DNA from: an uncultured Pirellulaceae bacterium
Lineage (GTDB): Bacteria > Planctomycetota > Planctomycetia > Pirellulales > Pirellulaceae
Direction: 5' to 3'
Length of the DNA: 47,971 nucleotides
NCBI GenBank assembly: GCA_938091115.1
Contig: CALKNI010000017.1
Location: forward strand, 1 to 47,971
In this document: in pieces, positions 1 through 47,971 of the stretch
Layout of the letters: the number at the start of each line of letters is the position of its first letter
Position numbering within the stretch: the stretch's first letter is position 1
Made by a program: the position numbers and the translations under genes
Notes under the pieces: model-generated
Told to the model about the DNA's origin: nothing
Database searches by the model: none
What the model saw: only the letters and a program-made list of their open reading frames with translations

Positions 1-404
1 TTCGTACCGTTCATGTGATGATTTTCGAATCGGATTCTTCCCGGCGTTATCTTGGCCAGCGATTGACCGAAGCTGTGATTAAGGATATCGAACTCAATAC
101 TCCGCTAGTTATTACAGATCCTCAGATCGCCGATAGTTTCGTTCGGGGGCGAATTGTTGCTGACAATAAACGCGCCGTCGCCGAAAATTTATATGACGAA
201 CCTAGAACGCTGAGAGTCGATTGGCGTATCGAAGTAGAATGGGTTGATCGTGCTGGAGTCCCGTTGATGCAGTTACAGAGTGTTATCATTTCACGCGATG
301 CTGAGTTTATTCCTGAGGCAGGCCAGTCGATGGCAACGGCGCAGCAGCGGATTATTGAACAGGCCGCAAGAGATCTGATCAGCCAAATGCAAACGCCGTG
401 GTAG
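1..404 (+). CDS. lptE: LptE-like LPS-assembly lipoprotein, 3' part
   Basis: The reading frame is open from the left edge (first full codon at base 3) and ends in TAG at 404, so the N-terminus with any signal peptide and lipobox lies outside the window. The visible start, RTVHV then IFES and RRYLGQRLTEAV, followed by a TPLVI segment and a 'D-R-W-R-I-E-V-E-W' strand, resembles the planctomycete LptE-type outer-membrane lipoprotein. LptE partners LptD in inserting lipopolysaccharide into the outer membrane. The internal GTG at 15 is unlikely to be the true start because similarity continues upstream of it. Family assignment rests on remembered pattern rather than a search; a generic secreted planctomycete protein is the alternative. 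Confidence 0.6.
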   Translation, partial: RTVHVMIFESDSSRRYLGQRLTEAVIKDIELNTPLVITDPQIADSFVRGRIVADNKRAVAENLYDEPRTLRVDWRIEVEWVDRAGVPLMQLQSVIISRDAEFIPEAGQSMATAQQRIIEQAARDLISQMQTPW

Positions 405-636
405 GGTGGCGATTTGATGGCGTACTTGCATTCAAACCGCTGAATTTCGCGTTAGCTTGCCGAATGGGTTGGTAGTCACGCCATGGAAAGATCGTCTGAA
501 GAAGTTTGATTTCAACGGTCGATGGTTGCCTGTTGTTGTCACATTTCGCATTTTGGCATTTTTGGTGTACGATTTAGATTAGTTCGGCTTGGCATTCAAG
601 CGAATCCAGCATACTGCAAAGATTCAAAGGAAACGC

Positions 637-1341
637 ATGAGAACATTATTGTTTGTTGTATGGATGTTAATCCCGGTCGGTGCGCTCGCCTACCACTTGG
701 GACCTGGGCAGGGGGATCTTAAGAGTGATCGCGCGGCTCAACTACTGGTTCAAGCAGATAGCTGGGTAAATGAAGAGCAATGGCCGAAGGCGATTGCAAA
801 TTATAAAGAAGCTCTGGATTTACTTCCTGAGGGTGATCTTGCGACTCAGCGGAAAACTAGGCTGGAGCTTGCCAAATGCGAAATCCACAACAGTGGTTTG
901 CCTCAGGCGAACGAAGATCTTAAAGTGCTCGTTCAGGAATTGATGGATGATCCCGAAAGTGATCCTCAGACATTATTGGAATCGCGAGTCGCATTGGCGA
1001 ATTCTCAGTTTTACATAACTTGGCTGATGAGACTTGAAGGCCGCCCTCAGGAGGCTTGGGAGCCTGAGATTACATCCTCTCAGCAGATTTATCGATTGCT
1101 TGCCGAGCAGGCGGAAAACGGTTTGGATTCTGATGTGGCTTTAAACCGCAAGTCGGACCTTGAGTCTTCGGTGAAATTAGCACGAATGGATATTGGCGAA
1201 CTGCAGGGGCTGCCCTTGCCAAGCCAATGAGCTGGCTGAAATTCATCTTCCAAACGCGGTCGCGTTGGTCAGCCCGGTAAAAAGAAAAAAGATGCGCGTG
1301 GAGCAAGTGCGGGAATTCCTGCTGATGGATCTGGCAGTTAG
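637..1341 (+). CDS. Exported TPR-like protein, candidate selenoprotein with UxxU
   Basis: ATG 637 is chosen because AAAGG at 626-630 lies six bases upstream; a 16-codon longer start at 589 lacks this. MRTLLFVVWMLIPVGALAY is a signal peptide or membrane anchor. It is followed by helical, TPR-like repeats (about residues 30-190) with typical A/L spacing. A normal reading stops at TGA 1228-1230 (197 residues). The same frame continues through that TGA, then GCT GGC, a second TGA (1237-1239), and a Ser/Lys/Gly-rich tail to TAG 1339-1341. That would give 234 residues with two selenocysteines in U-A-G-U, followed by a KKKKDARG tail. A SECIS-like hairpin lies right after the UGAs (see 1234-1274). 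A terminator follows at 1374. The precise function is unknown; a UxxU would suggest a thiol/selenol redox site outside the cytoplasm. The alternative is an ordinary stop at 1230. Confidence 0.68.
1234..1274 (+). promoter_or_regulatory. Candidate bacterial SECIS element
   Basis: Upper helix: CCA 1250-1252 pairs TGG 1266-1268, A1253 bulges, ACGC 1254-1257 pairs GCGT 1262-1265, and the apical loop is GGUC 1258-1261. Lower helix: GGCTGA 1234-1239, which contains the second UGA, pairs with TCAGCC 1269-1274 across a ten-base left-hand bulge. The first UGA ends 27 bases, and the second 18 bases, before the loop. From established knowledge, bacterial SECIS elements lie just 3' of the UGA, about 16-37 bases from UGA to loop, with G in the first loop positions; the E. 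coli fdhF element also has GGUC within its loop and a single bulged base in the stem. Folding was done by eye. Confidence 0.6.
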
Positions 1342-1373
1342 AACAATTGCTGACGCCGCAATCTGAAATTTCA

Positions 1374-1407
1374 AATACCATGCATTGGTTTGCATGGTAT
1401 TTTTTTT
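1374..1407 (+). terminator. Rho-independent terminator
   Basis: A perfect 11-bp stem, AATACCATGCA (1374-1384) with TGCATGGTATT (1391-1401), encloses a six-base loop. It runs straight into eight T residues (1400-1407). It lies 33 bases after the UAG at 1341, which fits the longer reading of the preceding gene as well as the short one. Confidence 0.85.
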
Positions 1408-1624
1408 ATTTACTCCTTGGTGAGATGATAAATTTTGGGTGTTGATTTGCCTAAGTTGGGATGCGCTTACGTGATTTTTAACAATCGAATTCAAGACCTG
1501 TCTGCTAAATCACTGTCTGTGGTTAGTCTTTTGAAGCCAATTGAGTTAGAATTAGAAACGGCCTGCTTGTCGGGTGCACAGAGATCCACCATCGAATTTA
1601 TCACGCGATTAAGCGAAAATATTC

Positions 1625-4600
1625 ATGCATACTTCAAAAATTTGGCTCGGGATGATGTGTTTTTTTTTCACGTTGGTATTTTTGTTGTTGCCTGCAAATT
1701 CATTTTTGAATGCACAGACGAAGCCTGCCATGCGATTAGTACCGGGAGTAAAAATTCCGGCAACAATAGGGCGGGCAGTGCAGCGCCCGAAAATTCAAGA
1801 ACCAGATTTCCCTCAAGTGTTGCCGCCCGTTGATGAGCGGGGTTCTGTAGCGACTCCAGGTGAGGGTGCAGCAGTAGCTAAATCCAAGAGTGAGAGAACT
1901 AACCGACTGAAGACGCTGGCGAAGTTGAAGTTGAATCGCCTGCCATCCAATATTCTTGAAACTTGGTACAAGGACGGTGAGCGAATCGGGGAGCAGGATG
2001 TGCCGCCCGCGCCGCGACTCGCATTTCTGGCAAGCGACGCCCGATTCAAATTAGCGGTGAAGCAGCTTGAGAATGATTTTACTCTTGGGAATTGGAATGA
2101 AGTTGGTGCTTTTCTTACCAAGATTCCGTATGACAATGCAAATGTCGTCTATCGTCAAATATTAACTTCTGCTTCGAATTCCAATGCACTGACCTTTCAG
2201 GGAGGGAATGCTGTTCGTTCGCAGGTTGATCCGAGGGCACTTCAGACCCAATACCTCACGTTCGATGATCTGTTTTCCATTGCCGCCATTGCGCCCAAAA
2301 AATCAGATGCAAACAATAAGGCAGGTTTACCAGATGAGTATTTGAATTTTTTCGCTTCGGCGTTTCGCGCCACGATCGCTAGGGGCAATATGTCGGAAGA
2401 TCTAATTAAGCGTCTTCAGATGGAATTGGAAAACAAACCGGTTGTGTTTACCAAACGCCAATGTGCCAAACTTTTGTTTAGCGCAGGACTGGCTATGGAC
2501 GTTGGTGATTTTTTACCGGAGCTTGCCTTGGCGATGTCAAATAATGATCATGAAGCTCTCAATTTACTCTCTCAGTACCAATTGGCGCTCTATTCCAAAG
2601 AAAAGAAGACGGAGCATTTGGAAGGCGCTTGGAATGTGACTCAGGCGATTCTTGCCGCCGAGGATGTCGATGAAAACGAAAGAAATGCGGCTTTGGGGCG
2701 TGCGGTTGAATTGTCCTCGCAAGTTAAAACTGAGTTGGGCAATAAGTGGCTCAATGACAGTTTCGTAGCCAAGCCTGAAGTTGGAATGGAAGTGCTCGGA
2801 GCTATTGGTGTCGACACGTCGAGGTCACTGAAAACAAGTCCGCGGGACCCAAAGATGCGTTTGGATCGACTGAAGTTGCAGGACGAAGCAGTCACAGCCT
2901 TATTTCAAGCCTCACCGGAACAAGCGTCTGAGTGGAAGAAATTACTTGAGCTGTTAGCGGTAAATTGGTTGCGAGAAGCTGAGATCTCATATGCGGACGA
3001 CAAGTCGTCATCGATGGGGCCAACTATGCAGCGTGATCAGTATGGCAATATTTTCTATAGCAACACCGGGTCGTCAATTTCTCGTTCAAGGAATTTACGA
3101 TTGTCTGCAATTGGTACTGTAGATTTACTAGAAATACGTCCGTCTGAAGATTGGTTGGCTTTGGTTGCCCCAACCCTGCGTCCGAAATTTGATTCCGTTC
3201 TTGCCCAGCTGTATCTCAAAGTTTCTGAAGAAGATTTAGCGCTGCCTTATATTGAAAAACTAGGAAAAGATCACCCGGACAAAGCTGAGTCTTTAGTCAA
3301 CGAGTACATTTCGGTTTGGACCCGTAACCACAATCCTAACAGTGATCGTCGGCGCACCAATAGTTACATGTTTATGTATGGGTTTGAAAGTCGTGCCGAA
3401 TCGATTCCATTGACGCGTTCAAAACAAAATCGGAATCTTGAAGAATTGGCGGGCTTAGTGGTTCGCTTAAACAAGTTGATTGAAAACAAATTGGACGAAA
3501 AGTTGGTTGTGATGGCATTTGTTTCCTGCCACAGTACTGCCGAGGTTTACGAGTTGGACGAAATCGAGAAGGTATTTGGGCCTGTCGGAGAAATTGATTC
3601 AGAAACAATCGCTGTACTCGCGTCGTCCATGCGAAGGAATCTCGCCGGCATGTGGCGTGATGCAAAAGTTCAAAAAGATAAAAAGACGAAGCGTAAGAAG
3701 AAAGAGATTGAAAAAGAAGTTGTCGACGGCTATCTGTTAGCTCAGAGGCTTGTTGAGAATGCGATTGCCCGCGATCAAGATTCCTGGCAGTTAATTAGAA
3801 CGCAGGCGGAATTGCTGCACGATGAAAATAATTATCGGGCTGGAATTAAAAATAGTTCCGAGTTCTCACCGCGAAGAAAAGAAGCAATGGCATTGTTCCA
3901 GGCGTCCGCTAAACGGTATGCACGCCAAGTTAGACAGATGGAGCCAAGTGAGTATGTCAAGTATTCGCCATTCACTTCGTGGTTTTATGCGAGTCTTGGA
4001 GCATGTGATTTAGGTCTTATTGAGAATAAGAATCGTACCGATCCCAAGCAGGCGGCTTTGATTCGCGAAGGGATTTTATCTTTGCCGAAGGCGGTTTCTG
4101 AATTCCATATGGCTCAGTTTGCAAACTCGCTCTTCAACCGAATGAGCAGTGTAAAGCCGCAACTGAAGCATAAGTATCTTGATCTCGGTCTCTCCATTGT
4201 TGGGGATCATAAGCAGGCGAGTGAGGCCATCAAGGTCCATGAATACTACAAAGACCTAGTTAGCGAAATTCGGCTCGAAACGCGAATTGATGGAGATGCG
4301 AGAGTCGGTTTTGAACAACCGTTCGGTGTTTACGTTGACCTCGCTCATACCAAAGAAATTGAACGCGAGTCCGGTGGATTCGGGAGATATTTGCAGAACC
4401 AAAATAGCAGCGTCGCGTTCTCTTATAACTACGGTCGACCGACGAATGACTACCGCGATAAATTTGAGGAATCGGTTCGAGAGACTTTTTCTGAGCAATT
4501 TGAAGTTATGTCGGTGACGTTTCAGAAACCTGATGTTCAGTCGATCCCAAGTAATAAACCGGGCTGGCGTGTAACTCCGTATGCTTACATTTTGTTGAAG

Positions 4601-5443
4601 TCGAGAGGGCCACAGGTCGATAAGGTCCCGCCTGCTCACTTAGATTTAGATTTTTTAGATACCTCAGGCTACGCCATTTTGCCAGTTGAGTCCGCCGCCC
4701 TACCAGTTGATTCTGCTTCCGGTTTGCCGCGGCCAATAGGGAAATTATCTGTCACACAGATTTTAGATGAGAGGCAAGCGGGGGAAGGGAAATTAGTGTT
4801 GGAGATTAAGGCAAGTGCTCAAGGGTTGGTTCCCGAACTCGAATCGATCCTTTCCATTGCCCCGGATGATTTTGAAATCTCCGAAATACAAGATAACGGA
4901 GTCTCGGTTTCTCAGTTCGATCCCACGGCGCGGAAGCCAACTATTAATTCTGACCGTTCCTGGTTGGTTTCAATGAAGGCAAAACCCGCTCTTGCTGAGA
5001 AACCAGCGACATTTTCGTTTCCACAGGCAAACGTAGAAATCGAAGATCTGATTTTTCAAAGGTATAATGATGCTGACCTTGCTGTCGCGGAGGCCACGGT
5101 CGAATTGAATGCGAATTACGAAAAACGTAGTTCCGCCAAGACGGTCTGGGCTGTCATTGGAATTCTTTCATTCGGCGTTGCTGTTCTAGTTGGCGTTATC
5201 GGCTACCGAAGAAGAACTCCCGAATCGCAGGAAAAACGAGAAATCGTGCTGACTGGAAACATGTCGCCGTTTGCTGCGATTTCTATGTTGCAGGATATCT
5301 ATGACTCGGACGGCGTGAGTAACGAACGCAAAAGTGAGTTGGCGACGACAATCTCCAGGCTAGAAGCGCATTACTTCGGCTTTGAACCGTCTGGGGCCAA
5401 GCCAAACGTTGTGGAAGAGTTGCAAAAATGGACAAGTTCTTAG
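1625..5443 (+). CDS. Very large exported, membrane-anchored protein of unknown function
   Basis: 1272 residues. The N-terminus (MHTSKIWLG, then a run of F/L/V, then NAQ) is a signal peptide. A single C-terminal membrane helix (about residues 1172-1193, VWAVIGILSFGVAVLVGVIGY) is followed by RRR and a cytoplasmic tail of about 75 residues ending in an acidic helical segment. The main body is therefore outside the cytoplasm and only the tail faces in. The middle is alpha-helical and TPR-like, with a Lys-rich patch near residue 690; beta-rich segments follow from about residue 890. I recognise no catalytic motif. The Shine-Dalgarno sequence is weak; ATGs at 1652 and 1655 are alternatives but would remove the charged n-region. 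It stands alone between the terminator at 1374 and csrA. It is probably a planctomycete-specific surface or periplasmic scaffold (inference). Confidence 0.85.
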   Translation: MHTSKIWLGMMCFFFTLVFLLLPANSFLNAQTKPAMRLVPGVKIPATIGRAVQRPKIQEPDFPQVLPPVDERGSVATPGEGAAVAKSKSERTNRLKTLAKLKLNRLPSNILETWYKDGERIGEQDVPPAPRLAFLASDARFKLAVKQLENDFTLGNWNEVGAFLTKIPYDNANVVYRQILTSASNSNALTFQGGNAVRSQVDPRALQTQYLTFDDLFSIAAIAPKKSDANNKAGLPDEYLNFFASAFRATIARGNMSEDLIKRLQMELENKPVVFTKRQCAKLLFSAGLAMDVGDFLPELALAMSNNDHEALNLLSQYQLALYSKEKKTEHLEGAWNVTQAILAAEDVDENERNAALGRAVELSSQVKTELGNKWLNDSFVAKPEVGMEVLGAIGVDTSRSLKTSPRDPKMRLDRLKLQDEAVTALFQASPEQASEWKKLLELLAVNWLREAEISYADDKSSSMGPTMQRDQYGNIFYSNTGSSISRSRNLRLSAIGTVDLLEIRPSEDWLALVAPTLRPKFDSVLAQLYLKVSEEDLALPYIEKLGKDHPDKAESLVNEYISVWTRNHNPNSDRRRTNSYMFMYGFESRAESIPLTRSKQNRNLEELAGLVVRLNKLIENKLDEKLVVMAFVSCHSTAEVYELDEIEKVFGPVGEIDSETIAVLASSMRRNLAGMWRDAKVQKDKKTKRKKKEIEKEVVDGYLLAQRLVENAIARDQDSWQLIRTQAELLHDENNYRAGIKNSSEFSPRRKEAMALFQASAKRYARQVRQMEPSEYVKYSPFTSWFYASLGACDLGLIENKNRTDPKQAALIREGILSLPKAVSEFHMAQFANSLFNRMSSVKPQLKHKYLDLGLSIVGDHKQASEAIKVHEYYKDLVSEIRLETRIDGDARVGFEQPFGVYVDLAHTKEIERESGGFGRYLQNQNSSVAFSYNYGRPTNDYRDKFEESVRETFSEQFEVMSVTFQKPDVQSIPSNKPGWRVTPYAYILLKSRGPQVDKVPPAHLDLDFLDTSGYAILPVESAALPVDSASGLPRPIGKLSVTQILDERQAGEGKLVLEIKASAQGLVPELESILSIAPDDFEISEIQDNGVSVSQFDPTARKPTINSDRSWLVSMKAKPALAEKPATFSFPQANVEIEDLIFQRYNDADLAVAEATVELNANYEKRSSAKTVWAVIGILSFGVAVLVGVIGYRRRTPESQEKREIVLTGNMSPFAAISMLQDIYDSDGVSNERKSELATTISRLEAHYFGFEPSGAKPNVVEELQKWTSS

Positions 5444-5537
5444 AGGTGTCCATTTCACCTTTTGGGCTCGGGATTGCATTTCAAATTGGATCGCGCCAGT
5501 ACTAAACTAGTTGCAGCATAACGAGGAAAGACTATTC

Positions 5538-5562
5538 CCAGAGCTTCTCTGGAGTACTTTTT
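5538..5562 (+). terminator. Possible weak terminator
   Basis: CCAGAG (5538-5543) pairs with CTCTGG (5547-5552) around a three-base loop. A T-rich stretch (5558-5562, then CTTT) begins only after five further bases, so termination would be inefficient. It is placed correctly for the large gene ending at 5443. Confidence 0.35.
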
Positions 5563-5745
5563 CTTTAGCTTTCAGAATGAATTTGCAATATTTGATGCGG
5601 TTTGCGGACGAAAGTAGCGTTGCCTTTTAGCAATTGGGTGAGCCAATGCCTCCCTTTCTCGATCTTCAATTTGGGTGTATGGGTAATTTGGGGTGTTTTG
5701 TTGGTGTGGGATTTCGCGATTTCCAGCGAAACAGTCGTTCAACGG

Positions 5746-5773
5746 TTGCACTTTTTTTGCAAAACGGTATTCT
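5746..5773 (+). promoter_or_regulatory. Predicted sigma70-type promoter for csrA
   Basis: TTGCAC (5746-5751) and TATTCT (5768-5773) are separated by 16 bases. Transcription would start about 100 bases before the csrA ATG, leaving a leader long enough for post-transcriptional control. Confidence 0.45.
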
Positions 5774-5877
5774 CACGAATATGTAAAGCGGCTTGTCAAG
5801 ACCCGTTTGGAGAAATTTTTTAGCGTTATGGCTTGGAGCCAGAGTTAGAGGACCCTCGTTTATCAAAGGAATCGATA

Positions 5878-6096
5878 ATGTTAGTGCTTAGTCGCAAGGT
5901 TGGCGAGCGCATTTGGATTGGGGAGGACATTTCCATAACTGTCGTCCGGATTACGGGCGGAGGTGTTCGTCTTGGGATTGAAGCCCCTAGTGAGATGCCG
6001 GTAGTTAGAGAAGAACTGAAATTGAAACTTGAGCAAGATCAGTCGGATGTTGTAGTTGATATCGTCGACAATTCATCGCCTCAAAAATCGGTTTGA
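5878..6096 (+). CDS. csrA: Carbon storage regulator CsrA
   Basis: A 72-residue RNA-binding regulator. CsrA dimers bind GGA motifs in mRNA leaders and block or stabilise translation. The canonical start MLVLSRKVGERIWIG is present, followed by the beta-strand core ITVVRITGGGVRLGIEAP and the PVVREEL helix with the conserved arginine (VRE) used for RNA contact. ATG 5878 is preceded by AAAGGA at 5865-5870, whereas an upstream in-frame start at 5833 would add a non-homologous N-terminus. The acidic tail (QDQSDVVVDIVDN) is slightly longer than in E. coli (61 residues). The gene is alone on its strand, convergent with the ftsQ-like gene. Confidence 0.96.
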   Translation: MLVLSRKVGERIWIGEDISITVVRITGGGVRLGIEAPSEMPVVREELKLKLEQDQSDVVVDIVDNSSPQKSV

Positions 6097-6198
6097 GACC
6101 TGCTTATTCATAGTGTCCAAACTGAAAATTCTATCCAATCTGAAGCCCCTATTTCATCTGCCGGTTACTAGCGTTTGAATCGCTCATCAGTCACTCGG

Positions 6199-7155
6199 CT
6201 ATTTTATCTCTAATCTTGGCTCGCTAGATTTACTCGCTGTTTTTGACACTCCGGTTGAGATCGCTTTGCCTGAGCGAACGTCAATCCTACCAAGGTCAAC
6301 CTCATTCAGAATGCCGTATTGGGCTACAACAGCTTCGATTGCTCGGATCTTCTCCATTGCGTTTGCCTCCGATTCTGCTTCTTTGCCTGGGGCGTTGCCC
6401 CACACGATGCGTGTGCCAGAGCCAGAATAAAGCTCGAAAGGCTTGGGGTTTTGTGTTGAATTAGTTGAGTCAATCTGATTGGTTGTGATTCTTTGGATAC
6501 CGAGTTCACTGAGAGGGCGCTTGAAAGCAGAGCTGATTGCTGCGGCGTCGTGAATTCGCGCATCAGGCCATTGTTCCCAAGTCGCTTCGAACTGCGATGG
6601 GAACAGGACCGCAATCCATGGTAGGCTTAAGTTATCACCAATGGATTCAGGCATTAGAACCCCATTCCGGTCGACCGGTAACAAAACCGTCTTGCCCATT
6701 TGATTGGAAGGCCACTTGCTTTTCATCGTAACCGCGCTGAGTTCAACCAAAGCGATTGGCTGGCGGTAGATTACGTCGATATTGAGGCCTGTTTTTGACT
6801 TTTCGATGCTGTTAATTTGCTCAACGAAACCTACTTGTTTCATGATTCCTGCGGTTCGTGGAACAAGTTCGGTATCAAGAATCGATGCTTGTTCCCCGTT
6901 AGATTGGTCCAGGACCATTTCTTTGAGGTTAAGCTCGGACCAATGCGGTTGGGGTGTCAAAGCGATTTTTTCTTGGGTCAGGCTGAATTCTTCCAAGTTG
7001 ACAATCGTATCCTGATGGCGTTCCCAGAGGAAAATGGCACTCCCAATCAAAATAGACGTAGCAAAGATGAAAAGGGTCGTGGGGTGTACGAGTGTGCCTC
7101 GAATCGAAATTCCCGCTAAAAGTCTATCGAGAATGTCTTTGTTGTGTTTTGGCAT
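6199..7155 (-). CDS. ftsQ: FtsQ/DivIB-like cell-division protein
   Basis: 318 residues: a short basic cytoplasmic N-terminus, one membrane helix (about residues 21-40, TLFIFATSILIGSAIFLW) and an extracytoplasmic domain. The motif LPVDRNGVLMPES matches the FtsQ 'vDxxGv' strand, and a preceding IDVIYRQPIALVEL segment fits the POTRA-beta arrangement. FtsQ bridges cytoplasmic and periplasmic division proteins. ATG 7155 has GGGAG at ideal spacing; 7182 is a poorer start. It lies 125 bases downstream of the murB-like gene on the same strand, the order seen in dcw clusters. FtsQ is usually weakly conserved, so assignment relies on topology, the one motif and position. Planctomycetes generally lack FtsZ, so its role here is open. 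Confidence 0.62.
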   Translation of the reverse strand: MPKHNKDILDRLLAGISIRGTLVHPTTLFIFATSILIGSAIFLWERHQDTIVNLEEFSLTQEKIALTPQPHWSELNLKEMVLDQSNGEQASILDTELVPRTAGIMKQVGFVEQINSIEKSKTGLNIDVIYRQPIALVELSAVTMKSKWPSNQMGKTVLLPVDRNGVLMPESIGDNLSLPWIAVLFPSQFEATWEQWPDARIHDAAAISSAFKRPLSELGIQRITTNQIDSTNSTQNPKPFELYSGSGTRIVWGNAPGKEAESEANAMEKIRAIEAVVAQYGILNEVDLGRIDVRSGKAISTGVSKTASKSSEPRLEIK

Positions 7156-7280
7156 AACGCTCTCCCGAAAATGAAGTTCCATCTATAGCGAGATGGTGCT
7201 TCTATCAAAATCGAGTTTTCAGCGTTAAAACTTTGGAGGTATCAAAAAAAGTCATAGAACCGGCGATGTCAGCAAATTCC

Positions 7281-8159
7281 CTACCAAATTTGAATGGCAG
7301 GTTCCAGAGTCTGCTCGAGTCGCTCGGAAACCTGCGTCTGAACGATCCTAAGGAGGTTGAGGACATCTTCACTTGTCGCACCTGATTCGGCAACGAAGAA
7401 ATTAGGGTCAGAGTCGAGAAGTCCCACTTTGCCGGCCCGTGTACCTTTCAGGCCAGCCCGTTCAATCAAATCGCCTGCCTGTTCTCCACCCAAATCTTTG
7501 AACATGTAGGCTGCTTGCAATTCGGAACTAGGTTGCTGGGAACGCCGCACAATCCAGAGCTTCTGCATCGCCTTGGTCAGATTTTCGGAAGCTTCTTTTT
7601 CAAAGACGAATTTCGCCTTCAAAATAACTAATTCGCTAAGGCTACTTTGCCGGTAGGAAAAGGAGAGGGATTCTTTTTCGCGTGTGATACGCTGACCCGC
7701 ACGTGTCAGGACTTCTGCGGATTCCAACCAGCTTCCAATGTCTACGCCGTGAGCGTCTGTATTGTTGTGAAGCGCGCCGCCAATGGTTCCCGGAAGCCCC
7801 ACCAGTTGCTCCGGTCCGGATAAGCCTTCACGAACAGCAGTGGCTACAAAATGGGAGAGTCGAGTACCGCCGCCTACTGTGATGCGATTTTCATTGATTG
7901 CAATTGTGCAAAAGTCAGGCGCTGCAAGATGAATTACGAGCCCCTTAACGCCCATATCATTAATCAGGAGGTTGGTGCCACTACCGATAAGACGGATAGG
8001 TAGATTGGCTTCGGAGAACTGCTTGACAAGTCCAGCCAGCTCTTCGTCGTTGGTTGGTTCCGCAAAATATTCAGCGACTCCACCAATTTTGAGCCGTGTA
8101 AAGGGAGCCAGTGGTTCGTTCTCGCGAACAATGTGTTCGTATCCAGATAGCAATGACAC
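7281..8159 (-). CDS. murB: MurB-like UDP-N-acetylenolpyruvoylglucosamine reductase, divergent active site
   Basis: 292 residues. MurB reduces UDP-GlcNAc-enolpyruvate to UDP-MurNAc with NADPH and FAD. FAD-binding signatures are present: LIGSGTNLL (about 57-65) and GLPGTIGGAL (121-130). The substrate-binding YR pair is kept in FSYRQS (Y169, R170), as is AGDLIERAGLKG (228-238). However, the segment equivalent to the G-S-x-F-K catalytic serine motif reads AAYMFK (Y218), and the C-terminal P-E-V-R motif carrying the catalytic Glu reads PAIQIW (A288). The start is GTG 8159 with AGGA upstream. It lies between the ferredoxin reductase and ftsQ-like genes. It is either a lineage variant of MurB or a paralog with another substrate; fold assignment is firm, activity less so. 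Confidence 0.85.
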   Translation of the reverse strand: MSLLSGYEHIVRENEPLAPFTRLKIGGVAEYFAEPTNDEELAGLVKQFSEANLPIRLIGSGTNLLINDMGVKGLVIHLAAPDFCTIAINENRITVGGGTRLSHFVATAVREGLSGPEQLVGLPGTIGGALHNNTDAHGVDIGSWLESAEVLTRAGQRITREKESLSFSYRQSSLSELVILKAKFVFEKEASENLTKAMQKLWIVRRSQQPSSELQAAYMFKDLGGEQAGDLIERAGLKGTRAGKVGLLDSDPNFFVAESGATSEDVLNLLRIVQTQVSERLEQTLEPAIQIW

Positions 8160-8316
8160 GGAGGATCCTAAAGCGAAAAATGTAAAGGGAAAAAAGTTCT
8201 AATCAGTTTGAAGCCTTGGCACGCGATAGGCTTGGAGTGATAAACCACCGGACCGTTATTTTATCGTCTTTCTTAAATTCAAGAAAGATGCTGTTTCGAT
8301 TTCAGTGAGGCGATCT

Positions 8317-9078
8317 CTACCAATATCTTTCGAGTACAATCTGTCCGGGGGACTTGCTTCGGTGGCGTTTCATTTCGCGTTTTCCTAAGACTTCTTCCAT
8401 GGTGTCCAACATCGCTGGGTTACCGCACAGCATTACGGTTGAGTTATCTGGGCGACACTGAAAACCGCTGGCAGACTCGATTTCTCCGTTTTCAAATAAA
8501 CCAGGGATTCTCCCTTTTAAGGTGCCGTTTGCTTCTTCCCGGGTAAGTGATTGAATCATTTTGAATTTGCCTGGATGCTGTGATTCCAAAGCTAAAAGTT
8601 CCTCCGTGTAGGCTAGATCAGAAAATTGCCGAACACCATGAACAACGCAAATTTTGTCATAGTTTTCCCAGGGCTCATTCGTACGGAGCATTGCAACATA
8701 GGGCGCGAGTCCAGTGCCTGTTGCAACCAGCCATAGCACTTCTGAAGGAGGGCTTTTTTTGAGGGTGAAACTCCCAGCTGCTTTTTGACCTACCAAGATT
8801 GCATCCCCGTTTTTAAGTTTCCAAAGGTGGGGCGTTAATTCTCCGTCATCGACGAGGACGATAAAGAACTCTAGTTCTTTTCCGTGGGGAGAGGCCACTG
8901 AGTAGGGGCGGTTGATAATCTTGGAATCGTCCCCCTGGTGACCTTCTGGATAGAGACCAAGATGTAGGAACTGTCCCGAGAGAAATGGTTGCACTTCATC
9001 GGTTGCAATCCGCAACGTAAACAAACCTTCGGTCCAGATCCTTTTATCGACGACCGTCGCTGTGCACCATTTCGGCAT
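8317..9078 (-). CDS. fpr: Ferredoxin/flavodoxin--NADP+ reductase
   Basis: 253 residues, the size of the Fpr class. It moves electrons between NADP(H) and ferredoxin or flavodoxin through FAD. The FAD-binding motif NRPYSVASP (about residues 58-66) and the NADP-binding LVATGTGLAPYVAML (about 117-131) are intact. The CGNPAML segment near residue 217 and the terminal aromatic ERYW match the bacterial Fpr type, whose C-terminal Trp stacks near the flavin. ATG 9078 is used; a TTG two codons upstream (9084) is possible. It is divergent from valS and upstream of murB on the same strand with a 157-base gap, so co-transcription with murB is possible but not shown. Confidence 0.9.
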   Translation of the reverse strand: MPKWCTATVVDKRIWTEGLFTLRIATDEVQPFLSGQFLHLGLYPEGHQGDDSKIINRPYSVASPHGKELEFFIVLVDDGELTPHLWKLKNGDAILVGQKAAGSFTLKKSPPSEVLWLVATGTGLAPYVAMLRTNEPWENYDKICVVHGVRQFSDLAYTEELLALESQHPGKFKMIQSLTREEANGTLKGRIPGLFENGEIESASGFQCRPDNSTVMLCGNPAMLDTMEEVLGKREMKRHRSKSPGQIVLERYW

Positions 9079-9339
9079 GTCCAACTCAAATTGGTTTGGG
9101 AAAGGTTACGGGCTTGCCCTACATGGCTTCCGCACGGTTAATCATCGGTGATTTTCAATGGCGAATCAAGAAGAGAAGTCTGACTGGATTTCTTCAAACT
9201 GTAATCAAAGAGCTGTGGTGTCCGAGCGAAATGCAGTCGCGATTCAATGAATTAAGGAAAACAGGTCGAAAAAACGACTCAGCTCAGGGAGTTGTCATGA
9301 AATCCACTGTTTTTTAAGAAATTGCGGTGAGGAAACCGG

Positions 9340-9368
9340 TTGGGAAATTTAGCGAATTTGCCTATAAA
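9340..9368 (+). promoter_or_regulatory. Predicted sigma70-type promoter for valS
   Basis: TTGGGA (9340-9345) and TATAAA (9363-9368) are spaced by 17 bases, about 75 bases before the valS ATG. The rest of the 365-base divergent gap (9079-9443) shows no T-box, no leader peptide I can support and no other gene. Confidence 0.45.
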
Positions 9369-9443
9369 CTTGGATTACGACATTCACTATCTTTGCTTCG
9401 TTGGAAGCTAAAGATTACAAACTTGATTCAGGATCCTAGACGG

Positions 9444-12400
9444 ATGACTACTTTTAATCCAAACGATATTCCAAGTCGATTTGATTTTGCTGAAGCACAG
9501 AACCGTATTTTCAAAATGTGGGAATCGGGCGGCTATTTTGAAGGTAATCCGGAATCCAAGAAACCGCCGTACACGGTTGTGATTCCCCCTCCTAACGTCA
9601 CTGGAGCATTACACCTGGGGCATGCTTTAAATAACACGCTTCAGGATACGTTGATTCGTATGAAGCGGATGCAAGGGTTCAATACACTTTGGATGCCGGG
9701 TACCGATCACGCTGGAATTGCCACGCAGGCAGTCGTGGAGCGTCGGTTAAAGGAGGATGAAGGCAAAACACGGCATGATTTAGGGCGGGAAGCGCTGGTC
9801 GCGCGTATTTGGAATTGGAAAGAGCAGTATGAAGCCCGCATCCTTGGACAATTAAAACAGATCGGTTCAAGCTGCGACTGGAATAGAACCCGTTTCACGC
9901 TGGACGAAGTTTGCGGGCGGGCAGTTCGCCATACGTTTTTTGATCTATTTCAAAAGTCCTTAATCTATCGAGGGAAGCGATTAGTAAATTGGGACACCTA
10001 TTTGCAAACCACGGTGAGCGACGACGAAGTTTTCTCAAAAACCGTCAAGGGTCAATTTTGGCATTTTAAATACGCCGTTGTCGACCCAAAACCTGGTGAA
10101 CCAGAATACGTTATCGTCGCCACCACGCGTCCTGAGACAATGCTAGGGGATACCGCCGTTGCTGTTCACCCAGAGCCGGATCGGGCGCTGGACCGTGTTG
10201 CCTCAGAATTGAGAGAGAAGCTAAAAAAGAGTTCTGACTCAGAGAAGGCGAGTGTCGAGGCGCAACTCGAAGCATTGGCTGCCCGGCGGGAGCTTATGCT
10301 GCCAAAACTTGAACAGTTGCGTGATATGGCGTCCGATGGCCGAAAATTATCGTTGCCGCTGATGGATCGAGAGATTCCTCTCGTATGTGATGTTTGGGCG
10401 AAACCTGAACTGGGGGCGGGGTGCGTAAAGATCACACCCGCCCATGATCCTAATGATTACGAAGTAGCAAAGCGGTGTGATCTTCCCATGATCAACATTA
10501 TGAACCGAGACGGCACACTCAATGTCGAAACGGGGGTCTATTCCGGACTCACAATGAAACAGGCTCGAAAGAAAGTAGTAGAAGATTTAGACGCCCTTCA
10601 ACTTCTGGATACGGTTGAAGATCGTGAGATTGAGCTGCCTCAGTCTGATCGAAGTAAAACAGCGATTGAGCCGTACTTAGCCGATCAGTGGTTTGTCGCG
10701 ATGAGTGAACTTTCCCAGTCGGCAATCGATGCTGTGGTTGAGGACAAAGTTTCCATTACACCCAAACGCTACGAACGTGGTTATCTTGATTGGCTTGGGG
10801 AGAAACGGGATTGGCCTGTCTCTCGTCAGTTGTGGTGGGGACATCAAATTCCAGTTTGGACCAAAACGTGCGAGTCTGAAGCGGAGGTTCAGCCTCTGAT
10901 CGATGCAATTCACTCACTTTCCGGTTTTGATGAGACGGCCGCGGCGGTTCAGTTGGAGCCTTGTGAGGAAACTGATTCAGATAAACGCACGAAACTCGAG
11001 CTCCCATTTGCCTCAGTTCACGTCTGCGTCCAATCTGGTTGTGAGGATTTTGAAAACGCTTTAGAGGAAATGGGTTTAACGCGGGAGGAAGACGTTTTAG
11101 ACACCTGGTTTAGTTCTGCACTTTGGCCGCACTCAACGCTCGGATGGCCGGAACAGACGCCCGAATTGGCTTGTTTTTATCCAACCAGTACGTTAATCAC
11201 CAGTCGGGACATCATTTCTCTTTGGGTGGCGCGTATGGTGTTGATGGGATTGAATAATTGCGGGGAGGTGCCGTTTGAAAAAGTCTATATCCACCCAAAA
11301 ATTCAAGATGGATTCGGTGAAACAATGTCCAAGTCCAAAGGGAATGGAATTGATCCTTTGGATGTTATTGCAAAATTTGGCGCCGACGCCTTGCGATTTG
11401 GCATGGCACATCTTTGCACTGAGACGCAGGACGTCCGATTACCGGTTCAATTTGAATGTCCCCATTGCCAGCATTCATTTGATCAAACGAAAAAGAACCG
11501 AATACTTCCCAAAGTTACCTGTCCTGGTTGCAAAAAGGAGTTTTCCACTCAGTGGGCGGAGTCTGAGGAGGACAAAGCCCTTGAAAAAGGTGCTGTTATA
11601 AGTGAGCGTTTTGAGACGGCGCGTAACTTTGTAAATAAACTCTGGAATGCCTCTAGATTTGCAATGTTAAATCTAGAGGGTTACGAGGCATCCCCGATTT
11701 CAGAGGAAGATCTGACGGTAGAAGACCGCTGGATGTTGAGTCGATTGACGACCGTTTCAGGAAACGTCACGGCTTACCTTGAAGATTTTAAATACGCTGA
11801 CGCCACACGCGAGCTTTATGAATTTGCCTGGCATCAGTTTTGTAGTTTCTATGTCGAGATGTTAAAAGACCGCTTCGCAGATGAATCAAAACGGCCGCAC
11901 GCTCAAAGAATGTTAGCCTATTCGCTGGATTGCCTTTTGAGACTTTTGCATCCTGTCATGCCGTTTATCACAGAGGAAATTTGGCAGAATTTAGCTCAAG
12001 TATGTCCTGAACGAGGCTGGTCTGAAGTTGCAACGGCTAATCGCTGTATCATCGATGCGGCTTGGCCAGAATTAAAACCGGTTTGGAGAGATCTGGCGAT
12101 TGAAAATCAGTTCTCGCTCTATCAGGCGGCCTTAAGTGATTTGAGAGAGATTCGAAACTCACAGAATATCGGAAATAAAAAGAAGGTTAAGTTTTCGATT
12201 AAATGCGCGGCTGATATTGGCGAACAGTTGCAGCCACTTGGGAGTTATTTCAGTCGAATGGCAAATGCTGAGCTAGTCGCACTGGGGCCAGCGGCGGTCG
12301 CACCAGAAACCAGTGCGACCCGAACCACAGCTGAGATGGAGATTTACGTTGATCTTGATGGGTTGATTGACATTAAAGCTGAGGTGAAACGGCTTGAAAA

Positions 12401-12575
12401 GGAAAAGGTAAATCTTGAAAAGAGTATCTCCAGCAAGCAGCGACAACTGTCCAATGAAAAGTTCGTGGCAGCCAAACCTGATTTAGCGAATGAAATACGA
12501 ACTAGCCTTGCTCAAGCGGAAAGCCAGCTTGCGACCATTTCCGATTCCTTGCAAAAAATAACTGCCAAGCTCTGA
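9444..12575 (+). CDS. valS: Valyl-tRNA synthetase with zinc-ribbon insert
   Basis: 1043 residues; charges tRNA-Val with valine. Class I signatures are HLGH (57-60) and TMSKSKGNGIDP (about 627). ATG 9444 fits the family start MTTFNPNDIPSRFDF; the frame runs open upstream to 9327 but without similarity. The editing (CP1) domain carries a charged helical insert (about residues 250-300). A four-cysteine zinc ribbon (ECPHC ... TCPGCKKEF, about 671-700) is inserted after KMSKS and before the anticodon-binding domain. The C-terminal coiled-coil arm (about 975-1043) is present. The gene is longer than the usual 880-950 residues because of these inserts. No downstream partner on the same strand. Confidence 0.95.
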   Translation: MTTFNPNDIPSRFDFAEAQNRIFKMWESGGYFEGNPESKKPPYTVVIPPPNVTGALHLGHALNNTLQDTLIRMKRMQGFNTLWMPGTDHAGIATQAVVERRLKEDEGKTRHDLGREALVARIWNWKEQYEARILGQLKQIGSSCDWNRTRFTLDEVCGRAVRHTFFDLFQKSLIYRGKRLVNWDTYLQTTVSDDEVFSKTVKGQFWHFKYAVVDPKPGEPEYVIVATTRPETMLGDTAVAVHPEPDRALDRVASELREKLKKSSDSEKASVEAQLEALAARRELMLPKLEQLRDMASDGRKLSLPLMDREIPLVCDVWAKPELGAGCVKITPAHDPNDYEVAKRCDLPMINIMNRDGTLNVETGVYSGLTMKQARKKVVEDLDALQLLDTVEDREIELPQSDRSKTAIEPYLADQWFVAMSELSQSAIDAVVEDKVSITPKRYERGYLDWLGEKRDWPVSRQLWWGHQIPVWTKTCESEAEVQPLIDAIHSLSGFDETAAAVQLEPCEETDSDKRTKLELPFASVHVCVQSGCEDFENALEEMGLTREEDVLDTWFSSALWPHSTLGWPEQTPELACFYPTSTLITSRDIISLWVARMVLMGLNNCGEVPFEKVYIHPKIQDGFGETMSKSKGNGIDPLDVIAKFGADALRFGMAHLCTETQDVRLPVQFECPHCQHSFDQTKKNRILPKVTCPGCKKEFSTQWAESEEDKALEKGAVISERFETARNFVNKLWNASRFAMLNLEGYEASPISEEDLTVEDRWMLSRLTTVSGNVTAYLEDFKYADATRELYEFAWHQFCSFYVEMLKDRFADESKRPHAQRMLAYSLDCLLRLLHPVMPFITEEIWQNLAQVCPERGWSEVATANRCIIDAAWPELKPVWRDLAIENQFSLYQAALSDLREIRNSQNIGNKKKVKFSIKCAADIGEQLQPLGSYFSRMANAELVALGPAAVAPETSATRTTAEMEIYVDLDGLIDIKAEVKRLEKEKVNLEKSISSKQRQLSNEKFVAAKPDLANEIRTSLAQAESQLATISDSLQKITAKL

Positions 12576-12621
12576 GGAAAGGTTCTATAGCAGATTCAAA
12601 CTAAAACAGGCTTAGCTGAGT

Positions 12622-12897
12622 TCACTTTTTGAAGATTTTTCGGAATGCCGGCGATTTTAGCCAAGCCCGAGGGTGTAAGCGGTCGGTGGAAATAAATCGC
12701 TTCTGGCCACAGCATTCGCATCGAAAGGGGCCAATGAATGTTATCAGGCCGAATGTGAGTCCTAGCAAATAAGAGTAGAACCAGCGGTTTTTGTGAGCAA
12801 GGAAGTGGCTGTCGCGGCGATTGCAATTAAAACAGTGAAGTCGCTTGCGTGGATGTGATTCCGAATGCTTCGGAGTTGGGCTGGTGGGCGTAGTCAT
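12622..12897 (-). CDS. Small zinc-ribbon membrane protein, unknown function
   Basis: 91 residues. Two Cys pairs, CFNC (about 22-25) and CECC (about 60-63), flank a hydrophobic stretch YSYLLGLTFGLITFIGPF that could span the membrane. This resembles a split zinc ribbon with a transmembrane segment. The N-terminus is Pro/Thr/Ser/His-rich and the C-terminus basic (ending RKIFKK). No strong ribosome-binding site precedes ATG 12897. It is convergent with valS. I recognise no named family; the paired cysteines and clean frame argue for a real gene. Confidence 0.55.
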   Translation of the reverse strand: MTTPTSPTPKHSESHPRKRLHCFNCNRRDSHFLAHKNRWFYSYLLGLTFGLITFIGPFRCECCGQKRFISTDRLHPRAWLKSPAFRKIFKK

Positions 12898-13124
12898 AAA
12901 TAGCTTGTGAATCGGTAACAGTAATAAGCGTTCGAAGGTAAAAAACTGGGTGTTATCAGAAAGTAAAAACGAATGGCAGTTTGCTAGTCAAACGTTAATA
13001 TCAATTCCCAAAAATGCAAGAGTCGAACAAGACGAATTCTTGCACTGGGGGCGCCTTTAAGAGATGCCCAAACCGAAATTTCCCCCACCCTTCCTAGAAG
13101 TGAGCCGAAACTGACAGACGACGA

Positions 13125-15827
13125 TTATAAAAGATTTCGCAGCACAGTTTGCAGGATTCCACCATTTCGATAGTAATCCATTTCAACGGGGGTATCGATT
13201 CTAACAATAGCATCGAATTCTACTTTGCATCCATCGTCTTTGGTCGCTACGACTTGAATGGTTGAACGGGGTTCAAGCGCGTCGCTTAGTGACGGAATAT
13301 CGAAAGTTTCTTTTCCGTTAAGCCCAAGTGCTTTCCAGTTTTTTCCATCTGCGAATTCAAGCGGAAGAATTCCCATGCCAACGAGGTTGCTGCGATGAAT
13401 TCGCTCGTACGATGCAGCAATAACAGCATGGACGCCGAGCATCATCGTACCTTTAGCTGCCCAATCGCGACTACTGCCAGTTCCGTATTCAGTTCCCGCG
13501 AGAACGACCAAAGGAGTTCCACTGTCTTGATATTTAATTGAGGCGTCATAGATAGACATTTCCTCACCGGTTGGCACATAAGTCGTGACTCCGCCTTCGG
13601 TTCCCGGTGCGAGGTGATTGCGAATTCTAATATTCGCGAACGTTCCTCGTACCATAACGCGGTCGTTACCGCGTCTCGAACCGTAGCTGTTGAAGTCACG
13701 TTGCTCAACCTGATTATCCTGGAGATAGCGTCCAGCGGGACCGTCTTTGGCAATGGCACCGGCCGGTGATATATGATCGGTAGTCACGGAGTCACCGAGT
13801 AGGGCTAAACATCGAGCGCCCATAATTGGGGCGATGTTGGAAACTTCCGGAGTCATTTGTGCGAGAAACGGAGGTTCTTGAATGTAGGTGCTTTTCGGCG
13901 ACCATTCGTAGAGATCACCTTCGCCGGTTTCGATTCGATTCCACATTTCGTTTGAATCGAAGGCGTTTGAGTATTGTTTTTGGAACATTTCCGCCGTTAC
14001 ATTGGCCTCCATCACATTGGCGACTTCATCCTGAGAAGGCCAGACGTCCTTAAGATAAACGTCCCCGTCGACTCCCGATCCGAGTGGTTCGTTTACAAGG
14101 TCGATATCTGTCGTGCCGGCAAGGGCATAGGCAACGACAAGTGGTGGGCTGGCAAGATAGTTTGCCTTTGTCATGGGGTTGACACGTCCCTCAAAGTTTC
14201 GGTTTCCGCTAAGGACGCTTGAGGCGACGAGTTCGCCGGTAGTGATGGCACTCGAGACCGGAGCTGGCAGTGGGCCACTGTTTCCAATGCAAGATGTGCA
14301 GCCGTAGCCAACGGTATGGAATCCAAGCGACTCTAGAGATTCAGTGAGCCCGGCTTGGTCAAGGTAATCAGTAACAACCCGGGACCCTGGTGCCAAGCTT
14401 GTCTTAACATGCTGAGGAACTTTCATTCCCAATGCCGCGGCCTTTTTCGCCAAGAGGCCAGCAGCAATCATGACGGATGGATTACTTGTGTTTGTGCAAC
14501 TGGTAATGGCGGCGATGACCACGGCTCCGTGCGAAATCTCACTCGATTCGTCGCCATTTTCTACAGTTGCACTTCGATCCAGAGCGGATTCGTCTAATCC
14601 AAATCCGGAATGGCCTACAGGCGCCTTAAGCGAATCATTAAATGACTGCTTCATCGCAGAAAGTGTAATTCTATCCTGTGGACGTTTGGGTCCAGCTAAC
14701 GAGGGTTCAACCGAAGACATATCCAATTTCAGAGTTCTTGTGAAATTTGGCTGAGTAGATTCGTTCGTTCTAAATAAACCTTGCTCTTTCGTATAACGCT
14801 CAACAAGTTCCACTTCAGATTCAGTCCGTCCGGTTCGTCGCATGTAATCAAGGGTCACATGATCCATCGGGAAGAAGCCCATTGTCGCGCCGTATTCAGG
14901 TGCCATGTTGGCAAGTGTGGCGCGATCCGCCAGCGACATCGTTGCGACACCCTCTCCGAAAAATTCCACGAACTTCCCGACGACTCCAGCCGCCCTTAAT
15001 TGTTCGGTAGCGGTCAACACGAGATCGGTCGCAGTCGTGCCGGCTGGTATTTTTCCAACTAATTCAAAGCCGATTACTTCCGGCAGCAGCATGTAGATCG
15101 GCTGGCCGAGCATGGCGGCCTCCGCTTCGATGCCCCCAACGCCCCAGCCGAGAACACCCAAGCCATTGATCATGGTAGTGTGGCTGTCTGTTCCGACGAG
15201 AGTATCTGGAACTGCCACCAGCCCAGCTTCATCCTCGCGAGTAAATACACCTTTAGCCAAGAATTCAAGATTGACCTGGTGAACAATGCCAACATTTGGT
15301 GGTACTACTCGGAAATTGTCAAATGCTTTTTGACCCCAGCGCAGAAATTCATAGCGTTCTCGGTTTCGCTTAAATTCGAGCTCTACATTTAAGTCCAGTG
15401 CGGCGTTACTGCCGAACTGATCGACTTGGACGCTGTGGTCAATGACCAAGTCAACTGGAATTAAGGGATTAATTTTCTTTGGATCCCCTCCTAGGCGGGC
15501 CATGGCGGATCTCATCGCGGCGAGATCGACCACTGCAGGGACGCCGGTGAAATCCTGAAGGACAACACGAGCGGGCTTGTAAGGGATTTCGACCTTAGCA
15601 GGCGCTTCCGCATTCCATGTGGCTAGGCTGTGAACGTCCTGTTCGTGGACGGTGACGCCGTCACAATTACGCAACACCGACTCAAGAAGAACGCGGATTG
15701 AGTAGGGAAGCCGGTCAATTTGACCGATGCCTTGATCCTGAAGAGTTGACAATCGAAAAATTCCGACGTCCTGGCCGTCAGCTTTAAAAGTGTCTCGGGC
15801 ACCGAACGCGTTAAATTTTGAACTCAT
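13125..15827 (-). CDS. acnA: Aconitate hydratase A
   Basis: 900 residues, full length for the AcnA/IRP1 type. It interconverts citrate and isocitrate in the TCA cycle using a [4Fe-4S] cluster. Cluster ligands are visible in [12 protein letters not shown] (first Cys near residue 445) and [12 protein letters not shown] (the Cys pair near 511-514). The N-terminal [24 protein letters not shown], the [25 protein letters not shown] stretch and the C-terminal swivel-domain [10 protein letters not shown] motif are intact. ATG 15827 is supported by a promoter with a perfect -35 box only about 30 bases upstream. It is transcribed alone; truB lies 231 bases upstream on the same strand. Confidence 0.97.
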
Positions 15828-15862
15828 TATTTGGCCTGTTAGATGATGTTTTAACGTGCTTT

Positions 15863-15891
15863 ATTGTGGAGATTCCGTAATTTTCTGTCAA
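15863..15891 (-). promoter_or_regulatory. Predicted sigma70 promoter for acnA
   Basis: On the minus strand, TTGACA (bases 15891-15886) and CACAAT (15868-15863) are 17 bases apart. The start point would fall near 15856, giving a leader of about 30 bases before the ATG at 15827. Confidence 0.6.
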
Positions 15892-16058
15892 CCGCCGAGA
15901 CGATGAGATGACAGGGAAAGATTAGCGATGATTCGTTGGATTTAGGAAATCTCGCTTTGGATGGAATGCTCTCGAACAAGAAACGTTTCGCCGGCAACCA
16001 AATCAATGCAAATCCCGCGTGTAATATCTGCTTTAGTCGACTGACCGTTAAAAGGGGA

Positions 16059-16949
16059 TTAGTTCAAATCGTGTTCAATCCAATAATGCGCAAAATTAAT
16101 GGCAGGGGTAAAAACGGTCTCGGTTTTTGGCTTAAGAATGGCAACCAAACGACCAGAGGGGTCAATAGCTTTCACCATTTCACATGGGCGGGATGTGTTG
16201 AATGACCAGGTGTGGCCGTTGGCAAATCGTTGAATTTGTTCATAGGAAATCTGAACTGAACCAAGTTGCCCTAATGGCTCTGCGGCATTTACTAAAAGGT
16301 TCTGTAAATTAGTTTCTGTAAGATCCTCTAAGTTTAAAGAGTTAGCTAATTCAAATTCACCAATAGAGACACGTTGAAGCGCGGTCATTATTGCTCCAGA
16401 ACCTAATTTTTTCCCAATGTCACGTCCAAGAGACCGGACGTACGTCCCGCTTCCGCAGTGAATACGAAGTTGAAATTTTGGATAACAAAATTCAACTAAT
16501 TGAAGATCATGGATTAAAATTTTTCGAGGGGAGAGTTGAACATTCTTGCCCTGCCTCGCGAGGGTGTATGCGCGTTTTCCCTTTACTTTTAAAGCAGAAA
16601 AAGCGGGAGGTCTTTGGAGGATTTCACCCGTGAGAGAAGGAAGGACTGCCGCGAGGTCCGCCGCTGATATTTCTGGAGCCGAAGAGACAGTTTCTATCTT
16701 TCCATATCGGTCTTCCGTATCAGAGACAACTCCTAATTCGAAATCAGCTAGATAGACTTTAGGTTGATCTTGAATAAATCGAGTCAGTCGTGTCGCTGGC
16801 CCAACGCACAGCACGAGAACCCCGGTCGCTAACGGGTCGAGAGTTCCGGCATGCCCAATGCGAGTTGGTTTAATCAACTTCTGAATCGCGTTAACAGCAC
16901 CGCGGGATGTGACGTGGGGCGGTTTGTTAATGTTGAGGAAACCAAACAC
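16059..16949 (-). CDS. truB: tRNA pseudouridine(55) synthase TruB
   Basis: 296 residues. It makes pseudouridine 55 in the T-loop of tRNAs. The N-terminal LNINKPPHVTSRGAVNAIQ, the catalytic-Asp motif GHAGTLDPLATGVLVLC (Asp near residue 38), RPPAFSALKVKGKRAYTLAR and the CGSGTYVRSLGRDIG motif are all present, with a C-terminal extension of PUA-like character. Start is GTG 16949, directly at the family N-terminus. A short coiled-coil gene lies 69 bases upstream on the same strand, so the two may share a transcript. Confidence 0.95.
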   Translation of the reverse strand: MFGFLNINKPPHVTSRGAVNAIQKLIKPTRIGHAGTLDPLATGVLVLCVGPATRLTRFIQDQPKVYLADFELGVVSDTEDRYGKIETVSSAPEISAADLAAVLPSLTGEILQRPPAFSALKVKGKRAYTLARQGKNVQLSPRKILIHDLQLVEFCYPKFQLRIHCGSGTYVRSLGRDIGKKLGSGAIMTALQRVSIGEFELANSLNLEDLTETNLQNLLVNAAEPLGQLGSVQISYEQIQRFANGHTWSFNTSRPCEMVKAIDPSGRLVAILKPKTETVFTPAINFAHYWIEHDLN

Positions 16950-17018
16950 TTATCTACTGATTTATCAAAGGACTGTTTGAGGAAGGATGGGTTTGAATTA
17001 GAGGATTTATATTTTGTA

Positions 17019-17192
17019 CTAATTCGAATCTTTTAATTTAGAGATTTCCGCTTTTATATCGGAGATTTGCTGTTCAACTTTTTCGACCTCGTCAGCTTCG
17101 TCTGTTTGCTGGCGAGCGGCAACTAGAATTTTTTGGGTTTTCTCAAGTCGCTGACGAAGGATTTCCAGTTTCTTTTTTGTTTTTTTATCCAT
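17019..17192 (-). CDS. Small coiled-coil protein, unknown function
   Basis: 57 residues from ATG 17192 (an upstream TTG at 17234 is in frame but would start within the preceding terminator region). Strongly charged: it opens MDKKTKKKLEILRQRLEK and continues with Gln/Glu/Lys heptads, predicting one continuous helix able to form a coiled coil. No cysteines and no membrane segment. It precedes truB on the same strand by 69 bases. The short charged helix and its linkage to an RNA-modification gene might point to a ribosome- or RNA-associated role, but that is only a guess. Confidence 0.6.
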   Translation of the reverse strand: MDKKTKKKLEILRQRLEKTQKILVAARQQTDEADEVEKVEQQISDIKAEISKLKDSN

Positions 17193-17253
17193 CAGATAAA
17201 ACCGTCGCTTCTCGGGATTTCGGAGGTAAAGCAAACGCTTGCGTCTGCTATTT

Positions 17254-17291
17254 AAAAATGAGGCCGGCGAGGCGTCGCCAGACTCATTTTT
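17254..17291 (-). terminator. Bidirectional rho-independent terminator
   Basis: A 12-bp stem with one mismatch and one G-U pair (17259-17270 with 17275-17286) around a four-base loop is flanked by an A-run (17254-17258) and a T-run (17287-17291), so it can act on both strands. It ends the minus-strand exported-protein gene that stops at 17340. Confidence 0.75.
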
Positions 17292-17339
17292 ATAAAGGAA
17301 AATCGGCTGTTACGTCAATCGCACGAAGAGGACAAACGT

Positions 17340-18083
17340 TTAGTTGTTGGTTACTGTTGCATCAAGAGATTCGGTTCCAGTTGCGATTGGAATGATAGGC
17401 GCCGGTTTTCCCGCGTACCAAAGCTCTGTAATTTTCTCTGCCTCCGCTCCACGGAGTTTTACTGGTAGCTCGTTTGAGAACTCGATTTTGGCCAGTTTTT
17501 CCGTTCCATAGAACGTGTTGATTGTTTGCTTGACCATCTTCATTCGCTGCTGGTTGAGGTTAGCGTCAGTGTCTCGGTGGATGAAGACGGTTCTGTGTGC
17601 TTGAGGCATGTTGTTCATGATACCCGCGACAGTATGGTTGCCGAACGTGTTTAGCTTGCCTGTTATTGGATCGAAATGATTCGAGGTTAGAACACATTGC
17701 TCTTCAAATCCCTTGTCGATCATTGGAGCCCACATTGAGGTGTACAATTGCCGATCGGCACAGTTAAAGGGTTTTGGCCAAGCACCGTTGCGAGCTGTAA
17801 CTGTGGCTGTATGCTCTTTCGCTTTGGCGTGAATCTTTCTCCAGCGATCTATGTGTTTGCCACTGCTAAAACTGTTTCGCGTATTGGCATTGGTAAGTTC
17901 GCACGCTTCGCAAGGAATCTCGGTAATCGCAGCTTCTTGCTCGGTCGCAATCAGCTCTTGAGCGGAGCGGGTTTGTCGAGAGCTAATTACGGAATTGTAG
18001 GCTGTCTTTTCTTGTGCATTAGATAGGCTTGTAAAAACCAGTGAGACACTCGCAAATGTGATTAAAGACTTTAGATTTTGCAT
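17340..18083 (-). CDS. Exported protein of unknown function near the tad genes
   Basis: 247 residues with a cleavable signal peptide (MQNLKSLITFASVSLVFTSLSNAQ). The mature part holds a CEACEL cysteine pair (about 57-60), then a Trp/Cys-containing core with FNCADRQLYTSMWAPMIDKGFEEQC and a segment about HRTVFIHRDTD that ends in a mixed alpha/beta region. GGAG sits seven bases before ATG 18083. It is followed by a strong terminator and lies downstream of tadABC in the same orientation, but 366 bases separate it from tadC. The even number of cysteines suggests disulfides in the periplasm. I do not recognise a named family; a link to the Tad system is conjecture. Confidence 0.75.
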   Translation of the reverse strand: MQNLKSLITFASVSLVFTSLSNAQEKTAYNSVISSRQTRSAQELIATEQEAAITEIPCEACELTNANTRNSFSSGKHIDRWRKIHAKAKEHTATVTARNGAWPKPFNCADRQLYTSMWAPMIDKGFEEQCVLTSNHFDPITGKLNTFGNHTVAGIMNNMPQAHRTVFIHRDTDANLNQQRMKMVKQTINTFYGTEKLAKIEFSNELPVKLRGAEAEKITELWYAGKPAPIIPIATGTESLDATVTNN

Positions 18084-18449
18084 CAGTTAACTCCAGTAAA
18101 TGAGTCCTGTTTTGCCTTCGCAGATTGCCGAGACTTGGGCGTCCCAGATTTGACGGCATTTTGATAAAGAGCGTCCAGAAAAATCTTTTTGGCGACAATT
18201 TTCGACCGCGGTGCGCGAATTGCAATATTTATACTCGCGCATCTCTAATATCGGTAACATCGTCTTAATGCTGCGTATCGAAACGAACTTGAGGAGAAAA
18301 ATTAAAGCTAAAGCAACGGATTTTGGGAAGGGTCTTTGGTTTTTCCGTGCAAGCCGAATTTTTTGAATAGTCCGAACAGACAAAGCTTGGCGATTGGGCT
18401 ACTTTTCGAATCCGTGGTCGAAGGGCTGGAGGGTGCCAAGAAATAAGGA
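18084..18449. other. Intergenic stretch between tadC and the exported-protein gene
   Basis: 366 bases. A 98-codon open frame on the minus strand (18383-18087) starts only at TTG, has no ribosome-binding site and lacks coding character. No terminator or repeat was seen. Confidence 0.4.
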
Positions 18450-19433
18450 TTACTGGCCCGACATAAGAGGCAGCATTTCATTGATCATAGTCAGCGCGGC
18501 TGGACCAACGAGGATTACGAATATTCCGGGGAAGATAAAAAGTACCAAGGGAAAAATTAATTTAACCGCAGTTTTTGCTGCTTTTTCCTCAGCGATTTGG
18601 CGTCTGCGGGTTCGCATCGCATCGCTTTGAATTCTAAGTGCTTTTCCAACACTAGTACCGAACTTATCGACTTGAATCATGACCGACGCCAGAGTTTTCA
18701 AGTCATCTACTCCGTTCCTGCGTCCCAAGTCCATCAAGACAATTTCGCGTGTTGATCCCATTTGTAGTTGGTGATTGCACCACTTAAATTCAGTAGCGAC
18801 CGTTGGATGTGTGAACATCATCTCGTCAGCTACTTTCCGTAGAGCCTGATCCATTCCTAGTCCAGCTTCCACGCAGACGACCATCAAATCCAATGCATCA
18901 GGTAGTCCGAGAAATAGCTTTTGTTTCCTTTGGGCTCCGACAAATTTTAAAAGCAGCTCAGGAATCAGCATGAATCCTACCATGCCAACTAGAGCATAGA
19001 TCAAGCTGTGTGTGTTAATGCCGTTTGTAAACAGAGCGACTCCTCCCCCAAAGAAAAAACCAAATCCTGCGGAAACGACTTTTAACGTGGAGAGAATTTG
19101 AGTCGCGTTTTCGGTTCTCCAGCCCGCTTCGTCCAATTTTTGTTTTAGCTTGCCAGCCTCTTTCTCGTTCTTTGGTTGGAGAGCCTCAGAAATCTTCGGA
19201 CTAGCGTGTTCCAATAGTTTAGTGATTCCTTCTTTTGCACTGCCACTGCTTTTAACGATCTCCGGCTTGCTGAGGCCCCTGTTTTTTATCTGCTCGAGTC
19301 GAGACTCGGTTTTGGATTTTCCATTTAAGAAGATGTCAGAGATAACCCAAAAACCAATTGCGACAGCGGCGAACGCTGCGAACGGAAGGATCGCAACAAA
19401 GTCGATTTTAGAAATAAGGATGAACGTGTTCAT
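18450..19433 (-). CDS. tadC: Tad-type secretion inner-membrane protein TadC
   Basis: 327 residues, T2SSF (GspF) family. It pairs with TadB to form the inner-membrane platform of the Tad/Flp pilus machine. Hydrophobic segments lie near the N-terminus (IDFVAILPFAAFAAVAIGFWVI), in the middle and at the C-terminus (LIFPLVLFIFPGIFVILVGPAAL). The T2SSF core includes LPDALDLMVVCVEAGLGMDQAL and RNGVDDLKTLASVMIQVDKFGTS. ATG 19433 comes four bases after the tadB stop, so the genes are translationally coupled; a longer start at 19481 would overlap tadB. Last gene of the tadA-tadB-tadC run. Confidence 0.9.
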   Translation of the reverse strand: MNTFILISKIDFVAILPFAAFAAVAIGFWVISDIFLNGKSKTESRLEQIKNRGLSKPEIVKSSGSAKEGITKLLEHASPKISEALQPKNEKEAGKLKQKLDEAGWRTENATQILSTLKVVSAGFGFFFGGGVALFTNGINTHSLIYALVGMVGFMLIPELLLKFVGAQRKQKLFLGLPDALDLMVVCVEAGLGMDQALRKVADEMMFTHPTVATEFKWCNHQLQMGSTREIVLMDLGRRNGVDDLKTLASVMIQVDKFGTSVGKALRIQSDAMRTRRRQIAEEKAAKTAVKLIFPLVLFIFPGIFVILVGPAALTMINEMLPLMSGQ

Positions 19434-19437
19434 GGGA

Positions 19438-20403
19438 TTACACTTTAATATCGATGATGTTTTTGATTGAAAATGCTCCAATGAATTGGAGGATCAATCC
19501 CCCTAGTAGCATTTTCTGGCCTAAAGGTTCTTCGAATAGCATCATCACGTATTCGTAGTTGAGCTTCATCATGACGAAAAACAGAACGGGGGGCATTGCC
19601 AACAAGACAACTCCTGAGATTCGTCCTTCGCCCGTCAAGGCTTGAATTTGTCCGCGGATTTTAAATCGCTCTCGAGTTAGACTGGCAATCTTGTCAAAAA
19701 CTTCGGCCAAGTCACCACCAGTTTGGCGTTGGAGGACGACGGCAGTTACGAAAAATCGGAGATCTAGATTAGGCACTCGGTCGGACATGGCCCTCAATGA
19801 ATCATTGAGGGTCATTCCTAAATTTTGCTGTTCGAATGCGAGATTGAATTCGGGGCCTAGTGGTTGATCGACCTGGGCGCCAACGATTTGAATACCCGAT
19901 GGTAAACTTTGGCCCGCGCGTAATGCTTGGGACATAAGGTCGAGTGCGGCCGGTAGCTGTTCGCCAAATTTGTTGAGGCGATTTTTTCGGATGAAATTAA
20001 GGCCCCAGAACGGTAGAAATGCTGCAATAATACTTGTGAGGGGGACGAGTCCGATTGGCAGAAAAAACACAGTGAGAAAACCGGTTCCCAAGGTAACGCC
20101 AACGGTGAGACCGATAAAATTACCGATAGTTAGTTTGGTTCCTGTTTGACTTAGGAATTTCTTAAGGCTTAAAAATTTGTTTAATAATTCTTCGATCTTG
20201 TCAGGAGCATCGTCCAGTGGTGAGTTTAGGAGGCTGGCAGGGGTTGCGGCTCTCGTCTTTGATCCACGGCCCTTGTTTTGAGTCAAGCTGGCCAAGCGAT
20301 CTTCGATATGATCCTGTTGGTCGTTCTGGAAAAGCATCGAAGCCGCGAAAACCATTCCGCCGATTCCGACCGCAATCAATCCAAATAAAATGTAGGTAAA
20401 CAT
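19438..20403 (-). CDS. tadB: Tad-type secretion inner-membrane protein TadB
   Basis: 321 residues, T2SSF family. It starts with a membrane helix (MFTYILFGLIAVGIGGMVFAASM). A hydrophobic pair follows near residues 105-145, then the T2SSF motif LPAALDLMSQALRAGQSLPSGIQ and LDLRFFVTAVVLQRQTGGDLAEVFDKIA, with C-terminal membrane helices (VVLLAMPPVLFFVMM, KMLLGGLILQFIGAF). Together with TadC it forms the platform driven by the TadA ATPase. It sits 92 bases after tadA. No pilin (flp), prepilin peptidase or secretin gene occurs in this window. Confidence 0.92.
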   Translation of the reverse strand: MFTYILFGLIAVGIGGMVFAASMLFQNDQQDHIEDRLASLTQNKGRGSKTRAATPASLLNSPLDDAPDKIEELLNKFLSLKKFLSQTGTKLTIGNFIGLTVGVTLGTGFLTVFFLPIGLVPLTSIIAAFLPFWGLNFIRKNRLNKFGEQLPAALDLMSQALRAGQSLPSGIQIVGAQVDQPLGPEFNLAFEQQNLGMTLNDSLRAMSDRVPNLDLRFFVTAVVLQRQTGGDLAEVFDKIASLTRERFKIRGQIQALTGEGRISGVVLLAMPPVLFFVMMKLNYEYVMMLFEEPLGQKMLLGGLILQFIGAFSIKNIIDIKV

Positions 20404-20495
20404 GTTTGAACTCTCGACGCTTAAATGCTCAGGTGTCTGCCGAAGTATAGGCGGAGGGTTTGTGGTTAAATATTAAATTGGAAAATTTAATTTTA

Positions 20496-21794
20496 TTAGT
20501 CTTCCATCATGACTCGTTCACGGAAAATACTTGCAGGGAGCTTGATTCCCATTGCCTCAAGTTTATCCATGCACTTTGGACGGACGCCGGTGCAAAGGAA
20601 ACGGCCTCGTGTTCGTCCATTTTCATCAACGCCTGTTTTTTGGTATTTAAAAACGTCTTGCATGACAATTGTGTCGTTTTCCATTCCGCAGATTTCGGTG
20701 ATTTGGGTTACTTTTCTCGCTCCACCCTGAAGTCGATTCGCTTGGATGATTAAGTCAACAGCACTCGCAATTTGATTTCGCATGGCTTTGACGGGTAATT
20801 CGAAACCAGACATCATGATCATGGTTTCCAGTCGGGAAATGCAATCTCGAGGTGAGTTTGCGTGTGTCGTGGTGAGTGACCCTTCGTGGCCGGTGTTCAT
20901 GGCTTGCAGCATGTCCAACGTTTCCGGACCGCGACATTCGCCAATAATGATTCTTTCAGGACGCATTCTCAAACAATTTTTCACTAAGTCGGTCGCCGAG
21001 ACTGCTCCCTTACCTTCAATATTTGGGGGACGGGTTTCAAGGCGACCCACGTGGTCTTGTTGAAGCTGGATTTCTGCAGCGTCTTCAATTGTGACGATAC
21101 GATCTTCGTTCGAAATGAAGCTTGATAGTGTGTTAAGTAAAGTCGTTTTACCAGAGCCGGTACCACCCGAGATGATAATGTTTAACCGAGCTTTCATGGC
21201 TCCCTCGAGGAGCATAACCATTTCAGGGGTAAACGCCTGAAAATTGAGTAGGTCTTCTAGCTTAAGCGGATTTGCCCCGAAACGCCGGATGGACATGGCA
21301 GCACCATCCAGAGACAGTGGTGGAATAATCGCGTTTACACGTGAACCGTCTTCGAGTCTCGCGTCGACCATGGGACAGGTTTCATCGATACGTCGGCCAA
21401 CCTTGGACACTATTCGGTCGATGATTTGGAGTAAATGGGCGTTGTCACGGAATTCGACATTTGTCTTTTCCATTTTGCCGCTGCGTTCGGCATAGATATT
21501 TTTAGGGCCGTTGACGAGGATATCGCTAATCAGTGGGTCATTTAGAAGGAGCTCAAGGGGCCCGAGTCCAAAGGTCTCGTCCAATACCTCTTCGACCAAT
21601 CTATCTCGTTCGGTCCGGTTGAGAAGGTTGTTCTCGCCATCGCACAAATGCTCGACAACGACACGGATTTCACGACGCAATACGTCGCCTTCCAACTCGC
21701 CAACACGACTCAAATCAAGTTTGCCGATTAACTTGCCATGAATTCGCTGCTTGAGTTGATCAAATTCGCTAATTTTTTCTTTGATGGTGGTCAT
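20496..21794 (-). CDS. tadA: Tad/CpaF-type secretion ATPase
   Basis: 432 residues, type II/IV secretion ATPase of the CpaF/TadA class, which powers Flp pilus assembly from the cytoplasm. The N-terminal domain contains [15 protein letters not shown] and the conserved Arg-rich [21 protein letters not shown]. Walker A is GGTGSGKT (210-217), the Asp box is [12 protein letters not shown], Walker B is RIIIGECRG (281-289) and the His box is [11 protein letters not shown]. The tail is longer than in simple GspE proteins. ATG 21794 is the natural start. First gene of the tad run; upstream is a 406-base gap with a short palindrome. Confidence 0.95.
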
Positions 21795-22200
21795 TTGAGT
21801 TTAACCGAAAGCCATGGGGATTGTAGTTATGCGTTACTATCTAGCACGGAATCAACGGCTTAAATCGATTAGATAAACATAGGTCACATTTTATGCAACA
21901 TGGAACGTTGCAAAAAATAAACAGACTTATCCGGACTCCCCAGTCGACATAGAATGTTTAGGTGTGAGAATCGGGATGTCCTGCACGATCAAAACAGATA
22001 GATAGGCGCATGTGGAGCCCTACAATTGATTCAGCTGGACACAACAGCAGTCGCTGCCAAGTTTCCTAGAGGTGCGTTTGGCGTTGGGGACGGTCTCTGT
22101 GGCTTTTAAAGGGCCTATGATTTTGATAGAGAGATCGTTGCAATTTGTCTGAGCTGGATAAGGCAATTGAAATACGATGATCGCAGCTTCATGAACTTGC
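21795..22200. other. Intergenic region upstream of tadA with a palindrome
   Basis: 406 bases with no supported gene. The palindrome TGCAAC (21894-21899) / GTTGCA (21907-21912) with a seven-base spacer sits 100 bases upstream of the tadA ATG and could be a regulator site. No T-run follows on the minus strand, so it is not a terminator in that direction. Confidence 0.35.
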
Positions 22201-22695
22201 TTAAGATGCATTGGCGGCGCCAGGTAAAGCTTCGTAAAGGAACGAATAAGCCAGCGAGTAGATGGTAGGCTGGGTTGAAGCACGGGGGCCAGCGACATTT
22301 AAAGTTTCAATTTGGTTGTTGGTTCCCCAGTCGATTAATATGTTCGAGAGTTGGGCTGAATCTAAGATGCTGGGGCTGAGGTCAATACAGAGGCAAGGTT
22401 GAGTGTGTGCTTGCGATAATCGCTGAGTCAGGGCGGTCCCACCCGAAATTGTTTTTAAATATAAAATCAGAGTACCGCATGACTCGAGGACGTTTTTCTC
22501 AGTTCGCTGCGCGTAATTTCGAGAGTTGGTTTCTTGCAGTTGGTAGATTGGCGAAATGGTGCCGTCCTCCGAACGGCGCCCAGCGGGGCACCAACCACCA
22601 TGCGGAACGCCCAAGGCGATGGCAACGTCAAGGGCCGCCCGGTCCGCTCCTGTTTGCCCACCGGAAATGATCTTTTTAAAAGGCCTAAAGAACAT
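22201..22695 (-). CDS. SLOG-fold putative molybdenum carrier / YpsA-related protein
   Basis: 164 residues. The N-terminal IISGGQTGADRAALDVAIALGVPHGGWCPAGRR is the signature of the SLOG-superfamily proteins annotated as putative molybdenum carriers (cpYpsA-related), a Rossmann-like fold thought to bind nucleotides or related ligands. The second half carries LILYLKTISGGTALTQRL, the matching 'SGGT' strand-loop. ATG 22695 gives the expected N-terminus. It lies between tadA and the LysM gene on the same strand without close coupling. Molybdenum binding is a family label rather than something visible in the sequence; nucleotide binding is the safer statement. Confidence 0.85.
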   Translation of the reverse strand: MFFRPFKKIISGGQTGADRAALDVAIALGVPHGGWCPAGRRSEDGTISPIYQLQETNSRNYAQRTEKNVLESCGTLILYLKTISGGTALTQRLSQAHTQPCLCIDLSPSILDSAQLSNILIDWGTNNQIETLNVAGPRASTQPTIYSLAYSFLYEALPGAANAS

Positions 22696-22771
22696 GGCGT
22701 GAATTCCAAAAGATTTGATCCACTCAGTTTAGCAGGCGAGAAGGATCACGCGAATTAGCCCGTTTCACGCT

Positions 22772-24115
22772 CTATTGCGGAAGGATGAGTTTGAGGCCAT
22801 CGGGGAGCGGTGAATCCGGTCGAACGTCGCTTTCTAAACTATTCTGGTTGAGTTGGTAGATCTCAGCGAATCTTGAAGCTTGATTTAACTTTTGGCGAGC
22901 AATTTCAAAAAGGGTCTCACCGCGGGATGTGACGTGATAGGCGTTGGTTTCTACTGAGTTCCCAGGTTTTGGAGAAGCATCTGCCTCTGATACTGTTGGG
23001 CAGTCAGCAGGCCATTGTTTTTCAAGTTCACGTTTGGTCGGTGTTTTGAGTTCTAGTCCTGATACTAATTTGTAGTCAGGGTAACTGGATCGGTTATGAC
23101 GAAACAAAGCCCGAAAGTACCTTCCGTCTTGATAGGCTATTTCGGAAACAGACCAATACGTATCCCCAGGTTTGGTTTTGTAAGTTTGTAACGCTGATTG
23201 AGTTTCCACCGGTTGCGGTTTGTCAGATTCACTAATCTCAGTAGTAATTAGGTTTGAAGAATGGGTTTTAATCTTACCCGAAGGTCTGTCCGGGCCAATT
23301 GATTTGTTTTCAACGAAATTTTCGTCGGTTCGTTTCTCGGGGAAGGCGGGCTTCGATTGAATCAGTGAATTAAAATCACTTGTCTGAGTAATAGGCAGCG
23401 TTTGCGAATTTAGATTCGATACAATGCCTTGAGTAGACTGCCTATTTTGATTTAAGAAATTGGGAATCTGGGGCGTTTTTACGATCTCGTGGCTAGGCGT
23501 CTCGGGTTTTCCAATTGAGAGCAGGTTGGACTCAAATTTGACGCGAGCAACCTTTTCATCCCTGTTCGTTGAGCCGGAACGGTTGGGGCTAATTTGGGAT
23601 TCCAAAGAGTTGCCGAGAGCAATGTTTCGATTTGTATAATTTATGTTTGGGGCGGGCACCATCAACTTGTTTCCAGCGTTTGCCTTGTCGGTTGGAGTGA
23701 AGTCCGCGGCAGAAACGGGCAAGGGTGGGAGATTTGTTTTGAATTCAAATTTTGGTTCGGCGGGAACTCTGATCAGTGCGTTGAGAGACCGAGGCCTGAA
23801 TGACTGATTGTCTTTTTGGGGCTCAATTTTGGGAGGATCGATTGGCAGTCTTCCGAAGTCGTCAGCATGACGCGGCGCTGTTATGAGGGAGTGGGCGATG
23901 GCAGAATCAACGAATTTTTCTTTTGGTAAATCTGGAACCACATCAGCGTTTGCCAGACGGCCCGAGTCAATAAAAGGGAGAGTTAGCGTTTGGCCCGTCA
24001 TCCTTTTGGTACCGACATAAATGAGTGTCGCGAACAAGAGCGCCACTACCGAAAGGCCGATTTTAGCTTCACGGAGTAACTGATGGCTAGATTGTGGTTT
24101 AAATGGGTCGGCCAT
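22772..24115 (-). CDS. Membrane-anchored protein with two LysM domains
   Basis: 447 residues. One N-terminal membrane helix (about residues 21-37, IGLSVVALLFATLIYVG) is followed by a long Pro/Asn/Ser-rich linker of low complexity (about 60-320) and two C-terminal LysM modules: YKTKPGDTYWSVSEIAY (about 331-382) and YHVTSRGETLFEIARQKL (about 397-447). LysM binds N-acetylglucosamine-containing polymers such as peptidoglycan, so the protein probably tethers the inner membrane to the wall. GGGA lies just upstream of ATG 24115; the longer frame to 24133 is less likely. It follows rsmH on the same strand with a 167-base gap, a position where dcw clusters carry cell-division genes. Confidence 0.85.
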   Translation of the reverse strand: MADPFKPQSSHQLLREAKIGLSVVALLFATLIYVGTKRMTGQTLTLPFIDSGRLANADVVPDLPKEKFVDSAIAHSLITAPRHADDFGRLPIDPPKIEPQKDNQSFRPRSLNALIRVPAEPKFEFKTNLPPLPVSAADFTPTDKANAGNKLMVPAPNINYTNRNIALGNSLESQISPNRSGSTNRDEKVARVKFESNLLSIGKPETPSHEIVKTPQIPNFLNQNRQSTQGIVSNLNSQTLPITQTSDFNSLIQSKPAFPEKRTDENFVENKSIGPDRPSGKIKTHSSNLITTEISESDKPQPVETQSALQTYKTKPGDTYWSVSEIAYQDGRYFRALFRHNRSSYPDYKLVSGLELKTPTKRELEKQWPADCPTVSEADASPKPGNSVETNAYHVTSRGETLFEIARQKLNQASRFAEIYQLNQNSLESDVRPDSPLPDGLKLILPQ

Positions 24116-24282
24116 TTGAATCCCATTGAACAAACGAAAGCACCGCAGGCGGCAGGACTATACAGAAAAGCTTAGTGGGATGGAACGCAAAGAGCGTCGC
24201 TTTTCGGCCAAAATTGGTTGGGGCAAGCCAGGAGTGCTAGCGTCTGCAAGGGGGTGGCTTCTGAAGAGAAAGCGATTGGTGT

Positions 24283-25155
24283 TCAGTATTTTTTCTGAGC
24301 GACGCGGAGCTTTGCACTGCGGCTTCGTGGATTGTTCATTAGTTCTTCTTCTCCGGCCATGATGGGTTTTCGGGAAAGAATTTCGAGTTGATCATTCTGC
24401 TGAAGTGCTTGTTTGACAATCCTGTCTTCCAGTGAGTGAAAGCTAATGATTGCTATTCGTCCTCCGGGGACAAGTAGATCAGGAAGTCGATTGACGGCAA
24501 CCTTTAACCATTTCAATTCTTCATTGACGGCAATTCGAAGTGCTTGAAATGTTTTTGTGGCTGGGTCGATTGATTTCTTTTTTGTTCTCGGAATGCAGGG
24601 ACGAACGATATTTGCCAGTTGGGCGGCAGTTTCGATTTTGTTAGCGTGTCTCAGTTTGACTATTTTGCGAGCAATTCGACGGCTAAATCGCTCTTCTCCG
24701 AATTCGTAGATTAGATCGGCGAGGTGCTTTTCGCTTAACCGATTGACCAATTTAGCTGCTGGCTCTCCCGCCATTTGATTAAAGCGAAGATCCAGTGGGC
24801 CGTCGCTGTGAAAGCTGAACCCTCGCTCACGATCGGCGAGCTGGTCGCTGGAAAGTCCGAGGTCCAGTAAAATGCCGTCTACTTGAGTGACATCAAACAA
24901 AGAGAGTTGCTCGGGCATATCTGAATAATTGGCGTTTATTAGATGAGCATTCTCTTCAGAAATACGTGTTTTCGTATCCTCAACTGCGATGGGGTCGCGG
25001 TCGAAGCCAAACAACGTACCCGTAGCTCCAATACGTTCTAGGATCGCCTTAGCATGGCCGCCGCCTCCGAGTGTGCCATCAACAATGGTACTTCCCGGTT
25101 GAGGGTTGAGGCCATCAATGACTTCTAGAGGCAAGACTGGAATGTGGATTGTCAC
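24283..25155 (-). CDS. rsmH: 16S rRNA (cytosine(1402)-N4)-methyltransferase RsmH
   Basis: 290 residues. It methylates N4 of C1402 in 16S rRNA using S-adenosylmethionine. The N-terminal HIPVLPLEVIDGL, the SAM-binding VDGTLGGGGHAKAIL (about 25-39), GILLDLGLSSDQL, and the C-terminal RIAIISFHSLEDRIVK motif are intact. The C-terminal basic RSRSAKLRVAQK is typical. Start is GTG 25155. In many bacteria rsmH (mraW) opens the dcw cluster; here only the LysM gene follows, so the cluster is dispersed. Confidence 0.96.
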   Translation of the reverse strand: MTIHIPVLPLEVIDGLNPQPGSTIVDGTLGGGGHAKAILERIGATGTLFGFDRDPIAVEDTKTRISEENAHLINANYSDMPEQLSLFDVTQVDGILLDLGLSSDQLADRERGFSFHSDGPLDLRFNQMAGEPAAKLVNRLSEKHLADLIYEFGEERFSRRIARKIVKLRHANKIETAAQLANIVRPCIPRTKKKSIDPATKTFQALRIAVNEELKWLKVAVNRLPDLLVPGGRIAIISFHSLEDRIVKQALQQNDQLEILSRKPIMAGEEELMNNPRSRSAKLRVAQKKY

Positions 25156-25351
25156 GGTGAACCCGTTTCAAAGGAAGCGTTGCAAATAAGGAAGCAAAAT
25201 CAAGATTTCAGTCTAATCAAACCAAGAGATAAACTTAAGGTGTGCGAAATTCAAATTAATTGCATGGCTTGATGGAATAGAAACAAGATTACCAAGTTGC
25301 CGAGGACCCAAGTTAGCATAACGCTGTAAACCCAATGGGAACGTGAAGCGT

Positions 25352-26494
25352 TCAAATTGCCTTTTCGAAAAGCTCGTAAACGCGGGATTTAATCAGTGGT
25401 AATGTGCGGCCAATTGCGCGAATTGACTTCAAATTTGCTTCATCGACCCAAGAAAATTCCCATTTCTCGAATGCAGAATAGTTCTCCACCAGTTCCTGGA
25501 TCAATAACATCGCAATTCCCTTCTTTCGGAATTGGTCATCAACTCCCAGGGCGATCACTCTGCCGTAGGGTGTTTTTTTGATGAGGCCTGGCATTTGTAA
25601 CATTCGCAGCCAATCAAAAGGTCCTTTTGCCCGTTTTAACGCCCAGTTGATATCGGGGATAGTGACAATGTACCCAACGAGTTGGCCTTCCCAATACGCG
25701 ACGTGAATGGTGTCGTACCGAATAACGCGCCGAAGATTATTGATCATAAAATTAAGTTCATCGTTAGTCAGCGGAACGAAGCCCCAACCGAGGGATCTGA
25801 CCCTGTTTCCCAGTTCATTGACGTCTCGCATCGTCTTATCAAAATTTTCAGCTGAGACTGTTCGTAAGTCTAGCTTGGGATACCGGGAGAGAATTTTCTG
25901 CTTAGCCGACCTAAGATGTATCCACTTTTCAGACTTGGTATCTGGTTCGTGCGAGATGTACTTGAATGCGAAGAATCGTTTGATACTGGTGAGGCCGGCG
26001 GCCTGAAGTTGCGATTCGTATCGCTTCAACGTGTAGCCCGTCATGATCATCGGCGGATCATCGGTTCCGTCGACAAGCACTCCAAAATCGCTTTTCATGG
26101 ATGGATTGACAGGTCCGCGAATTGACTCGCATCCGCGATTTTTGAGCCACTCACTTGCGGCTTCAATCAACGCGTCAACAATAACCTGGTCGTCGATAGC
26201 TTCAAAGAATCCAAAGAAGCCAACTCGATCGTCGTGGTGCTCGTTGTGTAAGTCGTCTTTGATTGCAACGATACGTCCGACGATGGTACCGTCGCGATAA
26301 CAAACGAACAATTCACGCGATGCGTGCTTGTAGAATGGATGACGCTCCGTGTCTAGCTGGAGCTTTTCCATCGACTTCAGCGGAAAAACGACGACGTCAT
26401 TGTCGCAATAGAGTTTCCGCTTTAGTTGATAGAAGTCACGTGCCTGAGCCGATGTCGAGACCGGTTGAATCGAGAAAGAAGCTGAGGCACTCAT
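25352..26494 (-). CDS. GNAT-family acyltransferase, candidate bacterial ceramide synthase
   Basis: 380 residues. Duplicated GNAT-like halves: an N-terminal part with IVGRIVAIKDDLHNEHH and VGFFGFFEAIDD, and a C-terminal part with VGYIVTIPDINWALKRAKG and PYGRVIALGVDDQFRKKGIAMLLIQEL, where the R-K-K-G-I/A stretch is the acyl-CoA pyrophosphate-binding motif of GNAT proteins. ATG 26494 lies five bases after the stop of the preceding serine-palmitoyltransferase-like gene, implying translational coupling. In Caulobacter, bacterial ceramide synthase (bCerS) is a GNAT-annotated protein encoded near spt; by that analogy this enzyme may N-acylate the SPT product. Sequence identity to bCerS was not tested, so the specific role is inference. 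Confidence 0.72.
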   Translation of the reverse strand: MSASASFSIQPVSTSAQARDFYQLKRKLYCDNDVVVFPLKSMEKLQLDTERHPFYKHASRELFVCYRDGTIVGRIVAIKDDLHNEHHDDRVGFFGFFEAIDDQVIVDALIEAASEWLKNRGCESIRGPVNPSMKSDFGVLVDGTDDPPMIMTGYTLKRYESQLQAAGLTSIKRFFAFKYISHEPDTKSEKWIHLRSAKQKILSRYPKLDLRTVSAENFDKTMRDVNELGNRVRSLGWGFVPLTNDELNFMINNLRRVIRYDTIHVAYWEGQLVGYIVTIPDINWALKRAKGPFDWLRMLQMPGLIKKTPYGRVIALGVDDQFRKKGIAMLLIQELVENYSAFEKWEFSWVDEANLKSIRAIGRTLPLIKSRVYELFEKAI

Positions 26495-26499
26495 TCGAA

Positions 26500-27786
26500 T
26501 TAGTGAGCCGAACCGTTTGAGCCAGCCGAAGTGATACCCGCACCGGGCATCACCGTAGCGACTTTGCTGGCCGCTGCTTCATTTCCTTCCAGAAGTGGGA
26601 TTCTCGTGGAAACATCTACAATGGCTTCAACTAATCGCCGCATTTCATCGGGAGTGTGTAATGCACTGGCTGTCATTCGAATAATCGATGTTCCGTAAGG
26701 AACGGCAGGGTACATGACTGGGTTGACGACAATTTTGTAATCATCCATCAACATGCGGACAGCGGTCAATGCCATGGCACCGCGTGTGAAGATCGACGTG
26801 ACAGCGCCTTTCGGATCGCCGATGTTGAAGCCCGCATCTCGTAGGCCCTCGCGAAGAACAGTGATGTTCTCCCATAATTGATGTCGTCGCTCAGGCATGG
26901 ACTGCATCAGCTCAAGCGATTTGATCGTTGCATTGGTCATGCAACCGGGAAGAGCTTTGGTGAGCATGAATCCCGGTGAAACAAATTTGATGAAATCAAG
27001 TGCTCGTTTGTTGCCGCAGATGTATCCACCGAAAGTACCAAACGATTTAGCGAATGTTCCTCCGTGTAAATCCACTTGGTCTTCGACTCCGAAGTGCTCT
27101 GGAGTCCCTCGGCCGTTGTCACCTAAAACACCGGTTCCGTGAGCATCGTCGACAAACAACTGGGCGTTGTACTTGTTTTTCAATTCGACGAGGTGGGGCA
27201 GCGGTGCAAGATCGCCGGTCATTCCGTAGACACCGTCAACCGCAATCAACTTCGGTTGCTCTAAAGGACAGGCCGCTAATTGACTCTCAAGGTCATCCAT
27301 GTCGTTGTGGCCGAACCAGCTCGCTTCGCCTTTGCAAAGTCTCGCTCCGTCGTGCAAACAACCATGAGCGTAAGCGTCAACGAAGACACGTTCTTTTCGA
27401 CCGACCATACAAGCAACTGTACCGGACATCGCGCCAAGGCCTAGGTTAAAAACCAAGCTCGCTTCGGTGCCACGGAACTTGGCCAAGTCGGCTTCAAGCT
27501 TGAGGTGCATTGCAGTATTGCCGGTTAACGGGCGGGCACCAAGAGGAGTTCCCACACCGCTCTGGGCGCAAATGTCAGTACCGGCTTTGACCACCTCAGG
27601 ATGAGTAGCCAGGCCAAGATAATCATTGGTTGCAATTTGCAGGTACTCAGTTCCCTCAATCTCAACATTGGGGAGGCAATTTGTAACCGGAAATTGACGG
27701 AAGAAAACGTCTGGATCGAAATGATCGCCGGTAACTTTCTTTATGCGGTTCCAAAACTCATCGCACTTGTCAAAAATGTCTGGCAT
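26500..27786 (-). CDS. spt: Serine palmitoyltransferase-like alpha-oxoamine synthase
   Basis: 428 residues, PLP-dependent class II aminotransferase fold. These enzymes condense an amino acid with an acyl thioester (SPT: serine plus palmitoyl-CoA; KBL and BioF are relatives). YLQIATNDYLGLATHPEV is the usual N-terminal motif, DGVYGMTGDLAPL (about 184-196) and DDAHGTGVLGDNGRGTPEHFG (from 213) hold the PLP ring, and GGTFAKSFGTFGGY carries the Schiff-base lysine K247. F-x-K-S-x-G-T-x-G-G is closer to SPT than to typical BioF. There is an extra C-terminal Ala/Gly-rich tail. The close-packed GNAT gene downstream supports sphingolipid rather than biotin synthesis; no other biotin genes are present. 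A BioF or KBL assignment is the alternative. Confidence 0.78.
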   Translation of the reverse strand: MPDIFDKCDEFWNRIKKVTGDHFDPDVFFRQFPVTNCLPNVEIEGTEYLQIATNDYLGLATHPEVVKAGTDICAQSGVGTPLGARPLTGNTAMHLKLEADLAKFRGTEASLVFNLGLGAMSGTVACMVGRKERVFVDAYAHGCLHDGARLCKGEASWFGHNDMDDLESQLAACPLEQPKLIAVDGVYGMTGDLAPLPHLVELKNKYNAQLFVDDAHGTGVLGDNGRGTPEHFGVEDQVDLHGGTFAKSFGTFGGYICGNKRALDFIKFVSPGFMLTKALPGCMTNATIKSLELMQSMPERRHQLWENITVLREGLRDAGFNIGDPKGAVTSIFTRGAMALTAVRMLMDDYKIVVNPVMYPAVPYGTSIIRMTASALHTPDEMRRLVEAIVDVSTRIPLLEGNEAAASKVATVMPGAGITSAGSNGSAH

Positions 27787-28122
27787 GAAAGTATCTTTTT
27801 GGTAGATGTTTTGAAAAAGGTTCGGGATCGAACGCTTAGGCGAACGGAGGCCTGAGGTTTATATCGAGCAGCAAATAGGCCGCCGTTTAGCCTAACTCAG
27901 AAAGCAACGTATTTCGTCCCAAGAATGAACGCAGCTAGCGTTTTTTAAATCAGCCTTTTGACGGACTTTTTCAGCCAAGTAAGTCTACATAGAACCCCCT
28001 CTTTTGCAACGGCTGAAACAGTTGATTTACCATTCTCAGCGGGCAATTGAATTAAATGTCGTCTTAATGGCAGAGAACGTCCTTTTGGCAATCAGGATTG
28101 AAAACAATCGTTAAGGGGCGAA
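27787..28122. other. Intergenic region between transporter and SPT genes
   Basis: 336 bases with no supported gene, terminator or repeat. It must contain the promoter of the SPT-GNAT pair, but no convincing -35/-10 pair was seen. Confidence 0.35.
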
Positions 28123-30618
28123 TCACTTCCTTCGTACTGTGTTTAGCGGTTCTTTGTCTAGGTTTGACGTTTTGGATAGCTGGGCGGAATCTCTGCGTTG
28201 ATTTCCGAAGGAGAGGGGTGGATCCGAGGAAATCTCTCCACGTTTTTTGACCGATTTCAACCGAAACAGTCTCCCTGCAGGTCCGGAGAGGATCGCAGGG
28301 AGCAAAAGGAGATCCCCCAGAAGAGCCGTTAGCAGCATGATCATTAACAGGGCTGCAAATTTCGCGGTCGGCATGAACACACCAAAAACAAATGGCATGA
28401 CGCCGAGTCCGCAAATCAAAGAGGTGTCGATCATCGCTTTCGCACAGTGAGCAAACGCGAAGCGTATGGACGAGTAACGCGACATGCCGTTTTGGGTCCC
28501 TCGTCGGTACCAAGTTAAAAAATGGAGAGTATCGTCGACCGCGATTCCGAGGGCGACGCTGGCGGTCATGACGGAACCAATTTCAATCGAGATTCCTAAC
28601 CAACCCATCGCTCCAAAAACTACCAATGGAGGAAACACATTGGGGATCATTGCGACCAAGCCGGCCCAAAAGCTCTTAAGAACGATCATCATAATGACGC
28701 TGATGATCAGAAAGGCAGTTAAGAAACTGTACATCAAATCTTGGAGAATTTGATGCTGGGCTTTGTAGACCAGTGGAATTCCGCCGGTCAGTTGCGCCGA
28801 CACACCAGGCAGTTTTAAATGTTCCATTTGGTAATTGACGTTTTTACTTACCATTTCGAGGAAATCGCCATAGTCAATGTCATTAAGTGCGGCGACACGA
28901 AGGCTAATCCTCCAGTAGGACTTATCGCCAACTGTCTTAACTAACTTTGCCTCTTCGAATTTGGGGTAGTTTTTATTCCAGACATCGAGTTTTGTTTTCC
29001 GTTTCAATTTGTCGCGAAAATTAGAGCCTCTCGGCATGTTCGGTTCAAAGGACGCCACTGAGAGGGTTGCGCTGATGTCTGTTGTTTGTTTAATCGCCTG
29101 CTCGACTGATTTGACGACTTGCATTCGCTGCCAATTTGAAAATTCGTTGTTTTCATCGAATTCAAGTACCACTTCCATCGGTACTAAAGAGCCGAGTTTG
29201 GTTTCAAGCCATTTGTAATCACTGATGATCTTGGCTCGCTCCGCAAATCTATTCTGTAGTTTAACGGACGCTCCAAGCTGAAATACGCCGGTGGCAAGGA
29301 GGGTGACGCCGAGCAAGCAAGGGATGACAACAAGCCAGTGCGAACGGTAGACCCAATGCATCAACAGTGAAGTTGAACGGCTGACACCAGAGGTGCGCTC
29401 GCGTTTCGACATGGAGCCTTGGTCTGAAAATCGTTTGCTAATCCGTCCGCGCATGAGGTAGAGCGTAGCTGGCAAGATCAACAGCATGACGGAGATGCTG
29501 GTGAAAATACCCAATGCCGAATAAATACCAAACAGGCGGATCGGTACGACTTGGCTGGTTGCAAGCGACAGAAGCCCAATGGCCGTGGTTGCCGAAGAGA
29601 GTGCGACGGGATAACCGCCATCAATAATCGACTGATCGGCTGAGTTTATCCCATAGCCAATTGTCGATGCCTTTCGATAGTAATTAACCATATGGATACA
29701 TCCAGAAACCCCCAGTATGAACGTGAGGGTAGGAAGCATGACCATGGTTAGATTCATTTTGCCGCCGGTCCAGTAGAGAAATGCTAAACTGATTGCAGCG
29801 CAAAAACCGGCAAAGAAAATGACAATTAGTGACAGAGGTAAATCACGGAGACGAAACCAGGTGAGGCAAAAAACTAGCGCAACCGACATCCCCAGAAAGC
29901 TCTTCAGCGACTTTTGACTTTCGACTTGAATGGCTGCACCGTCAGCGGTAGGTCCGCCAAGTTTTAAATCACTAACTTCAAGACCTAGTTCGGATTTCGA
30001 AATTTCGTAAATTTTCCCAATGACCAATTGCCGGCTATCGACCAGTTTTTTGCTGGGAAAGGCTACGATGCAGGTGGTCTCTAAATCCGGCCCCACCAAT
30101 AAGCCTTCCATTCGTTTCTTCGCAGCGGTTTCAGACAGTCCGGAGTCTTTGAGTTGATAGAGCATCCGCTCACCACTCATCACATTGCTAAAGGCTGGTA
30201 ACTCGGGAAGATCTTCGCAGGCAGGGTCAGGAAGCGTTGCTTCCTGGAATGCTTTGCGAAGCTGGGCGACATCGGGGTTGCCAATTTTGCAATCCTCCCA
30301 GCTGAGGACCACCATTTCATCGATACCGAAGCGATTTAGAAATTTGTCGTAAGTGACTGCCTCTTCGAAATCGGTGGGAAGCCACTGACGGATATCAGTA
30401 GCGCTGACACGTAATGACTTTATTGAACCCATCACGACTAGCGGCGCGATAAACAAAGTCACGCAGAGAATGGTTGTCGACCATTTTGCTAGGAATGTTG
30501 GACGACCATTTTCGGTTGTTGCCTCGAAATATTTTTTCCGAGGTCCAGAGTCGCTGGCCTTGTAATGAATTTCATCCGGCGATGAGTTTTCGTTAGAGCC
30601 CGTCAAGAAAAATTCCAA
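28123..30618 (-). CDS. RND/MMPL-family transporter
   Basis: 831 residues. Two repeats, each one membrane helix, a large extracytoplasmic loop and a bundle of about five helices: the first helix is near residues 48-64 and its bundle near 240-390; the second helix is near 430-450 and its bundle near 630-780. Conserved RND features include the transmembrane Asp in GIAVDDTLHFLTWYRR and GVSGCIHMVNYYRK, the position that carries protons in this family. The architecture matches MMPL/HpnN-type exporters, which move lipids or hydrophobic compounds. The basic, Ser-rich C-terminal tail (about 50 residues) is cytoplasmic. Start is a TTG at 30618 with no Shine-Dalgarno, so it may be misplaced by a few codons. 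Substrate not predictable. Confidence 0.88.
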   Translation of the reverse strand: MEFFLTGSNENSSPDEIHYKASDSGPRKKYFEATTENGRPTFLAKWSTTILCVTLFIAPLVVMGSIKSLRVSATDIRQWLPTDFEEAVTYDKFLNRFGIDEMVVLSWEDCKIGNPDVAQLRKAFQEATLPDPACEDLPELPAFSNVMSGERMLYQLKDSGLSETAAKKRMEGLLVGPDLETTCIVAFPSKKLVDSRQLVIGKIYEISKSELGLEVSDLKLGGPTADGAAIQVESQKSLKSFLGMSVALVFCLTWFRLRDLPLSLIVIFFAGFCAAISLAFLYWTGGKMNLTMVMLPTLTFILGVSGCIHMVNYYRKASTIGYGINSADQSIIDGGYPVALSSATTAIGLLSLATSQVVPIRLFGIYSALGIFTSISVMLLILPATLYLMRGRISKRFSDQGSMSKRERTSGVSRSTSLLMHWVYRSHWLVVIPCLLGVTLLATGVFQLGASVKLQNRFAERAKIISDYKWLETKLGSLVPMEVVLEFDENNEFSNWQRMQVVKSVEQAIKQTTDISATLSVASFEPNMPRGSNFRDKLKRKTKLDVWNKNYPKFEEAKLVKTVGDKSYWRISLRVAALNDIDYGDFLEMVSKNVNYQMEHLKLPGVSAQLTGGIPLVYKAQHQILQDLMYSFLTAFLIISVIMMIVLKSFWAGLVAMIPNVFPPLVVFGAMGWLGISIEIGSVMTASVALGIAVDDTLHFLTWYRRGTQNGMSRYSSIRFAFAHCAKAMIDTSLICGLGVMPFVFGVFMPTAKFAALLMIMLLTALLGDLLLLPAILSGPAGRLFRLKSVKKRGEISSDPPLSFGNQRRDSAQLSKTSNLDKEPLNTVRRK

Positions 30619-30816
30619 TGCTGTTATTTTTGTTAAGCCTGATGGGTCAGGTGAATTTCACCGTACCAGCCTCGAGGGCAAGGGGTGAGCATTCGATTCG
30701 CTTGCTTGGAAATACGGATTAATACCCTCTGCAGCTCCAATGTCATATTCCTAACCCACCCAAGTTTTACTTCACCCGACTGCGTTATTGCAACGCTTCC
30801 GATTGAGATTCGCCCA

Positions 30817-30846
30817 TAAAAAATGCCGCTCTGGTAGAGCGGCATT
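30817..30846 (-). terminator. Rho-independent terminator
   Basis: On the minus strand, an 11-bp perfect stem (30846-30836 with 30832-30822) around a three-base loop ends in a T-run (30823-30818). It lies 26 bases after the stop of the lipoprotein gene at 30872. Confidence 0.85.
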
Positions 30847-30871
30847 GATTAGATAATTTGTGGCGGAACCG

Positions 30872-31447
30872 TTAGTAGTGAGTGCTAGAGGCTCCGTAAT
30901 CAAGATTCCCAACCTGGTGGAAGTGGTTGTGGTCGACATAAAGTACCTCAACGGAATCTTCATCCTCAAGTGTATGAGGGACCGGCCAGCCGACAATCTT
31001 TCGCTCAGAGAAATAAACGGTGCATTTGTAATGAGCGTGATGCAATTGGACTGGGCCAACTAGTGGAATAACGCGTGGTGGATCGATGTAGTCAGCAATC
31101 TTTTCTTTGACGATCGTAACATTGTTACGTTGCGTTTCGTTAAGGAAAGGGAATCCACCTTGTACCGAGCGAGCTCGTTCAAGTGCCCACCATACTTCAT
31201 CGTCCGACGGAGGATCGAGTGCAACTACAGGCCCTCCGGCGGTTAGCGGTCCCATGATTGGAACTCTTCCATATCTCTCATGAACATGGAATTTGTCTTC
31301 CTTGTCCTTCTGAAAGTAGGGGGAGACTGGAATAGGAATCGTCAAAATTCCTAAGGAAGGTCCGGTGGAATAAAAGCATCCCGAACTCGAAACTGTCGCT
31401 GCTGCAACAAGCAACATCATGGTGACAGTCAATCTTTTGGTTAACAT
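30872..31447 (-). CDS. Lipoprotein of unknown function, His-rich tail
   Basis: 191 residues. Signal peptide MLTKRLTVTMMLLVAAATVSSSGC ends in a lipobox-like SSSGC, so Cys-24 is probably lipidated. The mature part has a conserved-looking core (PIMGPLTAGGPVVALDPPSDDEVWWALERAR), a VQLHHAHYKCTVYFSERKIVGWP strand pair and a C-terminus with several histidines (VDHNHFHQVG). The Shine-Dalgarno AAAGGGAT is well placed before ATG 31447 and a strong terminator follows, so it is a single-gene unit. The histidines could bind metal, but no established motif is present. I do not recognise a named family. Confidence 0.8.
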   Translation of the reverse strand: MLTKRLTVTMMLLVAAATVSSSGCFYSTGPSLGILTIPIPVSPYFQKDKEDKFHVHERYGRVPIMGPLTAGGPVVALDPPSDDEVWWALERARSVQGGFPFLNETQRNNVTIVKEKIADYIDPPRVIPLVGPVQLHHAHYKCTVYFSERKIVGWPVPHTLEDEDSVEVLYVDHNHFHQVGNLDYGASSTHY

Positions 31448-32052
31448 CGCAAATCCCTTTGTGGTGTAATCACTCTTATGAATACCTATCGTGATAAACT
31501 ATGCGGGACTTGCGGATATTTCGGACTATTCGGAAAACAATATCTAAATTACCTGAGCCAACGCTTTCAAAATGCAATTTAGACATGTTTTCCAGCTTGA
31601 TTTGTGAGTTTGGGTGAAATGCGTCGTTGTGTTGAGTTGTTGAGTTTTGGAGGGTATTGAACGGCTGTTGCCAAAATTAAAGTCGTTTTAACTAACTTTC
31701 GGGATCTGCCAGCACCTAGAACTGAGGGGGGCGAGAAGCGTCGCGGTAGATCCGCCCGGGTAAGGCTAAAGCAGCCGAACGATTTTAGGTCGAAGCGGTC
31801 AGACTATCTGCGGTAGAGACGCAGCTCAAACAGCAAACTTGATCACTTCAGGATTTAGCGGGACATTGTCATACTGAAAAACCTCGTTTTTGAGAGTGTT
31901 TCACGGTAAGCAAAACTAGAGCTACTTAAATCGGACGAAATTTCGGATGGGTGCGTTGCGTTTACCCGAGCTTGTCGATCTGCTCTCTGAACGAGGTATC
32001 GCGAATGTCTTGGCACTGCCCAGAATTCTGAGATGAGCGTATTTGTGGGCGC
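31448..32052. other. Long intergenic region
   Basis: 605 bases between two minus-strand genes. Open frames at 31855-32144 (minus) lack ribosome-binding sites and coding character. No tRNA-like or clearly structured RNA was found by eye. It includes the upstream region of the 31447 gene; I see no definite promoter. Confidence 0.4.
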
Positions 32053-32085
32053 AAAAAAAAGCCCCGCCAATTTTTGGCGAGGCTT
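32053..32085 (-). terminator. Rho-independent terminator, possibly bidirectional
   Basis: A 12-bp stem with one G-U pair on the minus strand (32085-32074 with 32070-32059) has a three-base loop and a long T-run on the minus strand (A's at 32053-32060). It ends the BON-domain gene. Confidence 0.85.
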
Positions 32086-32113
32086 TTGATTGTGTTTAGA
32101 ACACTTCGATCGA

Positions 32114-32815
32114 CTACTTGTCGTGAAAGTCTAGCATCCACCATCCGTCATCCCATTCCAAGCTGACCTTACGCCATCCAAGTGGAACCTGGGGGTATGG
32201 GTAGAATGGGCCGATGTACGGCCATGCCGATGCGCTGTATTGTTGTGGATAAGTTACAGCGCCGTAGTTCGGATTTGCTGCGTAACCAGGCCAAGCGTAA
32301 CCAGGAAGGTTAGGAGCTTCCGTCGGAGTTCCGACATTCGCTGAATGACCGGCAGGCATGCCTGCTCCGCCAGCGGTTGCGAAAGGCAAAGGCTCACCTT
32401 CGATAATCACAGCAGAGATTGGGTTGCTAACAGGTGTCGCGTTAACCTGCCCTTGTGCTTGCATTGGAGCGGGAGCAGTTAGGGCTGCTTGCTGGAAAAC
32501 TGCTGACTGCGAAGCTGGAGCAGCAATCGCTTTGACTTCGATGTCGTCAACAACTTTTACGACTCCGAGGTGTCCGGCTTGTTGAGCGGACGTCAGGATA
32601 GTCATTTCCTGAGCTGGGTTTGATACATGCCCTTTGAACCAAACAGTTCCATTTTCGACACGCATATCGACGTTGAAACCCTTTAAATTTCCTTGGCTTT
32701 GCTCGGCTTGAAGCCGGCTCTTGATAAAATCAGCGATTTGCTGATCGTCCGCCATACCCAAGACGGGTATAAGCGAGGTAACCGCGACCGCGATTCCAAG
32801 CACTAAACGACGCAT
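32114..32815 (-). CDS. Exported BON-domain protein with aromatic C-terminus
   Basis: 233 residues. A signal peptide (MRRLVLGIAVAVTSLIPVLGMA) is followed by one BON domain (about residues 25-95: IADFIKSRL ... VDMRVENGTVWFKGHV ... VVKVVDDIEV), a fold that binds phospholipid membranes or polysaccharides. Then comes a Pro/Ala/Gly-rich linker with Tyr/Trp-Pro repeats (about 165-210), and a compact C-terminal motif, GWRKVSLEWDDGWWMLDFHD. ATG 32815 is decided by a near-perfect Shine-Dalgarno (AGGAGGG, seven bases upstream); a start at 32836 would begin before it. The strong site predicts high expression. It is a single-gene unit with its own terminator. Likely an envelope protein. Confidence 0.85.
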   Translation of the reverse strand: MRRLVLGIAVAVTSLIPVLGMADDQQIADFIKSRLQAEQSQGNLKGFNVDMRVENGTVWFKGHVSNPAQEMTILTSAQQAGHLGVVKVVDDIEVKAIAAPASQSAVFQQAALTAPAPMQAQGQVNATPVSNPISAVIIEGEPLPFATAGGAGMPAGHSANVGTPTEAPNLPGYAWPGYAANPNYGAVTYPQQYSASAWPYIGPFYPYPQVPLGWRKVSLEWDDGWWMLDFHDK

Positions 32816-32836
32816 TTGAGATCCCTCCTGGTTCAA

Positions 32837-33369
32837 AATCGTTGATCGCAGTCAAACAAATTCATTTAGTATTGATTCGCGGCTCGGTTGCCGTCAGATC
32901 AAATTAAATTTGTTGGCTCAGTATCAAAAGAATTTTGTAAATGTATTGAAACAAGCACAACGCTGTTTTCAGGCTTGGGTTCGAAAAATTGAATCCGCAA
33001 TGGATACTTGCCGCAGAGAGGCTGAAACTTAAACAAATCAACGTCCATGTCGATTGCTCAAGTTCTCGCTTGCGAGGCCCCCCTCGCGGATTCAGTCCAT
33101 TGAACCCAATGTTTGTTTCGGCCATCACAAGGATCAGAAGACACAATTTTTCCGATTTTAAGGATCTTCTCAGAAATTCTGCCGGATCTTGGGCAACGGA
33201 GGGCCTGTTTGCTAGCGGATAAAGTTAACTTAGCGGGATTGAGATAAGTTTGCGTGCAAACTTCTTTTGGAGTATTGAAACTTTCGGGTACTGCTTGGAG
33301 CTGAACACGCAGCGATTGTTGCTCTTGCTCCAATCTCTCTACGGTTGCACTTGTGAATCCTAAGCTTTC
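32837..33369. other. Long intergenic region
   Basis: 533 bases between the BON and DUF3500 genes. Several open frames exist on both strands but none has a ribosome-binding site, family resemblance or sensible composition. No repeat or terminator was recognised. Confidence 0.4.
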
Positions 33370-34413
33370 TTAATTGGAGTGTTCCTTGGACTGATAGTGT
33401 TGCTTTAAAAAATCCTGTCCAAAGTCATTCTTAAAATCTCGCCAGACGGCATGAACATGATTGGCTTTATTTTGCGTGTTGTCGTATTCAAGAATAAACG
33501 AGGGTCCTTGGATTCGGTAGTAATGCGGTTTCCCACGCTCCAGCTGACCGGCCCAGGCAAAGTGTAGCTGATCAAAACCATCGGCTTCAATTTTTTTCCA
33601 ATCGTTCGCTGCAAGCTCTGCGCGACATTTGTTAAGGTGCGAATCGACAATTTGTCGAAGCATGGACTTTTGTTCGTCCGTCATTTTTGCCGCGGAGAGT
33701 CCCTTGGGAGTCAGGACAGCTACCTCTCGCCCAGGGCCATTAATGACATCTCGAGGGGCTTTTTTGCTAAATACGGCTACGGCCAGTTGCTCTGTGGTGA
33801 GTGCTTTAACTAATCGACGACCAAGATCCTCTTCTTTGCCGAGGACGCGAACGCCTTTAAACTGCCCAGATTGAACCTCCCCCGGATTTGAGCCAAAAAA
33901 TGCAGGCGTGACAACAACTTCTTTTTCAACGACGGTGATGCTTATGGAGAGGTGGTGCCCCTCGATTCGCCAGCCCCAGGGTGTTTTGAGGGAAGGTTCT
34001 CCAAACAGGAACAGGTGGTACTTTTCGGGGTCACGCTTTGGGGAATTGTTTTCCATTTCATGCAATATGTGCTCCAACGCCATAATCTGCAGAGAAGTCG
34101 AATAACCGCGATGGCTGAGTGCCGTCTGAATAAGCGACATTGCCAAAAGTCGTTGATTCGGCTGTAGAGTTTTCAGGCTCAGTCCCTGCCGTTCCATCGG
34201 AATGAATTGCCAATCTTTTCGAAGTTCGTCGTCGATCGGAAAAACCAGCGTTGCTTTTTGTTTCGGAGTAAGGGATTGCAATAAATGATTCGCAGAATCC
34301 GTCATTTCCGACGCAATTTCATGGGCGCCGACGTGTGATGTGAAGTTCGCTACGAACAAACAGAGAGCTGTTATGGTGAACAGAAGATTTAATTTTAATT
34401 TCATGGTGTTCAT
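33370..34413 (-). CDS. Exported DUF3500 protein
   Basis: 347 residues. Signal peptide (MNTMKLKLNLLFTITALCLFVANFTSHVGA) followed by the DUF3500 pattern: an N-terminal LLQSLTPKQKATLVFPIDDELRKDWQFIP, the central HLFLFGEPS...WGWRIEGHHLSISITVV, and the C-terminal HFAWAGQLERGKPHYYRIQGPSFILEYDNTQN...HVHAVWRDF. These His/Trp/Glu-containing motifs are characteristic of the family, whose biochemical activity is not established to my knowledge. The N-terminus of the longer frame (to 34482) does not look like a signal; ATG 34413 or 34404 gives a proper one. No strong ribosome-binding site. The RNase-like gene ends 84 bases upstream. Confidence 0.82.
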   Translation of the reverse strand: MNTMKLKLNLLFTITALCLFVANFTSHVGAHEIASEMTDSANHLLQSLTPKQKATLVFPIDDELRKDWQFIPMERQGLSLKTLQPNQRLLAMSLIQTALSHRGYSTSLQIMALEHILHEMENNSPKRDPEKYHLFLFGEPSLKTPWGWRIEGHHLSISITVVEKEVVVTPAFFGSNPGEVQSGQFKGVRVLGKEEDLGRRLVKALTTEQLAVAVFSKKAPRDVINGPGREVAVLTPKGLSAAKMTDEQKSMLRQIVDSHLNKCRAELAANDWKKIEADGFDQLHFAWAGQLERGKPHYYRIQGPSFILEYDNTQNKANHVHAVWRDFKNDFGQDFLKQHYQSKEHSN

Positions 34414-34497
34414 AATGGTGGAACGGTTAAAAATTGAATTCGCATTATCGTAGACGGAAAACGGAAATGCCAGCATTTGCATTTAGAAATAGGATAA

Positions 34498-35454
34498 TTA
34501 TTTATTTCGCCAAATAAGATGGTCACTGAGTCCCAGTTTTGATTGAAGGTGGGCGATTTCAGACTTAAACCTCTTGGCATCGACGGGATAGCCTTTGGTA
34601 GGTTTTATTTCTGGAAATTGCTCGCGCCAGTATTGATTCCAGATGTCCATGAATACTTCCCGGAGGTATTTCGCAACCATCGAGGCCAGTGCGGTTGGTA
34701 GGAATGATTCGCCCTTTGCCTGGAAGCGTATAAAAACATCGTGATCATTCTGACGGAAACTGTAGTCGCTAATTTCCCTTGTTTCGTTGCCCACTAAGAC
34801 GAGTTCCTCCGCCAAAATTTCTTGAACTAAACTTGCGTACTTGCTTCGACCCCCGTGTTTATCACAACCAATTTCTGTGTCGTCGTCGCAGTGTTTCATT
34901 AATCGCTGGACAATTTTGAGGGTGTAGTTAGACAGCAGAGTTGCTTTGTTGCCGAGGGCAACAAGTTGATTATTAAACTGCGGTGGGAAAATGGGATGGC
35001 ACTCGATTTCCATCAGCTTGACTCCGGCTCGAGTACAATTTTCTTGAAATAACTCACCGAGTAATTTGATCTTATGTGGGTCGCCAGCAATGGGAAGAAA
35101 TTTTTCCTGCCCAGCCAGCCAGCGCTGGCGATCGCTGTGAGCAAGCGAGTGTTGTGGGCAAAGCAATTCGACCAGCTCTTGCCAGTTGGCGGGGATTTTG
35201 CCTTTGAGTGCGTAGACGAGTGCAAGCACGTTGGTTTCTAATTGTTCGATCGAGCCTGAATAGACTTTTTTAGAGTCTGCAATAAAGAGTTTTGGGTTGG
35301 CAGCGGAGCGACTTGAGTGGTTTCCCACCGCGTCGCTGAGCGCAAGATACAGATCGGTTTCGGTGGATTCGGTTTCCCAAAGAGTACCAGCGATGGTCAA
35401 AGGCCCGAGGTTTGGGCCATAGCCTGCTTCGTCAGTTCCAATGAGATACGGCAA
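34498..35454 (-). CDS. Enlarged RNase HII-like protein
   Basis: 318 residues, against about 200 for ordinary RNase HII. The N-terminus IGTDEAGYGPNLGPLTIAG matches the RNase HII start with the catalytic Asp-8 and Glu-9, but the GRG motif that reads the RNA-DNA junction is GYG (11-13). DSKKVYSG (Asp-60) matches the 'DSKKL' strand; CDKHGGRSKY (Asp-198) sits where the third carboxylate is expected, and SMVAKYLRE (Glu-266) where the usual AKVTRD Asp lies. KGYPVDAKRFK resembles the 'GYGT' C-terminal motif. Inserts lie about 90-190. Start is TTG 35454. It may cleave RNA in RNA-DNA hybrids or act on another nucleic acid; the altered GRG makes junction specificity doubtful. Confidence 0.72.
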   Translation of the reverse strand: MPYLIGTDEAGYGPNLGPLTIAGTLWETESTETDLYLALSDAVGNHSSRSAANPKLFIADSKKVYSGSIEQLETNVLALVYALKGKIPANWQELVELLCPQHSLAHSDRQRWLAGQEKFLPIAGDPHKIKLLGELFQENCTRAGVKLMEIECHPIFPPQFNNQLVALGNKATLLSNYTLKIVQRLMKHCDDDTEIGCDKHGGRSKYASLVQEILAEELVLVGNETREISDYSFRQNDHDVFIRFQAKGESFLPTALASMVAKYLREVFMDIWNQYWREQFPEIKPTKGYPVDAKRFKSEIAHLQSKLGLSDHLIWRNK

Positions 35455-35650
35455 CTTAACGCTTTCGAGAATCGAACTGGAATTAATTAAATTGCAGGCA
35501 ACAGCACAGCCTACACGGTTTGATATGATAATTGTCTCAATTTAATCGATGAGACGGTGCCGGAAAGGTGGCGAGGCCAAGCTTTGCCGGTTTTGTTTTG
35601 GGATCTAGTCGAATATTAGAGATTTGATTCGTGTTGGAAGGCATTGTTTG

Positions 35651-36355
35651 ATGGAATTTGCGAAATTGGCAGAGCAGTTTTGGGAGCAAGGATTCGTTGT
35701 CGTTGAGTCTTTTTTTCAAACGGACGAGATGGATCGATTGTGTAACTTGATATTTGAGGAGTATGGAGATCATCCAAGTTTTATGCACGATGAGGAGTTT
35801 TTAAAAAAGTCGAAAGCGGATGTGATTCCCTGGTTTCCGCAGCGAGAGGGTGTTTTTGATTTCGACGAAACGGGGAATCATCACGATCTTCAACGACTGA
35901 CTGCCGCGATCTTGGGTAAACAATGGTGCGAACAATATACGATGGTGATGTTCTCCAATCGCAACAGTGATGGGCAGTCATGGCACCAAGATTGTCCGCC
36001 AGAGAATCCTTCTCATTTTAATTTAAACCGGTTGGTTTATCCTCACGATATCGATGACCAGACAGGAGGAAGAACCGTTGTTATGCCAGGATCTCATCGT
36101 CGCGGTGTTCTACCTGCCGGAGCACCTAATGAAGACCTGGATGGTCAGCTCGTGCTCCAGTTGAACAAGGGTACGCTCGTGTTATTGCACGGACACTGTT
36201 GGCATCGTGTGCTTCCAACCAACAATAGTAAACGTGTTTCTGTTAATTTTCGATCGGCACCGGCCGGCACCCCCGATGATATAACTGATGTATGTGTTTA
36301 TCGAAATATGAGGTACCGATTTTCGACCAGCGAAGTAGTGCAAGAGAGGGTCTGA
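35651..36355 (+). CDS. Phytanoyl-CoA dioxygenase (PhyH) family protein
   Basis: 234 residues, Fe(II)/2-oxoglutarate oxygenase fold. The iron-binding triad is visible: H and D in WHQDCPP (about residues 114-117) and the distal H in HGHCWHRVLP (about 182-187), with a following Arg (RVSVNFR) for 2-oxoglutarate. The YPHDIDDQTGGRTVVMPGSHRRG stretch is the typical PhyH strand before the distal His. ATG 35651 lies nine bases after GGAAGG; a start at 35624 would add nine residues without similarity. It stands on the plus strand 187 bases before the aldehyde dehydrogenase gene; joint function is possible but not shown. Substrate unknown. Confidence 0.88.
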   Translation: MEFAKLAEQFWEQGFVVVESFFQTDEMDRLCNLIFEEYGDHPSFMHDEEFLKKSKADVIPWFPQREGVFDFDETGNHHDLQRLTAAILGKQWCEQYTMVMFSNRNSDGQSWHQDCPPENPSHFNLNRLVYPHDIDDQTGGRTVVMPGSHRRGVLPAGAPNEDLDGQLVLQLNKGTLVLLHGHCWHRVLPTNNSKRVSVNFRSAPAGTPDDITDVCVYRNMRYRFSTSEVVQERV

Positions 36356-36541
36356 AAAAGAATGAGAAGTTTGCATGCGATTCTAGCAAGCCATGGTGGA
36401 CAGTTGCTGGTCGACTGGAGTTGGTAGCTGTTCGAGACTAGCTCCAGGAGTCGAGTATTTCGTTTGCGCCCCGATTTCATCCCTATTCATTTGATGTATG
36501 ATCGGGGGTAATTTGATCATCATTTTCGAGTGGTTAGCGAT

Positions 36542-38092
36542 ATGAATTCTGACGATTTTTCGGTTCGAGCGTTAGGTATCCTTAAAGAGCTGGGAGCTGT
36601 ACTGCCTTTACAGTCGGTTGCGATCGGTGAAAACTGGGAGACTGGTAAGGGAGAAGTCGTCGATGTAATTTCACCTATTGATGGGAGCTCAACGGGTGTA
36701 ATTCAGTATTGTTCTGCGGAAAAGTTGGACGATGCAGTCTCTGCGGCGACCGAAGCATTTCATGCGTGGCGAATCGTGCCGGCGCCGATACGCGGACAAT
36801 TGGTTCGTGAAATCGGTAACGAATTGCGAGCCAATAAGGATCAATTGGCATACCTGGTCACTGTCGACTGTGGCAAAATTTATCAAGAGGCTCTCGGCGA
36901 AGTCCAGGAGATGATTGATATCTGTGATTTTGCAGTCGGCTTGAGTCGTCAACTTTACGGGCTGACGATCGCGAGTGAACGACCAATGCACCGTTTAACT
37001 GAACAGTGGCATCCGTTGGGACCAATTGGCGTGATCAGTGCCTTTAATTTTCCAGTCGCGGTTTGGGCTTGGAATTCGATGTTGGCGCTGGTCTGTGGCG
37101 ACCCCGTTTTGTGGAAACCTTCCGAGAAAACTCCATTGACTGCGATTGGTTGTCATTTAATTGCGATGAAAGTGATTGCGGCATTTGAAGACGCTCCCAA
37201 TAACTTAATTCAGCTATTGATTGGAGGAAGCGACGTTGGAGAAGCGATTGCCGCTCATCCGGGATTGCCGTTAATTTCTGCAACAGGTTCATCGGCGATG
37301 GGGAAATCAGTTGCGGCTTCTGTGGGGGCAAGGCTGGGCCGGCCTCTTTTAGAATTGGGGGGAAACAATGCGGCGATTGTTGCTCCCTCAGCTGATCTCG
37401 CGCTTGCGGTGCGAGGCATTGTTTTCTCAGCTGTGGGGACCTGTGGGCAGCGGTGCACTTCTCTTCGGCGGTTAATTGTTCACAACTCAATCGCAGACGA
37501 GTTGGTTCAGAAATTGATTGCTGCATACGATCAGCTGTCGATTGGTAATCCGTTGGAGCCTGCGACATTGATCGGCCCCTTAATTGATGAAAACGCGGCG
37601 GAGAAAATGCAGGCGGCTCTCGATGCGGCCCTCGCCGAGGGTGGTTTAGTCCATGGCGGCGAGCGACTGGTCAATGAGAGTGGGCACGGGGTTTACGTCA
37701 AACCGGCACTCGTCGAAATTTCGGCAGATGCTTTGATCATCAAAAAAGAAACGTTTGCTCCTATTACCTACGTGATCCGCTACAGTGAACTATCGGAAGC
37801 GATTGAAATTCAAAACAGTGTTCAGCAGGGGCTTTCCAGTTCGATATTCACCAGTGATGTGCGTGAAGCGGAGCTGTTTTGTTCGCCGGCAGGTTCTGAT
37901 TGCGGGATTGCCAACGTCAATATAGGTACCAGCGGGGCCGAGATTGGCGGTGCTTTTGGAGGCGAAAAGGAGACAGGTGGAGGGCGTGAATCAGGTTCGG
38001 ACGCGTGGAAGTCGTACATGAGGCGTGCAACTAACACAATCAATTACTCAACAGAATTACCACTAGCTCAGGGGATCAAGTTCGATCTCTAA
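36542..38092 (+). CDS. amaB: ALDH7-type aldehyde dehydrogenase (aminoadipate-semialdehyde dehydrogenase-like)
   Basis: 516 residues, NAD(P)+-dependent aldehyde dehydrogenase. The catalytic Cys is in FSAVGTCGQRCTSLRR and the Glu in LELGGNNAAIVAPSADL; the coenzyme motif ISATGSSAMGKSVAA and KPSEKTPLTAI are standard. NVNIGTSGAEIGGAFGGEKETGGGRESGSDAWKSYMRR is diagnostic of ALDH7 (antiquitin) enzymes, which oxidise alpha-aminoadipic semialdehyde in lysine/pipecolate breakdown. ATG 36542 is chosen; a GTG at 36530 is four codons upstream. No other lysine-catabolism gene is nearby. Other semialdehydes are possible substrates. Confidence 0.87.
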   Translation: MNSDDFSVRALGILKELGAVLPLQSVAIGENWETGKGEVVDVISPIDGSSTGVIQYCSAEKLDDAVSAATEAFHAWRIVPAPIRGQLVREIGNELRANKDQLAYLVTVDCGKIYQEALGEVQEMIDICDFAVGLSRQLYGLTIASERPMHRLTEQWHPLGPIGVISAFNFPVAVWAWNSMLALVCGDPVLWKPSEKTPLTAIGCHLIAMKVIAAFEDAPNNLIQLLIGGSDVGEAIAAHPGLPLISATGSSAMGKSVAASVGARLGRPLLELGGNNAAIVAPSADLALAVRGIVFSAVGTCGQRCTSLRRLIVHNSIADELVQKLIAAYDQLSIGNPLEPATLIGPLIDENAAEKMQAALDAALAEGGLVHGGERLVNESGHGVYVKPALVEISADALIIKKETFAPITYVIRYSELSEAIEIQNSVQQGLSSSIFTSDVREAELFCSPAGSDCGIANVNIGTSGAEIGGAFGGEKETGGGRESGSDAWKSYMRRATNTINYSTELPLAQGIKFDL

Positions 38093-38132
38093 TTATTCTG
38101 TGGCAGTCGAAACTCGTTTGCCGAGCTCCGAT

Positions 38133-39137
38133 TCAGATTGCCTTGCGATTTAAAGCCGAGTTGTTGGGGCCGACTAAATTTCTGACGATGCCGACTTTTT
38201 GTAGTGCGGCCAGGCTCAGGTAAGTCAAATCGATTTCCCACCAACGATGACCGTGCCGGGCGGAACGGGGATCCGCATGATGGTTGTTGTGCCAACCTTC
38301 GCCGTTTGTCAATAAAGCAAATAACCAATTATTTCGGCTGTCTTCACGAGTTTCGTAATTTCGATACCCCCACATGTGAGCGGCAGAGTTAATTGCCCAG
38401 GTTACATGCCAGGTGTAGACCGTTCGCATGATCACGGTCCAGAAGAAGAATTGGGCGGTGAATCGAGTCACATTTTCGGGAGCAAAGACAAACGCCAAAC
38501 CGAAACCAACGCCAAGTAGAATAAGTGCATGAGCCACATAAACCCAGACCCAATTAAATCCTCGCTGGAGCCACATGTAGTATCTGTCTCGAATTAGATC
38601 GCGGACATATTTGTCGTAGGCCGACGCAGTGCTTAAATCGGTGTTGTCAACAAACATCCATCCCATGTGTGACCAGTAACCACTAACGTTGGGAGTGTGT
38701 GGGTCGGGTTGGTGGTCGGAATGCTGATGATGAACGCGATGAACGAGAACCCAGCGGGCTGGTGAATCTTGAAAACTGCAGACGCCCAGAGTCGCCAAAG
38801 TGTACTCGAACCATTTGGGGCAATCGAATCCTCGATGGGTGAGTAGGCGATGATAGCCAGCGCCGATTCCCATGGACGTAAAAATGTAATTCCCAATGGG
38901 AAGAAAAAGGAGACCCCACCAAGAGAAGAAATAAGGGATAAACGCGAGTGGAATTAAAAGATGAAAAACGGTGACTGGAATGATATAAGACCAAAGCACT
39001 TTACTGTTCGCCTTGACTCCTTCTGGCTTAGGAATCCGCGACTGGTCAGACTTTTCTGTTTCAACGTGTATGTCTTTTGCGATCGCGTCTGTATCGGCAG
39101 AGTTGTCTTTTTGTTCGGGTGGAGTTTCAGTAGCCAT
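38133..39137 (-). CDS. Delta-9-type membrane fatty-acid desaturase
   Basis: 334 residues. It introduces a cis double bond into acyl chains using a di-iron centre. The three histidine boxes are HRLLTHR (about 101-107), HRVHHQHSD (about 138-146) and HNNHHADP (about 281-288). Membrane helices lie near residues 48-88 and 200-245. The N-terminus is hydrophilic and charged (about 45 residues, Glu/Asp/Lys-rich). ATG 39137 is preferred over 39185, which would add 16 residues without similarity. It converges with the aldehyde dehydrogenase gene 40 bases away. Acyl-CoA and acyl-lipid substrates cannot be told apart here. Confidence 0.92.
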
Positions 39138-39453
39138 GGCTTCTTTATTCAAATCATAGGGGAGCGTAGCGAGACTGCGAGTCAAAGTGAATGACCTGAT
39201 TGCTTCTTAGTTTAGTCTTGTGCAGTCGCTGGCGAAAGTTCACTTGTTCAAGTCATGGAAACTAACTTGCGATCAATCGATCATTGGACGGGCAACTGTT
39301 TTATTTATGAAAGATTAACTGAACGTTTTGTGGGATATAATCCGGTCCCAAGCCTCCTGCGGGTGTGATTGAAGGAAATCGTTCACTGTCTGACGAAAGA
39401 GGCGGTCAGCTTTAACAGTCTACGGAACATTTGGAATTCAAAAATTTCTGAGT
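39138..39453. other. Intergenic region upstream of the desaturase
   Basis: 316 bases without a supported gene. A plus-strand TATAAT (39336-39341) has no matching -35 and no gene downstream on that strand before 40671, so I do not call a promoter. Confidence 0.35.
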
Positions 39454-40161
39454 TTACTTTACTTGGAGGGATTGGCTACTATCACTCACCTGGGCCTGTG
39501 GTGGCTCTGTTTCTTCGAGGGCTTCAACTCCGGCAAGGCTTTGCAGTTTGGCTACATCAAATTGATTCTCGAGAGAAAGCAAGTCTTTCGTTTGACCAGG
39601 CTCTAATTCAAGCATAAGGCCGGAAATTCGCCAACCATCTAGATGTTTGTGGAGCTGCCAGGTGACTTCCATTTCGTAAGGCTCGCCATCGATATTGTCG
39701 ACGACATAGGTGTCGACATGGGCGAGTTTTTGTTTATTGGTTGCATACCGGACTTCACCGGTTCGATAGGTTGAGGACGGCCCGCCCATCGGTTCAAGTT
39801 TTAGACCAGCTTTGGTCGTTGCCGTAAGTGCTGTCCGGGTCAATAAATTTTCAGCAGCGATTCGATTACCGGACTGAAGTAGATCTAAGAACTGTTGGCA
39901 AACTTCAGAGGGTGTCGATTTGGAGGTGATTTCTTTAGCAATTTCCTGAGCAGGCGATGACAACTCAGTTGTGTTCTCAACCAGTACGGTATTTGTTTCG
40001 TTAGAAACAGGTAGATCCTTTACATCGACGGTGGTTTCGCTTGACGGTTCAGTTGCAAGTTGAGCGGATTTCTCTTCCATGCAACCAGACAAAGACAGCA
40101 AACTAATTGCAACAATTGTGGTGAGTCCGTTGAAACTATATCGACCAAGATAACGCGGCAT
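39454..40161 (-). CDS. Lipoprotein of unknown function
   Basis: 235 residues. Signal peptide with lipobox LLSLSGC (Cys near residue 27), then a Glu/Thr/Ser/Val-rich, low-complexity linker (about 28-85). A globular domain follows (about 86-205: VCQQFLDLLQSGNRIAAENLLT ... YEMEVTWQLHKHLDGWRISGLML). The helix-then-strand order and the final W-R-I-S-G strand resemble NTF2-like lipoprotein domains. The C-terminus is Gln/Ser-rich. GGAAGGAT lies six bases before ATG 40161, which settles the start against 40200. No named family is assigned. Confidence 0.75.
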   Translation of the reverse strand: MPRYLGRYSFNGLTTIVAISLLSLSGCMEEKSAQLATEPSSETTVDVKDLPVSNETNTVLVENTTELSSPAQEIAKEITSKSTPSEVCQQFLDLLQSGNRIAAENLLTRTALTATTKAGLKLEPMGGPSSTYRTGEVRYATNKQKLAHVDTYVVDNIDGEPYEMEVTWQLHKHLDGWRISGLMLELEPGQTKDLLSLENQFDVAKLQSLAGVEALEETEPPQAQVSDSSQSLQVK

Positions 40162-40200
40162 TATCAAATCCTTCCGTGGATGTTGGCAATCGGAAAACAA

Positions 40201-40670
40201 ATCCGAAAGACTGAATCAGTCAATAGTTTGCACTTATTGGGGGGATCGGGTCAATATGAATTTATAATCCAGTAGCCGTAGACTTGGCGGGTTGAGATTT
40301 AGTTACATTACTTCGGCTTGAAATGCTATCATTTTCGTTGGTTGGAGTTGATGGGATCCTATCTGGAGTTTCCGACGAGCAGACGTGAAATCGTAATGCG
40401 GCTGCATGAGCTTGTTTGGGGCATGACTTTCTCGTAAATCAGCCATGGACTACTTTTAGAGTCTTGGATCGTTTAAAAGATTTTCCGAGATTCGGTTTCA
40501 TTTGCACCAGTTTCGAGATGGAGTCGCTGACATAGGTCGGTCTGACTTAGGCCAGCTTAAGTCGGCCGTAGCAACAATTGGCGTTTTAAGTGTGTTAAGG
40601 TTCTGTTAATCTTCGCAACTGAACTAAGGCAAATTACAATGCTATTTCGTTGTTCCGATTGGAATTCTGA
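40201..40670. other. Divergent intergenic region
   Basis: 470 bases between two outward-facing lipoprotein genes. No supported open frame. Promoters for both genes must lie here; none has convincing hexamers. AT-rich just before 40671. Confidence 0.4.
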
Positions 40671-41546
40671 GTGTTAACGCGTTCCTACATTGTTCCATTG
40701 GTTGTGCGATGGCTGTTGGCGATCTGTTGTACTGTGATCGGTGGTTGCGCAATGCAGAAGGGGCGAGACTCGTTGCCAACCAAGCAGCAGTTAGTTGTGG
40801 ATCAATTGGTTGTGCATTCTAATTTCCATCTTCCTAAAAATCATCGATTGATACGGGAATTGACATCGCGGCGAAATGAGATCTCGAAAATTCTCGATAT
40901 CCCGACTTCCGATGAGTCGATTCATGTTTTCTTGTTTGATGATGAAACCCATTTTCAAGCGTTTATGGAACGGGCGCATCCAGAATTTCCTGGGAGACGA
41001 GCTTTTTTTGTGAAAAGCGATAACAGTCTCAATGTGTACGCCTATTGGGGGCCACGAGTGGGGGATGATTTGCGTCATGAAGTAACCCACGGCTATCTTA
41101 ATTCGGTTGTTCCCAACCTGCCAATTTGGCTCGATGAAGGCCTGGCTGAGTTTTTTGAAATTAAGCGAGGTAAACAAGGGCTCAACGGCCCCCACATTTA
41201 CAGTTTATCTAATCGCCTCCGACGCTCTGATTGGCGACCTGATCTGGTTAGGTTGGAAAAATTGCGTGATGCGGTCGAATTAAATCAGATGGATTATGCT
41301 GAGTCATGGTTGTGGGTCCATTTTCTTTTAAGCGGTGGCGAGGAAACTCAAAAGCTTCTCCAGAATCAGATGAAACAATTAATGCGTTTGGGTGTTGCCG
41401 ATTCGATGGCCGAAGCGGTCGCGGATTTGATCCCCGATAGCGAGTCAAAGTTGATTGCACATTTGAAGCTGCTTGAAGGTAAATCGAGCTTGCCTAGGGT
41501 GAGTCGTCCCATAGACCTAGTCGGGCCCTCGAGAGACACCTATTGA
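40671..41546 (+). CDS. Gluzincin-like putative metallopeptidase lipoprotein
   Basis: 291 residues. A hydrophobic signal with lipobox VIGGC (Cys near residue 26) suggests a lipid anchor. The zinc motif HEVTH (about residues 138-142, H-E-x-x-H) and the downstream WLDEGLAEFFE (about 156-166), whose Glu would be the third ligand, define a gluzincin-type peptidase of the DUF1570 / peptidase-MA-like kind. Upstream, IHVFLFDDETHFQAFM is the strand-helix typical of that group. Start is GTG 40671 with GGA upstream. The C-terminal 50 residues are unordered. Peptidase activity is inferred from the motif only. Confidence 0.78.
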   Translation: MLTRSYIVPLVVRWLLAICCTVIGGCAMQKGRDSLPTKQQLVVDQLVVHSNFHLPKNHRLIRELTSRRNEISKILDIPTSDESIHVFLFDDETHFQAFMERAHPEFPGRRAFFVKSDNSLNVYAYWGPRVGDDLRHEVTHGYLNSVVPNLPIWLDEGLAEFFEIKRGKQGLNGPHIYSLSNRLRRSDWRPDLVRLEKLRDAVELNQMDYAESWLWVHFLLSGGEETQKLLQNQMKQLMRLGVADSMAEAVADLIPDSESKLIAHLKLLEGKSSLPRVSRPIDLVGPSRDTY

Positions 41547-41599
41547 AAGGCGATTTGACGCGCAACTAGAAAGATGTTTGCTCTTGGTGTTGCGTGTGG

Positions 41600-43678
41600 C
41601 TAGGGCAGCTCTTTTCTGATTCCAAATTTCTTGATTTTTCGATCGAGAGTCGAACGTTCGATACCGAGAATTACTGCAGCCTTGCTTTTATTCCAATGGG
41701 TTGCTTGAAGCGTGGCAGCGATATGACGTTGTTCAATCATTTCCAGCGATTCGGGTTGGTATTCCTGAACGATGGTACCCACGTCAAATTGGGACTCGCT
41801 GGCAGTCGAAAGATTAGTAAGGAGTAGTTCGTCGAGCTGAATGATTTCCCCTCGGGCGAGAACGACGGCTCGTTCAATGACGTTCTTTAATTCCCGTACA
41901 TTTCCAGGCCAGCGATAACGTTTCAGTTGATGCAGTGCCTGAGGAGAGAAGCCGTTTATTTTGCGTCCCGTTTCAAGGTTGTACTTTTGCAGGAAGTAAT
42001 CTGATAGCTCGATAATGTCCTCGGGGCGTCGGCGAAGTGGAGGAACGTCAATTTGCACCACGTGGAGTCGAAAGAAGAGGTCCTTCCGAAACTTGCCTCT
42101 TCGAACTTCTTCTTCAAGGTCGCGGTTGGTCGCTGCGATGACTCTTACATTCACTTTAATGGACTTGCTTCCACCGACGCGTTCAAATGGATGTCCTTCG
42201 AGTACTCGCAAAAACTTCGCCTGAATACTCGGACTCATTTCGCCGATCTCATCTAGCATTAATGTGCCTTTGTCGGCGGCCTCAAACTTTCCGGCTTTAC
42301 GATCAGTGGCTCCAGTGAAGGCACCTTTTTCGTGCCCAAAGAGTTCGCTTTCGAGCAAGGATTCAGAAAGCGCGGCGCAGTTCAGGCAAATGAATGGACT
42401 GTTGCGGCGGTCACTGGAGAAATGGACGGCTCGGGCGACGAGTTCTTTGCCAACCCCACTCTCACCGCGAACTAGAACGGTCGCTTTGCTCGGTGCAGCT
42501 TTTCCAACTTGTTCATGCACACGGAACATTGCGTTACTGCCGCCGACAATTTCGCTTTCAACACCTAGTTGATTCCGAAGTTGGTCTATTTGACTGCGGG
42601 TTTTAGAGAGGTCTTCGACTAGCTTTTGCTCTCGGTAACGAGTCCGAAGCGCCATGCCAACTGTTTCCGCAACTGCTAGGGTAAACTCAAGATCATTGGG
42701 ACGGAGCCCTTCCTGTATATTGGTTGAATACAAGTGAATCAAACCGATCGTTCGATTGTTCATCCTTATAGGGGCGGCGATGACGCTGGTGGCGTGAATG
42801 GTGCCCGCGCTGTCCCTTAAGCCGAGAGTACTGTCGTCCTGAATGTCGCGGGCAAGAATTGCTTCGCTGCCACGGAGACAAGTTTCTGCAAGGAACTGGG
42901 AGACACGCTGATATTCTGGGCGCGTGTCACTGCGCCAGGCAAGAATTTCGAGTTTGTTTGGATCGACGGTTGTGCGTCTTGCTTTGGGAACGAGTAATAC
43001 CGCGCCGGCATCGAGTTTCGTTTTTTCGTGTAGGCAGTCCAGAGCCATTCTGGCGATCGCGCGAGGCGTTGTTTCGTTGGCTAGATCGAAGGCGAGTCGG
43101 CACAAACGGGTGGCGTTTCTTGACGCTTTGGATCTGGCGTTTTCATTGGCCGGGCCTTCTTCCAGAGCTTCTGGATCCTCAGCTTGGAGGTAGCGTGTTT
43201 TTTGTCTTCGGTGGGTGATTTGAGTCGGTTCGGCCAGCTGGAGTTCTGCCATTGTGGCCTGTTCATCCGAGTCATGGATTTCGAGACCGGTAACTGTTTC
43301 GGAGCCAATCTCGACTCGAGAGAAGACCTTGCGGTTGTAGGCCGACGACAGGTCGGTAACAAAAGCCATTTGGGTACTGGCAATCCAGATGATTTCCTGA
43401 GGCTTTAAGACATAGTCACCAGTGACCCGTTCATTGCCAACAGCTGTTCCGTTTCGACTGTTGAGATCTCGAACTGTCCACTTTCCATCGGAACTAAATA
43501 TTTCCGCATGCTGACGACTTGCCTGGTCCTCTTTAATGACAATTTGGTTTGTCGGAGACCGACCGATTGTGACGGTTCTACCGGGCATTAATCGGAATAC
43601 GTCCGACCATTTTTTTCCATCGCGTATCACGAGATAGGCGATGTTTGATCCAGTTTTCGGTTTCTTAGGGCCAGCCAT
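41600..43678 (-). CDS. FHA-GAF sigma54-dependent transcriptional activator
   Basis: 692 residues. FHA domain (about 30-85: [16 protein letters not shown] ... ASRQHAEI ... [15 protein letters not shown]) reads phosphothreonine; GAF domain (about 190-345) binds a small ligand; the AAA+ domain (about 375-615) has Walker [13 protein letters not shown], the sigma54-contacting GAFTGA loop, Walker [12 protein letters not shown] and arginine finger region; the Fis-type helix-turn-helix is at 643-692 ([20 protein letters not shown]). It opens promoters bound by RNA polymerase-sigma54. The FHA domain couples it to Ser/Thr kinase signalling in place of a two-component receiver. ATG 43678. No sigma54 target promoter was identified here. 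Confidence 0.93.
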
Positions 43679-43754
43679 ATTCAGAAATTGAGTTTAAACC
43701 ATGGTTCTGGGGGATTTGGGGAGTGCAATCCGATATTTTGGGATATGATTGTGA

Positions 43755-43783
43755 GGGTAGATATTTGTTTTCCGTAGTATAAT
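43755..43783 (+). promoter_or_regulatory. Possible promoter for the DUF1598 gene
   Basis: A perfect TATAAT (43778-43783) lies 212 bases before ATG 43996; with a 17-base spacer the -35 would be the weak GGGTAG (43755-43760). It points toward the DUF1598 gene, away from the regulator. Confidence 0.35.
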
Positions 43784-43995
43784 CAATCCGAAAGACCGGT
43801 TTTTCTTGCCATCGGAGACAGCCCAAGTTAGTCTTAGAAGCAGTCTGAGTCTCACAACTGTTATCTTACTGCGATTCGACCAACATCCGCCAGTCTTTAT
43901 TAGAAGTTCTCGGGTGCGAGGTAAGAATGCTGAGCTACAAGTACGATATAAACCAAATACCAAGGGGCAAGGCCTTTTTTCTCAGGAGCTTAATC

Positions 43996-45432
43996 ATGTC
44001 GGCACGTTTCGCCAAAATCACCCTATTCGTCATTGCCGCGTTGTTGGTCATTCCAGCAGCTGCCAATGCACAGAATGCGAACAATGGTGGTAATAATGGA
44101 AACAACAACGGTGGTAACAACGGTGGTAACAACGGTGGTTTTAACGGTAACTTTGGTGGAGTTGTTGGTGGTATCAAAATTGATACCCGCGGCGTTTTTA
44201 CCGGTGAAAAGGCCAAGCTCGATAAAACTGCTCTCGCTCGAATCGAAGAAGGCTTGAAAGCGACGGACTCAAAAATCGCTGAAGCAACGCCACTTCGAAT
44301 GGTCTCCCTTCGCGGTTTAGAGAATGCAATAACCCGAGCCAAAGATGAAGGTCTTCCTTTGAGCAGCGAAATCAAATACATGGCTGGTTTGCAGCGTGTT
44401 GAATATGTGATCGCGTTAGAAGACAAGAGCGACATTATTATTGCCGGCCCAGGCGAAGGCTTCCGGTTAAATAAAGATGGTGTGGTGGTCGGTGAAAAAT
44501 CAGCAAACCCAGTAATTCATCTCGAAGATTTCCTCGTTGCGATGAGATCAGTTGAGAATGCACGCACGGGGCAGGGCGTTTCAGTTTCGATTGATCCAAC
44601 TGAAAATGGTATTCAGCAGTTACAAAACTTTTATGGCAAGTTGAAGCGATCGAACACGCCATTCCGTCCAGAGATGCAACCGTTGGTTGAAAAAGCGATG
44701 GGCGACCAGACAATTCGTCTGACCGGAGTTCCAGCTGACAGTCGTTTCTCTCAGGTTCTTGTTGCAGCTGACTATAAGATGAAGCGTTTGGGAATGGGAT
44801 TAGAACCGGCACCGATTAGCAATTTCCCAAGTTTCATGGAAATGGCTCAGAAAGCTAAGGTCAAAAACATGACTGCGGCTCCGCGATTTTGGATGGAGTG
44901 TAATTATGAGCCAGTTGCAAAGAATGCGGATGGAAGCATCTGGCAAATTCGAGGTAAAGGCGTGCGAACGCTGACCGAAGATTCTAAGTTTGATGGCGAT
45001 GGCAAGCGTAGTGGATCGAAAAAGCCGAACCGCTTCGCGGTTAAATGGGCCGAAATGATGACAGAGCGGTTTGATGAACTGTCATCTGCTGAGCCTGTTT
45101 TCCGCGACTTGCGAAATGTAATGGATCTCTCCATTGTTGCAGCGATCATCAGTCGGGAGCAATTGAGTGAAAAGGTTGGCCTGAAAACACCAGCGATTCT
45201 TGGGTTGACCAACGCTGCTGTCGTACCGAGCTACGCAATTCCAAAAGTTGTTCCTGCTCAATGCAGTTTTGTTAGAATTGCTCAAAGCTGGTTGGTTTCG
45301 GCTTCAGGCGGAATTCAACTGGATTCGTGGGGCATCGCTGCTAACACTGAGGTATTGCCAAACATGGACAGTATCGAAGCGGCGACTGCGACTCAGGGCG
45401 GCTCATGGTGGTGGAACGCAGCTTCCAACTAA
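43996..45432 (+). CDS. Exported DUF1598 protein, planctomycete-specific
   Basis: 478 residues. Signal peptide (MSARFAKITLFVIAALLVIPAAANA), then an Asn/Gly-rich tract (about residues 27-57) encoded by short tandem repeats, then a globular body. The body includes YMAGLQRVEYVIALEDKSDIIIAGPGEGF, EDFLVAMRSVENARTG and RFWMECNYEPVAKNADGSIWQIRGKGVRTLTED, a pattern I associate with DUF1598. ATG 43996 is fixed by AGGAG (43984-43988); the frame continues open to 43927 but that N-terminus is not a signal. A strong bidirectional terminator follows at 45487. Abundant envelope protein is a reasonable guess; function unknown. Confidence 0.8.
   Translation: MSARFAKITLFVIAALLVIPAAANAQNANNGGNNGNNNGGNNGGNNGGFNGNFGGVVGGIKIDTRGVFTGEKAKLDKTALARIEEGLKATDSKIAEATPLRMVSLRGLENAITRAKDEGLPLSSEIKYMAGLQRVEYVIALEDKSDIIIAGPGEGFRLNKDGVVVGEKSANPVIHLEDFLVAMRSVENARTGQGVSVSIDPTENGIQQLQNFYGKLKRSNTPFRPEMQPLVEKAMGDQTIRLTGVPADSRFSQVLVAADYKMKRLGMGLEPAPISNFPSFMEMAQKAKVKNMTAAPRFWMECNYEPVAKNADGSIWQIRGKGVRTLTEDSKFDGDGKRSGSKKPNRFAVKWAEMMTERFDELSSAEPVFRDLRNVMDLSIVAAIISREQLSEKVGLKTPAILGLTNAAVVPSYAIPKVVPAQCSFVRIAQSWLVSASGGIQLDSWGIAANTEVLPNMDSIEAATATQGGSWWWNAASN
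44104..44139 (+). repeat. Three perfect 12-base tandem repeats
   Basis: AACAACGGTGGT occurs three times in perfect head-to-tail order (44104, 44116, 44128), encoding NNGG units, with degenerate copies on both sides (about 44075-44163). Slippage here could change linker length without breaking the frame because the unit is a multiple of three. Confidence 0.85.
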
Positions 45433-45486
45433 GAGCTCATGTCTGTGCAACCTTGAAATTGGTTGAGTCAGACATTTACAAACAGT

Positions 45487-45523
45487 AAAAAAAAAGCCAG
45501 ACTTTACGGTCTGGCTTTTTTTT
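45487..45523 (+). terminator. Bidirectional rho-independent terminator
   Basis: GCCAGAC (45496-45502) pairs with GTCTGGC (45509-45515) around a six-base loop, with nine A's before and eight T's after (extending the stem by A-T pairs). It terminates the DUF1598 gene and shows that the mnmH coding region begins further downstream. Confidence 0.9.
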
Positions 45524-45597
45524 GTTGCGTTCTATTTACAGTTGCGGTCGGGCCGACTCCGACGCTTCAACCAAGTTCGTTAACCCGTGGGTCTCGA

Positions 45598-46659
45598 TTG
45601 AGTTCATCAAACTCTCATAGTTTTTACCAATTGGTTGGTCCGGCAGAATTTTTATCTCTTGCTGACGCAGCGGTTGTGTTCGATGTGCGTGCCCCCGGTG
45701 AGTTCGCTAAGGGGCACATTCCAGGCGCCATCAATCTGCCGCTGTTTACTGATGGCGAAAGAGCTGAAGTCGGAACGATCTATAAAAACTCGGGCCAGGA
45801 ATCGGCTGTTTTGCGCGGATTGAAAATTGCGGGCGGTAAGATGTCGGAGTTGGTCATTCAGGCGAAGAAGGCAGCACCACGCCAGGGGAAGGTCCTCGTT
45901 CATTGCTGGCGCGGAGGTATGCGGAGTCAGTCCGTTGGATGGCTACTCAGCACAGCTGGACTAAAACCAACGTTACTCGAGGGGGGTTACAAGGCATATC
46001 GCAGCCATGCTCACCAAGCTCTAGATGCACCCTATCGCCTTAATGTTGTTTCGGGGTTAACGGGCGCCGGGAAGACCCGGATTCTTGCAGCTCTCGCTGA
46101 TGCGGGGGAGCAAGTGGTCGATTTGGAGGGTTTGGCTAACCATCGTGGTTCCGCATTTGGGGGGATTGGGCAGCTAAAGCAACCGACCACTGAGCAGTTT
46201 GAGAATTGCCTATTCAGGAAGCTACAAGACTTTGCTGCGGATCGACCGATTTGGGTTGAAGATGAAGGAAATCGAATCGGGACGGTTGTGGTGCCCTCGG
46301 CGTTTTATCATTTAATGCGACACTCTCCGGCCGTTTTTATGGACTCAAGTCCCGCCCAACGCGTCAAAAATTTGATTGAGGATTACGGTGACCTTCCGTT
46401 GACCGAACTTGCTGATTCTATCAACAATATTCGGAAGCGATTGGGCCCGCAAAATGCAGATGAAGCGCTGGTTTCACTTGACCTTGGCAATGTCACGAAA
46501 GCCATTGAAATTGTTTTGGCCTACTACGACAAAACCTACATGAAAGCCGCAAACGCGATGCCACGCAAAGTCATGCCGTCGTTAAAAATCGATGAACTGG
46601 ACGATTCGGAGATCGCTGCATCGACTATTGCGTTATCCAATGACGCGACGTTTATTTAA
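45598..46659 (+). CDS. mnmH: tRNA 2-selenouridine synthase
   Basis: 353 residues, near the E. coli length of 364. It replaces sulfur by selenium in the 2-thiouridine of tRNA wobble positions using selenophosphate. An N-terminal rhodanese domain (VVFDVRAPGEFAKGHIPGAINLPL) holds the catalytic Cys in VHCWRGGMRS (about 100-108); a P-loop domain has GLTGAGKT (about 152-159) and DLEGLANHRGSAFG. The frame is open up to 45463, but that stretch reads through the terminator at 45487-45523, so TTG 45598 with GTGGG upstream is preferred. Its presence implies selD and selenium use by the host. Confidence 0.92.
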   Translation: MSSSNSHSFYQLVGPAEFLSLADAAVVFDVRAPGEFAKGHIPGAINLPLFTDGERAEVGTIYKNSGQESAVLRGLKIAGGKMSELVIQAKKAAPRQGKVLVHCWRGGMRSQSVGWLLSTAGLKPTLLEGGYKAYRSHAHQALDAPYRLNVVSGLTGAGKTRILAALADAGEQVVDLEGLANHRGSAFGGIGQLKQPTTEQFENCLFRKLQDFAADRPIWVEDEGNRIGTVVVPSAFYHLMRHSPAVFMDSSPAQRVKNLIEDYGDLPLTELADSINNIRKRLGPQNADEALVSLDLGNVTKAIEIVLAYYDKTYMKAANAMPRKVMPSLKIDELDDSEIAASTIALSNDATFI

Positions 46660-46684
46660 ATTTAGATCGAAATTTAGCGTCTCG

Positions 46685-47971
46685 CTATTTCTCTCCAAGT
46701 CGGTTAGGCATGTCAGCAATCACATAAGCGGCGACAGCCAGAGTGATGGCACAATCGGTTAGCTCTTTTGAATTCACTTTGTCTACGGTGTCGGCGTTGG
46801 TGTGATGAGTATTAAAGTAGAGTCTGCCGTCGACGGTCAGTCCCATGCACATGGTACCGAGTGGTTTTAACTGTCCAACATCTGCCCCCGAATATCCTGG
46901 TTTGACACGTGTCGCTCCAATCGGTTCGAGAAGAGCGAGAATTTCAGTAAGTTGTTCCAATGCGATCTGGGCCTTCGTTTCATCTGCAGCATCAATTGTC
47001 AGACCTTGTGGCTTAAATCCTCCTGAATCGGATTCAATCCCGGCAACATGGTCATCGTTCTGATGGCGTGCGGCGTAACTTCTCGCTCCAGCAAGACCGT
47101 TCTCTTCATTCGTCCAAAGTACGACGCGGATTGTACGCTTCGGTTTTAGATTTAATTTTCTGAGGATATTGATAGCTTCCATGGCAGCGACACAACCTGC
47201 TCCATCATCTTGAGCGCCCTGTCCTACATCCCATGAATCAATATGTCCGCCAATTAAAACTACCTCCTCCGGTTTTTCTGTTCCGACGATCTCTGCGATG
47301 ACGTTCGCGGAAGGCGCTTCTCCCATATCCTTTGCATTCATGACCAACTTGACGACGCACTTTTTGCCTCGATTTTGCAGCCGGCTAATCATTGTGGCGG
47401 CCTCTACTGAAATTGCGGCTGCCGGAATCTTCTTTACTTCAGCATCGTATCTCATCGCTCCTGTATGTGGGCTATCCAGAGAATAGGCCGTGACGGAGCG
47501 GATCAGCGCAGCAACTCCGCCCCGCTCAGCTGCCCATGAAGCCCCGTTGCTGCGGTATTGCACAGCGTCGCCGTAACCGGATCCGTCTGTTTCGGAATAC
47601 ATTGCCATCGGGTGATCGAAAAGAACGATTTTCCCCTGAATTGCTTCGTCAGGTAGAGCGTCCAGTGCCGCTTTGCTTTTTACAGAAATAACTTCGGCGG
47701 TAATTCCCTCTGCTGGTGTTCCAATGGACCATCCTAAACCGAGCATGTTTATTTTCATCGGGCGGGGCTCGATTAATTCGCAGCTTTCGTTGCCGCGAAC
47801 CCATTTGCGCACCGTTACCGCTTCGGCTCGAACATTTTCTTGCCCATCCTCTTTCATTGATTTCTGAGCCCATGCGATTGCATCATTCAATGCGGCGCTT
47901 CCACTTAAACGATGTCCAATGTCGTCGCATAATTCCTGAAGCTTAAGGAAGGAATCATTCTCTTTTTTTGC
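46685..47971 (-). CDS. M28-family metallopeptidase, N-terminus cut by window edge
   Basis: The frame is open to the right edge (428 residues visible). Upstream of the TTG at 47890 it continues in frame with LQELCDDIGHRLSGSAAL, a typical M28 N-terminus, so the start lies outside. A PA-type insert (about ALDALPDEAIQGKIVLFDHP) is followed by the zinc-binding peptidase core: GGHIDSWDVGQGAQDDGAG (His and bridging Asp), WTNEENGLAGARSY (Glu pair), ESDSGG (Asp) and FNTHHTNADTVD (distal His). All five ligand positions look intact. Members are exported amino- or carboxypeptidases. It converges with mnmH 25 bases away. Confidence 0.92.
   Translation of the reverse strand, partial: AKKENDSFLKLQELCDDIGHRLSGSAALNDAIAWAQKSMKEDGQENVRAEAVTVRKWVRGNESCELIEPRPMKINMLGLGWSIGTPAEGITAEVISVKSKAALDALPDEAIQGKIVLFDHPMAMYSETDGSGYGDAVQYRSNGASWAAERGGVAALIRSVTAYSLDSPHTGAMRYDAEVKKIPAAAISVEAATMISRLQNRGKKCVVKLVMNAKDMGEAPSANVIAEIVGTEKPEEVVLIGGHIDSWDVGQGAQDDGAGCVAAMEAINILRKLNLKPKRTIRVVLWTNEENGLAGARSYAARHQNDDHVAGIESDSGGFKPQGLTIDAADETKAQIALEQLTEILALLEPIGATRVKPGYSGADVGQLKPLGTMCMGLTVDGRLYFNTHHTNADTVDKVNSKELTDCAITLAVAAYVIADMPNRLGEK

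Follow-up and report, generated by a model that had tools for sequence, protein, structure and literature searches.

The window, by which the whole stretch of 47,971 nucleotides analysed here is meant, is the entire contig C17 of a draft MAG (G000; 4.19 Mb, 88% complete). Nine close relatives were named, all of them MAGs under the labels Mariniblastus, Pirellulaceae, Planctomycetaceae or Planctomycetota. The features described below between 637 and 5443 lie on the forward (+) strand. The gene under study, at 637..1341, starts with ATG at 637 and, read at full length, encodes a putative selenoprotein of 234 residues with U198 and U201. Two in-frame TGA codons, at 1228-1230 (residue 198) and 1237-1239 (residue 201), give the order U-A-G-U and are followed by 33 sense codons up to the stop codon TAG (UAG) at 1339-1341. 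The frame claimed in the first-pass annotation, running from 637 through UGA at 1228 and 1237 and on for 33 codons to UAG at 1339, held exactly.

A hydrophobic N-terminal segment, the putative signal or anchor helix (residues 1-20, 637..696), was recognized in the sequence and modelled by AlphaFold2 as a helix at residues 2-20; near it, H20, G22, P23 and G24 were invariant in 35 homologs. Residues 22-189 (700..1203) are predicted to form an all-helical domain of the TPR type. AlphaFold2, run on ten close sequences, yielded a domain of seven helices behind the N-terminal helix and, from residue 184 on, a tail of low confidence; the mean pLDDT was 68.5. The best-ranked Foldseek matches were TPR domains, the top one with an E-value of 4.2e-3 and none below 0.001, and Pfam TPR_11 matched weakly (15.5 bits, below its cut-off). 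No family in Pfam or NCBIfam exceeded its cut-off for the selenoprotein.

The motif LPLPSQ-U-A-G-U occupies 1210..1239 and is followed by a tail (1240..1338) with the sequence NSSSKRGRVGQPGKKKKDARGASAGIPADGSGS, which is predicted to be disordered (pLDDT below 50). The tail was correctly described beforehand as Gly/Lys/Ser-rich with four Lys. Further downstream, an intrinsic-terminator-like hairpin with a T run was found at approximately 1373..1402 (−16.4 kcal/mol, z −5.76), and such a hairpin lies 3' of the long form in 8/8 genomes printed (the window's and seven congeners). The earlier suggestion that a terminator at 1374 suits the long form was thereby upheld. The next gene, at 1625..5443, encodes a large exported protein of 1272 aa, which is regarded as a partner by gene order only.

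Elsewhere in the window, TGA terminates 7 of 30 long ORFs, and the genetic code is therefore taken as standard. Because standard-code annotation stops genes of this kind at the first UGA, the motif remains hidden in such annotation.

Homologs, Sec and Cys forms, and selection

Of 147 genomes searched, 43 matched the protein (the window's genome is included in both counts), and many matches crossed one or two TGAs to a common end. From this first round, 35 full-length homologs were read, comprising 10 U-A-G-U, 12 U-x-x-T-U, 6 U-x-G-C and 7 C-x-x-C forms, with five of the last seven being CxGCC. The first motif position (198) was Sec or Cys in 35/35, the tail continued beyond it, and L192, L194, P195, Q197 and S203 around it were invariant. 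The first-pass annotation had expected CxxC in homologs, which was met in 7/7 first-round Cys forms, and had named homologs ending at the first UGA as a refuting outcome, which did not occur.

When 397 genomes of the class were searched with a profile, 78 gave a match. In these, every TGA-marked match was read, and matches without TGA were read only in part. The 42 further loci obtained (39 genomes) included 13 with one UGA, each with Cys three residues on, 28 with Cys, and one paralog with neither. The total of 77 homologs consequently comprises 22 double UGA forms, 19 single forms (UxxC), 35 Cys forms and the one with neither, so that the first position is UGA in 41 of them. The second UGA is present in 22/77, as UxxU in 10 and as UxxxU in 12. 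Two Sec residues in a CxxC-like arrangement, as proposed at the outset, are supported by these counts, but with the correction that the spacing is UxxxU rather than UxxU in 12 of these 22.

Distant homologs were left out of the 77. Their C-terminal end was visible at four of eight loci (L075, L077, L080 and L081), where the LPLPSQ-U/C motif was absent, and remained unresolved at the other four.

In a quick tree built on the part before the motif, the Sec/Cys label changed 10 times, at least four of these changes being forced by the starred branches. The tree counts are rough, since 29 of its 74 inner branches remain open. Many Cys forms have further downstream Cys, for example CQGCCSSNCQCKGKCKG in G123. 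The Sec-form tails printed hold a sole Sec-Sec or Sec-Cys pair at CxxC-like spacing, with no extra Cys. Four paralogs were seen in a single genome, G158 (L118, L115, L135 and L136): one is a Sec form, two are Cys forms almost identical to each other, and the fourth has neither residue and carries a G/E/K repeat at its end.

Selection was evaluated over eight genomes, namely that of the window and those of seven close congeners (89–95% identity) in which both TGAs occur in the identical frame. For the body, pS was 0.579, pN 0.037 and dN/dS 0.035, so that an average of 58% of the synonymous sites differed between bodies. For tail codons 202-234, pS was 0.263, pN 0.034 and dN/dS 0.106; with the SECIS part removed (codons 211-234), dN/dS was 0.064. 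These values (dN/dS 0.06–0.11) show purifying selection on the tail, and a tail dN/dS near 1, named beforehand as a refuter, was not observed. The twelve bases of the U-A-G-U codons 198-201 contained zero variable sites in the eight genomes. Given this invariance and the recurrence of the double UGA in 22 homologs, its presence is beyond chance.

The hairpin and the selenocysteine machinery

A SECIS-like core was located at 1253..1266, with a 5-bp stem (1253-1257 with 1262-1266) and the apical loop GGUC at 1258-1261, 30 nt after the first UGA and 21 nt after the second. For orientation, the GGU of E. coli fdhF lies at 21 nt. A stem of at least 5 bp was present in 41/41 UGA forms, with all five positions paired, and a GGU loop in 40/41 (GGUC in 35, GGUCC in 2, GGUCU in 2 and GGUGC in 1), the exception being one form in G380 with AGUUG. 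For the six five-base loops, the pairing register was chosen by eye. Across the UGA forms the loop lay 21–36 nt after the last UGA and 22–36 nt after the first.

The sequence CGCGGTCGC was present in 35/41 UGA forms versus 0/35 Cys forms, although in the remaining parts of the 28 Sec genes of the first round CGC makes up 22% of Arg and GGT 32% of Gly codons. The hairpin of three f23 relatives (L118, L117 and L122) differs from this common form, since another stem is used and the loop is GGUCC in one and GGUCU in two.

Covariation was assessed on 24 distinct sequences out of the 28 first-round Sec genes, with 500 shuffles. All cells (100%) were paired versus a shuffle mean of 85.9%, the covariation score was 0.523 versus 0.206 (best slid version 0.157), and 17 cells were changed on both sides versus 5.1; in none of these three measures did any of the 500 shuffles reach as high. 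The number of pairs changed on both sides (43/500 shuffles as high) and the number of further pair types (170/500) were within chance for these 24 sequences. In G012 and G014 the loop-closing pair is U-A in place of C-G.

Folding energy was less informative. The segment 1234-1274 folded at −14.3 kcal/mol (z −2.46, 5/200 shuffles as good), but three alternative cuts around it gave z-values of −1.53, −1.28 and +0.53, so that energy alone proves little. The free energy of the hairpin was no better than that of synonymous-codon shuffles (mean z −0.5), and stem-and-loop counts and covariation were therefore used. Single stems were likewise unremarkable, equal length being reached in 0.02–0.12 of synonymous resamplings, or in 0.06–0.44 with the RGR codons fixed. 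The lower stem (1234-1239 with 1269-1274) was absent from the minimum-energy folds of G024 and G021, both of the same genus. The claim of a SECIS-like hairpin at 1234-1274 accordingly held in part: the segment folds, but the conserved core is 14 nt, not 41. The Infernal-type check that had been proposed for this region found no matching Rfam model; in the window there was no Rfam match at gathering scores, and 1150-1420 gave chance matches only.

The window's genome carries selB (363.8 bits), tRNA-Sec (67.4 bits) and selD (261.4 bits), all over curated cut-offs. The gene selA was not found there, in a MAG 88% complete, nor in G003, but was present at 480–490 bits in six near congeners (G022, G008, G018, G017, G019 and G007). 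The lack of sel genes, which would have counted against the selenoprotein reading, was thus not observed for selB, selD and tRNA-Sec.

All four components, selA, selB, selD and tRNA-Sec, were found in 22 of 28 first-round Sec genomes. The other six miss one each: selA in G000 and G003, selB in G051, tRNA-Sec in G021, where selA was seen as a fragment only, and selD over the cut-off in G077 and G137; none of these is a closed genome. Over its cut-off, selB was present in 27/28 first-round and 13/13 later Sec genomes, for the latter of which selB alone was counted.

Among 14 homolog-bearing genomes without selB, 13 had the Cys form; the exception, G051, is 78% complete and has tRNA-Sec, selA and selD. 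Conversely, 22 Cys rows sit in genomes with selB. The association of the Sec form with selB gave p 1.4e-4 in a row-based Fisher test, which ignores relatedness; with relatedness allowed for, four independent pairs remained and the association was not significant.

Some further features of the machinery were noted. G002 and G029 carry tRNA-Sec over the cut-off (70.3 and 65.8 bits) without selB over the cut-off, and may be incomplete assemblies or genomes with decaying Sec systems. The selD gene at G000:C97:26762-27670 is part of a UGA-free ORF of about 740 aa, as is that of close congeners. In 10 relatives searched, the selD match contains one in-frame TGA, unlike in the window's genome.

Gene neighbourhood and a possible Bat-type operon

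In 22/22 wide loci of relatives, a member of the cluster of the 1272-aa protein lies 3' of the selenoprotein gene, at 36–86% identity to the window copy. No Pfam domain, BatD included, was found over the cut-off in the 1272-aa protein, and no BatD was detected at E-values up to 0.1 in 23 members of the cluster.

Upstream of the homolog at locus L060 are genes for MoxR (213 bits), DUF58 (116 bits), a protein without Pfam match, and two VWA proteins (58 and 44 bits). Among the 22 wide loci, 14 have the homologous MoxR cluster upstream, 10 that of DUF58, and 11 and 15 those of the first and the second VWA protein. For these counts some loci were cut by contig ends, no gene caller was used, and domains were named on L060 alone. 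In many relatives, the gene seems to occupy the place of the TPR gene in a Bat operon, after moxR-DUF58-VWA-VWA, and the published layout of the Bat operon (PMC5700661) matches this moxR-DUF58-VWA-VWA-TPR order.

In three members of the window's close group (G017, G018 and G024), genes for RecO, a YfiO-like TPR protein and LptE are found upstream instead. In these three, as in the window's genome, the VWA gene is on a separate contig, and the linkage of the selenoprotein gene to the moxR-VWA genes is lost in the close group. In G021, of the same genus and also with U-A-G-U, the VWA gene still adjoins. At the start of the window's contig, an LptE-like gene for lipopolysaccharide assembly (15-404) lies immediately upstream of the selenoprotein gene, where other relatives have VWA.

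A TPR fold combined with export was used as one criterion for a Bat TPR protein. It was met as a prediction, the fold coming from the model and export being inferred from the N-terminal hydrophobic helix only. Membership in a Bat-type system, inferred from gene order in relatives, is likely, yet it remains unproven because the large following protein shows no BatD domain. The evidence against a Bat role includes this missing domain, the linkage lost in the close group, some distant homologs devoid of the motif, and the Leptospira biflexa result given below.

The specific function of the Bat proteins had not been shown (PMC3557215). According to the same source, reducing agents gave a partial rescue of the first bat mutant (Tang et al. 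1999), and a role in reducing periplasmic proteins was put forward; deletion of batABD in Leptospira biflexa gave no oxidative-stress phenotype.

Interpretation and comparison with known systems

It is very likely (probability about 0.9) that both UGAs are read as selenocysteine. This reading rests on sequence comparison, Sec insertion itself being inferred: both UGAs are conserved as coding positions and are replaced by Cys in relatives, a covarying GGUC hairpin follows them, and the tail evolves as protein. The product would be a TPR protein, exported or anchored in the membrane, with U198 and U201 on a flexible C-terminal tail. SelB and tRNA-Sec would insert Sec twice, co-translationally, and one SECIS, with the UGAs 30 and 21 nt upstream of its loop, would serve both.

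Judging from the N-terminal helix and the model, the Sec pair may reach the envelope on a flexible arm behind the TPR scaffold. There it may cycle between diselenol and diselenide, or between selenol and selenylsulfide in the UxxC relatives. The series UxxU/UxxxU/UxxC/CxxC favours a thiol-type redox couple over a single nucleophile. The diselenide or redox site claimed in the first-pass annotation is still an inference, as there are no data on selenium or redox activity.

Gene order in relatives further suggests that the protein replaces the TPR protein of the Bat (Bacteroides aerotolerance) operon, with the tail as a putative redox arm passing electrons to oxidised envelope proteins or peroxides. 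Such a role as a redox arm in a Bat-type complex is inferred and has roughly as much against it as for it. The bolder reading, in which a single SECIS and two UGAs place a diselenide on the TPR tail of a Bat-type envelope complex, could equally prove right or wrong. If true, the Bat aerotolerance system would gain a chemical redox centre and a link to selenium, and a conserved Sec/Cys motif on the TPR component would make the reduction proposal testable residue by residue.

Among the alternatives, one that leaves Sec insertion undisputed survives best, though with a fairly low probability: the Sec/Cys tail may bind metal or carry selenium instead of forming a redox couple. The extra downstream Cys in many Cys forms resemble those of metal-binding tails, and metal binding remains possible for this reason. 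Against it, the Sec-form tails printed hold just the one Sec-Sec or Sec-Cys pair.

A second alternative, considered unlikely, is that translation mainly stops at the first UGA, with the region beyond it used for minor read-through or a selenium-dependent switch. UGA recoding in E. coli is partial, 30–40% in vivo (PMC4513850), and two UGAs in series would therefore yield much short product; the predicted TPR domain also finishes before 1228. In contrast, the 35 Cys relatives produce the tailed long form with no UGA in the way, and the tail dN/dS is low. In the switch version, low selenium would leave the short TPR protein, and this version overlaps with the preferred reading in that it includes Sec insertion.

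Much less likely is that UGA encodes another amino acid, through a changed code or selenium-free leaky read-through. The 33 open codons after the second UGA would fit; however, TGA serves as a stop elsewhere in the window, every first-round homolog without UGA has Cys at that position, and the genome has Sec machinery as well as a SECIS-like hairpin. A changed genetic code was rejected. Assembly error or a pseudogene, conceivable in a draft and incomplete MAG, was rejected and is all but excluded by the occurrence of two UGAs in 22 genomes (the window's included) and by purifying selection on both sides of the UGAs in the close group.

In a 2026 inventory of 119 prokaryotic selenoprotein families and subfamilies (PMC13188914, Table 1), UxxU occurs in three, namely a Prx-like thiol:disulfide oxidoreductase, the metal-binding protein NF041115 and the FmdB family. 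The corresponding models (NF041115, Prx-like PF00578 and FmdB TIGR02605) gave no match to the selenoprotein in NCBIfam or Pfam at E-values up to 1. No family name in the inventory refers to a TPR, Bat or planctomycete protein, a comparison made by name and model and not by sequence; on that basis, the double-Sec family is likely to be new to it. The family was not present in the relevant sections of PMC12013277, PMC9312934 and PMC2398784, and no Sec in any Bat protein is mentioned in the sections of the Bat papers bearing on it. Planctomycete selenoproteins in general, with candidates from two planctomycetes, are treated in PMC4807772. The family is unnamed in the open-access literature searched, and an earlier listing among those candidates is not excluded.

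With BatC of Bacteroides and spirochaetes, the protein shares, by prediction, the TPR type and, in relatives, the position after moxR, DUF58 and two VWA genes; unlike in Bat operons, the protein that follows shows no BatD domain.

The type case of bacterial SECIS-dependent selenoproteins is E. coli fdhF. As in the selABCD-dependent type, a short hairpin with GGU in its apical loop lies downstream of an in-frame UGA in the present family; the genome carries selB and tRNA-Sec, and homologs have Cys at the same position. The family differs in that two UGAs, 9 or 12 nt apart, precede one hairpin, and in that the predicted product combines a TPR domain with a disordered tail and is not a thioredoxin-like enzyme.

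SelL is a diselenide protein with two Sec at CxxC-like spacing. This spacing is shared with the known UxxU selenoproteins, whereas the TPR-like model, in place of a thioredoxin fold, and the UxxxU arrangement of 12 of the 22 double forms set the present family apart. It would add a rare double Sec together with a natural series of UxxU, UxxxU, UxxC and CxxC relatives. If the bolder reading is true, these selenoproteins would form a family without the thioredoxin fold, with repeated shifts among UxxU, UxxxU, UxxC and CxxC(C).
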